Positions 1 through 64,000 of a stretch of 64,000 bases of DNA are shown piece by piece (the first letter of the stretch is position 1; the number at the start of each line of letters is the position of its first letter). The stretch is taken from NCBI GenBank assembly GCA_018829205.1, contig JAHJUE010000028.1, positions 62,001-126,000 on the forward strand, read 5' to 3'. The notes beneath the pieces were generated by a model. The model was given only the letters and a program-made list of their open reading frames with translations, was not told where the DNA came from and searched no databases. Source of the stretch: Bacteroidota bacterium (GTDB taxonomy: Bacteria > Bacteroidota > Ignavibacteria > Ignavibacteriales > Melioribacteraceae). Made by a program: the position numbers and the translations under genes.

Positions 1-110
1 ATCCGGATGAGTTTACAAACATAGAGCAGGGCACGTTAAAAAATGCATTTACACAGATTCTAAGCGTGCAGAAAAAATTAAACTATGATTTTAGCGGCGA
101 GGCGTTATAA
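1..110 (+). CDS. C-terminal end of a DUF294-type nucleotidyltransferase-like protein (partial)
   Basis: The reading frame that opens at base 3 runs to a TAA at 108-110 and encodes about 35 residues. They include LKNAFTQILSVQKKL followed by NYDFSGEAL. The pattern 'Leu-Lys-(Asp/Asn)-Ala-Phe ... Gln-x-x-Leu' near the very C-terminus resembles the last helix of DUF294_C proteins, which usually carry cNMP-binding and CBS domains before the nucleotidyltransferase-like part. The start and all catalytic regions lie outside the window, so the assignment rests on one helix and is tentative. That a coding sequence ends here is more certain than its family. Confidence 0.45.
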   Translation, partial: PDEFTNIEQGTLKNAFTQILSVQKKLNYDFSGEAL

Positions 111-140
111 ATTTATTAATAAACTTTATATCAAAAACTT

Positions 141-980
141 TTAAGGTGTTTGATTTTTAATGATGTTAAAGTATGATTGGAATAATTCCGCTGCTTCATG
201 AGGATTTATATTTCTGCATTCGCTTACAAGCGGTCCGCGGTATTTAATAACTTCAAGTTCTTCGGCCAAAGACAGCCATGGCACTGTTCCTTTGCCAACC
301 GGCAAATGTTCGTCATTAGTCCCTTTGTTATCATGAAAATGAACACTTATTAACTTATCATAAAAATTATTTATGTAAGAAATAACGCCTTCACCCATAT
401 TCGCATGCCCGGTATCCAAACAAAATTTAAGGTATTTTGAATCCACGTTTTCAAAGATATATTTGAAGTCCTCAATATTATCTCCCAGCAAATAAAATTC
501 CGAGCCTTGGGGAATAGGTACAACATTTTCCAAAGCAATTTTTACATTATGCATTTCGCAGAGCAGCAATATTTCACGTAAATATTTCAGAAACCGGTGA
601 AGAGCTTTTCTTCTCATATACTTTTCAAATGGGAACCAATAGAAACTTCCGATATGCGCTGTTATATGAGTCGCTTTAATTTTCGAAGCGAACAAGATAC
701 ATTCCTTAAGATAGGTAATGCTGCCGTTTCTAATTGGGCCGATGATATCTGAAATGTTAACGGTATAAGGAAGGTGGATGCTTAATTTAATTTTATTTTC
801 AGCGGCTAATTTTTTAAGTTTTCTGATTCGTTTATTGTCGAATGACTGCAGTATGGAATGATTTCCGGTTAAATTTATTTCGATGTGTTTAAGTTTTTTA
901 TCCGAAGCATATTCAAAAAAATTTTCCGGCGGTTGATCAAAAACATTAAAACCGAATTTTGCGCCTAAACCGGGATTCAT
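141..980 (-). CDS. Sugar phosphate isomerase/epimerase-like TIM-barrel protein
   Basis: A 279-residue cytosolic protein of the xylose-isomerase-like TIM-barrel superfamily (AP endonuclease 2 / sugar phosphate isomerase family). The metal-site residues follow the family order: His69 in HLPY, His109, Glu151 in ALENV, Asp189 and His192 in CLDTGHAN, His214 or His216 in VHFHDN, Asp223/His225 in DEHLPVGKG, and Glu254 near the end. The DEHLPVGKGTVPW segment is especially typical. The substrate cannot be told from sequence; members act on sugars, sugar phosphates, inosose or damaged DNA. The gene stands alone, convergent with the preceding plus-strand gene, and does not share an operon with a recognisable sugar catabolic gene. 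Confidence 0.8.
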   Translation of the reverse strand: MNPGLGAKFGFNVFDQPPENFFEYASDKKLKHIEINLTGNHSILQSFDNKRIRKLKKLAAENKIKLSIHLPYTVNISDIIGPIRNGSITYLKECILFASKIKATHITAHIGSFYWFPFEKYMRRKALHRFLKYLREILLLCEMHNVKIALENVVPIPQGSEFYLLGDNIEDFKYIFENVDSKYLKFCLDTGHANMGEGVISYINNFYDKLISVHFHDNKGTNDEHLPVGKGTVPWLSLAEELEVIKYRGPLVSECRNINPHEAAELFQSYFNIIKNQTP

Positions 981-1083
981 ACAAATCCAAAATAAATATT
1001 AATTAAAAAATTACAGTGCTGCGTATTTCAAAAACATTTTATGATATTACAAAATCTTAATAATAAATATTATTATCGGCGTT

Positions 1084-1182
1084 GCAAATAACCAGCCGCG
1101 CAGAATTTACCCACCGTCTTTTGAGCGGGCTGCACCAAACTCGCTTGACCTCGCGAGCGGGTTGATTTGGTTGTTATATTGC
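1084..1182. repeat. Structured inverted-repeat element, possible attC-like recombination site
   Basis: A locally GC-richer block in an AT-rich gap. The outer arms GCAAATAACC (1084-1093) and GGTTGTTATATTGC (1169-1182) are imperfect inverted repeats. Inside them lie CAGCC/GGCTG and CCAAA/TTTGG pairs, the latter enclosing CTCGC/GCGAG. The AAC...GTT ends, the length near 100 nt and the position just downstream of a small lipoprotein gene recall integron attC sites, but the consensus RYYYAAC/GTTRRRY is not met exactly. No integrase is visible in the window. It could instead be a stable transcript end or another small mobile palindrome. Confidence 0.35.
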
Positions 1183-1185
1183 GTT

Positions 1186-1710
1186 TTAAATTTTTATTTT
1201 ATTATTATTTTTTAATACTGAATATATTCTTTGATCTGTCCTTTTGTCTACAATGTTTTTATCAGGAGCTCTTCCAATTCTCATTTCAATAAATGGTGCC
1301 ACATTTATAAATGGTAAATCCATATGAAAATAAGAAGAATATCCAGGATAAACATTTCCTAAATATATTTTTTGGCTGTTAACCATAACTATAAATGGCA
1401 AACCATATGTTGATTTTATTTTTATTTCGATTGCATTAAATTTTTCAAAAGCCTCTGGAGTAAGATTGACAATATGATTAGACCATTCATAAGAAATTAT
1501 ATCATCGATATTTATTATCGGTTCATTTTCAACAATTAATGATTCCAATGAAAACTGTTTAGCTTTATCAGTTGATAAAGTATCATTTTTTAGTAGGTAT
1601 ATTCCAAATACACTGGAATCATTAATTGAGTTTGTTGAAGTATCACATCCAATAAAAAAGAGTGATAAAATGAGAATAAAAAATAATTGTGTTTTCATTT
1701 TATGATTCAC
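1186..1710 (-). CDS. Hypothetical lipoprotein
   Basis: A 174-residue protein that starts with a short basic n-region, a hydrophobic stretch and the lipobox FFIGC, so it should be an outer- or inner-membrane-anchored lipoprotein with Cys22 as the lipidated residue. The mature part has no motif I recognise; it is rich in Ile and Asn and looks like a small beta-rich domain. The gene is bounded in its own reading direction by GTTATATTGC upstream (1733-1724) and GTTATTTGC downstream (1092-1084), the layout expected of a mobile gene cassette. It has no functional link to the flanking isomerase and phosphatase genes. Function unknown. Confidence 0.7.
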   Translation of the reverse strand: MNHKMKTQLFFILILSLFFIGCDTSTNSINDSSVFGIYLLKNDTLSTDKAKQFSLESLIVENEPIINIDDIISYEWSNHIVNLTPEAFEKFNAIEIKIKSTYGLPFIVMVNSQKIYLGNVYPGYSSYFHMDLPFINVAPFIEMRIGRAPDKNIVDKRTDQRIYSVLKNNNKIKI

Positions 1711-1732
1711 ATTTATTTATTGAGCAATATAA

Positions 1733-1744
1733 CATAATATTATG
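1733..1744. repeat. 12-bp perfect palindrome upstream of lipoprotein gene
   Basis: CATAATATTATG is a perfect palindrome 23 bp upstream of the minus-strand lipoprotein start at 1710. It adjoins the 10-mer GCAATATAAC (1724-1733), which recurs inverted at 1173-1182 on the other side of the gene. It may be an operator or part of a cassette junction. Confidence 0.35.
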
Positions 1745-1769
1745 TGCAATAAACTTTAAGGCAAATAAA

Positions 1770-2420
1770 TCAGAATAAATTCATTAATTCATTCAAATTA
1801 TCAATTAAATAATCCGGGTTTTCATTCTGTAAATGTTCTTTTGTTCTATAGCCGTAACTTACGGCGCAAGTTTTTGAGCCGGCGTTTTTTCCGCACTGCA
1901 CATCAAGTTCACTGTCGCCTATCATTAATGTTTTTGAAGGTTCAACATTCAGGAAATTACAAATAAGCTTAAGCGGATCGGCAGACGGTTTATGCGCAAT
2001 TCCGGGGCGGCGCCCCATTATTTCGTCGAAATAATCATCAATCTGAAAATGTTTTAGAATTTTCTCGGCCTGATCCTGAGCCTTGGTGGTCAGCAATGCG
2101 ATCTTTATATTTTTTTCTTTCAGGTATTTTAGAACATCTTCAACGCCGTTATAGAATTTTGAAGAATCAATAAAATTAAAATAATTGTTTTTGTATTGTT
2201 TTATAAAAACTTCAAAATCGGGAACTATAACCCCGAAAGAAATAAAAATATCCTCAAAATGATGTCCGATATAATTATAAAATTCCTCTTCCGGCATTAT
2301 GAATTTGATATCTAAATCAATAAACGTTTGTATTGTGGCGTCGTAAATATTTTTGTGGGATTGAATTAATGTACCGTCCAGATCGAAAACGGCGCAAATA
2401 ATTCCGTTATTTGAATGCAT
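1770..2420 (-). CDS. HAD-superfamily hydrolase, phosphoglycolate phosphatase-like
   Basis: A 216-residue HAD phosphatase. Motif I is FDLDGTL with Asp13 as the expected nucleophile and Asp15 as the acid/base. The cap region that follows is helical, as in subfamily IA (Gph/PGMB-like). Motif II is the Thr pair in ALLTTK, motif III a Lys in HKPSADP, and motif IV is MIGDSELDVQCG with the Mg-binding acids. The length is usual for Gph. Likely substrates are small phosphate esters such as 2-phosphoglycolate, but subfamily IA members are hard to assign. It is divergent from the aldolase gene at 2545. Confidence 0.85.
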   Translation of the reverse strand: MHSNNGIICAVFDLDGTLIQSHKNIYDATIQTFIDLDIKFIMPEEEFYNYIGHHFEDIFISFGVIVPDFEVFIKQYKNNYFNFIDSSKFYNGVEDVLKYLKEKNIKIALLTTKAQDQAEKILKHFQIDDYFDEIMGRRPGIAHKPSADPLKLICNFLNVEPSKTLMIGDSELDVQCGKNAGSKTCAVSYGYRTKEHLQNENPDYLIDNLNELMNLF

Positions 2421-2544
2421 AAAAATCCTTAATTATTCAAAAACCAAGATAACTAATTCATTATCTACTTTCATATTTTGCGCTTATTGGGTAAGTTTAT
2501 TTGAATAAAAATTTGATTTTTTAAAAAAGAAAATAGGAGAATAT

Positions 2545-3576
2545 ATGCCCGTAGTAGATTATAAGAAATATTGCGAAATGCTCGATAACGCAAAGAAAAA
2601 CAAATTCGCTTATCCCGCAATTAATGTTACGTCCGAAGCAACAGCCAACGCATGTTTGGAAGCATTCGCAGAATTAAAGAGCGACGGAATTATTCAGGTC
2701 AGTACAGGCGGCGGTGAATTCGCATCCGGCTCAATGCTTAAAGACGCGGCGCTCGGAGCAATTTCAATAGCGCAGCATGTTCATTTAGTTGCCGAAAAAT
2801 ATGATATTAATGTCGCTCTTCACACAGACCATTGCCAGCCCAAAAAAGTTGATTCATTTTTAAAACCATTAATTGAAGAATCACGCAAACGGGTCGCAGC
2901 AGGCTTAAAGCCTTTGTTCAATTCACACATGTTTGACGGAAGCGAACTTCCATTAAAAGAAAACATGGATATCGCGGTAGAACTTTTAAAGGAATGCAAA
3001 GAACTCGGGATTATTCTTGAAGTTGAAGCGGGAGTTGTAGGCGGAGAAGAAGACGGCGTAAGCAATGAAAACGCTCCGGCCGAAAAACTTTATACTACAC
3101 CCGAAGATATGGTGGAAGTTTATAACAGATTATCTTCAGTTGAAGGGGGACGTTATATGTTCGCCGCAACTTTCGGAAATGTTCACGGTGTTTATAAACC
3201 GGGCAACGTAAAATTAAAACCGGTTATCTTAAAAGAAGGACAGGCGGCGGTTGTCGCGAAATACGGCGAAGCTTCGTCATTTGATCTTGTATTCCACGGC
3301 GGAAGCGGTTCAACCCTTGAGGAAATCCGCGAAACTCTTGATTACGGCGTTGTAAAAATGAATGTTGACACCGATACTCAATACGCGTTTACGCGTCCTA
3401 TTGTTGAACATATGTTTAAGAATTATGACGGCGTATTAAAAATTGACGGCGAAGTAGGCAATAAAAAAATGTATGACCCGCGCGGATATTTAAAGAAAGC
3501 CCAGGAAGGTATGAAAGAAAGAGTAAAACAGGCGGTAAGAGATTTACGCGGCGAAGGTACAACTTTAGGAAGATAA
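2545..3576 (+). CDS. fbaA: Class II fructose-bisphosphate aldolase
   Basis: A 343-residue zinc-dependent aldolase that cleaves fructose 1,6-bisphosphate to dihydroxyacetone phosphate and glyceraldehyde 3-phosphate in glycolysis and gluconeogenesis. The VALHTDHCQPK segment holds catalytic Asp95 and zinc ligand His96. EVEAGVVGGEEDG, His251 in VFHGGSGS and KMNVDTDTQ are the other active-site signatures. The N-terminus (MPVVDYKKYCEML) and length match class IIa, the E. coli FbaA group. The start is supported by AGGAG about 7 nt upstream. A strong perfect hairpin follows the stop, so the gene is probably monocistronic and highly expressed. Confidence 0.96.
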   Translation: MPVVDYKKYCEMLDNAKKNKFAYPAINVTSEATANACLEAFAELKSDGIIQVSTGGGEFASGSMLKDAALGAISIAQHVHLVAEKYDINVALHTDHCQPKKVDSFLKPLIEESRKRVAAGLKPLFNSHMFDGSELPLKENMDIAVELLKECKELGIILEVEAGVVGGEEDGVSNENAPAEKLYTTPEDMVEVYNRLSSVEGGRYMFAATFGNVHGVYKPGNVKLKPVILKEGQAAVVAKYGEASSFDLVFHGGSGSTLEEIRETLDYGVVKMNVDTDTQYAFTRPIVEHMFKNYDGVLKIDGEVGNKKMYDPRGYLKKAQEGMKERVKQAVRDLRGEGTTLGR

Positions 3577-3623
3577 ATAGTTGTTGCGCATACAGCCTGT
3601 CTGCGAATTTAACCAGATATTTT

Positions 3624-3657
3624 AGAAACCCGGATTCTTTAAAGAATCCGGGTTTCT
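3624..3657 (+). terminator. Rho-independent terminator after fbaA
   Basis: Bases 3625-3640 and 3641-3656 form a perfect 16-bp inverted repeat with a CCCGG core. With the flanking A-T pair the stem is 17 bp and has almost no loop. It is followed by TTATTTT. It lies 48 nt after the fbaA stop and before dacB. Confidence 0.85.
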
Positions 3658-3713
3658 TATTTTAAATAATTATAAATTTCAAAACCATTTATCAAACACA
3701 TCAAAGAGATAAT

Positions 3714-5183
3714 ATGCTACGTAAAAATTTTGTGATAATATTTCTATTAGCCTCGAGTTTTGTTCTTTCTCAAACTCCGAACCAAATTTCAGATAAGTTG
3801 AAATCATTTCAACAAACAGAAACACTAAAACACGCGCAGTTCAGTGTTTCCGCAAAATATGTTGAAAGCGGTGAAGTTATAATTTCTTATTACGGCGAAA
3901 AAAGTCTGGCCCCGGCTTCAAACTTAAAACTATTTACAACCGCAGCGGCTTTGGAAATTTTAGGTCAAAATTATAAATACGAAACAAAATTATATTATGA
4001 CGGCGAGATTGATAATAACGGTACGTTAAAAGGAAATATAATATTATCAGGCGGTGGCGATCCAACACTCGGTTCAAAAAATTTTGAAGACAATCCCCAA
4101 ATGGATTCCTTACTTACTTTATTTGTTAATGCTATTACTCAAAAAGGAATCAAAAAAATTAACGGCTCTGTAATTGCCGATAATTCAAGGTATGATAATG
4201 TTACAATTCCCGGCACATGGAATTGGGTGGATATTGGAAATTATTACGGTGCTCAAACAAGCGGTTTGGCATTAAATGATAATCTATATTATATATTTTT
4301 TAAGCCCGGCAAAAATGTTGATGATCCGGCAGAAGTAATAAAAACAGAACCGGAAATACCGGAATTAATATTCGTAAATAATATGAAAACCGGTCCAGCC
4401 GGATCGGGTGATAACGGATATATATATAACGGACCAAATAGTTTTGAAGCCGAATTAAGAGGTACTATACCGCAGGGATTTAACGAGTTTTCAATAAAAG
4501 GATCTGTTCCAAATCCTGCGCTATTGGCAGCTCAGTTGTTAAACAGTTCATTAAATAATTCCGGTATATTAACAAATGGAAAACCGAATGCTGTTACCGA
4601 AAGTTTAGATAATTACGATGAATCTAATTTGATGATGGTTATCTCTTCACCTCCGCTTAAAGATATTGTGAAAATTATCAACAAAAAATCATTCAATTTT
4701 TACGCCGATATGATTTTAAAAGAATTGGGATATAAGGTTTATAATGAAGGGAGCTTTAACAAAGGAATAAAAGCAGTTGAAGATTTTTTTAAGAAAAACG
4801 GGATTGATGACGGCGGACTTAATATTTATGACGGAAGCGGTCTTTCGCGCGCTAATATGATAACGGCAAATATGATGACGGATCTTTTATTGCATATGAC
4901 AAAAACAGAAAGCTACGAATCATTTTTTAATTCTCTTCCTGTTGCAGGTGATACAAACGATTCGGGTACATTAAAAAACTTCGGCAGGAATACAGTTATA
5001 GAAAAAAAAGTATTCGCGAAAACAGGTTCTATAGGAGGCGTTAGGGCACATTCGGGATATATAAAATCCCTTTCGGGCAAACTCATCGCCTTTTCTATTA
5101 TTACAAATAATTATTCAGGCGGATCAAGCGGTGTAAATGAAATTCACAAACAGGTTATGATTGAATTAGCGAAGATGAAATAG
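3714..5183 (+). CDS. dacB: D-alanyl-D-alanine carboxypeptidase/endopeptidase (PBP4, peptidase S13)
   Basis: A 489-residue penicillin-binding protein with an N-terminal signal peptide (cleavage near SFVLSQ). It trims or cleaves peptidoglycan stem-peptide cross-links in the periplasm. The serine-lysine pair is in APASNLKLF (Ser69-x-x-Lys72), the second motif in YDGSGLSRAN, and the third is Lys436-Thr-Gly in FAKTGSIGG. The large domain inserted between the first two motifs is typical of S13 and gives the usual length. A terminator separates it from fbaA and the next genes run the other way, so it is likely a single-gene unit. Confidence 0.93.
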   Translation: MLRKNFVIIFLLASSFVLSQTPNQISDKLKSFQQTETLKHAQFSVSAKYVESGEVIISYYGEKSLAPASNLKLFTTAAALEILGQNYKYETKLYYDGEIDNNGTLKGNIILSGGGDPTLGSKNFEDNPQMDSLLTLFVNAITQKGIKKINGSVIADNSRYDNVTIPGTWNWVDIGNYYGAQTSGLALNDNLYYIFFKPGKNVDDPAEVIKTEPEIPELIFVNNMKTGPAGSGDNGYIYNGPNSFEAELRGTIPQGFNEFSIKGSVPNPALLAAQLLNSSLNNSGILTNGKPNAVTESLDNYDESNLMMVISSPPLKDIVKIINKKSFNFYADMILKELGYKVYNEGSFNKGIKAVEDFFKKNGIDDGGLNIYDGSGLSRANMITANMMTDLLLHMTKTESYESFFNSLPVAGDTNDSGTLKNFGRNTVIEKKVFAKTGSIGGVRAHSGYIKSLSGKLIAFSIITNNYSGGSSGVNEIHKQVMIELAKMK

Positions 5184-5218
5184 CTATCAGCCGTTAGCAT
5201 TAAAAATTCAGATTAAAT

Positions 5219-5950
5219 TTATTTTTCCCAGTAAGTTTCAATAACACAAACTTCCTTTTCGTTGTTTGAAATTAAGTGGTTACAGACAATCTCGTTCCCG
5301 TTTTCTGTAATCCCGGCTTGTGATTTAATTCTATCACCGAGATTTACTTCTTTTTTATAAATTGTTTTCAGCCGTTTAAGAGTGAAATTATTCTTAACCT
5401 CTACGGGTATTGCCTCGAGCGCCCATTCAACATACTGAACGTTGTTTACATGATCGTTTGTATCTATATCAAAATATCTTACCTGGAATTCTTTTTCAAA
5501 CGAAATATTTTTTGGCGCTTCGGGATTTCCAATATTAATAATTTCGTTTTCCGGATTCATTTTATAAAGTTTCCCGAATAACTCGGGAATAGCCGAAGGT
5601 CTTTTTGTTGCGGTATTTAAAAATATCCAGATTGAGTTTCCATCCGCCAGAAGTTCGTTTTTATTGTTCCTTACTTCAAACAACCTATTCGCGTAAAATT
5701 TTTTATACGCGTTGGGAATAGTAATAATTTTAATTTCATCCATAAACTTAGGATACTTATAAATATTGATATCCCACTTGTACATTACCCACGCACATTT
5801 CTCCTTTTCATAATAATCAAGACCTACACCAAGGCTTTCGCTTTGAAGAATTGCGATATCTTCGAAGTATTTCATTAATGAAGTAATTCTAAGATTTCTT
5901 TTAATGTCGGTGGAAAAATAATGAATATAATAGTTGTGCGAGTAGGACAT
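5219..5950 (-). CDS. Acyl-ACP thioesterase family protein
   Basis: About 243 residues of tandem hotdog folds in the FatA/FatB/bacterial acyl-ACP thioesterase family. It would release free fatty acids from acyl-ACP or hydrolyse a related acyl thioester in the cytosol. Evidence includes the N-terminal YYIHYFSTDIKRNLR region, a hotdog helix with LMKYFEDIA, and the second half's RYFDIDTNDHVNNVQYVEW, whose Asp/Asn/His residues match the catalytic region. I chose the ATG at 5950; a longer frame opens at a TTG at 6001 but adds 17 residues not typical of the family. Stops of dacB and this gene face each other. Confidence 0.85.
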   Translation of the reverse strand: MSYSHNYYIHYFSTDIKRNLRITSLMKYFEDIAILQSESLGVGLDYYEKEKCAWVMYKWDINIYKYPKFMDEIKIITIPNAYKKFYANRLFEVRNNKNELLADGNSIWIFLNTATKRPSAIPELFGKLYKMNPENEIINIGNPEAPKNISFEKEFQVRYFDIDTNDHVNNVQYVEWALEAIPVEVKNNFTLKRLKTIYKKEVNLGDRIKSQAGITENGNEIVCNHLISNNEKEVCVIETYWEK

Positions 5951-6028
5951 ATTAGGTTCTCTAAAAAAATAATTTTTTAAAATAGAAAAGGTAAACTTCA
6001 AATTTACCTTTTCATAAAAACAAAAAAT

Positions 6029-6448
6029 TTATTTTTGCATCGATAAAATATAATCGGCGATAATTCCCAAATCCTTTACGTCAATATTATTGTATGCCGG
6101 CATTATGGACTTATACTGTCTTTTATACTCTTCGAACCGTTCGTCGCCGCTGTATGCCTGCGGGTTTCTCAAATAATTTATAAGAGCGTCTCTCTTCCAA
6201 TTATTTTTCGCTTCATAAAGAGTCGGGGCTAATTTAGAACCATTTAAATCCTCGCCGTGGCATTTTGTACAGCCTATTCTGTTTATTAATGTAAAACCGT
6301 CCACTTCTTTTACCGGTTCAGCCGTTTGATCATTGTAATGATCTGCATCATCATAATAATCGTCTTCCTGTTTGGTTAATTTGGAAAGTATAAAAAGGAA
6401 TAAAAAAAATCCGAGAAAAGCCGCTATCCATTTTTGAGCATTTGTCAT
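6029..6448 (-). CDS. Membrane-anchored monohaem cytochrome c
   Basis: A 139-residue protein with an uncleaved-looking N-terminal membrane segment (IAAFLGFFLFLFILS), an acidic Asp/Tyr-rich linker, and one class I cytochrome c domain. Haem is bound by Cys60-x-x-Cys63-His64 (CTKCH); the distal ligand is probably Met116 in SIMPAYN. It would face the periplasm and carry electrons, for example to a terminal oxidase. The layout resembles small membrane-tethered cytochromes of respiratory chains. No oxidase or reductase gene lies next to it, so the partner is unknown. It sits between a thioesterase and a cell-wall amidase with no clear operon logic. Confidence 0.88.
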   Translation of the reverse strand: MTNAQKWIAAFLGFFLFLFILSKLTKQEDDYYDDADHYNDQTAEPVKEVDGFTLINRIGCTKCHGEDLNGSKLAPTLYEAKNNWKRDALINYLRNPQAYSGDERFEEYKRQYKSIMPAYNNIDVKDLGIIADYILSMQK

Positions 6449-6531
6449 ATATGTTTGTCTTTCAGATATTTTTAAAAAATAATTTTATCAAATTAATCCT
6501 ATGCGAAGTTAATATCAAACTTCTTCACTTA

Positions 6532-8118
6532 TTAATCATTCTCATAGGTTTTGTCATAATAGTTTTTGTATTCCTTTATGCTGTTAAAAATCGCTTCTGC
6601 TATTTCCTGCTGACCCTTGGTACTTTTTAGATAAGCCTCATCTTCAAGGTTTGACAGAAATCCCGTTTCAATTAATACGCCCGGCATAGAGGCTCCTACA
6701 AGCACGTAAAATCCGGCTTGCTTAATTCCGCGCGAAGGAATTTTTGTATGCCTGGTCCATTTTTGATTTAATATATCCGAAAATTTCTCGGAGTAGCGCA
6801 TATAAGCCGAATGCGCCATACTGACAAGAATAAAATTTTCGTCGGTTAGTTTTTGATACTTATCGGGATTGTCTTCGTATTCAATTACGCTGTTTTCAAA
6901 TTCCGCAATCTCGATTGCTTTCTGTGTTTTTCCGGGGCGAAGAAGATAAACTTCAAACCCTTTAACGGTGCTCGGTTTTTTCTTTAATGAATTAGCGTGA
7001 ATCGAAATAAATAATTTGCCGTTGTTTTCATTCGCGATTTTTCCGCGTTTATATAATTCCACGAAAGTATCGTCGTCCCTTGTATAAACAACTTTAACAT
7101 CTTTCATGTTATTTTCAATATACTTGCCTAGTTTTAATGCTATTCCAAGATTCACGTCTTTTTCGCGCACGCCTTTTGTTCCAATTGCCCCGGCGTCTTT
7201 CCCGCCGTGCCCGGCGTCAATTACAATAACATCAAACCCCCATTTGTTTTTGCTGTCGGTCAGATCGGGTTCGGTTCTCTCAAGTAATTTATTATGAACG
7301 GTAATTAAAATATCCTTGTTATCATTATCTAAAAAAGCCTCGGAATTAGAAAATCCTTCATTTAAAATAAATTCAAGCTGAAGGCTTCCCTTGGTTTTTT
7401 TCGATTCAATTCTTTTAACCAGTCCGGCCGTTTTAAAATTTTTAAATATTGCCGGGTCAATTGAAATTTCAGGAAGAAATAGAAATAATACTCCATTCTG
7501 AATCGAACTGCTGTAACGCGTAATTACGCGGCTTGTATTAATCCGGATTAATGTACCGTTGGATTTTTCATCTATATTTATTCCGTAAATATCGAATTTG
7601 GAATCTGTTTTTTTAACAGGGGCTTCGGGCGGCTTAACGGCTGCCGGATCAATTTTCAGAAACGATGCCGTATCATAGATTTTTTTTGTAGCGGTGATGT
7701 GTCTTTCCATGCTGTTATAAACCAGTTCTTTGCCGTAGGCTAAATTTATATAATCGATACAGTAATTTATTGGAATAAGCACATCGCCTTTTACAAGCAA
7801 CGTAGAAACCGGTATCTGGTAAATTTGATAACTGTTGTCCGTTCTGTTAATTACAATTACAAACTGATTTCTTCCTGTAAATTTGATTTTATAATTATCA
7901 AATTTTAGTTCGAGTTTTGCCGCATCTTCGTTATAGTAATAATTGCCCGAAAGTACTTGCGCAAGTTCTTTTGCGGATACATATTCCGTCCCCCTTCTGG
8001 AAAGGTAGGAAACCCTTTCGGTTTTTCCGTCGACGGAAACGCTCATCTTCAATAAACGCTGAGCTGATAAAAAATTTGCAAAAAATAATAGAAGTAAAAA
8101 AAAGTATTTAATTTTCAT
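6532..8118 (-). CDS. N-acetylmuramoyl-L-alanine amidase (AmiC type) with N-terminal accessory domains
   Basis: A 528-residue exported peptidoglycan amidase. The signal peptide (FFLLLLFFANFLSAQ) is followed by a copper-amine-oxidase-N-like/stalk domain and an AMIN-like beta domain (about 170-280). The C-terminal Amidase_3 domain begins at VIVIDAGHGGKDAGAIG near residue 298. Zinc ligands are expected at the His of DAGHGG, a downstream Glu and the His of ISIHANS, with the catalytic Glu in LIETGFLSN. It would cut the lactyl-amide bond between MurNAc and the stem peptide during cell separation. The regulatory helix seen in E. coli AmiC was not evident. Confidence 0.92.
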   Translation of the reverse strand: MKIKYFFLLLLFFANFLSAQRLLKMSVSVDGKTERVSYLSRRGTEYVSAKELAQVLSGNYYYNEDAAKLELKFDNYKIKFTGRNQFVIVINRTDNSYQIYQIPVSTLLVKGDVLIPINYCIDYINLAYGKELVYNSMERHITATKKIYDTASFLKIDPAAVKPPEAPVKKTDSKFDIYGINIDEKSNGTLIRINTSRVITRYSSSIQNGVLFLFLPEISIDPAIFKNFKTAGLVKRIESKKTKGSLQLEFILNEGFSNSEAFLDNDNKDILITVHNKLLERTEPDLTDSKNKWGFDVIVIDAGHGGKDAGAIGTKGVREKDVNLGIALKLGKYIENNMKDVKVVYTRDDDTFVELYKRGKIANENNGKLFISIHANSLKKKPSTVKGFEVYLLRPGKTQKAIEIAEFENSVIEYEDNPDKYQKLTDENFILVSMAHSAYMRYSEKFSDILNQKWTRHTKIPSRGIKQAGFYVLVGASMPGVLIETGFLSNLEDEAYLKSTKGQQEIAEAIFNSIKEYKNYYDKTYEND

Positions 8119-8218
8119 ACGGTAGTTATCTTATGTTTTTGCCATATTAAACTCGCACTAAAGTTATACATTTGATTGTAAACTTATTATATGCTCGTTT
8201 CATAGATGTAAAATATGA

Positions 8219-8806
8219 TTAACCTATAAACGGAATCATAAAACCGCTTTGTTTTTTATAATTTAAAAATTCATCACCGAAATGCTGTTTTAAAATTTCT
8301 TCTTCCTTTTTTGCCCGTAAAATAAACAACGGAATTTCAAGTAAAATTACAAAAGGAATTACAACAAAACCGCCAAGCGCAAAACCGGCTCCCAAATCAC
8401 TTAGCAACTGACTAAAATATTGCGGATGTCTAATTAGTTTAAAAGGTCCGGTTGTTACCAGCTCCTGATCTTTACGCACAATTATTTCCTGAGAATAATT
8501 TTTTCCCAAATACTTAAAAGACCAAATTTGAGTCCAAGAGAAAATAATAAAAACAATCAATCCGATAACTCTTACATTAAAATATTGATTTAAGTTCTCC
8601 TGATTAAGAGTGCCTATATTAAAAATTGCCAGAATAATAATTACAAGAACTAACGCGGAAATATTTAACGGCACCTTCTGCAGATATGTTTTAGGTTTGT
8701 TTTTTGTTTGTGTAATTGAAGATTTAAAACCTTTTTTAGCGCCTGAAAAATTGGCCGTCATTGTAACAAAAAGGTTTATTCCTAAAAGTAAGTTAATTGG
8801 ATCCAT
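8219..8806 (-). CDS. Isoprenylcysteine carboxyl methyltransferase-like membrane protein
   Basis: A 195-residue integral membrane protein with four or five hydrophobic helices and the signature GPFKLIRHPQYFSQLLSDLG. That motif (RHPxY followed by a Gly-rich helix) marks the ICMT/phospholipid methyltransferase family, which binds S-adenosylmethionine in the cytosolic C-terminal part. The terminal EEEILKQHFGDEFLNYK is also typical. Bacterial members have no farnesylated substrate and their targets are mostly unknown; lipid or small-molecule methylation is an inference. It is alone between the amidase and the divergent pilin-like operon. Confidence 0.8.
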   Translation of the reverse strand: MDPINLLLGINLFVTMTANFSGAKKGFKSSITQTKNKPKTYLQKVPLNISALVLVIIILAIFNIGTLNQENLNQYFNVRVIGLIVFIIFSWTQIWSFKYLGKNYSQEIIVRKDQELVTTGPFKLIRHPQYFSQLLSDLGAGFALGGFVVIPFVILLEIPLFILRAKKEEEILKQHFGDEFLNYKKQSGFMIPFIG

Positions 8807-9042
8807 AATTATGACATTATCTTATAAATGATTATAAATATAACAAGATTGAATATAATTATACGATTTTTAATTTTTTTTACAAAAACATAATCGTTAC
8901 CTGTAAAAATTACCTGTTTATATTCGATAATTGTTAAAATGCTTCTATTTTGAGTTAAAGCACACCAACTAGCTTAGCATGAAAATTGAATGGACTTAAT
9001 AATGGTTTTTATATATTTTAAAGCAAAAACCGGGACCAAAAA

Positions 9043-9540
9043 ATGAATACCGGACAAATGATGATTACTATAGGAGCAATAATGCTCCTTACTCTGGTTA
9101 TTGTTAGAGTAAACAACGGATTTCTAAGTACCGATTCGGTACTTATGAGAAGTAAGTTCGGCGTTCTTGCTGTATCTTTGGCAACCTCTATGATTGAAGA
9201 AGCAAACGGAAAAGCGTTTGACCATAACACAGACACGACTTCAGTAAGCGCAATTACACAGCTAACAAGTACTCTTGGTCCCGAAACAGGCGAAACATAT
9301 TCTACATTTAATGACTTTGATGATTACCATAATTACTTAAGATATACAGCAACAGATTCCACGATTGTATCGGCTCCATTTAAAATATACTGCAGAGTAA
9401 ATTATATTAATCCTTCGGATCCCGACGATTCTTCAGCAACGCGTACATGGCATAAAAAAATATATGTAGAAGTTTCAAGTCCGAATATGGAAGACACTAT
9501 TAAAATGTCTTCGGTTTTTAGTTATTGGTTTTTTAGATAG
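9043..9540 (+). CDS. Pilin-like membrane-anchored protein, first gene of operon
   Basis: A 165-residue protein whose hydrophobic helix starts almost at residue 1 (MITIGAIMLLTLVIV) with no basic leader and no G/E prepilin cleavage motif. After the helix come an amphipathic segment (AVSLATSMIEEANGKAF) and a beta-rich C-terminal domain. This is the shape of a minor pilin or pseudopilin without its leader. It starts a tight run of four same-strand genes (gaps of 9, 3 and 24 nt). I do not recognise a named family. A cell-surface or secretion role in the envelope is inferred from the layout only. Confidence 0.75.
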   Translation: MNTGQMMITIGAIMLLTLVIVRVNNGFLSTDSVLMRSKFGVLAVSLATSMIEEANGKAFDHNTDTTSVSAITQLTSTLGPETGETYSTFNDFDDYHNYLRYTATDSTIVSAPFKIYCRVNYINPSDPDDSSATRTWHKKIYVEVSSPNMEDTIKMSSVFSYWFFR

Positions 9541-9549
9541 GAAAGCAAA

Positions 9550-10149
9550 ATGGGATTTAGCTCGCTAATTGATGTATTAGGTTCGTTTTTAGTAGGAGGC
9601 ATGTTATTTATGATTCTGCTTAGAATGAATGACGCTTCCGTGCAAAATACGTTTAAATACGGCGGCGATCTATTAGTGCAGCAAAACCTTGTTGAAGTAG
9701 TTTCATTATTGGAATATGATTTTAGAAAAATTGGCTACTGTAGGGATTGGCAGAATATTCCTGATCCTTCAAAAGCAATTATTTATGCTGATTCAAACGA
9801 TATTAGATTTTTAACAGATATTGATAATGACGCGGTTGTTGATACGATGAGATATTATCTTGGTCCTGCAAGCGAATTGGCCGATACGCCCAATCCGAGA
9901 GACCGACTTCTTTACAGGGTAATAAACGGTTCAGTACCTTTAACAGCAAATCTGGGAGTTACTCAATTTAATCTTGTTTATTTTAATGCCCTGGGCGACA
10001 GTCTTAGTTTCCCGATATTGGTACCAAGCGAAATTTATACAATGCAGATAAACGTAACAGTAGAAAATTATGCCGCGTATGACGAGGATTATTCAAGCGC
10101 ATTCTGGAGACAGATAAGAATGGCTGCGCGTAATTTAAGGAACAGGTAA
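9550..10149 (+). CDS. Pilin-like protein (PilW-like shape), second gene of operon
   Basis: A 199-residue protein with an N-terminal hydrophobic helix (LIDVLGSFLVGGMLFMILL) directly after the start and a region like PilW-type minor pilins (LLEYDFRKIGY, then NDIRFLTDID). As with the preceding gene there is no prepilin peptidase leader. The C-terminus is basic (RQIRMAARNLRNR). It starts 9 nt after the first gene and ends 3 nt before the third, so the genes should be co-translated. The position suggests that it assembles with its neighbours at the inner membrane; no enzymatic motif is visible. Confidence 0.75.
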   Translation: MGFSSLIDVLGSFLVGGMLFMILLRMNDASVQNTFKYGGDLLVQQNLVEVVSLLEYDFRKIGYCRDWQNIPDPSKAIIYADSNDIRFLTDIDNDAVVDTMRYYLGPASELADTPNPRDRLLYRVINGSVPLTANLGVTQFNLVYFNALGDSLSFPILVPSEIYTMQINVTVENYAAYDEDYSSAFWRQIRMAARNLRNR

Positions 10150-10152
10150 AAA

Positions 10153-11445
10153 ATGGGCGGTAAAGCAGCAATATTACTTGTTTTAGGATTCAGTGTTATA
10201 TTCCTTGTAGTCGGATATAACTTTGGAAATCTATCAAATAGAGCAGTTGATAATTCTTCGGATTATTTTGAAGAGAGTGTTGCTCATCAAATTGCAATAA
10301 GCGGTTCCAACATGGCGCTGAATGAAATTTTTAAAGATAATGATTGGGACACAGGTTATAACAACCTCTCTTTTAACCAGGGCATATTAAATGTAACTGT
10401 CACCGATTCGGTGTCGACAAAAACAATTACATCCACAGGCACTTACAACGGCGTTAGTAAAGAAGTTGTTATAAAACTTCAGCCGAGCAGTTACGCAAAA
10501 TTTGCTTGGTATGTTGGAAATATGAGCTCAAAAGAATTTATAACCGGCGATACGGTTTGGGGTCCATTTCATTCTCAATCGGCTATTAACATTGGGGGAA
10601 ACCCTGTCTTCATGGGAAAAGTAACCACATTAAAAGGTGTTTCACCCGATGAAAAAGGATTAAAATCCTCAGGTTATGATCCTAAATTTTACGGAGGTTA
10701 TGAATCCGGAGTTGATATTCCTCTTCCCGTGAATTATCAGTTTACCGAAGAGAAAGCCGCCGCGGTTGACGGTGTAAGCGCGGGGGGATCATCTTATTAT
10801 GAAAATACCGATGTTTGGCTTACATTTAATGCCGACGGAACAGTAACGCATAGAACCGGAAGCGGAAACGACAGCAGTACTTATTCTGCTCCTATCACGG
10901 AACCTTTAAGCACCTACGCTCCTAATGGAGTTATTTATGTTAAAAAGGGGGACGTTTATATGTCCGGTACATTAAAAGGCAAAGCGACAGTAGTTGCAGG
11001 CGAAGCATCGGGAATTGGAAGCGGAAATGTTTACCTGGTGGACGATATCACCTATACTTCAGATCCTATGACCTACGACGCATCTGAAAATAAATATATT
11101 CCCAATAACGGCTGCACCGATATGCTTGGAATTCTCGCGACAAATAATGTAAGAATAGTTGATAATAATGCTAACGTTTTAAATAAAGATATTCATATTG
11201 ACGCTTCAATTTTCTGCGCGCAGGGAGGCGTAGAAATGGAAGATAAAACAATTCCTCCCAGCGGAACAGTTTATTTAAGAGGAGGAATGATTGCGGCCAA
11301 AGAAGAACTGCTGGCAATAACTTCTTCCGGAACTGTTACTCACGGGTATAAAAAGCATGTAGTTTTCGATCAGAGGTTTATGCTGGCGCTTCCTCCTACT
11401 TTTCCGAATACAGGAAAATTTGAAATCGTTTCCTGGTTAGAATAA
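10153..11445 (+). CDS. Pilin-operon large protein, paralogue 1 (DUF4900-like shape)
   Basis: A 430-residue protein beginning MGGKAAILLVLGF, a hydrophobic helix from residue 5 to about 25, then a helix with HQIAISGSNMALNEIF similar to PilX-type minor pilins. The rest is predicted to be beta-rich and Gly-rich, with a region (GPFHSQSAINIGGNPVF, then DPKFYGGYESG) shared with the next gene. The family may be the one called DUF4900, which I cannot confirm. It lacks a leader peptide. It begins 3 nt after the preceding stop. A surface or assembly role is inferred from context. Confidence 0.75.
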   Translation: MGGKAAILLVLGFSVIFLVVGYNFGNLSNRAVDNSSDYFEESVAHQIAISGSNMALNEIFKDNDWDTGYNNLSFNQGILNVTVTDSVSTKTITSTGTYNGVSKEVVIKLQPSSYAKFAWYVGNMSSKEFITGDTVWGPFHSQSAINIGGNPVFMGKVTTLKGVSPDEKGLKSSGYDPKFYGGYESGVDIPLPVNYQFTEEKAAAVDGVSAGGSSYYENTDVWLTFNADGTVTHRTGSGNDSSTYSAPITEPLSTYAPNGVIYVKKGDVYMSGTLKGKATVVAGEASGIGSGNVYLVDDITYTSDPMTYDASENKYIPNNGCTDMLGILATNNVRIVDNNANVLNKDIHIDASIFCAQGGVEMEDKTIPPSGTVYLRGGMIAAKEELLAITSSGTVTHGYKKHVVFDQRFMLALPPTFPNTGKFEIVSWLE

Positions 11446-11469
11446 TTAATTATTTAACGGTGAATTAAT

Positions 11470-12861
11470 ATGGGCGGTAAAGCAGCAATTTTATTAGTAC
11501 TTGGATTCAGCACTATTTTTTTAGTGCTCGGCAATAATTTTAATAATTTAGCCAATAATGCGGTTGGCAATTATGATGATTATTATATCCAAAGCGTAGC
11601 GCACAACATAGCAATTAGCGGTGCAAATATGGCTGCAAGTTTACTCTTTTTTGATAAAACTTGGGAAGAAGGATTTGAAGATGTAGACTTCGGCGGAGGC
11701 ACTCTTAATGTAATAGTAAGCAATAATCCGTACGGTGCTTCAGCCTCCGGCAAAACGACAATCTGCCATATTCCGCCGGGTAACCCGAGCAATTCGCATA
11801 CAATTAGAGTAGCGAATGCCGCCGTACCAGCGCATCTTGCTCATGGCGATTATTTAGGCGAATGCGGCAGCGATGTGGTTGATAACGACATGGTAACGAT
11901 TGTCGCTGAAGGTACTTTCGCAGGTAAGACTGAAGTTGTAACAATTGAGTTCCGGCCCAGTAACTTTTCCAAATTCGGCAACTTTTATTCAACGGTTTCC
12001 GCTTATCCCGCAACCGGTGATACTTTTAACGGTCCATTCCATACAAACGGTAAATTAACAACATACGGAACTCCAGTGTTTTGGGGTAAGGTTACAACTC
12101 AAAGCGGCTTAAAAAAGATGGGCACACCGAAAGATCCCAAATTTTACGGAGGTTATGAATCCGGGGTTGATATTCCTCTTGAGTTTGATACTTCCGGTTA
12201 CGCTGCAAAAGCGGATGTTAAATTTTATGATACTACAGCATCAAATAAAATTACTAATCTTGATCTTACTTTTAATAATGACGGTACGGTAACATGGAAA
12301 CAGCAGATCGACTCAGGCCCGTGGTCTCCCGATGCAACAGTTCCGCTTGCAGCCATTGCGCCAAACGGAATGATTTATTGTGAGAAGGGGAACATTTTCG
12401 TAAAAGGAACTTTGGACGGAAAGATAACTATTGTTGCTACCAAATCCGGGAAAACAGGAGCGGGAAATATTTATCAAACCGGAGATTTAAAGTATAAAGA
12501 TGATCCGGCGACTGACCCGAACTCAACAGATCTTTTAGGAATGGTTGCCGAAGAAAATATAAGAATTCAATATAATGACGATACAAAACATAAAGATATA
12601 ATTACACAAGCCTCAATGTTTGCTTTAAATGGAAGTATTGGACCGGATGATAATTTAGTTGATAACGACGGTGTATTAAAAAGCTGGAAAATTCTTGGCG
12701 GACTAATTGCCAAAACCACAAGAGTTACAGCTGATTATTCGGGCTCTAATCCTGTAAACGGCTACAGGCTGGTTCATTCCTTTGACGAAAGATTTTATAC
12801 GCAGGTGCCGCCGCATTTTCCGCATACTAAAAATTTTGAAGTCGTTGCCTGGCATGAATAA
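11470..12861 (+). CDS. Pilin-operon large protein, paralogue 2, with inserted Cys/His domain
   Basis: A 463-residue paralogue of the preceding gene, with the same N-terminus (MGGKAAILLVLGFS) and the same GPFHTNGKLTTYG and DPKFYGGYESG blocks. Residues about 93-135 hold an extra block containing TTICHIPPGNPSNSHTI and AHLAHGDYLGECG, absent from paralogue 1 and inserted between two aligned beta segments. This Cys/His motif recurs in many secreted Bacteroidota proteins and its function is unknown to me. The stop at 12861 directly abuts the stop of the convergent epimerase gene, leaving no intergenic terminator. Confidence 0.78.
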   Translation: MGGKAAILLVLGFSTIFLVLGNNFNNLANNAVGNYDDYYIQSVAHNIAISGANMAASLLFFDKTWEEGFEDVDFGGGTLNVIVSNNPYGASASGKTTICHIPPGNPSNSHTIRVANAAVPAHLAHGDYLGECGSDVVDNDMVTIVAEGTFAGKTEVVTIEFRPSNFSKFGNFYSTVSAYPATGDTFNGPFHTNGKLTTYGTPVFWGKVTTQSGLKKMGTPKDPKFYGGYESGVDIPLEFDTSGYAAKADVKFYDTTASNKITNLDLTFNNDGTVTWKQQIDSGPWSPDATVPLAAIAPNGMIYCEKGNIFVKGTLDGKITIVATKSGKTGAGNIYQTGDLKYKDDPATDPNSTDLLGMVAEENIRIQYNDDTKHKDIITQASMFALNGSIGPDDNLVDNDGVLKSWKILGGLIAKTTRVTADYSGSNPVNGYRLVHSFDERFYTQVPPHFPHTKNFEVVAWHE

Positions 12862-13779
12862 TTAATTAATAATATTATTTAGCGCGTCTATAGATTTTTC
12901 GAATTGAAATTTATAACCAAACCCCAAAGTTTTTTGGGGTTTTATTTTTGATCCTTTTATTACCGCCTCTGCGCCTTCTCCAAGTACTATTCTTAGAATA
13001 AACGAGGGCACATAAAAAATCGAAGGACGGTTTAGAACCTTTCCCAAATTTTTGCAGAATAATTTCATATTTATTATTTCCGGGGATACTGCATTTAATG
13101 GACCTTTAACATATTCATTATCCAAAGCGAAAATATATATTCCCGCGGTATCATTAATATGAATCCACGGAAACCACTGTTTTCCGTTTCCCAGCGGACC
13201 GCCGATAAACATTTTAAATACAGGAAGCATTTTTGCCAGAGCGCCTTCATTTTTGTCAAGTACTACACCTGTTCTGATATTTACTCTTCTTACTCCAAGA
13301 TCATCTGCTTTCGCGGTTTCATTTTCCCATTGTTTTGTTACTTCGGCCAGAAAATGTTTTCCGGGTTTTGAGTCTTCGGTAAATTCTTCCCAGCTTGAAT
13401 AAGGATAATAACCGGAAGCTGAAGAGCATATAAATGATTTGGGTTTTTGTTCGGCTTGTGATACAGCTGAAATTAAATTGTTTGTAGAAACTGTTCTGCT
13501 TTTCAAAATTTTCAATTTATAATCATCAGTCCAGCGTTTTCCCATAACGTTTTCACCGGCGAGATGAATTATTGAATCAACGCCGTTTATTTTCTCTTTC
13601 CATTCATCGGGTTTATTGAAATTCCATTTTATATATTCTTTTGCGCCGGGAACTATTGATTTAGCTTTTTCGGGGGATCGAGTAAAAATTATTAACTCAT
13701 CACCGCGATTAATTAATATTTCGGAAATCTTTTTCCCTATTAATCCGGTGGCGCCGGTAATTATAATTTTTTGGGGCAT
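12862..13779 (-). CDS. TIGR01777-family NAD(P)-binding epimerase/cell-division-inhibitor SulA-like SDR
   Basis: A 305-residue extended short-chain dehydrogenase/reductase. The N-terminal nucleotide-binding loop is IIITGATGLIGKKI, followed by SIIHLAGENVMGKRW, a combination typical of the TIGR01777 (YfcH) group. Other family marks are SSASGYYPYSS (with the catalytic Tyr region), VRRVNIRTGVVLDKNEGAL and NAVSPEIINMKLFC. The biochemical role of the family is unsettled; the name 'SulA-like' is historical. It is the last gene of the minus-strand arsenic-linked operon, 9 nt after the LysE gene. Confidence 0.88.
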   Translation of the reverse strand: MPQKIIITGATGLIGKKISEILINRGDELIIFTRSPEKAKSIVPGAKEYIKWNFNKPDEWKEKINGVDSIIHLAGENVMGKRWTDDYKLKILKSRTVSTNNLISAVSQAEQKPKSFICSSASGYYPYSSWEEFTEDSKPGKHFLAEVTKQWENETAKADDLGVRRVNIRTGVVLDKNEGALAKMLPVFKMFIGGPLGNGKQWFPWIHINDTAGIYIFALDNEYVKGPLNAVSPEIINMKLFCKNLGKVLNRPSIFYVPSFILRIVLGEGAEAVIKGSKIKPQKTLGFGYKFQFEKSIDALNNIIN

Positions 13780-13788
13780 AATAAAAAT

Positions 13789-14415
13789 TTATTTTTTTGA
13801 TAATACTAATGTAACACCCAAACCTATATAAACAGTTCCCGTGAACCATGCTTGCATTTTTTTTATTTTTGGTGACCGGTTTAATAATCCTCCTAATTTA
13901 CCGAAGAAAAGGGCCACGAGAGAATTTATAATAGTGCCGGTAGTATCAAATATAAAACCCAGAAGTAATATTTGAATCGTTACATTTCCTGAAGCAGTAT
14001 CAACAAACTGCGGAAGAAAGGCAAGAAAAAACAAAGCGACTTTAGGATTTAATACATTTGTAAATATGCCCTGCATATAAATTTTTTTAAGTGAATCTTT
14101 TTTAATGTTCTGCGCCTCAGCGTGTTTATTTCTATCAAGTATAGTTCTAATTCCAAGATAAACCAAATATGCCGCACCGATCCATTTAATTATTTCATAC
14201 GCAACGGCAGAATACATCAATATTGCAGAAAGCCCTAAAGCCGCGGCAAGAATATGAAATATTGTTCCTGTTCCAATACCTAGGGCGGAGACAATTCCTG
14301 CGTTTCGTCCCTGTGCCGTGCTGCGAGTTGCGGTATAAATCATATCCGGACCGGGGGTTATATTTAATAATAACCCTGCCGAAGTAAATAAAATCAAGCT
14401 TTCAATTGAAATCAA
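13789..14415 (-). CDS. LysE-family translocator (amino acid/metabolite exporter)
   Basis: A 208-residue integral membrane protein with about six hydrophobic helices. The N-terminal LLNITPGPDMIYTATRS carries the conserved NxTPGP(D/N) motif, and NVLNPKVALFFLAFLPQFV is the second LysE/RhtB signature. It would export an amino acid or similar small solute by proton exchange. It starts 16 nt after arsS, so it is probably co-transcribed with it; a role in exporting an arsenic-containing product is possible but is only inference. Length is normal for the family. Confidence 0.9.
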   Translation of the reverse strand: MISIESLILFTSAGLLLNITPGPDMIYTATRSTAQGRNAGIVSALGIGTGTIFHILAAALGLSAILMYSAVAYEIIKWIGAAYLVYLGIRTILDRNKHAEAQNIKKDSLKKIYMQGIFTNVLNPKVALFFLAFLPQFVDTASGNVTIQILLLGFIFDTTGTIINSLVALFFGKLGGLLNRSPKIKKMQAWFTGTVYIGLGVTLVLSKK

Positions 14416-14431
14416 TATTTATTTCCTTTGT

Positions 14432-15478
14432 TTATGCGGTTGCCCCTCCGCAGCTTGAACCAGCTCCGGCCGTGCAGCCGAAACAATGCTGGCCGGTTAT
14501 TATTTTTCTGTTTAAAAGCTTATCTTCATTAAAATCTTTTATATGACGCGGTGCGCCGTGGTTTAAATTTAAGTCGAGCATCTGATTAAAATCACAGTCG
14601 TACAAATATCCGTCCCAGCTTACCGACAATGTAAATTTGCACATTACGTTTTTTGCAGCGGCGGGATTAAAAGCGTTTACAAGTTTTTCCATATAAGAGT
14701 CATAATTATTAGAGGCGATTAAATAATCTAGGAATCTGCTTATTGGCATATTTGTAATTGTATATAAATTATTAAAATAGACGTCAAAGTTTTTCTGAAG
14801 TTCTCTTTTGTAATCGCGTTCCAGGCTTTCCTGCGCGGCCGGAAGAAAAGCTCCGACAGGATTATAAACCAGATTAAAAATTAATCCGGTTCCTTCTTTC
14901 GCGTATCCAAGTGAATTTAACTTTTTCATAGCGGCTATTGACTTCTGAAACACTCCTTCGCCCCTTTGTTTATCAGTAAATGAAGCTTTATAGTAAGGCA
15001 GTGACGAAATAATTTCGGCATTGTGATCAGCCATAAACTTAGTGTGATTATCGAATCCGTTGGCTTCCAAAATTGTCAAATTTGAGCGGACTATTAAATG
15101 ACGGTTTAATTTTTTGATTTCGTCGGCAAACCATTTAAAGTTCGGGTTTAATTCCGGCGCGCCGCCGGTTAAATCAACAGTTGGAATATCTGAACTTGCA
15201 AGCGCATCCAAACATAACTGCATTGTCTCTTTTGTCATAATTTCTTTTCTATCCGGACCGGCGTCAACGTGGCAATGTTTGCAGACCTGGTTGCACATTT
15301 TGCCGAGATTGATCTGCATAAATTCAATTTTGTCGGTCTTTAAATATTCTTCGCCTGTAAGTTTATACTTTTCGTCGAAAAGCGGGATGCCGTTAGATTT
15401 ATTAATAATTTTTAATTGTTCTTTTGAATCGGCCAAAGTTTCACCGAATGCTTTCATGCTTTTGTGGCGGATTTCCAT
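14432..15478 (-). CDS. arsS: Arsenosugar biosynthesis radical SAM protein ArsS
   Basis: A 348-residue radical SAM enzyme. The 4Fe-4S ligands are Cys62, Cys66 and Cys69 in MCNQVCKHCHVDAGPDRKE, which is the ArsS form of the CX3CX2C motif. The C-terminal domain (DUF3641) ends in HCFGCTAGAGSSCGGATA, whose cysteines may bind a second cluster. ArsS is thought to transfer an adenosyl-derived group to dimethylarsinous acid on the way to arsenosugars. The usual partner, the AhpD-like protein, is encoded just upstream. An ArsM methyltransferase was not found in the window, so methylated arsenic would have to come from elsewhere. Confidence 0.9.
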   Translation of the reverse strand: MEIRHKSMKAFGETLADSKEQLKIINKSNGIPLFDEKYKLTGEEYLKTDKIEFMQINLGKMCNQVCKHCHVDAGPDRKEIMTKETMQLCLDALASSDIPTVDLTGGAPELNPNFKWFADEIKKLNRHLIVRSNLTILEANGFDNHTKFMADHNAEIISSLPYYKASFTDKQRGEGVFQKSIAAMKKLNSLGYAKEGTGLIFNLVYNPVGAFLPAAQESLERDYKRELQKNFDVYFNNLYTITNMPISRFLDYLIASNNYDSYMEKLVNAFNPAAAKNVMCKFTLSVSWDGYLYDCDFNQMLDLNLNHGAPRHIKDFNEDKLLNRKIITGQHCFGCTAGAGSSCGGATA

Positions 15479-15536
15479 TCAACTTCCTTTTGATATTCTT
15501 CTTTTATATAAATTTATGCTGCTAAATGGCAGATTA

Positions 15537-15611
15537 GATGATTGGTTAAAAACATTCATGAAATTTCATTCATCAAATCATTCAATTATCCAATCATCCT
15601 TTCAACCAATC
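15537..15611. repeat. Inverted repeat between ahpD-like gene and arsS
   Basis: GATGATTGG (15537-15545) pairs with CCAATCATC (15590-15598). An alternative pairing joins GATTGGTT (15540-15547) and AACCAATC (15604-15611). The loop has TTCATTCAT repeats. It lies in the 137-nt gap inside the arsenic operon and could be a processing or attenuation hairpin. There is no T-run typical of a terminator. Confidence 0.35.
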
Positions 15612-15615
15612 TCTT

Positions 15616-15948
15616 TTACATTGTTAGTTTTGAATTTACATTTTTCATCTGCACGCCGTGCACAAGAGAAGCTCCTCCGCGAATTGCAGAGGCTACATGA
15701 ACCGCTTCTGTCATTTGATCAAGATCGGCTCCCTTTTCCAGGCAATCCTGAGTATATGCGTCGATACAATATGGGCATTGAACCGCATGAGCAACTCCCA
15801 GAGCAATTAATGATTTTTCCCTTGCTGTAAGTGCGCCGTCCTCAAATACGGCGCCGTACCAGCTGCTGAATTTTTTCCATAATTCAGGAGCGCCTTCCGA
15901 CATTTCTGCAAACTTTGCTAAATCTTTCGGATTATAATATGTTTCCAT
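15616..15948 (-). CDS. Carboxymuconolactone decarboxylase/AhpD-like protein, arsenosugar-associated
   Basis: A 110-residue all-helical protein of the CMD/AhpD family. The redox pair is Cys58-x-x-Cys61 in HAVQCPYCIDAYT, preceded by His54, which is the AhpD-like active-site pattern. The last 30 residues match the small 'arsenosugar biosynthesis-associated peroxidase-like' group that sits next to ArsS. Its chemistry in that pathway is not known to me; peroxide or thiol chemistry is implied by CxxC. It is the first gene of a minus-strand run with arsS, the LysE gene and the epimerase. Several TATCACA repeats lie just upstream of its start. Confidence 0.87.
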   Translation of the reverse strand: METYYNPKDLAKFAEMSEGAPELWKKFSSWYGAVFEDGALTAREKSLIALGVAHAVQCPYCIDAYTQDCLEKGADLDQMTEAVHVASAIRGGASLVHGVQMKNVNSKLTM

Positions 15949-15969
15949 GCTTTAACTCCCTTTTATTTT

Positions 15970-16024
15970 TATCACAAAATCAATATGTGATAATTTAAGA
16001 ATGTAATATCACAAAACTATCACA
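15970..16024 (-). promoter_or_regulatory. Cluster of four TATCACA half-sites upstream of the arsenosugar operon
   Basis: TATCACA occurs at 15970-15976, 16007-16013 and 16018-16024, and inverted as TGTGATA at 15986-15992. The last two start 11 bp apart and the middle two 21 bp apart, close to one and two helical turns. The block lies 22-76 bp upstream of the start of the AhpD-like gene (15948, minus strand) and 29 bp beyond the stop of the aminopeptidase gene. This looks like a cooperative operator. The regulator is unknown. Confidence 0.5.
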
Positions 16025-16052
16025 TTCAATTAATTTAATTGTCAGCTAACCT

Positions 16053-17468
16053 TCATTTGTTCATTATTTTTTCAATTTCTTCTATTGTATGCGGGGCGCT
16101 TTGTGATAAATTTATATATCCGTTTTCGGTTACAAGTATATCATCTTCAATTCTTACCCCAATGTTTTTGTATTTTTCAAATGCTTTTTTTATTTCATCT
16201 TTAAATTTTATGAATTCATCTTTAGGTATAACACCTGCAGGCATTTTGTCGGATAAATTTAAAATGTTTTCCGCAATATAAATTCCGGGTTCAACCGTAA
16301 AAACCATTCCGGGCTCGAGTATTCTTCCACCCTCTTTATACTTATAATCACCCGCGTCATGTGTATCCAAACCCAGCCAATGGCTTGATCCGTGGGGATA
16401 CCATATTTTTGTCTGCCATTTTTTAGAAACATCCGTAATTAGTCCCAAGTTAAAAAGGCCTTCTGCAATTACTTCGAAAGTTTTATTATGAACTTCCCGA
16501 ATATTAACTCCCGGTTTTATCATTTCGATTGCTTGTTTATGAGCTTGAAAAACAATACCGTAAATTTCCTTTTGGCTATGCGTAAATTTTCCGCTTGATG
16601 GAATTGTTCTTGTGACATCGGCCGAGTAGTTTCCGTATTCTGCACCAATATCCAGCACTACAGTTACGCTGTCTTCAATTACCCGGTTATTCTGCTGGTA
16701 ATGAAGCACGCATGAATTTTTTCCGGAACCGACAATTGAAGGAAATCCGTTTCTCGGCGAACCGTTTATTCTAAAAGTATATTCAATTAATGCCTGCAGT
16801 TCGTATTCATTCATTCCGGGTTTTGTTTTTTCCAATGCTGTTAAATGAGCCTTATTGGTTATATCAACCGCCTTTTGAATAAGCTCAATTTCTTCGGATG
16901 ATTTTATAACTCGGAGTTCTTTAGTTATTATTTCGCTGTTGATTACTTCTTCCGGTTTGCGGTAGGACAAGTCGAAAAGACTGTTAATTTTTTTGTTTAT
17001 TTCATTGTCGCTAAATGAATAATAAATTTTGGTTTTATTTTTTGAAAGCTCATCAAAAACCTCGTCAAAGTCTTCTTTGTAATAAACTTCATCGAAGCCG
17101 TAAAAAGTTTTTATTTCTTCAATAGTTTTTTCAATTCCGTCGTAAACCTCCGAATAAAAAGATGTTTTATTTATAAATAGAATTGATTTATTATTCTTTC
17201 CTTTTAATATAATTAAAGATGCCCCTGGTTTATCATATCCTGTTAAATAATAAAAATCCGCATTTTGGCGGAAACTATATTCAGCTTCTCCGCTGTAGGA
17301 AACCGAATTATTGCCTACAAATACAGCAATGCCGTTTTCCATTTTATCAATAAACATTAACCTACGTTTTTCAAATATATTTAATTCTGCCGGTTGGATT
17401 TCTGCGATAATTGAAATTGCAGAAAAGAAAAGTAAGGATATTATAAATCTATTAATAATAAACTTCAT
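16053..17468 (-). CDS. Exported aminopeptidase P (Xaa-Pro aminopeptidase, M24B)
   Basis: A 471-residue metallopeptidase that removes N-terminal residues preceding proline. The N-terminal creatinase/AMP_N domain (about 25-165) includes FVGNNSVSYSGEAEYSFRQ and FYYLTGYDKP. The pita-bread catalytic domain shows the metal ligands in VLDIGAEYGNYSADVTR, HGSSHWLGLDTHD, VEPGIYI and RIEDDILVTENG. Unusually for the family it begins with a hydrophobic segment (FIISLLFFSAISIIAE) that looks like a signal peptide, so it may act in the periplasm on imported or cell-wall-released peptides. It appears monocistronic. Confidence 0.9.
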   Translation of the reverse strand: MKFIINRFIISLLFFSAISIIAEIQPAELNIFEKRRLMFIDKMENGIAVFVGNNSVSYSGEAEYSFRQNADFYYLTGYDKPGASLIILKGKNNKSILFINKTSFYSEVYDGIEKTIEEIKTFYGFDEVYYKEDFDEVFDELSKNKTKIYYSFSDNEINKKINSLFDLSYRKPEEVINSEIITKELRVIKSSEEIELIQKAVDITNKAHLTALEKTKPGMNEYELQALIEYTFRINGSPRNGFPSIVGSGKNSCVLHYQQNNRVIEDSVTVVLDIGAEYGNYSADVTRTIPSSGKFTHSQKEIYGIVFQAHKQAIEMIKPGVNIREVHNKTFEVIAEGLFNLGLITDVSKKWQTKIWYPHGSSHWLGLDTHDAGDYKYKEGGRILEPGMVFTVEPGIYIAENILNLSDKMPAGVIPKDEFIKFKDEIKKAFEKYKNIGVRIEDDILVTENGYINLSQSAPHTIEEIEKIMNK

Positions 17469-17695
17469 TCATTCTCCAATTAAGTTAAGGGGAAATATAA
17501 AGTAATATTTATAAAAATATTAAGGAAGAGAGAAACGGAAGAAATTAATTCTTATAGAAAATTAACAAAGGGAAAAAACATGTAAATGAATAAAACTCAA
17601 ATAATAATTTAGTTCTATTCCGGATTTTCAGAATTAACTAACTTATAGGAAAGAACCCGGCTGATAACGTTAATTAACACCTTTGAATTAATATA

Positions 17696-19405
17696 CTAAG
17701 TCATTGTTTCTCTTTTAACAGTCGGTATAAAATCTTTTGGTCTTCCGATCCTTGGTAAATTTAAAATTTCACGCGTCCTGTCCAAAGCGTCGTCAATATT
17801 TCCGAAAATATTATCTTCACCAAAAAGATCAAGCAGGCCGTCCTGTGTCATAGCAACTAAGGGCTGAGTATGAACCCCCGATAGAATTAGTTTTGTGCCT
17901 TGTTTTTCGGAATCATATAAAAATTCTCTTAAAATATGAAGTCCTGTTGCGTCAATAGCGGGTACATTTCTCATTCTTATAATTCTTACCTTGGGAGGGG
18001 ATTCAATAATTCTAGCCGCGTCTTTAAAAGTAGAAGCCGCGCCGAAGAAAAACGGCCCATTAATTTCAAAAACTTCAACTGATTCCGGCACCGCTTTTTT
18101 AGTTATTGAATTCGGATCGGAAAAATCTTCTTCGTCCTGAAGCTCACGAGTAATAATACCGACATTTGTTACAAGCGACATTCTTCTCATAAACAACAAT
18201 ACGGCAAGTACCATTCCGACTTCAATTGCTACGGTAAGATCAAAAATTAGAGTTAGGAAAAATGTAGTAAGTAAAACAGCGACATCGCTACGGGGACTTT
18301 TCATCAAACTTCTAAATGATCTCCATTCACTCATATTATAAGAAACGATTACAAGAATTGCGGCAAGTGTCGCCATTGGAATTAACTTCGCCCATTTACC
18401 GAAAAACAACATTATTAATAATAAAACTAAGGCATGGGTAATTCCCGCAATAGGAGTCCGTCCGCCGTTTTTAATATTTGCAGCGGTTCTCGCGATAGCA
18501 CCCGTTACCGGAATTCCGCCGAACAAAGGAGATAATATATTTGCCGTTCCCTGTGCGATTAATTCCATATTTGATCTATGTCTGCCGCCGATCATACCGT
18601 CTGCGACAACGGCGGAAAGCAATGACTCAATTGCCGCAAGCAGAGCAATAGTTGTTGCCGGAATTATTAAACTTTTAATTAATGCCAAATCAAAATAAGG
18701 GAGTGTAGGTATCGGAATTTCGGCGCTTATATTTCCAAAGCGGCTTCCGATTGTTTCAACCGGAAGGCTGAATATCTGAACTGCCGCTGTTGATAATACA
18801 ATGGCAATAATTGAACCTGGGATTTTTTTTGAAATCTTTGACCAGAATATCATTAATAATAATGATGCCGCACCGATTATCATCGAGCTGTAATTTATGC
18901 CCGAAAAACTTTTAAAATATAATTCCCATTTTTCGATAAAATCTGCCGGTACGTTGGAAATACTTAATCCGAAAAAATCATTTACCTGAGATGAAAAAAT
19001 TACAATCGCAATACCGCTAGTAAATCCTACTACAACCGGGTACGGAATAAATTTTATAACAGTTCCCAGCCGGGCAAATCCCATAATTATTAAAATTACG
19101 CCGGCCATTATTGTAGCAATAAGCAGCCCGTTTAAACCATGAACCTGTATAATTTGATATACAATTATTATAAACGCGCCTGTAGGTCCGCCAATCTGAA
19201 CACGGCTTCCGCCCATAAAAGAAATTATAAAACCGCCAATTATAGCAGTAATTAAACCTTTTTCAGGCGAAACTCCTGATGCGATTCCGAATGCAATTGC
19301 AAGAGGGAGGGCGATAATACCTACTATGGTACCGGCAGTTATGTCTGAAATTACCTGCTGTTTGGTAATTGTTTTGAACATTGTGAAGAACTTTGGTTTG
19401 AACAT
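17696..19405 (-). CDS. SulP-family anion transporter with STAS domain
   Basis: A 569-residue inner-membrane transporter. The first 420 or so residues hold the SulP core with many hydrophobic helices; the motifs [29 protein letters not shown] and [19 protein letters not shown] are typical. The C-terminus is a STAS domain containing [17 protein letters not shown]. Substrates in this family include sulfate, bicarbonate and dicarboxylates; sequence does not decide among them. A second ATG lies nine codons inside; I kept the first because AGAAG precedes it. It is divergent from a cytochrome c gene, and the region between them carries a palindromic regulatory module. Confidence 0.92.
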
Positions 19406-19484
19406 TCTTACTTCTCAAAAAATGATTTGTAAATATAAGTCTAAAAATTATGATGTAGAAACCGGAAAAATTTATTTGATGCAA

Positions 19485-19549
19485 AATCCCTGAAAACAGG
19501 GATTGAAGACCCGGAGTCTTAATTATAGATTTACAACTCAAAATTAAAA
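19485..19549 (+). promoter_or_regulatory. Palindrome plus -10-like element, copy A
   Basis: AATCCCTG-AAAA-CAGGGATT (19485-19504) is a perfect 8+8 palindrome with an AAAA centre. TAGATTTA begins at 19526, 31.5 nt from the palindrome centre, followed at the same register by TCAAAATTAAAA (19538-19549). The whole module aligns without gaps to copy B at 23958. It lies between sulP (minus) and a cytochrome c gene (plus, start 19592). The geometry matches an activator site near -41. Confidence 0.65.
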
Positions 19550-19591
19550 ATGAAATCAAAAATTAATTAAACAAAAAATAAAGGAGTAAAA

Positions 19592-20179
19592 ATGAATATC
19601 TATTTCAAAATACTATATGCGGCGGCTACATTATTAGTTCTGCTTGTTACTGCCTGCTCTTTGGACGGCAATGATACCAAGGTTCAATCTGTTTTAAATC
19701 AAGAAGAATTAATTAAAAGAGGAGAATATTTAGTTAACTCTATCGGCTGTGACGATTGCCATTCTCCAAAAGTAATGGGACCAAAAGGGCCCGAAATTAA
19801 TCATGAATTAAGATTTTCCGGGTATCAGGCAAATATGCCTCTTCCTAAAATAGATAAAAACGTACTGCAAAACTGGGTGTTGTTTGCACATGATTTAACA
19901 GCAGCGGTAGGACCTTGGGGTGTTTCATTTGCCGGTAATATTTCATCTGACGAGACAGGAATTGGATTGTGGAGTGAAGATCAATTTGTTAAATCAATTA
20001 AAGAAGGCAAGTTTAAAGGTATGGACGGAGGAAGAACATTATTGCCTCCTATGCCCTGGCAGGTTTATAGAAATCTTACCGACCAGGATCTTAAAGCAAT
20101 TTTTGCTTACTTAAAAACAACAAAGCCTGTGAGAAACATTGTGCCTACTCCGATTTCCTTAGCAGAGTTGAAAAACTAA
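19592..20179 (+). CDS. Cytochrome c lipoprotein
   Basis: A 195-residue exported monohaem cytochrome c. The N-terminus is a lipoprotein signal with lipobox near LLVTACS (Cys22). Haem attaches at CDDCH in YLVNSIGCDDCHSPK; the later LLPPMPWQVYRNLTDQDL provides a likely Met ligand. The C-terminal pattern LKAIFAYLKTTKPVRN is typical of the diheme/monohaem 'c-type cytochrome' proteins of Bacteroidota that accompany dehydrogenases. The start is preceded by AAAGGAG. A terminator hairpin follows. The conserved promoter module 45 nt upstream suggests it is controlled together with the two-component system further on. Confidence 0.88.
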   Translation: MNIYFKILYAAATLLVLLVTACSLDGNDTKVQSVLNQEELIKRGEYLVNSIGCDDCHSPKVMGPKGPEINHELRFSGYQANMPLPKIDKNVLQNWVLFAHDLTAAVGPWGVSFAGNISSDETGIGLWSEDQFVKSIKEGKFKGMDGGRTLLPPMPWQVYRNLTDQDLKAIFAYLKTTKPVRNIVPTPISLAELKN

Positions 20180-20198
20180 AACTTCCCAATTGGTAAAT

Positions 20199-20245
20199 AT
20201 GAAAGTATCTCGGGATAAATTACCGGAGATACTTTCATAAAATTT
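20199..20245 (+). terminator. Terminator after cytochrome c gene
   Basis: ATGAAAGTATCTC (20199-20211) pairs with GAGATACTTTCAT (20226-20238), a 13-bp stem, followed by AAAATTTTT. It lies 20 nt past the cytochrome c stop. Confidence 0.75.
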
Positions 20246-20312
20246 TTAACAAAAATTATAAATGAATTTTATCGATCACAAGTATTCAAAAATTATATTA
20301 ATAGGAAAAACA

Positions 20313-21176
20313 ATGAAACATGTATATAAACTTTTACTTTTGCTTTGCGTTGTTATGCCGTCAATATTAAAAGCTCAGGTAATAAATTCAGGTTTTGAGC
20401 TTTGGACAGGCGAAAATCCCGATAACTGGGAAACAAGTAATTTCACTTTAATAGCATTACCAATTACAAAATCAACAGAAAGTCATAGCGGTACTTTTGC
20501 AGTTAAAGGAGAAGTAACGGCAGATTTATCCGGAGGAGAAATATTTATCCCGTTACTTACTTCTATTCCGGTTTCATCACCGCTTCCGAAATATTCTGCA
20601 ATGGAATTATATTATCAATTTAACCCTCTCGGCGGCGATGTATTAACGATAACAGTTTTAATGTATAACGACATTACTTTAGTGGGCGGAGGCGCTGTTG
20701 TAATTTATGACCAAACATCAGGTTATACTCGTTTGTCAATTCCCATTGATTACTTTTTAGAAGGTGAGCCAAATTACTGCATGATTGTTATTGGCGCGGG
20801 GAATGAAGACGAAGAAATAGCCGGTACGGTTGGTACATGGTTTTTAGTTGATGATGTTTCTTTCGGAGGAACTACGGGCATTGACGATAAAAACGACAAT
20901 AAATTGCCCGAAGGATTTTCACTTGAGCAGAATTACCCGAATCCGTTTAACCCTTCAACAACAATAGAGTTTTCACTTCCTTTGGCTGCCGAAGTTTCAT
21001 TAAAGGTTTATAATATGCTTGGGCAGGAGGTTGCCTCATTAATAGACCAAAAAGTAATGAGTGACGGACATCACAGAATTCAATGGGATGCTGATAATTT
21101 ATCAAATGGTACTTATATTTACAGCATAACGGCGGACAATTTTACTTTTGCAAGAAAGATGATTTTACTTAAATAA
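20313..21176 (+). CDS. Secreted protein with type IX secretion (Por) C-terminal sorting domain
   Basis: A 287-residue secreted protein. I start it at the ATG at 20313, which has AGGAAAA before it and gives a clean signal peptide (KLLLLLCVVMPSILKAQ); a longer frame opens at 20262. Residues about 20-185 form a beta-sandwich, carbohydrate-binding-like domain (IINSGFELWTGENPDNWE). The last 90 residues are the T9SS type A sorting domain: FSLEQNYPNPFNPSTTI, then YNMLGQEVASL and FARKMILLK. The protein should cross the outer membrane through the type IX machinery and be cell-attached or released. The cargo function is unknown. A terminator follows. Confidence 0.9.
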   Translation: MKHVYKLLLLLCVVMPSILKAQVINSGFELWTGENPDNWETSNFTLIALPITKSTESHSGTFAVKGEVTADLSGGEIFIPLLTSIPVSSPLPKYSAMELYYQFNPLGGDVLTITVLMYNDITLVGGGAVVIYDQTSGYTRLSIPIDYFLEGEPNYCMIVIGAGNEDEEIAGTVGTWFLVDDVSFGGTTGIDDKNDNKLPEGFSLEQNYPNPFNPSTTIEFSLPLAAEVSLKVYNMLGQEVASLIDQKVMSDGHHRIQWDADNLSNGTYIYSITADNFTFARKMILLK

Positions 21177-21204
21177 ACAGAGGGGAAAAAATCGTACGGC
21201 TGGT

Positions 21205-21256
21205 AAACCGGATACTGGAAATAAATTAAATTTTATTTACTGTATCCGGTTTTTAT
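21205..21256 (+). terminator. Terminator after T9SS cargo gene
   Basis: AAACCGGATAC (21205-21215) pairs with GTATCCGGTTT (21242-21252); the arms are further extended by AAATAAA/TTTATTT inside the loop. TTTATATTT follows. It can also serve the convergent response-regulator gene ending at 21273. Confidence 0.75.
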
Positions 21257-21272
21257 ATTTAATAACATCATG

Positions 21273-21884
21273 TTAGATAAATCCTCTCTCAACAGAAATT
21301 CTTATAAGCGATGCTGTATTTCTCGCCTGCAATTTTGCGATTAAATTTTTACGATGGCTGTCAACGGTTAAAGGACTTATAAAAAGCTGTTCGGCAATTT
21401 CCTGGTTTGTTAAGCCTTCGGCAATTAATTTTAATACTTCTTTTTCGCGGCGCGTTAAAATCATTTCCTCTTTTTCTTTTTTTTGAAGTATGATTTCAAC
21501 TTCATCTGCAATAAATTTATTCCCCGCGTTTATTTCTTTAATTGCTTCAAGTATTTCTTCGGATTCTGAATTTTTGAGTACATATCCGTCCGCCCCGTTT
21601 TCCATCATTTTTAAAACAACAGATCTTTCGTTAAAAGTTGTAAGAGCTAATATTTTTTGTTTCGGGGTTTTTTCTTTAATTGTTTTGCAAATGTCGAGTC
21701 CGCTTGCATCCGGCAGATTGATATCGAGTAAAATTATATCAGGTATTTCCCAGCGTAAAAAATCAATGCATGCTTTGCCCGATCCTGCGACTCCAATTAC
21801 CTCCGCTGTTTTGGAATCGTTAATTAATTTTCTTAAACCTTCCGCAACAATCGGATGGTCGTCAACAATTAATATTTTTATCAT
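21273..21884 (-). CDS. NarL/FixJ-family response regulator
   Basis: A 203-residue two-component response regulator. The receiver domain has the acid pair Asp8/Asp9, the phospho-acceptor Asp54 in IILLDINLPDASG, the Thr of ALTTF and the Lys of YVLKNSES. The C-terminal LuxR-type helix-turn-helix is LTRREKEVLKLIAEGLTNQE followed by IAEQLFISPLTVDSHRKNL. It is encoded 4 nt after the histidine kinase gene and is certainly its partner. Its likely targets include the AAAA-centred palindromes at 19485 and 23958, since NarL-type regulators bind such sites as dimers; this is inference. Confidence 0.95.
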   Translation of the reverse strand: MIKILIVDDHPIVAEGLRKLINDSKTAEVIGVAGSGKACIDFLRWEIPDIILLDINLPDASGLDICKTIKEKTPKQKILALTTFNERSVVLKMMENGADGYVLKNSESEEILEAIKEINAGNKFIADEVEIILQKKEKEEMILTRREKEVLKLIAEGLTNQEIAEQLFISPLTVDSHRKNLIAKLQARNTASLIRISVERGFI

Positions 21885-21888
21885 AGTT

Positions 21889-23886
21889 TTATAATTTTAA
21901 GTTTTCAAATTCAACTGTTATTTCGGTTCCTCTTCCAGGTAAGGAATCAATTTCAAAATGTCCCCCCATTGATTCAACACGAGATTTAATATTTTTAAGT
22001 CCGTGTCCCGTAAAAGATTCAATCATTTCTTTCTCAAACCCTTTTCCGTTGTCCTGAACCAGCAGGCTTATTCTTTCTTCTTCCTGTATTAATTGAATTA
22101 CGGCTTGAGAGGCCCCCGAATGTTTAATTACGTTATTTAAAAGTTCTTGAAAGATTCTATAAATTGTTAATTCCATGTTTTGTAGTAAACGATTTTCCAA
22201 ACCGAAAAACTGGTGTTTTACTTTTAAATTTCCGCTTTTATCAATACTGTCGCAGAATTCCGAAATTGCTTCTTTCAATCCGTAATTTAATAAAGCCTGC
22301 GGCATTAAGTTGCGCGCAACCCTTCGCAGTTCGGTTATTGAAGTATCAAGCAAATTTAATGCTTGATTAAATGTATTAGTTGCTTCTTCATTAGGAACAT
22401 AAGCTTCTTTATATGAACTTAAAGTTAATTTTGTACCGGAGAGCAGTCCGCCCAGCCCGTCATGCAAATCACGTGCAATTCTAAATCGTTCGTTCTCTTC
22501 ACCTTCAAGCGCGGCCTGCACGGCTACAAGTTGTTTTTCTTTTTCAAGTTCGTTTACTTTCTGCCGGTGAATCTTCACATTCTGCTCTGCAATTTTTCGT
22601 TTGTTTTTATAATATTGCCTTACAAAGAAAAACGCAATTAAAAATGAAATTACTAAAAGAGTAAGAAGCAGAATCAGGTTATTACGTTTTTCAAGTTCAA
22701 GATTTTGGATTTTCTGTTCTGTGAGAAGTTTTGATATTTCGTGCTCTTTTTGTGCCGCCTGGTATTTCGCATTTAAGAAATTTGTCTGTTTTTGATCATC
22801 TTCGGAAAAAATTTCGTAAATGGTATCAACATATCTTTGCAGATAATCGTACGCCTTTTTATAATTGCCCCTTTCTTCTTCAAGATAATATAATACATCT
22901 AAAATATTTCTGATCAGTAATTTTGATTTTATTTCCTCTGCCTGCTTTAAAGCCGGCAGAAGTATTTTATTCGCGGCTTCTAATTCATTATTGTAATAAA
23001 AAGCTTTGCCGTATTTATACATAGCGTCGCATTCGTCAAATTTGCTCCCGGCTTTGCGGGCGTATTCGGCTGACTTAAAATAATAAATTTTAGACTCCTC
23101 GTACTTTTCTTGACGCGTTAGCATAAAAGCGTAATCATATTCACAAACACTTAACAGTCTGAAAAAATCATTCTGCCCGGCAATTATTCTTGCCTGTTCA
23201 TAAACTGGCGCAGCTTCTTTAAACTTATTCTCATATGTTAAATTGTTTGCATAATTAATTAAGTATTCAACTCTTACATATGGATCATCAATTAAATTTG
23301 ACAACGATTTTGCTTTATCCATATACATCATCGCTTTTTCATTTTTATTAAGATGTAAATGGATGTCAACGAGTCCCAAATAAATTTTCAGCAAAGCGGC
23401 GTTATCATTGTATTGAAGAAGGATAGATTCCGCTTCCATGTATTTTGTAAGCGAAGTTTGCATATCCCCGTTTTTCTGATAGAACGAGGCTATGTTTGTA
23501 AGTGTTTTTGCAAATCCGATGTTTCCGGCTTTTGTACTAATAGAGCCGTATAATTTTTCCGCTTTGTTGTAATAGAATAATGCCTTTTCAAAATCGGCTG
23601 CATTGCCAAAATATATTCCCGCAATTCTATAAGATTCCGCTTTTTCAAAATCATAATTTGTTGAGCCGGCTTCCTTTAAAACTTCCGCGCAGTATTCTTT
23701 TGCTTTTGCGGTATCCGTATTTATATAAAAATAGAAAATGCTGTTAAGTATATTAAGTTTTGAAGAATCATTTTCTGCTTTGGAAAAAGCAGTATGCAAT
23801 GAATCAAGTTTCTGATTTTGTGCAAATACAGATATGTTTAGTGTTGATAAAACTATTATCACTTTTATGAAATTATTTATACTCAT
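21889..23886 (-). CDS. TPR-containing sensor histidine kinase (HisKA_3 type)
   Basis: A 665-residue membrane kinase. A signal peptide (IIVLSTLNISVFAQ) is followed by about 360 residues of TPR-like helical repeats that should lie in the periplasm, a coiled coil, one membrane helix (LILLLTLLVISFLIAFFFV, about 402-422), a second coiled coil, the HisKA_3 dimerisation helix with His475 in RIARDLHDGLGG, and a HATPase_c domain with the N box in FQELLNNVIKHSG and the G box in DNGKGF. This architecture is common in Bacteroidota and pairs with NarL-type regulators, here encoded next. The input signal is unknown. Confidence 0.93.
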   Translation of the reverse strand: MSINNFIKVIIVLSTLNISVFAQNQKLDSLHTAFSKAENDSSKLNILNSIFYFYINTDTAKAKEYCAEVLKEAGSTNYDFEKAESYRIAGIYFGNAADFEKALFYYNKAEKLYGSISTKAGNIGFAKTLTNIASFYQKNGDMQTSLTKYMEAESILLQYNDNAALLKIYLGLVDIHLHLNKNEKAMMYMDKAKSLSNLIDDPYVRVEYLINYANNLTYENKFKEAAPVYEQARIIAGQNDFFRLLSVCEYDYAFMLTRQEKYEESKIYYFKSAEYARKAGSKFDECDAMYKYGKAFYYNNELEAANKILLPALKQAEEIKSKLLIRNILDVLYYLEEERGNYKKAYDYLQRYVDTIYEIFSEDDQKQTNFLNAKYQAAQKEHEISKLLTEQKIQNLELEKRNNLILLLTLLVISFLIAFFFVRQYYKNKRKIAEQNVKIHRQKVNELEKEKQLVAVQAALEGEENERFRIARDLHDGLGGLLSGTKLTLSSYKEAYVPNEEATNTFNQALNLLDTSITELRRVARNLMPQALLNYGLKEAISEFCDSIDKSGNLKVKHQFFGLENRLLQNMELTIYRIFQELLNNVIKHSGASQAVIQLIQEEERISLLVQDNGKGFEKEMIESFTGHGLKNIKSRVESMGGHFEIDSLPGRGTEITVEFENLKL

Positions 23887-23957
23887 CTTACAACTATTAT
23901 TGTTAATAGATTACTATTAAATCCCCCCCTTAATATATGTAACCAATTCAGGAAAAA

Positions 23958-24022
23958 AATCCACGAAAACAGGGATTGTTGAAGCTAGATTATAAGACTA
24001 GATTTGAAGTTCAAAATTAAAA
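23958..24022 (+). promoter_or_regulatory. Palindrome plus -10-like element, copy B
   Basis: AATCCACG-AAAA-CAGGGATT (23958-23977) has the same right arm and AAAA centre as copy A, with two mismatches in the left arm. TAGATTTG begins at 23999, again 31.5 nt from the centre; it also fits the Bacteroidota -7 consensus TAnnTTTG. TCAAAATTAAAA follows at 24011, in the same register as copy A. It lies between the kinase gene (minus, start 23886) and an outer-membrane barrel gene (plus, start 24076). Confidence 0.62.
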
Positions 24023-24075
24023 GAATATTAATTCAAAAAAACAAAAAACTATCACTAATAAAGGGTAAAATTATC

Positions 24076-24612
24076 ATGAAAAAACCAGCTCTTCTTCTAT
24101 TCTTTTTTATCGTATTCGGTTCATTTGTAAATGCGCAGGGATTTCAAAAAGACAGCAAACAAATTAATGCGGGAATAGGTTTCGGACTTCCGGGTATTTA
24201 CGGTGATTCTGATCTGCCTCCGGTAAGTGTTGGTTTTCAATACGGTATTGATGAGAAAATATCTATCGGGGGAATTGTTGGTTTAAGCACTTCTTCATAT
24301 AGCGACGGATGGTATAACGATAATTATAAATGGTCGTTTACATATTTTATTATAGGCGCAAGAGGCGAATACCATTTTTTAAAAAACGAAGATAAATTCG
24401 ACGCTTATGCAGGCGTTACATTAGCTTACAACAATGTAAGCGTTTCAGAACCGTCCGGTTATAACGGGTTATATACTTATGACGGCAGCTACATGATTTA
24501 CGGCGCGCACGTAGGCGGAAGATACGCATTTTCGGAAACTTTAGGGGCGTTTGCTGAAATTGGGTACGGGATAGGATATTTAACATTTGGTGTTTCTTAT
24601 AATCTAAAATAA
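24076..24612 (+). CDS. Outer-membrane beta-barrel protein (OmpA/OMP_b-brl-like)
   Basis: About 178 residues. I use the ATG at 24076, which opens a clear signal peptide (PALLLFFFIVFGSFVNAQG); the frame is open further up to 24004. The mature protein has alternating hydrophobic and aromatic beta strands such as KISIGGIVGLSTSS, YFIIGARGEYHF and GAHVGGRYAFSETLGAF, and ends in an aromatic-hydrophobic strand (LTFGVSYNLK), all typical of an eight-stranded barrel. Function unknown; small barrels of this sort can be adhesins or porins. It is divergent from the histidine kinase and has a conserved promoter module upstream, suggesting regulation by that system. Confidence 0.8.
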   Translation: MKKPALLLFFFIVFGSFVNAQGFQKDSKQINAGIGFGLPGIYGDSDLPPVSVGFQYGIDEKISIGGIVGLSTSSYSDGWYNDNYKWSFTYFIIGARGEYHFLKNEDKFDAYAGVTLAYNNVSVSEPSGYNGLYTYDGSYMIYGAHVGGRYAFSETLGAFAEIGYGIGYLTFGVSYNLK

Positions 24613-24632
24613 ATGTTTAGTAACTAATTAAC

Positions 24633-24680
24633 GTCTCTGTGCCGGTTCAAATTATAGGTTGAAACGGCGCGGAGACTTTT
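24633..24680 (+). terminator. Terminator after outer-membrane barrel gene
   Basis: GTCTCTGTGCCG (24633-24644) pairs with CGGCGCGGAGAC (24665-24676), counting two G-U pairs, and is followed by TTTTATATA. It is 20 nt past the stop. Confidence 0.8.
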
Positions 24681-24697
24681 ATATAAATGAGGGATAA

Positions 24698-25138
24698 ATG
24701 GTAACAATTATAAAATCTATTTTAATAGATTGTCCGCTAGAAGAAGTTTTTATGTTTGTTTCAAAATATAAAAACGATACAATTTGGCGTAAAGACGTTA
24801 TTGAAATGCTTCAGTTCCCGGATTACAGCACCTTTGTGGGAACTACAACAATTGAAACGATAAAAATATTCGGAATAAAACATTTTGTATCTGCCGAAGT
24901 TTACGAATACGAAAGAAATAAAAAAGTATCATTCAGAACAACAGATGCCCCTTTTACAGTAAACGGATATAGAGACGTACGCCGCGAAAAAGATAAAACC
25001 AAATTTACTTACGCTTTAAACGCGGAGTTAAAAGGAATTTATAAAATGTTTGCCGGATTTATAGTTTATCATTTAAGAAAAAGGATAAGTAATGATCTTG
25101 TTAGATTGAAGCAAATACTTGAAGAAAAAAAGAATTAG
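24698..25138 (+). CDS. SRPBCC-family protein
   Basis: A 146-residue cytosolic protein with the START-like (SRPBCC) fold: an N-terminal beta strand and helix in IIKSILIDCPLEEVFMFVSK, then a run of beta strands (FRTTDAPFTVNGYRDV) and a long C-terminal helix (YHLRKRISNDLVRLKQIL). Proteins of this kind bind hydrophobic ligands or have polyketide-cyclase-like folds, and no catalytic residues are diagnostic. It lies after a terminator, some 135 nt before the LMW phosphatase gene, and is probably its own unit. Confidence 0.75.
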   Translation: MVTIIKSILIDCPLEEVFMFVSKYKNDTIWRKDVIEMLQFPDYSTFVGTTTIETIKIFGIKHFVSAEVYEYERNKKVSFRTTDAPFTVNGYRDVRREKDKTKFTYALNAELKGIYKMFAGFIVYHLRKRISNDLVRLKQILEEKKN

Positions 25139-25209
25139 AATTAAGAACTAACCAGCCAAAAACTTGCGCATGCCTAAAACACAAAAATAAAATTTTATCG
25201 TTTCAATTA

Positions 25210-25238
25210 TTGTTAAGTTTTATTCTCTTGTATATATT
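25210..25238 (+). promoter_or_regulatory. Probable sigma-70-type promoter for the LMW phosphatase gene
   Basis: TTGTTA (25210-25215) and TATATT (25233-25238) are separated by 17 bp, 35 nt upstream of the ATG at 25273. This is the cleanest -35/-10 pair I could see in the window. Confidence 0.45.
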
Positions 25239-25272
25239 TCACCTCTAAATATCCAACAATCTAAAGGAACAA

Positions 25273-25758
25273 ATGATAAAGGTAATTTTTGTTTGTTTAG
25301 GCAATATTTGCCGTTCACCCAGCGCGGAAGCAGTTATGAATTCTATTGTTGAAAAAGCAGGACTCAGCGGTATTGTTGAATGTGATTCCGCCGGAACTAT
25401 TGCATTTCATGCGGGCGAACCGGCAGATGCAAGAATGAAAAAGCATGCTGTTAAAAGAGGATATACGTTAACAAGCATCGCGAGAAAATTTACACACGAT
25501 GATTTTGAGAAATTCGATTATATTGTCGCGATGGATAGAAATAATTTTACCGATATTCTGGCTCTTGATAAGGAAGCTCAATATGTTGATAAAATTAGTA
25601 TGATGACTAGTTACTGCCGGGACCACGAAGAAGAAGAGGTTCCCGATCCTTATTACGGCGGTCCACAGGGATTTGAACACGTACTCGATTTGCTCGAGGA
25701 TGCCTGCACCGGATTTCTGGAAAAGATAAAAGAAGATTTTCCTGAAGAATTTGAGTAG
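25273..25758 (+). CDS. Low-molecular-weight protein-tyrosine-phosphatase family protein
   Basis: A 161-residue phosphatase with the N-terminal CX5R loop Cys8-Leu-Gly-Asn-Ile-Cys-Arg14-Ser and the general acid Asp125 in VPDPYYGG, both in family position. The length is slightly above the usual 150. The gene is followed after 8 nt by a fructosamine-kinase-like gene. In bacteria this pairing is associated with repair of glycated proteins: the phosphatase removes phosphate from the sugar-phosphate-derived adduct and the kinase then destabilises it. A role on tyrosine-phosphorylated proteins is the alternative. Confidence 0.92.
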   Translation: MIKVIFVCLGNICRSPSAEAVMNSIVEKAGLSGIVECDSAGTIAFHAGEPADARMKKHAVKRGYTLTSIARKFTHDDFEKFDYIVAMDRNNFTDILALDKEAQYVDKISMMTSYCRDHEEEEVPDPYYGGPQGFEHVLDLLEDACTGFLEKIKEDFPEEFE

Positions 25759-25766
25759 GGAAATAA

Positions 25767-26609
25767 TTGAAAAACCTTGAAGAAATATTAAATGAAAAAA
25801 TTCTATCAAGTAATTCAATTGGCGGCGGATGTATTGCCGACGCTAAGAAAATCATAACTGAATCTGGAAATACTTATTTTGTAAAATCTTATTATGATAA
25901 CAACGCATCCATTTTGATTAATGAAGCAAACGGACTGCGGGAACTTAAAAAGACAGGCGTTATTAAAATTCCCGATGTTGTTTTTTGTAATAATGAATTT
26001 CTTATAATTGAATATATAAAGTCTGGGAAAAGAAAAAATAATTTTTCGGAATTATTCGGCAGGCAGTTTGCCGAAATGCATAAATTTAGTTCGGAAAATT
26101 TCGGGTTTTATGAAAACAATTATATAGGCGCGAACCGGCAAATAAATATTCCTCAAAAAGAAAATTGGATTGATTTTTACTGGGAGCACAGACTGCTGTA
26201 TCAATTCAAGTTGGCCGAAAGAAACGGTTATGTTGATTCAAGCTTTCAAAAATCATTTGCCGAATTTGAAAAACGCGTACCAGATATTTTAAAGGGAAGC
26301 GAGGAAAAACCCAGTATTCTGCACGGCGATTTATGGAGCGGAAATTATATTGTTGATGAAAACGGCGACCCTGTATTAATTGATCCCGCGGTGTATTACG
26401 GACATCGTGAAGCGGATTTGGGAATGACCAAACTTTTCGGAGGATTTGATTCGGATTTTTATTCTTCATATAATGAAACCTTCCCTCTGCGTGAAGGATG
26501 GGAATACAGAATTGATATTTATAAACTCTATCATGTAATGAATCATTTAAATTTATTCGGTACCGGATATCTGTCTCAGGCAAAATCAATCATTAATAAT
26601 TATAAATAA
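25767..26609 (+). CDS. Fructosamine/ribulosamine kinase family protein
   Basis: A 280-residue kinase of the FN3K/aminoglycoside-phosphotransferase fold. The catalytic loop is HGDLWSGNYIV with His186 and Asp188; the metal-binding Asp follows in LIDPAVYYGHREADLGM. The N-terminal GGCIADAKKII, FVKSYY with the ATP-binding Lys, and NEANGLRELKKTG match the family. It phosphorylates ketoamines formed when sugars react with lysines, which leads to their spontaneous loss. It uses a TTG start with AGGGAAAT before it and closely follows the phosphatase gene, so the two are an operon. The family length is usual. Confidence 0.9.
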   Translation: MKNLEEILNEKILSSNSIGGGCIADAKKIITESGNTYFVKSYYDNNASILINEANGLRELKKTGVIKIPDVVFCNNEFLIIEYIKSGKRKNNFSELFGRQFAEMHKFSSENFGFYENNYIGANRQINIPQKENWIDFYWEHRLLYQFKLAERNGYVDSSFQKSFAEFEKRVPDILKGSEEKPSILHGDLWSGNYIVDENGDPVLIDPAVYYGHREADLGMTKLFGGFDSDFYSSYNETFPLREGWEYRIDIYKLYHVMNHLNLFGTGYLSQAKSIINNYK

Positions 26610-26611
26610 TC

Positions 26612-27055
26612 ATGAGAAAATTTTTAGCGGGAATAAGTAAAAGTATTTTATACTTTTTCGGAGGCGTGTTTTTTACACTTTTTATTTTTACTGTAATTAT
26701 TGTAATAGTACTCTATAACGAAAACGCACGTTTAAGAAATGAGATAAACAAGTTTAAATATAAAAGTGAACAAATAGAACTTCCGCCTGCCGTAAAAAAA
26801 ATAATACCTAATGAAATTATTGAAGAAGAACCCGAAGAAGCAAAACCTGTTGCAGTTCCGCGGGGAATCAGCTGGCATAACTGGCAGAATTTAAAAAGAA
26901 ACATGACGGCCGAAGAGGTGGTAAATCTGATCGGAAACCCCACACAAATTGTTTCGATGATTGATACGACAAAATACATTTATAAAGACGGCGCGAATGA
27001 AGGATCCGTAAGCTTTAATAGGCAGATGAGGGTAATTACATGGAACAGACTCTGA
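26612..27055 (+). CDS. Membrane-anchored protein with BamE/SmpA-like domain
   Basis: A 147-residue protein with an N-terminal membrane helix (ILYFFGGVFFTLFIFTVIIV), a short coiled coil (NENARLRNEINKFKYKSEQ), a Pro/Glu-rich linker and a C-terminal domain resembling SmpA/OmlA (BamE): WQNLKRNMTAEEVVNLIGNP and IYKDGANEGSVSFNRQMRV. In outer-membrane assembly BamE is a lipoprotein, whereas here the anchor is a helix, so the role may differ. It starts 2 nt after the kinase stop and is likely co-transcribed. Assignment of the domain is tentative. Confidence 0.65.
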   Translation: MRKFLAGISKSILYFFGGVFFTLFIFTVIIVIVLYNENARLRNEINKFKYKSEQIELPPAVKKIIPNEIIEEEPEEAKPVAVPRGISWHNWQNLKRNMTAEEVVNLIGNPTQIVSMIDTTKYIYKDGANEGSVSFNRQMRVITWNRL

Positions 27056-27141
27056 TAAAATATAAAAACTAATGCTTTAAGTCTGCGTCTAACAAGCAGA
27101 AATATATTCCATAATTTTTATTATTCTAATAAGGATACAAT

Positions 27142-27930
27142 ATGTACTCTCATGAAGTTGATTATGAAATTTTCGGCGATGATATGCAGGTTGTTGAAAT
27201 TGAGCTTGATTCCGGCGAGGTTGTTATTGCCGAAGCCGGCGTTATGAATTGGATGGACGACGGTATTACATTCGAAGCGAAAATGGGGGACGGTTCGCAG
27301 CCCGACAAAGGGTTACTCGGAAAACTATTTGACGCCGGCAAAAGAGTGATAACCGGCGAATCGCTTTTTATGACTCACTTTACAAATATTGGACAAGGTA
27401 AGAAACGAGTAGCATTTGCCGCTCCTTATCCCGGGAAAATAATTCCAATTAATATGGCCCAAATAGGCGGAGAATTAATTTGTCAAAAGGATGCTTTTCT
27501 TTGCGCCGCATTGGGAACTGAAATTAGTATTGCTTTTGCAAAAAGACTTGGAACAGGATTTTTCGGAGGTGAAGGATTTATACTTCAGCGTCTTCGCGGC
27601 GACGGGATGGCCTTTGTTCATGCCGGTGGTACAATTGTAAAAAAAGAATTACGCGGCGAAACTATAAAGGTTGATACCGGCTGTATTGTAAGTTTTTCTC
27701 CGGGTATTGATTATGACATTGAAAGAGCCGGAAACTTAAAATCAATGTTTTTCGGAGGAGAAGGTTTGTTTCTTGCTACTCTTCGTGGTACGGGTACTGT
27801 TTATCTTCAGAGTCTGCCTTTCTCACGTTTGGCTGATAGAATTATTCAGCATGCGCCTAGTATGGGCGGATCCGATAAAGGCGAAGGTTCTGTACTTGGT
27901 GGATTAGGACGTTTAATAGACGGCAGATAG
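27142..27930 (+). CDS. TIGR00266/AIM24-family protein
   Basis: A 262-residue protein of the TIGR00266 family. The beta-helical Gly-rich signature is visible throughout: [40 protein letters not shown], and [19 protein letters not shown]. The family is widespread and cytosolic, related to the mitochondrial AIM24; its molecular role is not established. The C-terminal half repeats the pattern of the N-terminal half, as is usual. Followed by a hairpin terminator. Confidence 0.92.
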
Positions 27931-27938
27931 ATTTATTA

Positions 27939-27978
27939 ATCAGGCAAAAATGCGGAAGCTTATTTTACCTGATTTTTA
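27939..27978 (+). terminator. Terminator after AIM24-family gene
   Basis: AATCAGG-c-AAAA (27939-27950) pairs with TTTT-a-CCTGATT (27963-27974), followed by TTTAAT. It lies 8 nt after the stop. Confidence 0.7.
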
Positions 27979-28073
27979 ATTTCAGTTATATGATTTTTGT
28001 TTACAAACTAATTTCTTTGGCAGCAGCACCCCAATAATATTATTTATTTAAGGATGTTGATATTGCAGCAGCT

Positions 28074-28514
28074 TTAAATATGTCCTTCTACTTCAAACTC
28101 AAGCGCCTTTAAAGTTAAACTTACATCTATAAACAAAAATATTGCCGATAGTATTATTCCGATAATGCTGAAAAAGAAAAAGATTATACCAAGCCATTCG
28201 AGGTCAATTTTTAATAAATTCATTATTAATAATACAAGAATAATTAAACTGCTTGTCAGTATACTGAATGAAATAGCAACAATAGAATGTCTTAAAATTT
28301 TACTTCTTTTAAACAATATCCGAAGCTGTAATCGTTTCTTTTCCTTTTCAGAGCCGTCATCATTTTCAAGTTCATGTACCATTGTTCTTGAACGGTCAAT
28401 TGTCCGCGCCAGCCTGTTTGTCAAAGACAGTAAAATTAGTCCTACTCCAGATATTAAAACTATTGGGGAAATTGTTGACTGCAGCAGTTTAACAAATAAT
28501 GTAATTTCTTCCAT
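28074..28514 (-). CDS. DUF2721 membrane protein
   Basis: A 146-residue inner-membrane protein with three hydrophobic helices. The N-terminal LLQSTISPIVLISGVGLILL, followed by LTNRLARTIDRSR, is the DUF2721 signature. The family occurs widely in bacteria and its function is unknown. It is read opposite to its flanks, convergent with the AIM24 gene and divergent from the RND adaptor gene. An overlapping plus-strand frame at 28165-28623 is its shadow. Confidence 0.85.
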   Translation of the reverse strand: MEEITLFVKLLQSTISPIVLISGVGLILLSLTNRLARTIDRSRTMVHELENDDGSEKEKKRLQLRILFKRSKILRHSIVAISFSILTSSLIILVLLIMNLLKIDLEWLGIIFFFFSIIGIILSAIFLFIDVSLTLKALEFEVEGHI

Positions 28515-28736
28515 ACTTTTCCGTTATATTTTGTCAATGATTAATACGATTATAAATTTTAATTTAAGTACAACTTTAAAGAGTAACGATAACTTTAGCA
28601 AGAAATTACAATTTAAAAAATAGAATTTTTACAGATTTGATTTTTATTTTAACTAACTGAACAAATTGGCATATCATTTTTAACAATGCAGTTTATTCAA
28701 TAATCCTGTTGTAAATTAAAAGATTACGGAAGCAAA

Positions 28737-29804
28737 ATGAAAAACAGTAAAAAAATAATCACCATAATATCTGTTGTAATAATATTAATTGTAATTACCC
28801 TTCCCAAAATTGATTTTTCAAGTTCAGAGGCAAAAGATGAAGCTGAATCTAATTCCAAATCTTTAATGCTAAACGTTGATGGAAAGATACTGAATCCCGA
28901 ATCGCTTCAGAACCGAATATTTACAAACGGGACATTAATTGGCAATGAAGAAGTGCTGCTTAGAAGCGAGACCTCAGGCAAGGTAACTGAAATTTTATTT
29001 GTTGAGGGGAAAAAAGTTAATAAGGGAGATTTGTTGGTAAAAATTAATGATGCTGAACTTCAGGCTACATTAAAGAAAAATTTCATTAAAGAAGAACTGG
29101 CAAAGGACAAGGAATTCCGCGCCAAGCAGCTTCTTGAGAAAAAATTAACCAGTCAGCAGGAATATGATGTCGCATTGAACGAATTAAATTCAGTCCGGGC
29201 CGATATAGAATATACCAAGGCGCTGATCGCTAAAACTGAAATCCATGCCCCGTTCGATGGGATAATAGGGCTGCGTTCAGTAAGTATTGGAAGTTACATC
29301 ACTCCTCAAACACAAGTAGCAACTTTACAGAGCATAAATCCGATTAAAATTGATTTTGCAATTCCGCAGAAATATTATAATGAAGTAAAAGAAGGGAAAG
29401 AAATAGAATTTAAATTGCCTAATACCAATAAATTATTTAATGGGAAAATTTATGCCGTTGAACCCAAAATAGATCAAACAACGCGTACGCTTCAAGTGCG
29501 TGCTATTGCATCAAATAATCAGGCTTTGCTTTCTCCAGGCGCTTATGTAGAAATTGATATTGTCCTTTCAAATATTAACAATGCGTTTATGGTTCCTACC
29601 GATGCGATTGTGCCTGATATTCAAGGGGAAAAAGTTTTTTTATATAAAAACGGTAAGGCGGTTCCGCAAATTGTAAAAACCGGAATCAGAACAGAAGCAA
29701 GCATTCAGCTTATTTCAGGTGTTGAAAAAGGAGATACAGTTATTGTATCGGGTATAATTCAATTGCGTCCCAATACAAATGTAAAATTAAGTTCGGTAAA
29801 CTAA
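28737..29804 (+). CDS. RND efflux periplasmic adaptor (membrane fusion protein)
   Basis: A 355-residue adaptor anchored by an N-terminal helix (IITIISVVIILIVITLP). It has a biotinyl-lipoyl-like domain split by a helical hairpin (VTEILFVEGKKVNKGDLLVKI and EIHAPFDGIIGLRSVSIGSY), a beta-barrel domain, and a membrane-proximal domain. It bridges the pump encoded next to an outer-membrane channel. No TolC-like channel gene is present here, so the partner must be encoded elsewhere. It lies 164 nt before the pump gene, a loose operon. Confidence 0.93.
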   Translation: MKNSKKIITIISVVIILIVITLPKIDFSSSEAKDEAESNSKSLMLNVDGKILNPESLQNRIFTNGTLIGNEEVLLRSETSGKVTEILFVEGKKVNKGDLLVKINDAELQATLKKNFIKEELAKDKEFRAKQLLEKKLTSQQEYDVALNELNSVRADIEYTKALIAKTEIHAPFDGIIGLRSVSIGSYITPQTQVATLQSINPIKIDFAIPQKYYNEVKEGKEIEFKLPNTNKLFNGKIYAVEPKIDQTTRTLQVRAIASNNQALLSPGAYVEIDIVLSNINNAFMVPTDAIVPDIQGEKVFLYKNGKAVPQIVKTGIRTEASIQLISGVEKGDTVIVSGIIQLRPNTNVKLSSVN

Positions 29805-29968
29805 ATTTCGGCACTTGGTAATTATAAATCGTTAGTTATTTGTTTTACCGCTTGATTGAAAATTATTCGTTCATGGTTAAATAAAATGTAGCTTATTTTT
29901 TTGCCGGTTTATCATACTGCTTATTTACGTTATCAAAGTTATAAAGTAAAAATGGAAAGTTTAAAATT

Positions 29969-32900
29969 ATGAGTTTATCATCAATAAGTATACGCCGTCC
30001 TGTATTAGCAATTGTTATGTCAATTACAATTGTATTGTTCGGAATAATTGGATACACTTATTTAGGCATACGTGAATACCCGAGTGTTGACCCGCCGATA
30101 ATAAGCGTGAGAACCGGATATGTGGGTGCAAACGCTGATGTAATTGAATCTCAAATTACAGAACCGCTTGAAGAACAAATTAATGGAATTGCGGGAATCC
30201 GTTCTTTGACTTCTGTAAGCCGCGATGGAAGAAGTGATATTACTGTTGAATTTGATGTAGATGTTGACCTTGAAACAGCAGCAAATGATGTGCGCGACAG
30301 AGTTTCGCGGGCGCAAAGAAATCTGCCGCAGGATGTCGATCCGCCTATTGTTTCAAAAGCCGATGCGGACGCAGTTCCAATAGTTTTTCTAAACGTTAAA
30401 AGTGATCAGAAAACATTACTTGAGCTTTCGGATCTCGCATTAAACACATTTAAGGAAAGGCTGCAGACAATTGCGGGCGTTAGCCAGGTTATGATTTGGG
30501 GAGAAAGGCGCTATTCAATGCGATTATGGATGGATCCCTCAAAACTCGCCGCGTATAATATTACTCCGCTTGATATCAGAACAGCTTTAAACCGCGAAAA
30601 TATTGAACTGCCTTCAGGCAGCATTGAAGGAAAAAATATTGAACTTACCGTTAGAACTTTGGGCCGGTTAACCACAGTCGATGATTTTAATAATCTTACC
30701 ATTAGAGAATCAGGAGGTGCAATTGTAAGATTTAAAGATTTGGGTTACGCCGAACTTTATCCTGAAAATGATAAAGCAATGCTAAGACGTGACGGCATAC
30801 CTATGGTTGGTGTTGTTTTAGTTCCACAGCCGGGAGCTAATTATATTGAAATAGCAGACGAGTTTTATAAAAGAATTGATCAAATAAAAAAAGATCTTCC
30901 AGCCGATATTGAATTAGGTATTGGGTTTGACGTTACAAAATATATACGTAATTCAATTTCTGAAGTAAAAGAAACGATTTTTATCGCATTCATTCTTGTA
31001 ATATTAATTATTTTCTTCTTTTTCCGCGATTGGCGGACAACATTAATTCCAATTGTTGCTATTCCGGTTTCTCTTATCGGTTCATTTTTTATAATGTACA
31101 TTGCCGATTTCTCTATAAACGTATTAACCCTTCTTGGAATTGTTCTGGCTATCGGAATTGTTGTTGACGACGCTATTGTAGTTCTTGAAAATATTTATAA
31201 AAAAGTTGAAGACGGAATGAATCCGGTTGAAGCCGGAATCAAAGGGACATCCGAAATTTTCTTCGCTGTATTATCTACGACAGTTGCTCTGATCGCCGTG
31301 TTCTTACCTATTATGTTTTTACAGGGAATTACCGGAAGATTATTTGTGGAGTTTGGTGTTGTGATTGCAGGCTCCGTTATTATTTCTTCCTTTGTTGCTC
31401 TTACATTAACGCCAATGTTAAGTTCACGTCTGCTTAAACAAAAAGAAAAACATAGCTGGTTTTATTATAAAACGGAACCCTTTTTTAAAGGTATGGAACA
31501 ATTCTATAAAAACGCGCTTAATTCCTTTATGAAGAAAAGATGGGTAGCATTTATTATAATGGCGGTTTCTTTTGCGGGAATATTTTTAATAGGCGAAAAC
31601 CTGCAGTCGGAGCTGGCTCCTATTGAAGACCGCGGCGAAATAAGAATCGACAGCAAAATGCCGGAAGGCACTTCTTTTGAGTTGATGGACCGTTATATAA
31701 TGCAGACAGTCAACGCGCTGCAGGATTCAATAAAAGAAGTCTCCGCTATGATTTCACTTACCGGCGGGGGATTTAGAGGTACAAACGGAGGTTTTGTAAG
31801 GCTTACATTAACCGATGCCGAGAAAAGAGAAAAATCACAGCAGCAAATATCCAATGATATTACAGGAATGCTAAGAGATTTAAATGACGCAAAATCATTT
31901 GTTATTCAAAGTCAGTCCATCTCAACCAGGCGCGGGGGCCTGCCGGTGCAGTATGTAATTCAAGCGCCAAATTTCGAAAAACTTCAGAATGTTGTTCCGA
32001 AATTTCTTGAAGCGGCACAGGACGACCCGACCTTTGCTAATGTTGACGTTAATCTCAAATTCAGCAAACCTGAAATTGTTGTAGAGATTAACAGAACCAA
32101 AGCGCGCCAACTTGGAATTTCCGCGCATGATATTGCCCAGACTCTTCAGCTTGCTTATAGCGGTCAAAGGTTCGGATTCTTTGTTATGAACGGAAAGCAG
32201 TATCAGGTTATTGGACAGGTATTTAAAGAAGATAGAAATAAACCGCTTGATCTTACTTCGCTTTATGTTAGAAACAACCGCAATGAACTGATACAGCTTG
32301 ATAACCTTATAACAATGAATGAAAAAAGCAGTCCTCCGCAGCTTTTTAGATTTAATAGATATGTAAGCGCAACCGTTTCGGCTAGTCTTGCCCCCGGCAA
32401 AACAATTCAAGACGGTATTGACGCGATGGACAAAATTGCCAAAAGTGTTTTGGACGACAGTTTTTCAACATCGCTTGAAGGAGCGTCGAAAGATTTTGTG
32501 GAAAGTTCCTCGAGCATGCTGTTTACATTTTTGCTCGCGCTGGTATTGATTTATTTAATTTTATCGGCGCAGTTTGAAAGCTTCCGCGATCCTTTTATTA
32601 TTATGTTTACTGTTCCTCTTGCAATTGCAGGCGCGTTTTTTTCACTTTGGTATTTTAATCAGACGATGAACATATTTAGTCAAATTGGTCAAATTATGTT
32701 AATCGGACTTGTTACTAAAAACGGAATTTTAATCGTTGAGTTCGCTAATCAGAAAAAAGCTCAGGGATTAAAAGTAATAGATGCTGTAAAAGAAGCTGCC
32801 GGACTGCGTTTACGCCCGATTCTTATGACAAGCTTATCAACAATTCTTGGTACCTTGCCTATTGCATTAGCATTGGGAGCCGGTTCCGAAGCCCGCGTAT

Positions 32901-33073
32901 CTATGGGTATTGCGGTTATCGGCGGACTAATTTTTTCAACAGGATTAACTCTGTTTGTAATCCCCGCAATTTATTCCTACTTATCCGATAAGAAAAAGGA
33001 AGTGAGCAATGTTGCGTTGGGCGAAGCGGAAGAAAAAATTATTCATTCCGAAGAAGCAGTAACCGTAAAATAA
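29969..33073 (+). CDS. RND efflux pump permease (HAE1-type)
   Basis: A 1034-residue AcrB/MdtB-type pump with twelve membrane helices and two large periplasmic loops. The N-terminus (LSSISIRRPVLAIVMSITIV) and FLGIREYPSVDPPIISV-like loop are typical. The proton-relay acid pair is in GIVVDDAIVVLENI near residue 400, and a lysine in the second half lies in IGLVTKNGILIVEFAN. It would export hydrophobic or amphiphilic compounds in exchange for protons. The gene is followed after 20 nt by a DinB-type gene, then an ArsR regulator, so the region may form one transcription unit. Length is normal. Confidence 0.95.
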   Translation: MSLSSISIRRPVLAIVMSITIVLFGIIGYTYLGIREYPSVDPPIISVRTGYVGANADVIESQITEPLEEQINGIAGIRSLTSVSRDGRSDITVEFDVDVDLETAANDVRDRVSRAQRNLPQDVDPPIVSKADADAVPIVFLNVKSDQKTLLELSDLALNTFKERLQTIAGVSQVMIWGERRYSMRLWMDPSKLAAYNITPLDIRTALNRENIELPSGSIEGKNIELTVRTLGRLTTVDDFNNLTIRESGGAIVRFKDLGYAELYPENDKAMLRRDGIPMVGVVLVPQPGANYIEIADEFYKRIDQIKKDLPADIELGIGFDVTKYIRNSISEVKETIFIAFILVILIIFFFFRDWRTTLIPIVAIPVSLIGSFFIMYIADFSINVLTLLGIVLAIGIVVDDAIVVLENIYKKVEDGMNPVEAGIKGTSEIFFAVLSTTVALIAVFLPIMFLQGITGRLFVEFGVVIAGSVIISSFVALTLTPMLSSRLLKQKEKHSWFYYKTEPFFKGMEQFYKNALNSFMKKRWVAFIIMAVSFAGIFLIGENLQSELAPIEDRGEIRIDSKMPEGTSFELMDRYIMQTVNALQDSIKEVSAMISLTGGGFRGTNGGFVRLTLTDAEKREKSQQQISNDITGMLRDLNDAKSFVIQSQSISTRRGGLPVQYVIQAPNFEKLQNVVPKFLEAAQDDPTFANVDVNLKFSKPEIVVEINRTKARQLGISAHDIAQTLQLAYSGQRFGFFVMNGKQYQVIGQVFKEDRNKPLDLTSLYVRNNRNELIQLDNLITMNEKSSPPQLFRFNRYVSATVSASLAPGKTIQDGIDAMDKIAKSVLDDSFSTSLEGASKDFVESSSSMLFTFLLALVLIYLILSAQFESFRDPFIIMFTVPLAIAGAFFSLWYFNQTMNIFSQIGQIMLIGLVTKNGILIVEFANQKKAQGLKVIDAVKEAAGLRLRPILMTSLSTILGTLPIALALGAGSEARVSMGIAVIGGLIFSTGLTLFVIPAIYSYLSDKKKEVSNVALGEAEEKIIHSEEAVTVK

Positions 33074-33093
33074 TTTTGCAAAAAGGAGAAAAT

Positions 33094-33540
33094 ATGCTGC
33101 GTGATTCATTAATAAAAATATTTGAAAGAGATTTAAATAGATTAAAAACAGAGATACAATCCTATAAAAATGAAAATAAATTATGGATTGTTGAAGAATC
33201 AATAAATAATTCCGCGGGAAATTTATGTCTTCATCTTCTCGGAAACCTGAATCATTTTATCGGTGCGGTTTTAGGAAACACAGGTTATGTACGAGTAAGA
33301 GAAAACGAATTCGCAACTAAAGATATACCTATAAATGCATTAATAGAAAAAATCGACGAGCTTGTGAAAATAATTAATGAAACTGTTTCCGGATTAAACG
33401 AAAAAGATTTTGATAAAATTTATCCGATTAACGTTTTTAATAATGAAATGACAACAGAATTTTTTATGATACATTTAACTACCCACCTGAATTATCATTT
33501 GGGACAAATTAATTATCACAGACGGTTACTCGATTCTTAA
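33094..33540 (+). CDS. DinB-superfamily protein (DUF1572)
   Basis: A 148-residue four-helix-bundle protein of the DinB/DUF1572 family. The metal-binding histidines are in LHLLGNLNHF and HLTTHLNYHLGQINYHRR. Proteins of this type include thiol-dependent metalloenzymes. I start it at the ATG at 33094, which has AAAGGAG 7 nt upstream; the longer open frame begins at a TTG. It starts 20 nt after the RND pump, suggesting co-transcription. No substrate can be named. Confidence 0.82.
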   Translation: MLRDSLIKIFERDLNRLKTEIQSYKNENKLWIVEESINNSAGNLCLHLLGNLNHFIGAVLGNTGYVRVRENEFATKDIPINALIEKIDELVKIINETVSGLNEKDFDKIYPINVFNNEMTTEFFMIHLTTHLNYHLGQINYHRRLLDS

Positions 33541-33597
33541 AATCTTCATGCCGTATTTTAAAATTCATTACTTGCGTAACCGATCGGCTTCATTTAT

Positions 33598-33621
33598 ATT
33601 GGTAACCATACGGTTACTAAT
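33598..33621. promoter_or_regulatory. Palindromic operator upstream of ArsR-family gene
   Basis: GTAACC (33602-33607) and GGTTAC (33612-33617) form a perfect 6+6 inverted repeat with a 4-bp centre; the arms extend by ATT/AAT with one mismatch. It is 15 bp upstream of the regulator's ATG (33636) and is placed to let the ArsR-type protein repress its own operon. Confidence 0.6.
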
Positions 33622-33635
33622 ATTTGGGAGGTTTA

Positions 33636-33941
33636 ATGAGAAGAGATGTATTTCAGGCAATCGCAGATCCTACTAGGCGAGAAATTATTTATCTGCTTAC
33701 CGATAATAAATTAACACTTAACAAAGTTGCGGAAAATTTTAATATTAGCCGTCCAGCTGTTTCAAAACATATCAAAATATTAAACGAATGCGGTCTTGTA
33801 ACAATCAGCCAATTCGGGCGCGAAAGATATTGTAAGATAAACGCCGAACCGTTAAAAGAAGTTTATAACTGGCTGGAATATTTTAATAAATTTTGGGATA
33901 AAAAATTAAACTCGTTAAAAAATTATGTGGAAGGAAAATAA
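33636..33941 (+). CDS. ArsR-family winged-helix transcriptional regulator
   Basis: A 101-residue regulator. RRDVFQAIADPTRREIIYLL, then LNKVAENFNISRPAVSKHIK with the recognition helix, are typical of the ArsR-type regulators that pair with SRPBCC proteins. No metal-binding Cys motif (ELCVCDL) is present, so it is not a classical arsenic sensor. I use the ATG at 33636 with GGGAGG just upstream; the longer frame starts at a TTG that overlaps the ribosome-binding site. It overlaps or nearly overlaps the SRPBCC gene (2 nt gap). A palindrome sits in its promoter. Confidence 0.92.
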   Translation: MRRDVFQAIADPTRREIIYLLTDNKLTLNKVAENFNISRPAVSKHIKILNECGLVTISQFGRERYCKINAEPLKEVYNWLEYFNKFWDKKLNSLKNYVEGK

Positions 33942-33943
33942 TA

Positions 33944-34381
33944 ATGAATAAATTTAACTCCGAACCGGTGATAAAAGAAGTAATAATTGATGCACCGATA
34001 TCAAAAGTTTGGCAAGCCTTAACGGATAAAGATAAAATGAAAGACTGGTATTTTGATTTAACCGAATTTGAGCCAAAGGTTGGATTTGAATTCAAATTTT
34101 ACGGCGGTAAAGATGAAAGACAATACCTTCATTTATGCAGAATAACAGAAGTTAAAGAAAATGAGAAAATTTCTTATAGCTGGAAATATGACGGTTACAA
34201 AGGCGAATCATTTGTTTCTTTTGAACTCTTTTATGAAAATGGAAAAACATTGGTTAGATTAACGCATTCCGGGCTCGAAACATTTCCCGCCGACAATCCG
34301 GATTTTGCAAAAGAAAATTTTATTGACGGATGGAATTATATTATCGAAAAATCGCTTAAGGAATACGCAGAAGAAAAATAA
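33944..34381 (+). CDS. SRPBCC/AHSA1-domain protein
   Basis: A 145-residue protein with the AHSA1-type START fold: VIKEVIIDAPISKVWQALTD at the N-terminus, GFEFKFYGG, and a Trp-rich C-terminal helix (FIDGWNYIIEKSLKEYAEEK). It begins 2 nt after the ArsR-type regulator, a pairing found widely in bacteria. The ligand or substrate is unknown. It should be co-expressed with the regulator and perhaps sensed by it. Confidence 0.88.
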   Translation: MNKFNSEPVIKEVIIDAPISKVWQALTDKDKMKDWYFDLTEFEPKVGFEFKFYGGKDERQYLHLCRITEVKENEKISYSWKYDGYKGESFVSFELFYENGKTLVRLTHSGLETFPADNPDFAKENFIDGWNYIIEKSLKEYAEEK

Positions 34382-34395
34382 TCTAATTCATATAA

Positions 34396-34800
34396 TCAAT
34401 AAACTCGATTAAGAGTAGTCTCGGTAGATGTAATTGAAATTTGATATGTTACTTTTTGGATTGACTCAGTACAACCGGCAGCAGTACCGCTGCTTTCTGT
34501 TCCCACACCTTCAATTAATACCCTGGTTGAGGTAATATTAAGTATTTCAAAAGTTCCGGTCGCGGTTGCTTTTAATTCTTCAGGAATATCAAACCCAACA
34601 AAACTCCTTCCGCCTCCACCAAGTTGATTCTCTTTTTTATAGTATGTTTGGGCTAGATTGGCGAGTCTGTTCAAATCCAAAATTACCTGGTCCCGGTTGC
34701 TTTCAACTGCTTGCGATTGAAAGTAATCTAATCCTGCAAGCACAGCAATACTTACCGCTATAACTCCAAGGACTATAAAAAGGAGTTGTTGATTTCCCAT
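34396..34800 (-). CDS. Pilin-like leaderless protein (orphan)
   Basis: A 134-residue protein beginning MGNQQLLFIVLGVIAVSIAV, a hydrophobic helix right at the N-terminus followed by FQSQAVESNRDQVILDLNRL, an amphipathic continuation as in type IV pilins, and a Gly-rich hinge (QLGGGGRSFVGFD). The C-terminal domain is beta-rich with one Cys. No basic leader or prepilin cleavage site is present. Its design matches that of the four-gene set at 9043-12861, but it lies 22 kb away and on the other strand, by itself. Its function is unknown. Confidence 0.7.
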   Translation of the reverse strand: MGNQQLLFIVLGVIAVSIAVLAGLDYFQSQAVESNRDQVILDLNRLANLAQTYYKKENQLGGGGRSFVGFDIPEELKATATGTFEILNITSTRVLIEGVGTESSGTAAGCTESIQKVTYQISITSTETTLNRVY

Positions 34801-35034
34801 TGATTTTTTTCATTTGTTGATAAATGTTAAGATAGTTTTGCAAATTTTGGGGAAATATTCAAGTTAAATTTAAAGAAACAGTATTTTTTTAATAATAAAT
34901 TCTTAAACACCATGCCTTTTTATTCGATTATATTGATGTAAAAATGTTAAGTAAACTACATTTGCATTTTTAATAATCTATTCAAAATTCCTAAAAAAGT
35001 ACTGTTATGTTTTATTTTTCCAAAGGAGTTGTAA

Positions 35035-36372
35035 ATGAGTTTAAGTACGAAATTTTATTGTAAATATTATACTTTAGAAAGTAATTGTGTAATTATTGAA
35101 AAGCGCAAATTTAATAAATCGTATATAAATGCAAGGTTTTTATTAAGTCGTTTTGTAATACTTTTATTTACAGTTGTTTATTTATCATGCGGTGAAAACA
35201 GTAATCCTGGAGATCCGGGGCCGACTGGTGATAAAATACCGGTAAACAATTCAGGAGTTGATTGTAATAAAACCGTAGAATATTTTATTAAAGACCTGGA
35301 CAGAGACATTAACTCAATACCAAGCTGGGAACAAATAGACTGCTACACGGAAAATTTAGTGCGTAAACCATATCCTTCAACTGTAATAATGGTGGCGGAA
35401 AGACCGCCTGCTGAAGACGGTCCTGTAAACAATTTCGGCGTTTGGGATTTTCTTCAAAAGCAAACGGCTTATTTAAAGACCTGGCCGCAGAACGAAGTAT
35501 CAGGTCTTGCAATGTTTCCTCCTTTTTTAAGTACGGACGGAACTTCAAGCTTTTACCGCGAAAGCGCGGAGCGTTGGGATGAAAAAATGCGTGCAAATGC
35601 GCTTAATGCAATATGGGTAAAACAGCAGGGATACCGGGTTCGTATCACCAATTTTTATCCGCCATCCTATTTTGATCAACCCAATTGGTGGAAATTACAC
35701 GCACAAAATGTTAACTCAGCTGAAACTTTTCTTAATTGGTGGCGTACCGAATATATTCCTGAACGCAAAGAACTCGCAAAATTAGCTGAACGGATTAAAG
35801 CAGAAATACTAATGCCTTGGGATATAGAACCAGGTCACTTTGTGCGGGCATTCGGAGATGCATGGTTAAGTTCTCTTAGTGAATCAGAACAAATTTCACT
35901 TGTTCAAACAATGATTGATGAATTAGCAGCAGCTTTGCGCCCGCTCTTTTCAGGAACACTCTCAATAATTATTTATGACAGTTACGCGGCTTTCGGTCAG
36001 CATTGGGATCAAATAAATGTGTCGGCCTGGGATCAAGCCAATTTTGTTTTCTTTACACAAGGAAATCTTGAGTTTACAGAGCAATACCTAGATAGACAGC
36101 TTGAAGGATATATGAAAATTATCCAACGCTCTAATATTCCATGGATTGCACAGGAAGTTACCGTTGACGGAAATAATCACCGCAGATTGTTATCTCAAGG
36201 TGAAACATTTGAAGCTATTGAAGAAGATATTTACAGGATGATATTTAAAAAATTATCTGAACAGCCGGTGAAACCCGTAGGCATAGGCATTACAACAGGT
36301 TATATTGAAACGCCGGGGGCTGAATCGTATGTTAGAAGCGCTTTATCAAATGTTGCTGCAGGCGGATTTTAA
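35035..36372 (+). CDS. Lipoprotein of unknown function, TIM-barrel-like
   Basis: A 445-residue protein. The start at 35035 is supported by AAAGGAG, but it leaves an unusually long n-region of about 37 residues before the hydrophobic stretch and lipobox VVYLSC. The mature part is rich in Trp and has a repeating beta-alpha pattern: VSGLAMFPPFLS, NAIWVKQQGYRVRITNFYPP, KAEILMPWDIEPGHF, LSIIIYDSYAAFG, NIPWIAQEVTVDG. The Glu residues in WDIEPGHF and IAQEVTV could be glycosidase acids. I do not recognise a named family. It may be a cell-surface glycoside hydrolase-like protein. Confidence 0.72.
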   Translation: MSLSTKFYCKYYTLESNCVIIEKRKFNKSYINARFLLSRFVILLFTVVYLSCGENSNPGDPGPTGDKIPVNNSGVDCNKTVEYFIKDLDRDINSIPSWEQIDCYTENLVRKPYPSTVIMVAERPPAEDGPVNNFGVWDFLQKQTAYLKTWPQNEVSGLAMFPPFLSTDGTSSFYRESAERWDEKMRANALNAIWVKQQGYRVRITNFYPPSYFDQPNWWKLHAQNVNSAETFLNWWRTEYIPERKELAKLAERIKAEILMPWDIEPGHFVRAFGDAWLSSLSESEQISLVQTMIDELAAALRPLFSGTLSIIIYDSYAAFGQHWDQINVSAWDQANFVFFTQGNLEFTEQYLDRQLEGYMKIIQRSNIPWIAQEVTVDGNNHRRLLSQGETFEAIEEDIYRMIFKKLSEQPVKPVGIGITTGYIETPGAESYVRSALSNVAAGGF

Positions 36373-36460
36373 TAATATTATCTCGGAAGTAGAAAATAAT
36401 TGATTCGTCTTAATAATTTCAAAAAAAAATATTATTGTTCATCTATTTCAGTATAATTTT

Positions 36461-37609
36461 TTATTTGTCTGCCGAAATTCGAATCGGCGCTTTTGTGATT
36501 TTACCTAGTATGACTTTTTCCTTAGCGCCTGTAGTTTTAGGCAGTGTAATAGGAATTCCCATTATTGCGGTATATCCGATAAATGCCATAAACACTGCTT
36601 CAACTGCATCTACATGTATTCCATAATCGGTAAAAGTTTTAATTTTGGGATTTTCAAAATTGTTTTTAAAGAAATTTATTAATGAACTATTATGCGCTCC
36701 GCCTCCGCAAAAAACAAACTCTTCAATTATATTTTGAGGTAAATGTTTTTTAATATTCATTGCCATTATATCTGCGGAAGCTTTTGTAATTGTATGGATA
36801 ATATCATCTTTGTTGCAATTTTTATTTTTTGAAATAATATTTTTAGCGAACGACGACCCGAAAACAAATCCGACTGATTTGGGAGGTTTCTTATTTATTT
36901 GAGATTTCGACAGAATAGTATCGTATAAAGCTTTGATTAACTTTCCCCTTTTTGCTATGATGCCGTTTTTATCATATTGTTTGTTAAACAAAATCCTCAT
37001 AGCCGTATCAATAAGAATATTACCTGGACCCATATCAAATCCTATAACTCCGTTTTCACCAAGCGAAGGATTAATAAACGTAACATTGGAAATACTACCT
37101 ATATTAATAACCGCGACAGTTTTTTTAAGAGGTTTGAAAAAATGATAATGAAACGTAGGCGCGAGAGGAGCTCCTAATCCCCCGGCAGCAATATCGGCCT
37201 GCCTTATATCCGAAACTGTTGTTATACCGGTTATTTGCGAAATGACCGACGCTTCTCCTATTTGTATTGTGGATACGGGACGTTTGTTGGAATAATAAAT
37301 AGTCTGACCGTGAGATCCTATAACGTCAACTTTTTTATCTGAATTTTTGCTGATTAATTTATTGGCCGCGTTACCGAATAACTTGCCCAGCAGCATGTTG
37401 AATTCGGAACTCTTTGCTATTGAGACTTTATTTGTGTCGCCGTAACCAATTTCCAAAATTCTTTTTTTAATTTTTGAAGAATACGGGATTGATATAAAAT
37501 CAATACATCTAAATGAAAAATTAGAATTTTTATATGAGATATCAACAATTGCCGCGTCAATACCGTCCATACTCATTCCGGACATTAGTCCCAAACATCT
37601 TAATTTCAT
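36461..37609 (-). CDS. anmK: Anhydro-N-acetylmuramic acid kinase
   Basis: A 382-residue cytosolic kinase that opens and phosphorylates 1,6-anhydro-MurNAc in cell-wall recycling. The N-terminal GLMSGMSMDGIDAAIVDI, DVIGSHGQTIYY and GFDMGPGNILIDTA are family signatures for ATP and substrate binding, and EFVFCGGGAHNSSL lies near the end. Length is normal (about 370). It stands alone. No MurQ or NagZ is adjacent. The product, MurNAc 6-phosphate, would feed an amino-sugar pathway encoded elsewhere. Confidence 0.94.
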   Translation of the reverse strand: MKLRCLGLMSGMSMDGIDAAIVDISYKNSNFSFRCIDFISIPYSSKIKKRILEIGYGDTNKVSIAKSSEFNMLLGKLFGNAANKLISKNSDKKVDVIGSHGQTIYYSNKRPVSTIQIGEASVISQITGITTVSDIRQADIAAGGLGAPLAPTFHYHFFKPLKKTVAVINIGSISNVTFINPSLGENGVIGFDMGPGNILIDTAMRILFNKQYDKNGIIAKRGKLIKALYDTILSKSQINKKPPKSVGFVFGSSFAKNIISKNKNCNKDDIIHTITKASADIMAMNIKKHLPQNIIEEFVFCGGGAHNSSLINFFKNNFENPKIKTFTDYGIHVDAVEAVFMAFIGYTAIMGIPITLPKTTGAKEKVILGKITKAPIRISADK

Positions 37610-37960
37610 GAGTCCTCAATTTATATCTATTTTTTACACCAATAATATAACCAACCGGATTAATCAAATCATTATAATACTTATCAATAAGGATATAATA
37701 AGTAATTGAAATTTATTGTTAGTTGCTTTAAAAATGTTTTTTCACAATATTGAAGCCGGCTACTTTTGAAGTTATTATAAATATCCGTGAATATTGACTT
37801 AAGAAAAGAAAAAGTAAAATATTTTTAAATCTGAAATAATGTATCTGACTTGCAATCGATTTCTTGTTGTAATGATGTTTTGAATATTGTATTCGGGAAA
37901 TAAACTTATAAGCAATTTTTTAATTCATTAATAGTGATGTTTAATAAATAAGAAACGAAT
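37610..37960. other. 351-bp intergenic region without a gene
   Basis: AT-rich sequence between anmK (minus) and the acyl-AMP ligase (plus). No coding frame, RNA or strong hairpin is evident. TTGACT (37794-37799) and TAAAAT (37815-37820) could be a promoter with a short 15-bp spacer, which would leave a leader of about 140 nt. Confidence 0.4.
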
Positions 37961-39694
37961 ATGAAAACATTCAACTTTAATATCGATGAAGCAGATACTC
38001 TGTGGAGACGCTGGAAATTAAACTCAGAAAGATATCCCGATAAAGACGCTATCGTTCATTGGGTAGCCGGAGAAGAGCCTTATAGGTGGACGTATAAAAA
38101 TCTTATTAATACCGCAAAAAAATACTCCGTAAAATTAAAAGAATTAGGCATTAAACCGGGGGAAATATGCGCGAATATTATAAGGCATAACGAAAATTTT
38201 TATCCGTTGTATTTGGGAATTTCCCGCATAGGTGCTTTGCCCGCCGTATTGGCATTTCCTAATCCTCGTCTGCACCCCGATAAATTCCGTCAAGGTTTAG
38301 AAGGGATGGCTCAGCGTTCCGGCCTCGATTATATTTTTACAGAAAGAGAATTGGAACCATTAATCAAACCGCTGATTGAAAAGCCGGGCAGCACAATCAA
38401 AAATGTTTATTTCCCTCTTGAATGGGATTTGGATTTTGAAATTGATCCTAAAGCGGACGATGAAATAGAAATGATTGCCGGTTCAATTAAAGATTCAGAC
38501 CCCGGTTTGCTTCAGCATTCTTCGGGTACAACCGGTTTGCAGAAGCCTGTTGTGCTATCGCACCGCGCAATTATGAATCATGTTTACCAGCTTGGCAAGG
38601 CGATGAAACTTACCGAAAATGATAAAGTAGCAAGCTGGCTTCCGCTTTATCACGATTTAGGATTAATAGGTTCTTATCATATTCCCCTAGCTTTAGGAAT
38701 TCCATTAATTCAGATTGATCCTTTTCAGTGGATATTAGCGCCTGTTCTATTACTTGAAGCAATCACAAAAGAAAAAGCTACTGTATCATTCACGCCGAAT
38801 TTTGCTTACAATATTATGGCCGAAAAAATTAATGAAGAAGACCTGGAAGGCATAGATCTGTCAAGTTTAAGAGTTATAATTAATGCCGCCGAACCTATTC
38901 GCCATGATAGTCATGAAAAATTTGTAAGAAAATTTCAAAAGTACGGATTCAATCCCCTTGCTTTGGCAGTATTATACGGAATGGCGGAAACAACCCTGGG
39001 AGTTACATTAACGGAACCCAGCAATCCAATTACCGAATTATCCGTTGATAGAAATGAGCTTTCTAAAGGTGTAATGAAATTTTCTGATGATAATTCTGTT
39101 GTGCGTATCTGCGTTTCTTCGGGAAAACTTATTGATGAATGCGAAGCGCGCATTGTTGATGAAAACAGAAACGATATTCCCGACGGGCTTGTAGGCGAAG
39201 TTGTTGTGAAATCAATTTCTATGTTTGACGGTTACAGAAATTATCCCGAAAAAACCGCTGAAGTTTTTGAAGGAGGTTGGTATTATACAGGCGATTACGG
39301 ATTCAGGTACAAAGATGAATTTTTTATAATCGGAAGAAAAAAAGATATTATTATTGTTGCAGGAAAAAATATTTATCCGGAAGATATTGAAGACGCATTG
39401 AATCAAACAGAAGGCCTTATCCCCGGACGAGTTATTGCTTTTGGGGAAGAAGACGCGGAAATGGGAACAGAATTCGTAAGCGTTGTTGCCGAAACAAAAG
39501 CTGAAACAGAAGATGAAAAAAATAAGGTTAGAATGACTATCTTAAAAGCCGGGATGAATATAGACGTAGTTATTCATAAAGTTTATCTTGTCCCCTCGCG
39601 GTGGCTTATTAAAAGCTCGGCCGGTAAACCGAGCCGCAAATCAAATAAGGAAAGATTAATTGGCATAACAGACTCACAAGTTTGGAGCAGATAA
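37961..39694 (+). CDS. Fatty-acyl-AMP ligase-like acyl-activating enzyme
   Basis: A 577-residue member of the ANL superfamily. The phosphate loop is LLQHSSGTTGLQKPVVLSH; INAAEPIRHDSHEKFVRK with YGFNPLALAVLYGMAETTLG closely follows the pattern of fatty-acyl-AMP ligases (FAAL). YYTGDYGFRYKDEFFIIGRKK and the lysine in SSAGKPSRK complete the set. It should adenylate a carboxylic acid and load it on the carrier protein encoded next, whose ATG overlaps its stop codon (TAATG). It is not a D-alanine ligase by sequence. Together with the MBOAT gene it forms an acyl-transfer cassette. Confidence 0.88.
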   Translation: MKTFNFNIDEADTLWRRWKLNSERYPDKDAIVHWVAGEEPYRWTYKNLINTAKKYSVKLKELGIKPGEICANIIRHNENFYPLYLGISRIGALPAVLAFPNPRLHPDKFRQGLEGMAQRSGLDYIFTERELEPLIKPLIEKPGSTIKNVYFPLEWDLDFEIDPKADDEIEMIAGSIKDSDPGLLQHSSGTTGLQKPVVLSHRAIMNHVYQLGKAMKLTENDKVASWLPLYHDLGLIGSYHIPLALGIPLIQIDPFQWILAPVLLLEAITKEKATVSFTPNFAYNIMAEKINEEDLEGIDLSSLRVIINAAEPIRHDSHEKFVRKFQKYGFNPLALAVLYGMAETTLGVTLTEPSNPITELSVDRNELSKGVMKFSDDNSVVRICVSSGKLIDECEARIVDENRNDIPDGLVGEVVVKSISMFDGYRNYPEKTAEVFEGGWYYTGDYGFRYKDEFFIIGRKKDIIIVAGKNIYPEDIEDALNQTEGLIPGRVIAFGEEDAEMGTEFVSVVAETKAETEDEKNKVRMTILKAGMNIDVVIHKVYLVPSRWLIKSSAGKPSRKSNKERLIGITDSQVWSR

Positions 39695-39927
39695 TGATTT
39701 CACCAGAATTAAAAAAAGTTATACTGAAGCAGTTAAATCTCGACGATTTTAATCTCAATGACGCTACTCTTGCGTCGGATGTTCCGGGCTGGGATTCCCT
39801 TAATCATATTAACGTTATACTTGCCGTGGAAGAAAATTTTAATGTAAAGTTTAGAAGCATGGAATTATTGAGACTGAAGAATATAGGGGATCTTCAAAAA
39901 CTGCTTGATTCCAAACTTTCAAAGTAA
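39694..39927 (+). CDS. Acyl carrier protein
   Basis: A 77-residue carrier protein. The phosphopantetheine attachment site is Ser35 in GWDSLNHINVI, followed by the usual helix pattern (EENFNVKFRSMELLRLKNIG). I start it at the ATG at 39694, whose A is the last base of the upstream stop, so translation is coupled to the ligase. It would carry the acyl group activated by the ligase and deliver it to the membrane acyltransferase encoded 121 nt downstream. It differs from the fatty-acid synthesis AcpP, which has a conserved DSLDTVEL motif. Confidence 0.9.
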   Translation: MISPELKKVILKQLNLDDFNLNDATLASDVPGWDSLNHINVILAVEENFNVKFRSMELLRLKNIGDLQKLLDSKLSK

Positions 39928-40048
39928 ATTTTTTTTGTGTTTGTATAAAAAGTTTTTCAGTTTCCAAACAGGTGGATGATAATTTATCACAGCACTGTAA
40001 ATAATTATGTCACTAATTTTTTCTCAAAAGAACTTTTGTAATTAAATT

Positions 40049-41548
40049 ATGCTCTGGAATATTGACCTCAAGAAAATACCGGAACTGTTAACCTTTATTC
40101 CGGACGACCCGTTATTTTTTAGTACAAGTCTGTTTCTAATCTTATTTAGTGTTTTTCTTCTTTTTTATAATCTCTTCGGGAAGAATAAAACAGTGCGCAT
40201 CGGCATGCTTATTTTCTTCTCGCTTTATTTCTATTATAAAACCACCGGATATTACGCCGGGATATTGGTACTTTTGGCAACAGTTAATTTTTTATGCGGT
40301 AAATGGATAGCCGGCACCGAAAAATTACCGTTGAAAAGAATTTACCTTGTGGCAGCGGTTATAATTAATGTTGCAATACTGGGATACTTTAAGTACACAA
40401 ATTTTATTCTAGAGATAATAAGCAATATCGGAAGCAATAAATTTGATGCCTTGGATATCTTTCTGCCTATTGGAATTTCATTCTACACTTTTAAATCGCT
40501 TAGTTATGTCTTCGATATTTATCTCGGTTATATTGAATCCACAAGCACATTCCGCAACTTCTGTTTATATGTTTTCTTTTTCCCAAACTTACTTGCCGGT
40601 CCAATTGACAGGGCATCAGCATTCATTCCTCAAATAGACAGTGAATTATATTTATCGAAAGAAGATTTGGGTAAAGCCGTGCTGTTGATTATTGTCGGGT
40701 TAATTAAGAAAGTGATAATTGCCGATTATATCGGTATTAATTTTGTCGACCGAGTATTTGATTTTCCATTACGTTTCACCGGATTGGAAAACCTTGCCGC
40801 CGCGTACGGTTATGCATTGCAAATTTACTGCGATTTTTCAGGCTACACCGATATGGCAATAGGGATCGCGTTATTGCTTGGATTTAAATTGATGGACAAT
40901 TTTAATTATCCTTTCAAAGCAACAAGCATAGCTGATTTTTGGCGAAGGTGGCATATTTCGCTTTCAAAGTGGCTGCTCGATTATTTGTTTAAACCCATTC
41001 AAATGAGTGCAAGAAGATTAAGAGTTTTAGGTAATGCCGCGGCGTTATTAATTACATTTTTAATTTGCGGTTTATGGCATGGAGCCGGCTGGAATTATAT
41101 TATTTGGGGAGCCTTTCACGGGGCTATGATGTCGTTCTCTCTTTTTATTAAAGAGCCCAGGGCTAAACTTTTCGCAGTTCTTAAAATACAAAATACAAGG
41201 TTTTTAAAGTTCTTTCAGGTTCTGTTTACCTTTCATCTTGTCGTTTTTTCCTTTATGATTTTCAGAACCGATGATTTTCAAAACATAGCCGATATGCTGA
41301 ATCAGATTGTAAATTTTTTTCACGGCGAAATATTGTTTCAATTTGTAGAACGCATGCCGGTAATTTTCGGATTAATGATGCTTGGATATGTCTTTCATTT
41401 TCTTCCAAATAAATTGGAAGAATTTGCGCAAAGAACTGTATCGGCTCTGCCGCTTATCGGAAAAGCGATTCTGCTTGCATTAGTAATTTGGATTGCCGCT
41501 CAATTCAAATCAGCGGATATACAGCCGTTTATCTATTTCAAATTTTAA
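40049..41548 (+). CDS. MBOAT-family membrane O-acyltransferase
   Basis: A 499-residue polytopic membrane protein of the MBOAT superfamily, near AlgI/DltB. Family signatures are FLPIGISFYTFKSLSYVFDIYLG, cited here as two halves (FLPIGISFYTFKSL and SYVFDIY), FPNLLAGPIDRASAF, FWRRWHISLSKWL with His302, and LICGLWHGAGWNYI with His344, the latter the presumed active-site His. It would move an acyl group from a carrier across or onto an envelope acceptor. It follows the ligase and carrier genes, so the three together resemble the DltA-DltC-DltB logic. No DltD, AlgJ or AlgX-like partner is adjacent. Confidence 0.9.
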   Translation: MLWNIDLKKIPELLTFIPDDPLFFSTSLFLILFSVFLLFYNLFGKNKTVRIGMLIFFSLYFYYKTTGYYAGILVLLATVNFLCGKWIAGTEKLPLKRIYLVAAVIINVAILGYFKYTNFILEIISNIGSNKFDALDIFLPIGISFYTFKSLSYVFDIYLGYIESTSTFRNFCLYVFFFPNLLAGPIDRASAFIPQIDSELYLSKEDLGKAVLLIIVGLIKKVIIADYIGINFVDRVFDFPLRFTGLENLAAAYGYALQIYCDFSGYTDMAIGIALLLGFKLMDNFNYPFKATSIADFWRRWHISLSKWLLDYLFKPIQMSARRLRVLGNAAALLITFLICGLWHGAGWNYIIWGAFHGAMMSFSLFIKEPRAKLFAVLKIQNTRFLKFFQVLFTFHLVVFSFMIFRTDDFQNIADMLNQIVNFFHGEILFQFVERMPVIFGLMMLGYVFHFLPNKLEEFAQRTVSALPLIGKAILLALVIWIAAQFKSADIQPFIYFKF

Positions 41549-41610
41549 ACGCCGTTTCTTTTAAAAATCTTTTATTTAGGCGAATAATTTCATCTATACA
41601 GTACTAAAGT

Positions 41611-42480
41611 TTACTGGTTATCAATTATGTTTTCAATAGCAGACTGAATAGAAACCGGAACATTTGAAAGAAAATCATATCCGGTTTTAGTTTCAACATA
41701 ATCTGTTGTTACCCTGAATGTCTTCCAATCATCTGCCAGACTTATTAGACTATTATCGTTAGGCATATCAACAGCAATTACTCTTGTAATATTAGAAACT
41801 CGGTTTAAATCATTATCTCCTTCATCCAGCACCACAACTATTTTCCAAGTACGAGAGGGAATATTAACACGTCCGCTGTCAATTGTTCCATTCGATCCAT
41901 AACCACCTGCATAAATATACATCTCCTTTCCAATACTAATAAGCGAGCGCAGATAATTCTCCATGTCAGCCCAAGGACCCTGATTATTATTTGGCGCCTG
42001 AGGAATCATATTTGTCATAAAAAATGTCGCGGAATTTACTTCGATCGATGAAGTTCTGTCTGCCGAAGGACAAATATGACCTCTGTCGTAACCGCTTCCG
42101 CTGTAGCTTGTCGACATCACTTGGTACCACCCTAGAGGAAGGGAAGTATCATTTCTAAAATCATTTTGACGCGGCGCGTTTCCTCTCCATGAAACATTTA
42201 AATGCCAAGCTACCCAATTTGCGGTTCCTTTAAAACGGTTGTAGGATAAAACGTATTCAGGCTTTTCAAGCAAATAATTTGTGTCAAATAAAATGTCTTT
42301 TACAGCGCCGCTTGGATTTCCCATTGTTAGATGTATCTTTGCGGCGGCTGCTGAATCAATTGGAGATTCAGCGTTATTATCGGTTATTAATGAATTTGAA
42401 GAATCGTCCTGACATGAAAGCGTTAAGAAAACAAATAATAGAAAAAGCGTTGCTTTTAGTGATAACCGGAATAACTTCAT
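41611..42480 (-). CDS. Exported DNA/RNA non-specific endonuclease (NUC1 type), lipoprotein
   Basis: A 289-residue lipoprotein nuclease. The N-terminal signal ends in the lipobox FLTLSC. The ββα-metal active site is SGYDRGHICPSADRT with catalytic His135, and FFMTNMIPQAPNNNQGPW carries the Asn that binds Mg. The family (Serratia nuclease-like) degrades DNA and RNA; being anchored on the cell surface it would serve nutrient scavenging or DNA uptake defence. It is divergent from a methyltransferase gene; no immunity protein is adjacent, which fits an exported enzyme. Confidence 0.9.
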   Translation of the reverse strand: MKLFRLSLKATLFLLFVFLTLSCQDDSSNSLITDNNAESPIDSAAAAKIHLTMGNPSGAVKDILFDTNYLLEKPEYVLSYNRFKGTANWVAWHLNVSWRGNAPRQNDFRNDTSLPLGWYQVMSTSYSGSGYDRGHICPSADRTSSIEVNSATFFMTNMIPQAPNNNQGPWADMENYLRSLISIGKEMYIYAGGYGSNGTIDSGRVNIPSRTWKIVVVLDEGDNDLNRVSNITRVIAVDMPNDNSLISLADDWKTFRVTTDYVETKTGYDFLSNVPVSIQSAIENIIDNQ

Positions 42481-42816
42481 TAATACCTCTGTAATTATTA
42501 AAATAATATTTAAAATCTATAACAAAAATTTTGATCAATTCTATTTTTACTTCAATCCTTTTCAATTACAATGTTACAAGAAATTTGTAATTATCTAAAA
42601 CATTTCAACAAGCTGTAGAAATCTCTTCATTATTACTTATTCAAAATAAAATTATAGGTTTTATCAATTATTATTAAGATTTAACACTTAGATAATAAAA
42701 TATGCGGTGAAAATTGTGTAAATTCATTTTGAAAAATAGTAATACTCTGCAACATATTTTGTCAATTAAAAAAACTTATCTATTTTTTACACTTAATTTT
42801 AAACAAAAGGAAATAA
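42481..42816. other. 336-bp divergent intergenic region
   Basis: AT-rich gap between the exported nuclease (minus) and a methyltransferase (plus). I see no coding frame or RNA. TTGTCA (42759-42764) and TATTTT (42781-42786), with a 16-bp spacer, could be a promoter for the methyltransferase gene. Confidence 0.35.
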
Positions 42817-43617
42817 ATGGCCAAAGATTTTTATAAAAATGCGCGCGCTTACGATATAGCTTTCAACGACAGAGAGTTTGATACCGAATGCAGTTTTCTT
42901 GAATGGGCTTTAACGAAACACGGAAAAGTAAAATCAAAAAAAAATAAAAATAAATCTTTTATTGAATTAGCATGCGGGCCGGCAAGACACGCACGCGAGA
43001 TGGTAAAAAGAGGATGGAATACATACGCACTGGACCTTTCTGAAGAGATGGTTGCATACGCGGCAATGGAAGCCGAAAAAGAAGGATTAAAAATTACCGC
43101 TATTGAAGCCGATATGACAAAATTTAAATTGAAAAAACCGGTAATGATTGCATGTACCTTGATGGAAAGCATATCTCATCTTGTAACTAACGAACAAATG
43201 ATTTTACATTTAAAATCCGTTTCTAAGAATTTAGTAAGTGGGGGAATTTATGTTATTGAGATGACTCACCCGATGTTCTATTTCCCGGATGATGAAGCGA
43301 ACACATGGATAACCAAGGAAGGAGATACAAGTGTTGAGATTACTTTCGGAATTCCTTCCGATACTTATAACAGCGTAACACAGCAATGGATGATTACAAC
43401 AAAAATGAAAATTAAAGAAGGTAAGGAAAGTCCCATAACCTTCGAATCCCAAAGTCCAATCCGATGGTATCTTGCACAGGAAATGAAAGCGTTAATTGAA
43501 CTTTCCGGCGCCTTTGAAAAATACTGGATGTACGGAAGCATGTATAATATTCCCGGTAAAGAACTTGATACTAGTGAAGACTCCGACGCTATGGTAATTG
43601 TATTAAGAAAAAAATAA
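42817..43617 (+). CDS. Class I SAM-dependent methyltransferase
   Basis: A 266-residue methyltransferase. The SAM-binding motif I is FIELACGPARHAREMVKRG, motif II ALDLSEEMV with a following Ala-rich helix, and the adenine-contact region is AIEADMTKF. The C-terminal half (FGIPSDTYNSVTQQWMITTKM) is a substrate domain found in a loosely defined group of this fold. The substrate is unknown. It is alone, with AAAGGAAAT as a ribosome-binding site. A small-molecule target is the likeliest. Confidence 0.85.
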   Translation: MAKDFYKNARAYDIAFNDREFDTECSFLEWALTKHGKVKSKKNKNKSFIELACGPARHAREMVKRGWNTYALDLSEEMVAYAAMEAEKEGLKITAIEADMTKFKLKKPVMIACTLMESISHLVTNEQMILHLKSVSKNLVSGGIYVIEMTHPMFYFPDDEANTWITKEGDTSVEITFGIPSDTYNSVTQQWMITTKMKIKEGKESPITFESQSPIRWYLAQEMKALIELSGAFEKYWMYGSMYNIPGKELDTSEDSDAMVIVLRKK

Positions 43618-43757
43618 TATTGATGTATAAAAAATTCTACATTATGTAACTTTTTAGATAAAGATTTGGTCAAATTGTTATAAAAATAATATTTTATTAC
43701 GGCATATTAATTGAGAGCAGTACTTAACACCTGTTTTCAATAAATAAGGAAAATGCA

Positions 43758-46166
43758 TTGAAAAAATTTATAACAATTTTTCTAATTACTTTTAGTCTAA
43801 CTTCAGCTCAAAGTTTTACAATAACCGGCAAAGTAACAGACGCCCGGAGCGGCAACCCCTTAAGTTTCGCAAATCTAATTTTATGCGGTACTTCAAAAGG
43901 AACTTCTTCAAATGTAGAAGGCGAATACCAGATCAAACTCGAAAAAGGGAAATACTTTTTCGCAGTTTCTTATATTGGTTTTAAATCAGACACATTGGAA
44001 ATTAATGTAAATCAAAACATGGAAATAAATTTCAGATTGAGTAAAGTATCTATTAATCTTCCTGAAATTACCGTTCTTCCTAAAGAAAATCCCGCGCTCG
44101 AAATTATAAGAAGAACAATTGAAGCAAAACAGAAAAGAAACGAAAACTTAAATTCATACATCTTTACCGCATTTACAAAAGGATTAATAAAAACAACGAA
44201 AGACCTTAATACATCGGGGAACAGGGCAACTATAAGTATAGGCGAAAAAGATACGGCTGATTTGAAAATTACCGGCCTTCTCGAAAATCAAAGCATCGGT
44301 TATTTCAAAAAACCGGATAATTATAAAGAAAAAATTTTAGCGAGAAAACAATCATCAAATTTTTCATCTTCAATTAATATTTTAACAGGCGGCAGAATAG
44401 TACAAAGTTTTTATGAAGATGATATTAAGTTTTTTGACAAACCTCTTTTAAGCCCTATTGCCGACGATGCGCTCGATTATTATTATTTTAACATTGAAGA
44501 TACGGTAGCAAGAGACAATAAAAATATATTTCAAATTAGTTTTACTCCCGATGACGAATCGGATCCCGGTTTTTACGGCACATTGTTTATTGAAGACGTA
44601 TCATTCGCACTTCTTAAAATAGACGCCCATCTGAATGATGCCGCTAATCCGGGCGGAATATTTACAAAAGTAAATGTGTTTCAGCAGTATGTTACTTTTA
44701 ACGATGACATTTATATGCCGATTGATTACAGACTTTTTGTCGAGGGAAATGTTTTAGGCCTCGCGAAGTTCGGATTTGAAATCAACTCCATTATGTATGA
44801 TTATCGTATAAATGAAATTATTGACGACAATGTCTTCGATAAAGCAGTAATTACAGTAAGCACTGATGCCGATAAAAAAGATTCCATTTATTGGAGAAAT
44901 ATTCAGACAATACCAAACACTAATGAAGAATCAATTGCATATAATAGAATTGACAGCCTCGAATCATTGCCGAGAGATTTCTGGAAAGAGTTTTCAATTT
45001 TTTCGAAGAATATTGATGTCACCGAAAATATATCAATACACGGACCGCTAAAATTATACGGATTTAACAGGGTTGAAGGACACCGCTTAAATTTCGGATT
45101 TAATATTGGAGATGTTAAAAACAGAAGATTTGCTTTAGACACGGAAATCGGTTACGGTTTCTCAGACAGAAAATATAAGACCGAGTTTAATACAAGTTAC
45201 TATTTGGGAGAATACCGGATACACAGGCTAAACTTATCCGTATATAATAAAATAGCGGGCCTATTTAACGAAAGTATAAAATATAATAATCTTACATCAT
45301 CAATTTTTAGTCTGATTAGCAAATACGATTTTAGAGATTATTACTATACAAAAGGGTTTGAATTTATATTTAAAAGTGAAGTAACCCAAATACTTAAACT
45401 TGGAGTTGGTTTTGTAAACAGAAAAGATAATTCCGCCCAAGTTAATACGGACTTTTCATTTTTCAATAAGGAAAAAAAATTTCCGGATAATAAACCTGTG
45501 TTTGAAACCAAGATAAACGCCGTAAAAGCATTTCTTTCATTTGACTTCAGAGATTTTATTGAAGACGGCTATTTTAGAAGAAGAATTTCACGTGATAATA
45601 TTCTACCTGAAATTAATGCTGAAGTAATATTCAGCGACAAAAACATTTTGAATAGCGGTCTCAATTTTACAATTTATAAATTTATGGCTAACGGTGAAAT
45701 TTCAATTTCTGATTTACCGCCAATATCTTATGAGATGAACGGAATTTCATCCGAAGGGAATGTGCCTTATCAGCTTCTATATGCATTGCCGGGCAATATC
45801 GAAAGCTCCGGGAAAAGCTTTTCATTCCGCACATTAAAAATCGGGGAAATATTCGGAGATAGAATTTTTACATTCGGTACGGAATTAAATTTGGGCGATA
45901 AACTTTTCAGATTTTTAAGTATTCCCGTTATCAAAGATTTACAGATTCAGATTGGAACTCACTTTAATCTAGCGGTTGCCGGTATTTCAAATCGCAGCAA
46001 AAGTATTCTTCCGGTAAATGATTACAAAATATTTAACCATGCTTTTTATGAGGCTGGTTTCAGTTTAGGGCATATTTTAGTTCCTTTAAAATTTGAGTTT
46101 ACATGGAAGCTTAATTACAGAGGAAATAACAATTTTGTTTTCGGAATTAATACATTTGTATTATAA
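43758..46166 (+). CDS. Outer-membrane protein with CarboxypepD_reg-like and DUF5686 domains
   Basis: An 802-residue protein of Bacteroidota. The signal peptide (FLITFSLTSAQSF) is followed by a carboxypeptidase-regulatory-like Ig domain (ITGKVTDARSGNPLSFANL, then FAVSYIGFKSDTLEI), an N-terminal plug-like part and a beta barrel of about 500 residues (ending FVFGINTFVL). DUF5686 proteins resemble TonB-dependent receptors without a TonB box. The start codon is a TTG (43758) with AAGGA 8 nt upstream; the nearby ATG at 43753 runs straight into a stop. It precedes a GH13 enzyme by 69 nt, so the two might cooperate in glucan uptake. Confidence 0.82.
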   Translation: MKKFITIFLITFSLTSAQSFTITGKVTDARSGNPLSFANLILCGTSKGTSSNVEGEYQIKLEKGKYFFAVSYIGFKSDTLEINVNQNMEINFRLSKVSINLPEITVLPKENPALEIIRRTIEAKQKRNENLNSYIFTAFTKGLIKTTKDLNTSGNRATISIGEKDTADLKITGLLENQSIGYFKKPDNYKEKILARKQSSNFSSSINILTGGRIVQSFYEDDIKFFDKPLLSPIADDALDYYYFNIEDTVARDNKNIFQISFTPDDESDPGFYGTLFIEDVSFALLKIDAHLNDAANPGGIFTKVNVFQQYVTFNDDIYMPIDYRLFVEGNVLGLAKFGFEINSIMYDYRINEIIDDNVFDKAVITVSTDADKKDSIYWRNIQTIPNTNEESIAYNRIDSLESLPRDFWKEFSIFSKNIDVTENISIHGPLKLYGFNRVEGHRLNFGFNIGDVKNRRFALDTEIGYGFSDRKYKTEFNTSYYLGEYRIHRLNLSVYNKIAGLFNESIKYNNLTSSIFSLISKYDFRDYYYTKGFEFIFKSEVTQILKLGVGFVNRKDNSAQVNTDFSFFNKEKKFPDNKPVFETKINAVKAFLSFDFRDFIEDGYFRRRISRDNILPEINAEVIFSDKNILNSGLNFTIYKFMANGEISISDLPPISYEMNGISSEGNVPYQLLYALPGNIESSGKSFSFRTLKIGEIFGDRIFTFGTELNLGDKLFRFLSIPVIKDLQIQIGTHFNLAVAGISNRSKSILPVNDYKIFNHAFYEAGFSLGHILVPLKFEFTWKLNYRGNNNFVFGINTFVL

Positions 46167-46235
46167 GAAATGTATTAATGATTGTTCAGAATAAATTTTA
46201 TATTTTTGATCCAATGAATAATTGATAGGCTGCCG

Positions 46236-48071
46236 ATGCATTCAAAAAAAATTATTGCGTTCATTTTTATAATCTATAATTTCTCGCTTGTTGTTTATTC
46301 GCAATCGCTTCGAGTTGATAAAGTAGAACCGCCCAACTGGTGGTCGGGTATGAAACATAATAAAATTCAATTAATGATATATGGAGAGAACCTTTCCGGA
46401 ATTAAAGCTGAATTTGATTGTGAAAAAGTAAAAGTAAACAAGGTGCATAATTCGGAAAATTCTGCTTATGCGTTTATTGATGTTGAAATACTAAATGAAG
46501 CCGAGGCGGGTACCTACAAACTTTTAATAAATAAAGATAATGAGGAAATTGAAATTCAATATGAATTATTAGAAAGAGAAAAAAATAAAAATATTCAGCA
46601 AGGGTTTTCAAACGAAGATGTAATTTATTTATTAATGCCCGACAGGTTTGTTAACGGAGATGTCACCAACGACAGCGTCAGCGGTTATTATGATTCAATG
46701 CAGTATATAGAAAAACAAAAACGATACGGCGGAGATATTCAAGGCATTATTAATAAACTGGACTATTTAAAGGATTTGGGAATTACGGCAATATGGTGCA
46801 CTCCGCTGGTTGAGAACAATACTTTCAGAAGTTATCACGGTTATGCGGCCACGGATTTTTATAATATCGATCCGCGCTTGGGATGCAACGAACTTTATAA
46901 AAAATTTGTTGACGAATCTCATTCAAAGGGTTTTAAAATAATTATGGATCATGTCGCAAATCATTTCAGCGACGATCATGCGTGGATTAATAACCTTCCC
47001 GCGAAAGACTGGATAAACGGCAGTGTAGAAAATCACCTCAACGCAAATCACAACAAAATGGTTTTTACCGATCTGTATTCAGACAGTTCAATTATAAATC
47101 ATGTTGAAGAAGGATGGTTTACAAATGAGATGCCCGATTTAAATCATGATAATCCGTACGTAGCAAATTATATAATTCAAAATACAATATGGTGGGTTGA
47201 GTATTCCGGTGTTGACGGAATCAGGGAAGATACGTACCCGTACTGCGGTCAAAGGTTTATGGCCAAGTGGGCGTCTGTTCTTTTAAATGAATATCCGGAC
47301 TTGAATATTCTCGGCGAAGTCTGGACGGGCGAACCTGCTTTCCTTGCCGGTTATCAGGGCGGCACAAATCTTAAAAGAGATTTCGATACTAATATTCCAG
47401 CGATTACCGATTTCGCTTTGCGGGATGTATTTGTAAATTATTTGCAAGGCAGCGGCGGACTTTTTAATATCTACAATGTTTTAGCTAAAGATTATCTTTA
47501 CGCCGATCCTGAAAATTTAGTAACATTTATAGACAACCATGATGTTGCCCGCGTTATGTATTTCGCGAAAGACAATGTAGATAAGGCTAAAATTGCATAT
47601 ACAATTTTATTATCTACCAGAGGAATTCCGTCAATATTTTACGGTTCCGAAATCGGAATGGCTTATACTCCCGATCATGGTACCCTGAGGGCTCCGTTTC
47701 CGGGCGGATTTCCGGGGGATGAAAGAGACGCCTTTGATAAGAATGGAAGAAGCGATTATGAGAATATTTTTTCTAATCATTTAAATAATCTTCTTCAAGC
47801 AAGGAGTAAATATAAAGCTCTTCAAAAAGGAAGACTTATTCATTTTCCCCCGGTTGATGAAATGTATGTTTATTTCCGAATATTAGAAGATGAGAAATTG
47901 TTAATAATTATAAATGGCAGCGATGAAGAAAGAGAAGTTAATCTTTCTGGTTATTCTCACCTTCTGAAAAAATATTCTGTTATTAAAAACATCTTAAATG
48001 ATGAGGAATTTACCGAGGTTAATAAAATTAAAATTGGTAAAATGAGCGCCGGTATTTTTGAATTTAAATAA
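46236..48071 (+). CDS. Exported GH13 amylase (neopullulanase/cyclomaltodextrinase SusA-like)
   Basis: A 611-residue glycoside hydrolase. After the signal peptide (FIIYNFSLVVYSQS) lies an N-terminal Ig-like cyclomaltodextrinase domain (RVDKVEPPNWWSGMKHNKIQ), then the GH13 barrel. Catalytic residues are in GVDGIREDTYPY (nucleophile Asp near 333), ILGEVWTGEP (acid/base Glu near 360) and FIDNHDVARV (Asp near 432). This is the SusA type, which cuts starch oligomers in the periplasm. It has AGG upstream but no SusC/D pair is near. A bidirectional terminator follows. Confidence 0.93.
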   Translation: MHSKKIIAFIFIIYNFSLVVYSQSLRVDKVEPPNWWSGMKHNKIQLMIYGENLSGIKAEFDCEKVKVNKVHNSENSAYAFIDVEILNEAEAGTYKLLINKDNEEIEIQYELLEREKNKNIQQGFSNEDVIYLLMPDRFVNGDVTNDSVSGYYDSMQYIEKQKRYGGDIQGIINKLDYLKDLGITAIWCTPLVENNTFRSYHGYAATDFYNIDPRLGCNELYKKFVDESHSKGFKIIMDHVANHFSDDHAWINNLPAKDWINGSVENHLNANHNKMVFTDLYSDSSIINHVEEGWFTNEMPDLNHDNPYVANYIIQNTIWWVEYSGVDGIREDTYPYCGQRFMAKWASVLLNEYPDLNILGEVWTGEPAFLAGYQGGTNLKRDFDTNIPAITDFALRDVFVNYLQGSGGLFNIYNVLAKDYLYADPENLVTFIDNHDVARVMYFAKDNVDKAKIAYTILLSTRGIPSIFYGSEIGMAYTPDHGTLRAPFPGGFPGDERDAFDKNGRSDYENIFSNHLNNLLQARSKYKALQKGRLIHFPPVDEMYVYFRILEDEKLLIIINGSDEEREVNLSGYSHLLKKYSVIKNILNDEEFTEVNKIKIGKMSAGIFEFK

Positions 48072-48072
48072 A

Positions 48073-48110
48073 GTAACGCAGATAATTAATCTGCGTTACC
48101 ATTTTAATAT
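48073..48110. terminator. Bidirectional terminator between convergent genes
   Basis: GTAACGCAGAT (48073-48083) pairs with ATCTGCGTTAC (48089-48099), an 11-bp stem with a 5-nt loop. It lies between the GH13 stop (48071) and the PLP-enzyme stop (48112), with AT-rich tails on both sides. Confidence 0.8.
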
Positions 48111-48111
48111 T

Positions 48112-49329
48112 TTAGTGATGTACTTTTTCTAGCAGACCTGTTTCTTCCATACTTTTTACTATTCTTTCAAAACTTGTGTGAATGTTATTATCAAGCCCCA
48201 CCGAAATTCTAACAAGTCCGTCGCTTAATCCCATAGCAATTTGTTCTTCTTTCGGAATTTCGGAAGAAGTGCTGTGTCCCGGAGAGCTGAATAGTGTTTT
48301 ATAAAAACCTAAACTTACCGCTAAATAACCTACATGATTTTCCTGCATTTTAAACATTAGTTTATCAGCATTTTGAGATGTGCCTGCGTCAACGGCTAGC
48401 ATGCCGCCGTATCCGAATCCTTCATTCATAAGCTCATTCATTAAATTATGCTGCCTGTGAGAAATAAGTCCGGGATAAAAAACATTGAATCCGAGTTTCT
48501 CAATTTCAGTCGCCAAATAAATTCCGTTCTCGCTATGTTTTTTCATTCTTATATGAAGTGAATGCAGATTTTTTAATATACTTGCCGCTCTGTAACTATC
48601 CAGCACAGGTCCCAGCAGCATTGAAGCTCCAGAGTTAATGTCGGTAAGCTCATGAATAAATTCGTTTGTTGAACAAACTGCTCCGGCTACGCAATCGCTT
48701 GTTCCGTTCGCAAACTTCGTTAAACTATATACAACTACATCCGCGCCTAATATAATCGGAGAAATTATCATTGGACTGAAAGTATTATCAACGACAAGTT
48801 TTAAGTTATTAGATTTTGATATAAATGAAAGCTCCGGAATGTCTGCAATCTCTAATAAAGGATTGCTCATCGATTCAGTATAAATTATTTTTGTTTTGGG
48901 AGTTATTGCGCTTTTTACCGCTTCTAGATCAGTAATATTTACGAATTTTACATTTATACCCAATTTGGGTAAAAAGTTTTTTAATAAAGCGTATGTTCCC
49001 CCGTATATTGTCCTGCTCGCAATTATTTCATCGCCGGAACTGCAAATCTGAAAAATTGTACTGCTGATTGCAGACATTCCGGATGATGTTACGATTGCGC
49101 TTTCACTGTCTTCCATTCTGGCTAATGCATCGGAGAGATATTTATTTATCGGGTTCCAGTGACGTGAATATAAGAAGCAGCCTTCAATTTCATGATCGAA
49201 TAATTCTTCCATTTTTTCGGGACTCATAAACGTAAAAGTAGAAGAATCTGTAATTGAAGGATTAACATCGCCGAACTCACCGAATACAAGAAAATCCTGT
49301 ATCATGCTGCCCGGGTCAAATTGTTTCAT
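48112..49329 (-). CDS. Trans-sulfuration PLP enzyme (methionine gamma-lyase/cystathionine gamma-synthase family)
   Basis: A 405-residue Cys/Met-metabolism PLP-dependent enzyme. The PLP lysine is in VVYSLTKFANGTSD near residue 202; other signatures are SRHWNPINKYLSDALARMEDS near 55-75 (cited in part as SRHWNPINKY), SSGMSAIS and ETGLLEK at the end. Members of this fold include methionine gamma-lyase, cystathionine gamma-lyase and O-acetylhomoserine sulfhydrylase. The Lrp-type regulator upstream suggests amino-acid catabolism, favouring methionine lyase, but this is inference. Co-transcribed with the Lrp gene (19-nt gap). Confidence 0.82.
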   Translation of the reverse strand: MKQFDPGSMIQDFLVFGEFGDVNPSITDSSTFTFMSPEKMEELFDHEIEGCFLYSRHWNPINKYLSDALARMEDSESAIVTSSGMSAISSTIFQICSSGDEIIASRTIYGGTYALLKNFLPKLGINVKFVNITDLEAVKSAITPKTKIIYTESMSNPLLEIADIPELSFISKSNNLKLVVDNTFSPMIISPIILGADVVVYSLTKFANGTSDCVAGAVCSTNEFIHELTDINSGASMLLGPVLDSYRAASILKNLHSLHIRMKKHSENGIYLATEIEKLGFNVFYPGLISHRQHNLMNELMNEGFGYGGMLAVDAGTSQNADKLMFKMQENHVGYLAVSLGFYKTLFSSPGHSTSSEIPKEEQIAMGLSDGLVRISVGLDNNIHTSFERIVKSMEETGLLEKVHH

Positions 49330-49348
49330 ATTACCACCTAGTTGTAAT

Positions 49349-49828
49349 TTATTGATTCTTTTGATTTATATTAAAATGAATTTTAGTGCCGTATTTTACG
49401 GTGGATAAAACAAAGGTTGTTTTTATTTTACTAACACCTTCAACCTTTGTTAGTTTCTCTATTAAAAATTTTTCATAACTGTTTATATCTTCTACAGCAA
49501 TTTTTAATAGAAAATCATCATCACCCGCAATGTGATAACATTCAAGCACCTCTTCCATTTTGTTTATCTTTTCTGTAAACAGATCAAGCGAAGGAAGCTG
49601 ATGGGCGGCAAGTGAAACATTTACCATTGCTAATGTACCTCTTCCTACAGATGCCGGATTAACAAGGGCAACGTATTTTTTTATTATCCCGCTGTTTTCA
49701 AGTCTTTTTACTCTCTCAATCATACCCGGAGGCGAAATACCAGCTTCAGCCGCAAGCTGAGCATTTGTAATTTTTGCATTTTCCTGAAGAGTATCTAAAA
49801 TTTTTTTGTCGGTTTTATCTAATTTCAT
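49349..49828 (-). CDS. Lrp/AsnC-family transcriptional regulator
   Basis: A 159-residue regulator. The N-terminal helix-turn-helix is KILDTLQENAKITNAQLAAE with GISPPGMIERVKRLENSGII; the RAM ligand-binding domain holds LECYHIAGDDDFLLKIAVED and VSKIKTTFVLSTVKY. It should bind an amino acid and regulate the adjacent PLP-enzyme gene and possibly itself. Both genes are on the minus strand 19 nt apart. AT-rich sequence with AATAATATCA repeats lies upstream. Confidence 0.95.
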   Translation of the reverse strand: MKLDKTDKKILDTLQENAKITNAQLAAEAGISPPGMIERVKRLENSGIIKKYVALVNPASVGRGTLAMVNVSLAAHQLPSLDLFTEKINKMEEVLECYHIAGDDDFLLKIAVEDINSYEKFLIEKLTKVEGVSKIKTTFVLSTVKYGTKIHFNINQKNQ

Positions 49829-49924
49829 TAATCTGCCTCAAAACAATTCTGAATAAAATAAATAATATCAATAATAATATCAAATAAAATTAGATATAAC
49901 CGAAAAATACTTAAGATAATTAGA

Positions 49925-52237
49925 CTAATTATCCGAATTGGTTAATGAATTAAACTGGTGGTATTTTTTGGAATGTTTTGCCGCCGGGATGTAAAATTTA
50001 AATTTGCTTCCTTTCGATATCGAACTTTCTACAGAAATTTCACCGTTATTTTTTTCCACAAATTCCTTGCAAAGAATTAGTCCTAATCCCGATCCTCTTT
50101 CTTTTGAAGTTCCGTCTGTTGTAAATGAAGAGTCAATTCTGAATAATTTATTTAGTTTAGATTGACTCATTCCAATTCCCGTATCTTCAATTTCAACGTA
50201 AACTTTATCGTCTTTAAGAGAAGCGCGAATATAAATTTTATCATTTGGGTTTGAGAATTTAATAGCGTTTGAAATTAAATTTCTTAAAACGGTATCAATC
50301 ATATTCTTATCGGCAAAAGCAACGGTATAACCGTCAACTTCCGGCACTAGTTCTATTTGTTTTGTAATTGCATTACCGCTGTAAAGTTCAACCGCTTTTT
50401 GAATCATTTCTTTCATGTCTATATTTTCGGGAATAAATTCTATTCTTCCGGTTTGAACCCTTGACCACTGAAGCAGGTTCTCAAGAAGATTCAAAATATT
50501 TTTTGTAGCCTGATACATGTGCGTTGCGTATTCTTTTAATTCTTCTCCGCTGAAATCATCGGAATACTTTGCCATATATTCTGAGAATCCAAGCAGGGAA
50601 GTGAAAGGGCTTCTTAAATCATGCGAAATAATTGAAAAGAACCTGTCTTTATTCTGATTTAAATCCTTCAATTTTTCTTCCGAAAGAATTAATTTTTTAT
50701 TCAGTTCCGTAAGTTCGTCGGCATTGCTCTGAATCAAATTTTTATTGTGCTCAATCTCTTTAATATATTTTTTTATTTCTTCTTCGGCTTTTTTCTGTTC
50801 AGATATATCCTGGAATGTAATTACTGCCCCCACAACAACATCATTTTCAATAACCGGGTTGCATTTATATGCTGTTGGGAAAAACCGGCCGGTTCTTTTC
50901 CAGAAATATTCATCATTTCTATAATGAGTGCTTTTATTTTTTATTGTATCTAAAAAAGCATTCTTGTTTTCTTTATAAGGTTTCCCTTCGGGGTTAAGAT
51001 TATGAATTATTTCGTGAATTGATTTACCAATAAGTTCTTCTGTTTCCCAATCAACCATTTCGGAAGCGGAAGGATTTGCGAAAATAATTTTTCCTTTTAT
51101 ATCTAATCCGAGAATTCCTTCTGCGGCCGAGTTTAATAATAGCTCGTTAAAATGGCTTAAATCGCTGAGTCTTCTGTCTGTATCTACGTGTTCATTTATA
51201 TTTTCGCATACAATTAATACTTTTAAATTTCCCGAATAATCTTCGGTAGCCGAAGCGATTTCTTTTGTCCAAATTACTTCTCCGTTTTTCGCAATTTTCC
51301 GGGAGTTCCACGTTAATTTATCTTCTTTGTTATTTATGCATTTTGATATGTTTTCTTTTATTACAGAGTGGTCTTTATAGCTGGAAATATCTAAGAAGGA
51401 GTATTTTATTAATTCATCTTTTGAATATCCCAATTCATCATAAACCTGATTATTGGCGTTGTGAATAATGTAATCGCTGTCGACCGAGAAAATCATAAGA
51501 GGATTTTTATCAAAAAGATTTCTCAATTGTTTTTCGTTTCTTTGAAGTATTATATCGGAGTTTTTTCTTTCTATTGAAAGCACTAATTGTCTTGCTGCAA
51601 AAGAGATTATTTTTTTTTCATCTTCTGTGAATTTATTATTGTCCAGTTTCTGAATAACTAATGAACCGAGACTTGTTTTATCAGGTTTTAGCAGCGGTAC
51701 GCCCAGCCATTCTGCTGCGTTTTCGGCTGAGGATAAATCACTGTCGTTTATATTTACATTTACCGATACAGCTTTTGTACCTTTATTAAAATTCTCGGCA
51801 AGCGTTTTACCGAATTTTATATTATTAAAATTATCCTTTAAATCATTTTCCGGATGACTATACTCAAATGGGAATTCTAAATTTTCATTAATAGAGGTTG
51901 ATATATAAAAATTTCTTACCGGTATATATTCATTAAGTATGGTGAATAATTTTGAATATAATTCAACAATGCTTTTCGAAAAATACTCGGCTTCCGAAAT
52001 TCTGAAAAGAATATCCGTAAAATTATTATCGGTATGATTTTGAGTTAAATGATACTTAAGCTGCATCAGCAACTGGTTAATCAGGCTCTCAAGATTAAAA
52101 ACAAAGAACTCAATCGCTTCTTTTTCATTAGTATCGGATGAGTCTTTTAATTTTTTACTAAGAGATTCGGTTTCAGAAAGGAGACGCTGCAATGTATCTT
52201 CATACCGAGGTAATGAATATTTAAATTTACCTGACAT
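49925..52237 (-). CDS. PAS-domain sensor histidine kinase (cytosolic)
   Basis: A 770-residue kinase without a clear membrane helix. An N-terminal helical region is followed by a GAF-like domain (about 90-235), two PAS domains (about 250-355 and 365-480, with EDYSGNLKVLIV and VVGAVITFQDISEQKKAEE), a coiled coil, and a HisKA domain with the phospho-acceptor His near 541 in FFSIISHDLRSPFTSLLGF. The HATPase_c domain has NLISNAIKFSNP, DTGIGMSQ and GSGLGLILCKEF. It would sense a cytosolic signal. No response regulator lies next to it, so it is an orphan kinase. Confidence 0.93.
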   Translation of the reverse strand: MSGKFKYSLPRYEDTLQRLLSETESLSKKLKDSSDTNEKEAIEFFVFNLESLINQLLMQLKYHLTQNHTDNNFTDILFRISEAEYFSKSIVELYSKLFTILNEYIPVRNFYISTSINENLEFPFEYSHPENDLKDNFNNIKFGKTLAENFNKGTKAVSVNVNINDSDLSSAENAAEWLGVPLLKPDKTSLGSLVIQKLDNNKFTEDEKKIISFAARQLVLSIERKNSDIILQRNEKQLRNLFDKNPLMIFSVDSDYIIHNANNQVYDELGYSKDELIKYSFLDISSYKDHSVIKENISKCINNKEDKLTWNSRKIAKNGEVIWTKEIASATEDYSGNLKVLIVCENINEHVDTDRRLSDLSHFNELLLNSAAEGILGLDIKGKIIFANPSASEMVDWETEELIGKSIHEIIHNLNPEGKPYKENKNAFLDTIKNKSTHYRNDEYFWKRTGRFFPTAYKCNPVIENDVVVGAVITFQDISEQKKAEEEIKKYIKEIEHNKNLIQSNADELTELNKKLILSEEKLKDLNQNKDRFFSIISHDLRSPFTSLLGFSEYMAKYSDDFSGEELKEYATHMYQATKNILNLLENLLQWSRVQTGRIEFIPENIDMKEMIQKAVELYSGNAITKQIELVPEVDGYTVAFADKNMIDTVLRNLISNAIKFSNPNDKIYIRASLKDDKVYVEIEDTGIGMSQSKLNKLFRIDSSFTTDGTSKERGSGLGLILCKEFVEKNNGEISVESSISKGSKFKFYIPAAKHSKKYHQFNSLTNSDN

Positions 52238-52376
52238 AAATTAGGCTAATTTTAAAGAAAAATTTCGATTAATTCAAAACAAAAAAAAATAAAATTAACA
52301 ATTATAACTATTTAAAACATATCTTCATTTATTATCGCAGAAAAACCACAAAACTTTATATTTTTTTAATTACATC

Positions 52377-53735
52377 TTATTTATAGAAAACCTTATAACT
52401 CCAGCCCGGCATTTCCGCAGTATATTGAGACAAAATCTCTTTTTCCGATTCGTTGAATAAATCTTTAAATTTATCATTAATCAGATCCGAATTTATTTTT
52501 ACCGTTACTGAATTGGGAGATAAATTAAATAGCGCAAATACCTTATTGTTGTTTTTTTGGCGTATAAAAGCAAAAATTGATTTATCGTCATTTGTTTTTA
52601 TTCTTACCAGTTCGCCACCTGATATCCCGTTCCACAAAGCTTCATTGTTTTTTTTCAAATCGAATATTTTTTTTATTACATCATAAAATCTGTGCCTTTT
52701 CCATTCAATTGTGTCCTTTTCAAAAAAATCCAATCGTTTGTTTAATCCTGCTTCTTGTCCGCTGTAAATTAGAGGCATTCCTTCAATAGTTGCGGCAAGT
52801 ACCATAAATGCTTCGGCTCCGTTTCCTAGTCTTTCAAAAACAGTTCCGTTCCAAGTATTTTCATCGTGATTTGTGGTGAAGTTCATTCTGTATGCATCAG
52901 GGTGATATTCTTGTTTTTCTTTTTTTAATCTTTTGTCCAGCGCATTTACATTTTTTTTACCTTTAGCAATTTCATTCATAATATCTTTTAACTGCCAGTT
53001 ATATGTCATATCAAATGCTTTTTCGTGAAGATATGTTTCGGACGCTTCGGCAAGCATAAATACTTTTTTAATTTTATCCAGTTCTTGTCTGGACTCATTC
53101 CAAAATTCAGTTGGAACCATTGCGGCAACGTCGCATCTGTATCCGTCAATATTACATTCGCTTACCCAAAATTTAAGAGCGTCAATCATTGCGCTTCTCA
53201 TTTCATTGTTTTCGTAATTCAAATCTATTACATCGTGCCAGTCAGGAACGGGTGCATAAAAATTTCCAAGTGAATCTTTTGAGTAAAAATCAGGGTTCGT
53301 TTTTGTCCATTCATTATCCCAAGAAGTATGATTTGCTACCCAGTCAATAATTACATACATACCCATTTCATGAATTTTATTCACGAGATCTTTAAATTCA
53401 TCAAGAGTTCCGAATTCGGGGTTAACCGCTTTATAATCTTTAACCGAATAATAACTTCCCAACGTGCCTTTTCTATTTAATTCACCAATAGGATGAATCG
53501 GCATAAACCAGATAATATCAACTCCCATATTCTTTAAATTAGGCAGGTGTTTTTCAAAGGCCTTGAAAGTGCCTTCATTTGTAAATTGACGTAAATTTAC
53601 CTCATATATTGTCGCGTTTTTACTCCATTCCGGGTGAATAATTTCACTTTTTTGCGCGACGGCATTTACCGAAAAAAAAGAAAGTATACATGAAAAAAGA
53701 AAACTAAATTTGTTAAATTTTCTGAATGATGCCAT
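52377..53735 (-). CDS. Exported GH13 alpha-amylase
   Basis: A 452-residue glycoside hydrolase with a signal peptide (FLFSCILSFFSVNAVAQ). GH13 regions are VIIDWVANHTSWD, NIDGYRCDVAAMVP (nucleophile Asp near 202), VFMLAEASE (Glu near 234) and FTTNHDENTW (Asp near 291). The compact C-terminal beta domain ends SYKVFYK. It lacks the N-terminal Ig domain of the other GH13 protein at 46236. It should hydrolyse alpha-glucans outside the cytosol. It is divergent from the AI-2E-type transporter. Confidence 0.92.
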   Translation of the reverse strand: MASFRKFNKFSFLFSCILSFFSVNAVAQKSEIIHPEWSKNATIYEVNLRQFTNEGTFKAFEKHLPNLKNMGVDIIWFMPIHPIGELNRKGTLGSYYSVKDYKAVNPEFGTLDEFKDLVNKIHEMGMYVIIDWVANHTSWDNEWTKTNPDFYSKDSLGNFYAPVPDWHDVIDLNYENNEMRSAMIDALKFWVSECNIDGYRCDVAAMVPTEFWNESRQELDKIKKVFMLAEASETYLHEKAFDMTYNWQLKDIMNEIAKGKKNVNALDKRLKKEKQEYHPDAYRMNFTTNHDENTWNGTVFERLGNGAEAFMVLAATIEGMPLIYSGQEAGLNKRLDFFEKDTIEWKRHRFYDVIKKIFDLKKNNEALWNGISGGELVRIKTNDDKSIFAFIRQKNNNKVFALFNLSPNSVTVKINSDLINDKFKDLFNESEKEILSQYTAEMPGWSYKVFYK

Positions 53736-53857
53736 TTTCTACCTGCTTAATATTGTGTAAATTAAATTTTTGTTAAGAGAAAAATATATTTATAATAAAT
53801 AAAAGAATATTGATATTTTTGAATAATATAAACATTTAAGTTAACAATAGTATTTTA

Positions 53858-55006
53858 ATGGTAAAAGTAATTTCAGACCCGGTAATAAAATTCTTTATAA
53901 GCGTAATCGGCATAGTTATAATTTTTTTCACATTAATGGAACTGCAGCACATATTTATTCCGCTTGTTATCGCATACTTTTTATTTTTAATGTTTGAGCC
54001 GTTAAATAATTTCCTGGTAAAACACAGCGTACCCCAGTTTTTTACAATTATATTGAACTTAATAATAATTATAGCGGTATTATTCGGAATTTCAAGGGTA
54101 ATAATCGATTCGTTTACAAATCTTACTGGCGAACTTCCTTATTACGAGCAGAGATTTAACAATTTAATAAGTTCAACGGCTGTATCACTGGGAATAAAAG
54201 ATCCGATATTTTCAAATTTTAAAGTCGAAAATATTTTAATAAATTTTGATTACAGAAGCTTTGCGGGGGGATTATTTTCTTCAACAGTTTCAATTTTTAC
54301 CGCTTCGTTTTTTATTCTTTTCTTTTTCATCTTTGTAAGTACCGGGCATTACAAATTAATTGACGCAATTAAACATCGTTTTGTTGAAAAAAACATTAAT
54401 AATTCTATAAAAAAAATTAAGAAAGATCTTAAAAAAAAGGAAGGTACATCTTTAATTCCTGTTGAGGAACTTAGAAATATCGAAAAACAAAAACTTAAAG
54501 AAATAAATGAAAGTTTAATTGATAATACATTTAAAGTTATTACCTACCAGGTGCAGAAATATATAGCCACAAAATTTTTTATTAGTCTTCTTTCCGGACT
54601 TTTAACCGGATTAATTCTTCTGGTATTCGATGTTAAATTTTTTATTATATGGGCGGCACTTACCGCGCTGCTGAATTTTATCCCCAATATTGGTTCTGTA
54701 ATTGCTGTAATTATGCCCGGTTTAATGGCGTTGGTTCAATTTGAGTCATTCGGGTATGCATTATTAATTTGTTCAATAATTATTATAGTCCAAAATATTA
54801 TAGGCAATGTTCTTGAACCCAAAATATTCGGCGACAGCCTTGGTTTAAATCCTTTAGTAATATTGTTGTCTCTTCTTTTATGGGGTTATATTTGGGGAAT
54901 TGCCGGAATGTTTATTGCTGTACCGTTAACCGCAGTTATTAAAATAATAATTTCCAATTCGACTTCAAAAAACCTCAATTTTTTATCAAATTTGATGTCA
55001 AATTAA
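53858..55006 (+). CDS. AI-2E-family membrane transporter
   Basis: A 382-residue permease of the AI-2E/PerM family with about eight membrane helices. The C-terminal part shows the conserved FIPNIGSVIAVIMPGLMALV and LEPKIFGDSLGLNPLVILLSLLLWG segments (the latter cited as LEPKIFGDSLGLNP). A charged linker (about 180-210) separates helices. Members export AI-2, sodium or fatty acids in various organisms, so the name does not fix a substrate. It is followed by the RNase P RNA gene on the same strand. Confidence 0.9.
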   Translation: MVKVISDPVIKFFISVIGIVIIFFTLMELQHIFIPLVIAYFLFLMFEPLNNFLVKHSVPQFFTIILNLIIIIAVLFGISRVIIDSFTNLTGELPYYEQRFNNLISSTAVSLGIKDPIFSNFKVENILINFDYRSFAGGLFSSTVSIFTASFFILFFFIFVSTGHYKLIDAIKHRFVEKNINNSIKKIKKDLKKKEGTSLIPVEELRNIEKQKLKEINESLIDNTFKVITYQVQKYIATKFFISLLSGLLTGLILLVFDVKFFIIWAALTALLNFIPNIGSVIAVIMPGLMALVQFESFGYALLICSIIIIVQNIIGNVLEPKIFGDSLGLNPLVILLSLLLWGYIWGIAGMFIAVPLTAVIKIIISNSTSKNLNFLSNLMSN

Positions 55007-55150
55007 GGTTTCTGCTTCAATTACACGTCACTGTTCAATATTAATTTTGTGTAAAATTTTTGTTAATGATTCTAGAAATCTTTTTCATTATATTTATTCA
55101 CAATGAATGAAATAAATAATTAATTAAATAATAAATAAAGAGAAGAAGTG

Positions 55151-55615
55151 CTGTTGTTTATTCAAGCTGGGCAATTGCTGCTGAGCAATAAAATGCTCGA
55201 GTAGAGGAAAGTCCGAACTCCACAGAACAAGGTGCCGGGTAACGCCCGGGGTTCCGTCCCGCTTGCGGGAACGGGATACGGAAAGTGCCACAGAAAATAT
55301 ACCGTCCCGCTTTGCGGGATAAGGGTGAAATGGCAGGGTAAGAGCCTACCGCTTCGGTAGTAATACCGGAGGTCTCATTTATGAGAGCCCCGATTATTCG
55401 GGGTCAAGGAAAACCCCACCTGGAGCAAGGTCATGTATAGGGAGTTTTCGGGTAACCGGATAAGGGTTGTTCGCTCTTCGTCTCCCGGGGTGGACCGCAA
55501 GATTCCGGCAGCAATGCCGGAACCAGACAAATAATTGCCGTCCCGTTTACTTTTACCGCAAGGTAAAAACTTACGGGATTACAGAATTCGGCTTATAGGT
55601 TTGGATATTTAACAG
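55151..55615 (+). ncRNA. rnpB: RNase P RNA (class A), with extra hairpins
   Basis: The catalytic RNA that cuts the 5' leader from tRNA precursors. Conserved parts are GAGGAAAGTCCGAACTCC (from 55203), the P10-11 region GGTGCCGGGTAACGCCCGGG, GAAAGTGCCACAGAAAATAT, GGTGAAATGGCAGGGTAAGAG, and the 3' ACAGAATTCGGCTTATAG. The 5' end CTGTTG (55151) pairs with AACAG (55611-55615) to close P1. The length, about 465 nt, is greater than usual because three hairpins sharing GTCCCG arms are inserted (see findings). Ends are approximate. Confidence 0.96.
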
Positions 55616-55630
55616 TCTTCAAATTAAATA

Positions 55631-57352
55631 ATGTTAATAAAACGCTGGCATTTAGAAGAAGAGCCGGATTATAACAAGATTCTTGCATTGAGCGATAGTC
55701 TTAATATTCCGGGTGTGCTTGCTAAACTTCTTATTCAAAGAGGCATTACAAACTTTTTTGAAGCAAAAGAATATTTCCGCCCTACCTTAGATACACTTCA
55801 TGATCCCTTTTTAATGAATGGAATGGAAGAAGCCTCAATAAGAGTAATCAACGCAATTACTAATAATGAAAAAATTTGTGTTTACGGTGATTATGATGTT
55901 GACGGAACCTGTTCGGCGGCATTGATGTACCTTTTTTTGAAAGAACTGGGCGCTGACGTTGAAGTATATATTCCAAACAGACTTACTGAAGGATACGGTG
56001 TTTCCATCAACAGCATTGACGGCTTTGCAGAAAAAGGGGTTACCTTACTTATTACCGTCGATTGCGGAATAACTGCTGTTGAAGAAGTTGCGCATGCTAA
56101 AACAAAAGGTATTGATACTGTTATTTGTGATCACCATCAGCCGAAAGAAGAACTGCCCGATGCTGTCGCGGTTTTGGATCCTTTGAAACCCGGCTGCAAT
56201 TATCCGTTTAAGTATTTATCGGGTGCCGGTGTTGCATTTAAACTTGCCAGGGCCGTTGGCTACAGAATTGGGAAAAAAGAACTTCCTATGCAGTATCTTG
56301 ATCTTGTTGCTCTTGCCGGCGCGGCCGATATTGTGCCTCTGCTTGATGAAAACCGTGTGCTTGTAAGAGAAGGGTTGGAATTAATTAATAAAAATCCGCG
56401 ACCCGGAATTCTTGCTTTAATTAGAGTTGCCAGATTAGAGCCGGGCGATTTATCAGCAGGTAAAATTGTTTTTACTATTGCGCCAAGAATTAATGCCGTT
56501 GGAAGATTAGGAGACGCGCAAAGAGCGGTTGAACTATTTACAACAAAGGATTACGAAGAAGCTAAAAGACTGGCGCAAATATTAGAGGAAGAAAATTTAG
56601 AAAGAAGAAAAATTGATGAAGCTACTTTTTCGCATGCGGTAAACCGAGTTGAACAAAGCGTGGATTTTGAAAACGACCTTGGAATCGTTCTTCACGGCGA
56701 TGAGTGGCATCCCGGAGTTATTGGAATTGTAGCATCTCGATTAGTTGAAAAATATTACCGTCCTTCGGTTATGCTTTCTACAATTGACGGAGTTGCAAAA
56801 GGTTCCGCACGCAGTATTTCCGGGTTTAATATATATGAAGCTCTTGAAAGATGTCAGGATCTTCTTCTTCAATTCGGCGGACATGCGGCCGCAGCCGGAC
56901 TAGCAATTGAGATAAATAAAGTTGATGAGTTCAGAGAAAGATTTAATAATATATTAAAAGAAAAATTGCAGGGTTCTGATATACTTCCCGTAATTAAAAT
57001 TGATACAAAAATTTCATTGTCGGATATTACCCCAAAATTTATAAGAGTTCTTGATCAGTTCTCGCCGTTTGGGCCCGGTAATATGAGACCTGTATTTTTG
57101 GCCGAAGGTGTTAGGATAGCTAATATTCCAAGAATTGTCGGAACCAATCATCTGCTCGCTTCTTTCAAACAGGACGGGCATGATAAAGTTTTTGACGCAA
57201 TTGGATTTAATCTGGGCGCTTACTTAAATGAAATTGAAAAGAATGGAAAATTAGTAGATATTGTTTTTACAATTGAAAAAATTATGAAAGACGGACGCGC
57301 ATACCCTCAATTAAGGTTAAGAGATATTCATTTTCCAAATGATTTAAACTAG
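55631..57352 (+). CDS. recJ: Single-stranded-DNA-specific exonuclease RecJ
   Basis: A 573-residue DHH-family 5'-3' exonuclease for recombination and repair. Motifs in order: [62 protein letters not shown] with [12 protein letters not shown] (DHHA1). The Asp and His residues of these motifs bind the two metal ions. The C-terminal OB-like part ends RLRDIHFP. Length is usual. It starts 15 nt after rnpB and precedes yebC by 22 nt, so it is part of a DNA-maintenance run. Confidence 0.96.
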
Positions 57353-57374
57353 AAAAAAACCAGGAATTATAATT

Positions 57375-58106
57375 ATGTCAGGTCACTCAAAATGGGCAAC
57401 AATTAAAAGAAAAAAAGCTGCAATAGATACTAAAAGAGGAAAAATATTCACAAAACTTATTAAAGAAATTACAGTCGCCGCAAAATTAGGCGGTGGCGAT
57501 CCGGCCGCAAATCCCAGACTAAGATTAGCAATTGATAACGCGAAATCAGTAAATATGCCGCAGGATAATATTGAAAGAGCTATTAAAAAAGCTACGGGCG
57601 AATTGGAAGGAGTAACATATTCTGAATTAACTTACGAAGGTTACGGCGCCGCTGGAATTGCGCTTATGGTTGAATGTTTAACAGATAATAAAAATAGAAC
57701 CGTTGCCGATGTGCGTCACCTGTTCAGCAAATACGGAAACGGTATGGCGGAATCCGGTTCAGTCGCATGGATGTTTGATAGAAAAGGAGTTATTATTGTT
57801 CCTATTCAAGGGAAAACAGATGATGATATAATGGAAATTATTCTTGAAGCCGGCGCAGAAGATTTACAAACGGAAGAAGAATTTTTTCAAGTTACAACTA
57901 CTATAGAAAATTTTGAGGCTGTAAGAAAATCATTAAGCGATGCCGGAATTGAAATAGGGAACGCATCACTTCAGTGGATTCCTAAAAATGAAACCGAAGT
58001 GCGGGGTGAAGACGCCGAGAAAGTAATAAAGCTTATCGACGTTTTGGAAGATAACGACGATGTACAAAATGTTTACTCGAACGCAGATTTTGTTGATGTT
58101 GAATAA
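57375..58106 (+). CDS. YebC/PmpR-family protein
   Basis: A 243-residue protein of the YebC family with the N-terminal [20 protein letters not shown] and the later [16 protein letters not shown] signature. YebC proteins act as transcriptional regulators or as ribosome-associated helpers of proline-stretch translation; which holds here is not shown. It is 12 nt before ruvC, the classic yebC-ruvC-ruvA order seen in many bacteria. Length is normal. Confidence 0.95.
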
Positions 58107-58118
58107 TAGAATAGTAAT

Positions 58119-58685
58119 ATGATAATATTTGGTGTTGATCCCGGAACCATGTGTACCGGCTTCGGGATTGTAAAGCACGATAATAATGAACTTACAAATA
58201 TCCGCTCCGGCATTATAGTGCCTCCTTCCGATGTTGATATTCCTCATAAATTGGAATTTATTTATAACGAACTTAATAAGTTGATGAGAAAATACAAACC
58301 GGATGAGTTTTCAATTGAAACCGCATTTTACGGCAAGAATATACAATCAGCTTTAAAAATTGGATATGTTAGAGGTATCTCATTGCTTGCGGCAGTACAT
58401 AACGGGCTGCCTACAGGCGAGTATTCACCCCGTGAAATAAAAAAATCAGTTGTAGGTAACGGAGCCGCATCCAAAGACCAGGTGCAGTTTATGATAAAAA
58501 AATTGTTGTATCTTAAAAATGATAACATGAAATTTGATGAAAGCGATGCTCTTGCAGTTGCTATTTGTCATTGTTTTAAAGTAAATTCGGCGGCATATAA
58601 AAATGGAAACAAAGCGGTTAAAACAAAAAAAGGATCAGGATGGAAAGCTTATCTTGACGCTAACCCCGGAAAAGTTATTGAATAG
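58119..58685 (+). CDS. ruvC: Holliday junction resolvase RuvC
   Basis: A 188-residue resolvase that cuts Holliday junctions in recombination. The RNase-H-like acids are Asp7 in FGVDPGTMCTGFGIV, Glu67 in FSIETAFYGKN, and the acids in DESDALAVAICHC near 140. It follows yebC by 12 nt and precedes ruvA by 90 nt. The C-terminal 30 residues are basic. RuvB, the motor partner of RuvA, is not in this run. Confidence 0.95.
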   Translation: MIIFGVDPGTMCTGFGIVKHDNNELTNIRSGIIVPPSDVDIPHKLEFIYNELNKLMRKYKPDEFSIETAFYGKNIQSALKIGYVRGISLLAAVHNGLPTGEYSPREIKKSVVGNGAASKDQVQFMIKKLLYLKNDNMKFDESDALAVAICHCFKVNSAAYKNGNKAVKTKKGSGWKAYLDANPGKVIE

Positions 58686-58775
58686 TTGTTTCATCGGATT
58701 GTTAGTAGATTAAATTTTGCAGATGAACAAATACTATAAAAAAATATTACTTAAAAATGTTTATGAAGAATTAAA

Positions 58776-59366
58776 ATGATAGCATACTTAACAGGCAAAA
58801 TTATTTCTAAAAAACCGACCAAAATTATTTTGGATGTAAACGGCGTTGGTTATTTAGTAAATATTTCAATTTCAACTTTTGAGAAAATATCCGAAACGGA
58901 AAGCAGTATTTCACTTTTCATTTATACGTCGGTTAAAGAAGACGCGATTGATCTGTTTGGATTTTCAAGCGAATCGGAAAAAGAAATGTTTGAATTGCTT
59001 ATAAGCGTAAACGGAATTGGACCAAAATTAGCTCAGAGCATTTTGTCGGGAATTCAAATAGATGATCTGAAACAGGCAATTAAAACCGCAAATCTTTCGC
59101 GCATTATAGCTACACCCGGTATTGGAAGAAAAACCGGTGAAAGATTAATTATTGAACTTCGCGATAAGGTCGATTCAATTGCCGACAATCTGGATAAATC
59201 ATTAAACGCTTCATTCGAGGTTAAAAACGATGCCGTTGCAGCGCTTGCAAATTTAGGTTATAATCATAAAAACGCTGAAAAAATTGTTAGGGATATTTTA
59301 AACGGCGAGCCAAATATTTCTATAGAGGAATTAATTAAAAAATCTTTGTCGGAATTTAATAGTTAG
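58776..59366 (+). CDS. ruvA: Holliday junction branch migration protein RuvA
   Basis: A 196-residue junction-binding protein. The N-terminal OB fold has MIAYLTGKIISKKPTKIILD and GVGYLVNIS; the central tandem helix-hairpin-helix has LLISVNGIGPKLAQSILSG and ATPGIGRKTGERLIIEL; the C-terminal RuvB-binding domain contains AALANLGYNHKNAEKIV. It works with RuvB to move Holliday junctions, and with RuvC. RuvB must be encoded elsewhere; the next genes are on the opposite strand. Confidence 0.96.
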   Translation: MIAYLTGKIISKKPTKIILDVNGVGYLVNISISTFEKISETESSISLFIYTSVKEDAIDLFGFSSESEKEMFELLISVNGIGPKLAQSILSGIQIDDLKQAIKTANLSRIIATPGIGRKTGERLIIELRDKVDSIADNLDKSLNASFEVKNDAVAALANLGYNHKNAEKIVRDILNGEPNISIEELIKKSLSEFNS

Positions 59367-59441
59367 TATGAAAACATTACATATATGAAAATAAAATCAA
59401 TTGTCATTTCTACTTTTTCACTAATCTCAAATTATTATTAA

Positions 59442-59678
59442 TTATTCCTTCAGTCCGAGATAATCAATAAGTCTTTCGTGCGATTCCTTTGATACTTCAA
59501 CATTATAATTTCTGTAGCACTCAATGGTAATATCAAGGGATTTTAATAATTTTTTACAATCTTCGCTATTTGACACAAGTTTTTTAATTTCATCATTTTT
59601 AAAAAACTCGAGATTTTCTCCAAGATTGGAGCAGATGTATTTCATTATTTCTTCTTTTGACAAATTTTCTTTATTCAT
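59442..59678 (-). CDS. Small protein, degenerate anti-sigma-factor candidate
   Basis: A 78-residue acidic helical protein whose start overlaps the end of the ECF sigma gene by 8 nt, so translation is coupled. The arrangement and the helix SEDCKKLLKSLDITIECYRN resemble the N-terminal zinc-binding anti-sigma (zf-HC2) domain, but the usual H-x3-C-x2-C ligands are gone; only single Cys residues remain. It has no membrane helix. It could be a zinc-free anti-sigma factor. This is inferred from position and helix pattern. Confidence 0.6.
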   Translation of the reverse strand: MNKENLSKEEIMKYICSNLGENLEFFKNDEIKKLVSNSEDCKKLLKSLDITIECYRNYNVEVSKESHERLIDYLGLKE

Positions 59679-60237
59679 CTTTAAATCTCTCGTTTAGTTC
59701 GTTTCTTAAAAATGATCTTGCCCTGTGAAGCCTTGATTTTACAGCAGGAACAGATAAATTTAATATTTTTCCTGTTTCTTCGGTTGAAAGCCCTTCGGCA
59801 TCTCTAAGCAAAAAAACAACTCTGTATTCCGGCGCGAGTTTCTGAATCGCTTCATCCAGTATTTTTTTAAGTTCATTATTTTCTGTTACCTTTTCAGGAG
59901 AAACCTTCCAGTCGCTTATTTCTTTTTCATCTATAAATTTTTCGTCATCGTCAATCGAATCGGTAATTCTGGCTTTCTTTCCGGAACGCGCCTGCATTAA
60001 ACAATGGTTTGAAACAACAGTATATAGCCAGGTAGAAAGTTTCGATTTGCCGCTGAACTGACCAATAGATTTAACCATGCTCATAAAGGTTTCCTGCATG
60101 GCGTTTTCAGCGAATTCTCTGTTGCGGCATACTTTAAATGAAAAATTGTAAACCGTCTGTTCGTATTTTTTTACAAGTTCGGCTAATGCTTTTTTATCGC
60201 CGTCCTGTGCCTTTTGTATCAACTCTTCTTCAGTCAT
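59671..60237 (-). CDS. ECF-type RNA polymerase sigma factor
   Basis: A 188-residue sigma-70-family factor with region 2 (LVKKYEQTVYNFSFKVCRNR, then ENAMQETFMSMVKSIGQF and STWLYTVVSNHCL) and region 4 (LAPEYRVVFLLRDAEGLS, then IAGKILNLS-like VPAVKSRLHRARSFLRNEL). It lacks regions 1 and 3, as ECF factors do. It should direct transcription of a stress or envelope regulon. The small protein encoded with overlap downstream is a candidate controller. Target promoters are unknown. Confidence 0.94.
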   Translation of the reverse strand: MTEEELIQKAQDGDKKALAELVKKYEQTVYNFSFKVCRNREFAENAMQETFMSMVKSIGQFSGKSKLSTWLYTVVSNHCLMQARSGKKARITDSIDDDEKFIDEKEISDWKVSPEKVTENNELKKILDEAIQKLAPEYRVVFLLRDAEGLSTEETGKILNLSVPAVKSRLHRARSFLRNELNERFKDE

Positions 60238-60257
60238 AAAATTAGATGTACTCTTTC

Positions 60258-60884
60258 TTAAATGGATTCAGGATTCATTTCAAGCGACCGCCATAAATAC
60301 CATGCCGCCACACTATTATAAGGACTCCAATTATTTTTTTCTGCCACCTGTTTTACTTTTTCCTCGGTTGGCATTTTTTTCAAACTGTAATTTAACATAA
60401 TTGCCTTTTTAATACCAAGGTCTCCGACCGGTAAAATGTTAGTTCTTCCCAATGTAAACATTAAAAACATATGAACCGTCCATACACCCACACCTTTTAT
60501 CTTTGTTAATTCCTCAATTATTTGTTCATCCGGCTTATTCTTTATATTTATAAAATTTATTTCTTTAGTTATAATTTTATTTGAAAGGTCTTTAATATAT
60601 TTAATTTTCGGGAACGATAAACCAAGTTCGCGCAGCTTTTCGTCATTAGTATTAATAATTATTTCCGGTTTTGGGTCGCCTTTGTAGAAATTTAAGAATC
60701 TTGTATTAATTGCCCTTGCGCTGGCTACTGAAAGCTGCTGACCAATAATCGCTTTCAAAAGAGACAAATAATATTTTCTGTGAGCTGTTAAATTGCATTT
60801 AGGGCACTTTTTTATTATTCTTAATAGCGTTTTATCTCTGTCAGATAAGTGTTGTAGTGCTTTGTCAATTTCACTATTTTGCAT
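60258..60884 (-). CDS. DNA-3-methyladenine glycosylase (AlkA family)
   Basis: A 208-residue HhH-GPD glycosylase that removes alkylated purines. The helix-hairpin-helix is LTKIKGVGVWTVHMFLMFTL, followed by the catalytic Asp in NILPVGDLGIKKA. The N-terminal ALQHLSDRDKTLLRIIKKCP and IGQQLSVASARAI are family marks. It is a short form without the extra N-terminal domain of E. coli AlkA. It begins 21 nt before the sigma gene's start region in the same direction, so co-transcription is possible. Confidence 0.92.
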   Translation of the reverse strand: MQNSEIDKALQHLSDRDKTLLRIIKKCPKCNLTAHRKYYLSLLKAIIGQQLSVASARAINTRFLNFYKGDPKPEIIINTNDEKLRELGLSFPKIKYIKDLSNKIITKEINFINIKNKPDEQIIEELTKIKGVGVWTVHMFLMFTLGRTNILPVGDLGIKKAIMLNYSLKKMPTEEKVKQVAEKNNWSPYNSVAAWYLWRSLEMNPESI

Positions 60885-60905
60885 AAAAATTTAATTATTC
60901 TTGTT

Positions 60906-63695
60906 ATGGATACTCAGTTAATACTTGCATTAAAAAACAACAAGTTACTCAAAAATATTGATTTGTCAGAAGTAAATCTCGATCAAATTAAGGGTAATTT
61001 GATAACTGTTCAGGAAGGTGAAATTATTTACCGCGAGGGACATAAGTCGGATTCCATTTTCCTTATTGTAAGCGGTGAAATAAATCTTCTTAAAAAGAAA
61101 CTTCTCGGTAAATCAAAATCTATAGTATTCTACGACAATGAGTATTTCGGATACGAAGAATATATTGAAGGCACATCCCGCACTTCAACTGCCGTAGCAC
61201 TTAGAGATAGTTATATTATTAAATTGTCCAAAAGTGAAGTCGATAACCTCTGTCAACAGAACGGACGAATTCTGGAAAACTTAAAAGATCCTTCAATCAC
61301 GGAAGATTTTGGAAGCGAATCCAAAACCGATCCGGAAATTAAAATAGAAGAAAAAACAGAACCTCAAATAAATGATATTGCACCCGAAGACTTTAATATT
61401 AGCGAAGAAGATTTTAAAATTCCGGATGAACTTAAAAATTCCATTGAATCTGCTATTAATGGAATGGATGATGATTTTATCGAAAATATTGAAAGTACGC
61501 TTGAATCGAATCTAAACAAAGTCGGGGAACAAAGTTCCGATACAACTTCTGATGAAGAGTTCTCTTTGGATGAAAAAGCATTCGCGGATTCGTTAAAGGA
61601 AAAAGAAGACGATATATTTTTTAATATAGACGAACTTGATTCATTTGATGATAAAATGAAACCGTCAGTTAATGATGAGCCCTTCATTGAACAGCTCGAG
61701 GAACAATTAGATAAACCTGAAGACGACCAAGAGAGTCCGAAAAATACTGAGGATAATTTCTCCGCTCAGCCTTATCAGCAAGCCGGTGCTTATAAAAAGC
61801 CTGAACCGGAAATAAATCCTGAAGAAAATTTTGAAGAATTAAATGTTGAAAACGATTTTGATTTTGAAAAAAATTATTCAAACGATTTGGCAAAAGAAGA
61901 TGAAGAATTTTTTGCCAACCTAAATAAAAATGATGAGCCCGTTGTTAATTTAACTGAGCCTGAACAAACATCTGTAGAAAATTCATTGGATAATAATGAC
62001 GCAAATTCATCAGAAATTATAAATGAAATAGAAACGAAAACCGAAGAAGAAAAATTACCGCATTCATTATATCCGGATTTTGAAGATTTTCCGGCCGGCT
62101 TATTGGATGAAGACGGGATTCCCAAACCGGAAGGGGAAATTCCGGATGATTTTAATTTTGATCATGAAACAGTTGAACCTATTGAACCTCAGACAAACGA
62201 TAATATGTTTGAAGATGATAAAATGAAATTCGAAGAAGATTTAAATGCTTCAATTGATTTAAACGAAGAATCAATTACTGATAGTATAAACGACGAAAGC
62301 GAAAAAGTTACTTATAATCCTTTTGAAAATTCAATGAATATATTAGACGACAATTTAAATGCAGATTTTAACCTTGACGAACAATTAAACGATAGTATAA
62401 AATCGGCGGAAAATACAGAAGAAAAATTTCTGACTGATGAAGAATTGGAAGCCGATGAAAATCTCAGAAAACTGTCTGATGAAAAAGAAATTAATAACGC
62501 AAGTTCAGCGGAGGACGGACATATGACTGCAGATCAATTAATGATGATCAATCAAGCAGCTCAATTGGTTAACTCAAACATCAAGTTGGATGATGTGCTT
62601 TCCAGTATTGTGGATGTAGCAACAAATTTAACAAACGCCGATAGAGGAACTTTATATCTTGTTGACAAGGAAAAGAGTGAGCTTTGGTCTAAAGTAGCAA
62701 TGGGCAATGAACTTAAGCAGATACGCTTAAATATTGGCGAAGGTATTGCAGGATGGGTAGCACAAAGCGGTGAGATTGTAAATATTGAAGATGTAAAATC
62801 AGATTCCCGATTTAAATCCGATTATGATAAATCAAGTGGTTACCAGACAAAAACGATGCTTTGTTTCCCGATAAAAAATAAAGAAGAAGAAATTGTAGGT
62901 GTGTTGCAGTTGCTGAACAGCAAAAACGGAAAATTCTCTGCTCTTGACGAAACGTTTCTTAATGCCCTTTCAATTCATGCGGCTCTTGCTTTGGAAAACG
63001 CGAGCCTTGTTGAAAAACTTCTTCAGACCGAAAGAGTTTCGTCGCTCGGGAAAATGGCAAATTTCCTAATTCAGGATATCAAAAAACCGGTGCTTGTAAG
63101 CAAAAGATATGCTGAACATTTAAGAAGTAAAGAATTCCCGCCCGATATTTATCAGGTAATTGACATGCTTATGGAGCAATTGAATCACGTTGCTGATATT
63201 GTTCAAACAACTTCTAGTTATTCGCAGGGTACGTCGCTTCTTAGGACTGTAAACACAAGCTTAAACCAGCTTCTTGATGATTACAGCGGAAGAATTGAAA
63301 GTTTTGTGGCAACACGTAACTGCAGTATAATGAAAGAATACGGCGATGACGTAAAAGTAAAAGTTGATATAAAAGAATTCAATCAGTGTTTTTCGCATAT
63401 AGTTAAAAACGCTTGCGATGCAATGCCTGAAGGAGGAACAGTAAAAATTTCTACACGTAAAGATGATGGAAATATTAAAATTTCTTTTAAGGATTTCGGA
63501 TTAGGTATTCCCGATACTATGAAAGAAAAAATCTTTGAACCATTTATGTCGCATGGAAAAAAAGAGGGAACCGGACTCGGACTTTCAATTACGAAAAAAT
63601 TAGTTGAAGATCACGGCGGTAAAATTGAGGTTTACAGCGAACTTGGAGAAGGGGCCGATTTTATAATCACTTTACCGATTGCGTCCGCGTTTTAG
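60906..63695 (+). CDS. cNMP-binding/GAF histidine-kinase-like protein lacking the phospho-acceptor histidine
   Basis: A 929-residue protein from the ATG at 60906 (a longer frame starts at a TTG at 60879). Residues about 20-115 are a cyclic-nucleotide-binding domain (GEIIYREGHKSDSIFLIVSG). A very acidic, low-complexity linker of about 400 residues follows. A GAF domain (about 545-690, ADRGTLYLVDKEKSELWSK) precedes a dimerisation helix and a HATPase_c domain (HIVKNACDAMPEGG, DFGLGIPD, GTGLGLSI). In the H box the usual His is Gln723 (FLIQDIKKPV), so autophosphorylation on the normal site is not possible. The ATP lid motifs are intact. No response regulator is adjacent. Confidence 0.9.
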   Translation: MDTQLILALKNNKLLKNIDLSEVNLDQIKGNLITVQEGEIIYREGHKSDSIFLIVSGEINLLKKKLLGKSKSIVFYDNEYFGYEEYIEGTSRTSTAVALRDSYIIKLSKSEVDNLCQQNGRILENLKDPSITEDFGSESKTDPEIKIEEKTEPQINDIAPEDFNISEEDFKIPDELKNSIESAINGMDDDFIENIESTLESNLNKVGEQSSDTTSDEEFSLDEKAFADSLKEKEDDIFFNIDELDSFDDKMKPSVNDEPFIEQLEEQLDKPEDDQESPKNTEDNFSAQPYQQAGAYKKPEPEINPEENFEELNVENDFDFEKNYSNDLAKEDEEFFANLNKNDEPVVNLTEPEQTSVENSLDNNDANSSEIINEIETKTEEEKLPHSLYPDFEDFPAGLLDEDGIPKPEGEIPDDFNFDHETVEPIEPQTNDNMFEDDKMKFEEDLNASIDLNEESITDSINDESEKVTYNPFENSMNILDDNLNADFNLDEQLNDSIKSAENTEEKFLTDEELEADENLRKLSDEKEINNASSAEDGHMTADQLMMINQAAQLVNSNIKLDDVLSSIVDVATNLTNADRGTLYLVDKEKSELWSKVAMGNELKQIRLNIGEGIAGWVAQSGEIVNIEDVKSDSRFKSDYDKSSGYQTKTMLCFPIKNKEEEIVGVLQLLNSKNGKFSALDETFLNALSIHAALALENASLVEKLLQTERVSSLGKMANFLIQDIKKPVLVSKRYAEHLRSKEFPPDIYQVIDMLMEQLNHVADIVQTTSSYSQGTSLLRTVNTSLNQLLDDYSGRIESFVATRNCSIMKEYGDDVKVKVDIKEFNQCFSHIVKNACDAMPEGGTVKISTRKDDGNIKISFKDFGLGIPDTMKEKIFEPFMSHGKKEGTGLGLSITKKLVEDHGGKIEVYSELGEGADFIITLPIASAF

Positions 63696-63704
63696 TTCAT
63701 CTGC

Positions 63705-64000
63705 ATGAATTATAACTTAATAACCATTCTTGGTCCAACCGCGGTGGGGAAAACCAGACTTGCCGCGGAACTTGCATTCAAATTTTCCGGCGAAATTATT
63801 TCGGCCGATTCCCGTCAAGTTTATAAAAAAATGGATATCGGCACAGGCAAGGATTTAAATGATTATTTAGTTGCCGGAAATAGAATCCCATACCATTTGA
63901 TTGACGTAATTGAACCCTCCGATGAATTTAATTTGTTTCTCTTCAATAAACTTTTCTACGATGCTTTTCTTGAAATAAATAATAAAAACAAAATACCTAT
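63705..64000 (+). CDS. miaA: tRNA dimethylallyltransferase MiaA, 5' part (truncated at window end)
   Basis: The frame from the ATG at 63705 encodes ILGPTAVGKTRLAAELA (the P-loop), EIISADSRQVYKKMDIGTGK, and YHLIDVIEPSDEFN, all MiaA signatures. The enzyme transfers a dimethylallyl group to A37 of tRNAs that read UNN codons. About 98 codons are present and no stop is reached. It starts 9 nt after the stop of the kinase-like gene, so it may be co-transcribed with it. Confidence 0.93.
   Translation, partial: MNYNLITILGPTAVGKTRLAAELAFKFSGEIISADSRQVYKKMDIGTGKDLNDYLVAGNRIPYHLIDVIEPSDEFNLFLFNKLFYDAFLEINNKNKIP

Follow-up and report, generated by a model that had tools for sequence, protein, structure and literature searches.

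Two copies of a promoter module, each with a palindromic operator at a set distance from a Bacteroidota -7 box, occupy two divergent gaps of the window (the whole stretch of DNA analysed, 64 kb), and a NarL/FixJ-type response regulator gene lies between them. We put at roughly three in four the probability that these are operators of that regulator, whose phosphorylated dimer would activate the c-type cytochrome and small barrel genes that the modules face, and that the system was probably gained by transfer.

Two modules in divergent gaps

The features discussed below are as follows; bit scores of operators come from a matrix built on relatives' sites.

17696-19405, minus strand: SulP-family transporter (PF00916, PF01740), divergent from the cytochrome c gene; the module faces away
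19485-19504, plus strand: operator 1, AATCCCTGAAAACAGGGATT, a perfect 8-4-8 palindrome with an AAAA centre, 24.3 bits
19503-19505, plus strand: putative -33-like TTG 1, overlapping operator 1, 20 nt upstream of the -7 box
19526-19533, plus strand: -7 box copy 1, TAGATTTA, 21 nt past operator 1
19538-19549, plus strand: 12-mer TCAAAATTAAAA copy 1, predicted transcript start; contains minus-strand TAATTTTG at 19546-19539
19592-20179, plus strand: c-type cytochrome, 195 aa, presumed target 1 (PF00034, 27.3 bits, cut-off 21.3)
21273-21884, minus strand: NarL/FixJ-type response regulator, presumed binder (PF00072 and PF00196)
21889-23886, minus strand: TPR sensor histidine kinase (HisKA_3, HATPase_c)
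23958-23977, plus strand: operator 2, AATCCACGAAAACAGGGATT, an imperfect palindrome (6/8 arm pairs) with an AAAA centre, 21.0 bits
23976-23978, plus strand: putative -33-like TTG 2, overlapping operator 2, 20 nt upstream of the -7 box
23999-24006, plus strand: -7 box copy 2, TAGATTTG, 21 nt past operator 2
24011-24022, plus strand: 12-mer TCAAAATTAAAA copy 2, predicted transcript start; contains minus-strand TAATTTTG at 24019-24012
24076-24612, plus strand: small secreted protein, probable outer-membrane beta-barrel, 178 aa, presumed target 2 (assignment of the original prediction, retained)

The regulator has a receiver domain (PF00072, 95.7 bits) followed by a GerE/LuxR helix-turn-helix (PF00196, 73.5 bits), both exceeding their cut-offs, and the transporter scores 375.6 bits with TIGR00815, slightly below the cut-off of 380.45. 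The barrel protein matches no Pfam or NCBIfam model, and its single-sequence structure model is unusable (pLDDT 37.5). Homologs of it occur in 29 of the 79 genomes of its own family, itself included; upstream of homologs from other genera (L062-L066), no such palindrome lies at the expected place.

The ungapped 65-bp alignment of 19485-19549 with 23958-24022 reported in the original prediction was reproduced, with 46 of 65 positions identical (72% identity over 67 positions); 1000 dinucleotide-shuffled gap pairs gave a maximum of 43 (mean 35.2, sd 1.5). Identity is unevenly spread between the copies, at 18/20 in the palindrome, 8/21 in the spacer, 7/8 in the -7 octamer and 12/12 in the 12-mer, which occurs exactly three times in the window, twice inside the modules. 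Because the boxes are near identical and the spacer is not, this pattern points to constraint on the boxes rather than to a recent duplication. A recent duplication, or a chance likeness of AT-rich intergenic DNA, is extremely unlikely: the gaps are indeed AT-rich and alike over 65 bp without a gap, but the identity exceeds the shuffled maximum, the spacer has diverged and the same module is present in other families.

Predicted promoter geometry and direction

The distance of 31.5 nt from the dyad to the start of the -7 box is the same for TAGATTTA and TAGATTTG, and TCAAAATTAAAA begins 12 nt beyond the start of the box in both copies, as claimed earlier. The Bacteroidota TAnnTTTG box spans -12 to -5 relative to the transcription start (PMC9723704), which places the predicted starts at 19538 and 24011, the positions named in the original prediction. 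Its assignment of both boxes to this consensus holds completely for copy 2, whereas copy 1 ends in A, and its placement of the dyad near -41 has to be corrected to -43.5. A predicted dyad at -43.5, with a right arm that overlaps the -33-like TTG, compares with a class II activator centre near -41.5. With respect to these predicted starts, an activator-type arrangement of site and promoter, probably class II-like, is well supported at the cytochrome c and barrel genes.

The operator is directional, its A-tract and the -7 box both lying toward the plus-strand genes. The reverse complements of the window sites score 2.0 and -2.3 bits, and a matrix scan of both gaps found nothing above 2.0 bits facing the minus-strand genes, sulP and the kinase. 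An earlier proposal had joined four targets in one regulon. Two of them, the cytochrome c and barrel genes, are well supported by the sequence as the probable natural targets of the module; sulP and the regulator's own operon, from both of which the module points away, are unsupported as targets.

All four genes would be linked if each gap held an overlapping, face-to-face pair of promoters, with the minus-strand TAATTTTG within TCAAAATTAAAA serving sulP and the kinase operon and the regulator favouring one direction while blocking the other. Both gaps are divergent, all 12 bases of TCAAAATTAAAA agree, and TAATTTTG has the same position in each gap, 141 nt upstream of the start codon of sulP and 133 nt upstream of that of the kinase. 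We nevertheless judge this arrangement unlikely, as an A-rich leader readily yields such a motif, the distance to a minus-strand TTG differs between the gaps (25 nt in gap 1, 22 nt in gap 2), and CAAANNTA occurs in none of the 26 relatives' loci (up to 55 nt past the proximal site). A shade less likely is a version in which a transferred system brought or rebuilt the directional operator at face-to-face -7 boxes, so that one dimer picks the divergent transcript in each gap and the regulator operon and sulP are switched against barrel and cytochrome.

The operator and its regulator clade in relatives

The same operator lies upstream of relatives' kinases, with the consensus AATCCCCTAAAAAGGGGATT. 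The matrix comprises 44 sites from 26 of 32 relatives' loci; it was seeded with the window consensus and contains no window sequence. With it, the two window sites rank first and second on both strands of the 64 kb (24.3 and 21.0 bits; the next reaches 14.3). AA stands at positions 10-11 in all 44 relatives' sites, and pairs 3-18 and 4-17 are each complementary in 40 of 44, without covariation beyond shuffles (best p 0.058). Orientation is strongly biased, 41 matches against 1, some of the 41 being one-base shifts (36 are distinct).

The claim that the site and the -7 box keep a set distance is borne out by the 21 nt found in both copies and in 11 of 26 relatives' promoters. The box lies 15 nt further (36 nt) in 7 of the 26 and at neither distance in 8, this second spacing class having been counted on the same 26 loci only. 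TTTG occurs at offset 25 in 10/26 training promoters (largest shuffled count 4), and 18 of 26 loci carry a second upstream site. These patterns bear on whether the regulator might instead repress from the same sites, its dimer covering the -33 region and blocking polymerase. The overlap of the right arm with the -33-like TTG in both copies would suit such a repressor, but two preferred -7 distances 15 nt apart fit activation better, as does the second upstream site, which plain blocking explains less well; a dimer at the longer distance would probably not cover the -33 region. We therefore hold repression to be quite unlikely.

Across 20 relatives' genomes, the composite of palindrome and -7 box gave 26 matches, against 3 for the reversed pattern. 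Sixteen of these precede a TPR-type kinase, and 9 of those 16 loci shaped the pattern; the link to a kinase was made by coordinates for 13 and by the appearance of the open reading frame for 3 (L178, L186 and L187, with L186 showing the kinase core only). In the relatives, the A-tract faces the kinase gene. Operator 2 departs from this arrangement: its dyad lies some 81 nt upstream of the kinase start codon, a distance usual for such sites, yet it faces the barrel gene.

The operator tracks a clade of regulators. The window regulator falls within a 45-row clade (support 100/99) that holds the operator-bearing rows, and is the only row of its own genome or family there. Within it, the 37-row node that joins the window regulator, as a lone branch, to operator-bearing rows has support 96/79 (88 in a quick tree). 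With all scored loci counted, training loci included, the operator is present at 31/34 loci inside the clade and at 0/11 outside; among held-out loci, 8/11 inside and 0/8 outside reach 16 bits or more (Fisher p 0.003). Upstream regions for these counts were measured from the open reading frame start. Duplicates were left out (L133-L135 from the counts, L203 and L204 from the held-out set), as were training loci L149, L159 and L164, which lack upstream sequence; the tree omits L223, whose regulator is identical with that of L219. Kinase loci for which no adjacent regulator turned up were likewise dropped. The three in-clade loci lacking a kinase-strand site are L205, L207 and L218. Opposite-strand sites occur at L207 (18.5 bits) and at L214 (22.7 bits, its better one). 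Recognition of the site by this NarL-type protein, as originally predicted, or more broadly by its clade, is thus well supported.

The sites could belong to another regulator of the same genome, the kinase/regulator pair lying between them by accident. At least eight regulators of the genome, the window's own included, are similar at 1e-20 with 40 of 103 candidates scored, so at least seven others are available. Even so, we find this very unlikely, since in other families the operator precedes kinases whose partner regulators belong to the window regulator's clade and not those of sister clades, and the two paralogs compared cluster with their own family and differ from the window regulator in the recognition helix.

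In its own family, the TPR sensor kinase is present in 1 of 79 genomes (1e-35); in a Terrimonas family, it is found in 114 of the 244 genomes sampled (1e-55). Together with the regulator and the type of operator, it is part of a two-component clade of other Bacteroidota families and was probably gained by transfer; the module that sits on the kinase's own promoter in relatives would here serve two neighbouring genes instead. We infer that a dimer of the regulator, once phosphorylated, occupies TCCCTGA-N2-ACAGGGA, a palindrome of NarL-like spacing centred at about -43.5. From there it would contact RNA polymerase at the -33 region, which is weak, and activate two promoters with sigma-A type -7 boxes (TAGATTTR), those of the genes for cytochrome c and the small barrel.

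Further sites and known systems

At up to three mismatches, the palindrome has just two occurrences genome-wide, against 1 for the reversed pattern, and is absent from 100 shuffles of the window. The original prediction named a lack of further genomic sites at the same spacing as an outcome that would speak against it; at up to one mismatch, the 4.59-Mb genome holds none beyond the two modules, so the regulon looks local. Since kinase promoters of relatives carry the same module, we do not consider the proposal refuted by this outcome. With just two genomic sites, regulon size cannot serve as a test. A composite with a looser palindrome gave 29 genome matches at up to three mismatches (control, 19), only the two window modules having fewer than two. 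With the relatives' consensus there were 9 (control, 2), and the seven outside the window all carry three mismatches; the three inspected (L170, L171 and L173) lie within coding sequence. Since L171 and L170 score as high as 20.5 and 18.2 bits there, a high matrix score is not by itself enough to recognise a promoter.

The 79 family genomes gave 30 palindrome matches at up to three mismatches, against 13 for the reversed control. All 28 outside the window's own genome were rejected as orthologous sites: 24 fall within or overlap open reading frames by a rough call, and the other four (L012, L019, L024 and L026) are intergenic and, by eye, have no -7 box at the window's place. A matrix scan of 29 own-family regulator loci (103 kb) found two sites above 17 bits, L039 (20.3, behind its regulator gene in a control locus) and L050 (17.3, at a kinase/regulator junction), both of which we regard as background.

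The operator appears to be new, and the kind of system is already known. In FimS/FimR of Porphyromonas gingivalis, the partner of a TPR sensor kinase is an activator of genes for surface structures, the fimbriae (PMC5706477). This too is a Bacteroidota two-component system with a TPR kinase, and the window kinase is matched in part by the NCBIfam model for FimS; however, this partial match scores 48.6 bits against a cut-off of 600, and the FimR targets are fimbrial. The available parts of PMC5706477 and PMC1974823 contain no FimR operator that we could find.

The best solved relatives of the window regulator are VraR (1.3e-32), NarL (1.1e-31) and DevR (1e-30). NarL sites have a 7-2-7 layout with the heptamer TACYNMT. 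The window palindrome fits this layout, but its heptamer is TCCCTGA, its AAAA centre is asymmetric and its orientation is fixed, and it is combined with a Bacteroidota -33/-7 promoter rather than -35/-10. Compared with the sigma-A consensus TAnnTTTG (PMC9723704), TAGATTTG fits and TAGATTTA deviates at the last base; what differs is the activator site upstream at a set distance, which is 21 nt here and 36 nt in part of the relatives' promoters.

In the portion of the open-access PMC literature covered, we found neither this operator described nor any other operator for TPR-kinase/LuxR-regulator pairs. The modules offer a DNA site, a consensus and two spacings for a large, little-studied family of such pairs in Bacteroidota, from which the targets of many such systems should become predictable. 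They also illustrate what is probably a transfer, during which the operator would have left the promoter of the system itself and come to lie at adjacent genes.

Two modules in divergent gaps

Direct reading of the sequence confirmed the positions of the two elements in the original prediction, each consisting of an operator palindrome, a -7 box and a 12-mer. They flank a two-component system whose regulator resembles VraR, NarL and DevR:

19485-19549, + strand: copy 1, between sulP (- strand) and the + strand gene that it faces, a c-type cytochrome by domain scan
21273-21884, - strand: NarL/FixJ-type regulator, with receiver-GerE domains by domain scan
21889-23886, - strand: sensor histidine kinase, with TPR repeats, HisKA_3 and HATPase_c by domain scan
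23958-24022, + strand: copy 2, between the kinase gene and the + strand gene that it faces, a small probable beta-barrel with no family match

The copies agree at 46 of 65 positions, and the maximum among 1000 pairs of dinucleotide-shuffled gaps was 43. Agreement is 18/20 in the palindrome, 7/8 in the -7 octamer and complete in the 12-mer TCAAAATTAAAA (12/12); because identity is concentrated in these boxes, with only 8/21 in the spacer leading to the -7 box, the pattern is that expected of selection on the boxes, not of recent copying. Read as a response-regulator site, the palindrome splits into TCCCTGA-AA-ACAGGGA, which matches the 7-2-7 layout of NarL sites. In both copies its right arm runs into a TTG that precedes the -7 box by 20 nt, inside the 17-23 nt spacing of the -33/-7 promoters of Bacteroidota. 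A study of a flavobacterium places TAnnTTTG at -12 to -5 (PMC9723704), from which we predict starts at 19538 and 24011 and a dyad at -43.5. This is close to the class II activator position that had been proposed, and is not an exact match to it.

The TPRs that the FimS kinase carries in its sensor region have been interpreted as pointing to a protein signal (PMC5706477). Strong inverted repeats occur 3′ of the cytochrome gene (20198-20239; 17 nt, 94%) and between the regulator and a convergent T9SS-tailed gene (21205-21252; 21 nt, 90%); both are possible terminators, and neither was among those reported by a simple terminator scan.

The operator in promoters of related kinases

Sites of the same kind lie upstream of relatives' kinases, for example AATCCCCGAAAAAGGGGAAT, AATCCCTTAAAAAGGGGAAT and AATCCATTAAAACAGGGATA. 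Matches at 12 or more of 16 positions were found in 23 of 32 loci, 41 on the kinase strand versus 1 on the opposite strand; an iterated weight matrix identified 44 sites, spread over 26 of the 32, their consensus being AATCCCCTAAAAAGGGGATT. This matrix was built without window sequence, although the consensus that seeded it was taken from the palindrome of the window; it gives the window sites scores of 24.3 and 21.0 bits, against 14.3 for the next best window position.

TTTG stands at offset 25 after the proximal site in 10 of the 26 training loci (the highest count at any offset was 4 when the downstream sequences were shuffled 2000 times), and one further locus with TTTA brings this to 11; the offset corresponds to a TAnnTTTR beginning 21 nt after the 20-mer, identical to the window modules. 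Another 7 loci (L091, L138-L142 and L157) carry TTTA at offset 40, a peak seen after the fact and equalled in 1 of 2000 shuffles, so that their -7-like box lies 15 nt further down, 36 rather than 21 nt from the operator; the other 8 have neither box. With 11/26 at one offset and 7/26 at the other, there are two preferred operator-box distances in the relatives, the shorter of which is that of the window modules. When the in-clade set was widened to 31 loci, 13 had TTTG at offset 25 and 4 at offset 24.

A second operator lies 24-69 nt further upstream in 18 of the 26 loci, at 36-38 nt in 9 of these (the kinase promoters L093, L138, L141, L142, L147, L155, L157, L161 and L165), a tandem arrangement that suggests two dimers at fixed phase. 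The matrix scan gave no second site above 10 bits in the window modules.

Regulation of sulP or of the regulator's own operon, both of which had been linked to these sites, could not be shown. Overlapping face-to-face promoters in both gaps would involve the two, and the one hint of them is a - strand TAATTTTG within the conserved 12-mer of each gap. No box of this type occurs in the up to 55 nt after the proximal operator site in the 26 relatives' loci, and we regard the arrangement as a less likely rival reading.

Origin of the regulator and kinase

When the best few candidates per genome were scored, a regulator similar at 1e-20 was found in 73 of 79 own-family genomes (Melioribacteraceae, window's genome included), none besides the window's exceeding 41% identity among the matches listed. 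Scored in the same way, the kinase was found at 1e-35 in 1 of the 79, the window's genome itself. At 1e-60 a phylum-wide sample of 395 genomes had it in 16, the other 15 all in other families, and at 1e-55 it was present in 114 of the 244 genomes sampled from the family to which a Terrimonas genome belongs. Regulators located next to the relatives' kinases share 41-53% identity with the window's; the exceptions are L136 and L137 (35-36%).

In a regulator tree of 77 rows, the window regulator is grouped with regulators from other families in a 45-row clade (100/99) that has no further own-family row. The two paralogs from the window's genome that were placed, in a separate quick tree, cluster with their own family and differ in their recognition helices. 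A 37-row group (96/79) inside the 45-row clade holds the window regulator and every operator-bearing row; measured from open reading frame starts, the operator is present in 31 of 34 scored loci inside the group versus 0 of 11 outside. Among 20 held-out loci from a phylum-wide sample, 8 had a kinase-strand site of at least 16 bits, and the held-out loci alone give 8/11 inside versus 0/8 outside (p 0.003). Most likely, the two-component system is of foreign origin, and its operator, which by its position would be autoregulatory in the relatives, controls the two adjacent + strand genes in the window.

Searches of the open-access literature showed no operator for LuxR-type regulators of Bacteroidota, those with TPR kinases and those of Chitinophaga included, and a term search of PMC1974823 found no operator description. 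A sister-clade system, L221, has a related palindrome, AATACCTGAATTCCGGTATT, about 75 nt before its kinase, and operator variants may follow regulator clades.

Further sites and possible targets

With up to 3 mismatches allowed, the whole genome (4,586,260 bases) contains the palindrome just twice. The further sites anticipated in the original prediction did not appear: only the two modules fit the composite pattern (operator, 21 nt and -7 box, up to 2 mismatches), with 0 and 1 mismatch, so the evidence that operator and regulator belong together comes from the relatives and not from regulon size. In 20 relatives' genomes the composite gave 26 matches, spread over 15 genomes, versus 3 for the reversed pattern. 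Sixteen of them precede such a kinase, an assignment made from coordinates for 13 and from the look of the open reading frame for 3; as 9 of the 13 are loci that shaped the pattern, the new ones among the 16 number 7. Some of the other 10 lie in coding sequence and a few are possible targets, L184 being one.

An operator-like site of 20.5 bits in the window's genome (L171, G000:C3:93171-93219) lies inside coding sequence and is probably there by chance; as it shows, the matrix by itself lacks genome-wide specificity. The strongest operator found, AATCCTGTAAAAAGGGGATT (27.0 bits), is at L184 (G165:C1:2106480-2106528, - strand), a candidate non-kinase target flanked by open reading frames that resemble, by their look, an FtsX/MacB-type permease and HMG-CoA synthase.

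The regions upstream of four barrel homologs (L063-L066) were without the operator. They have in common TTGGCAT with TTTG 5 nt after it, which we take to be sigma54-like, and, further upstream, inverted repeats such as TTGTTGCAA..TTGCAACA; because the operator is absent and these elements are common to all four, this barrel type may, judging from its upstream sequences, be under another regulator there.
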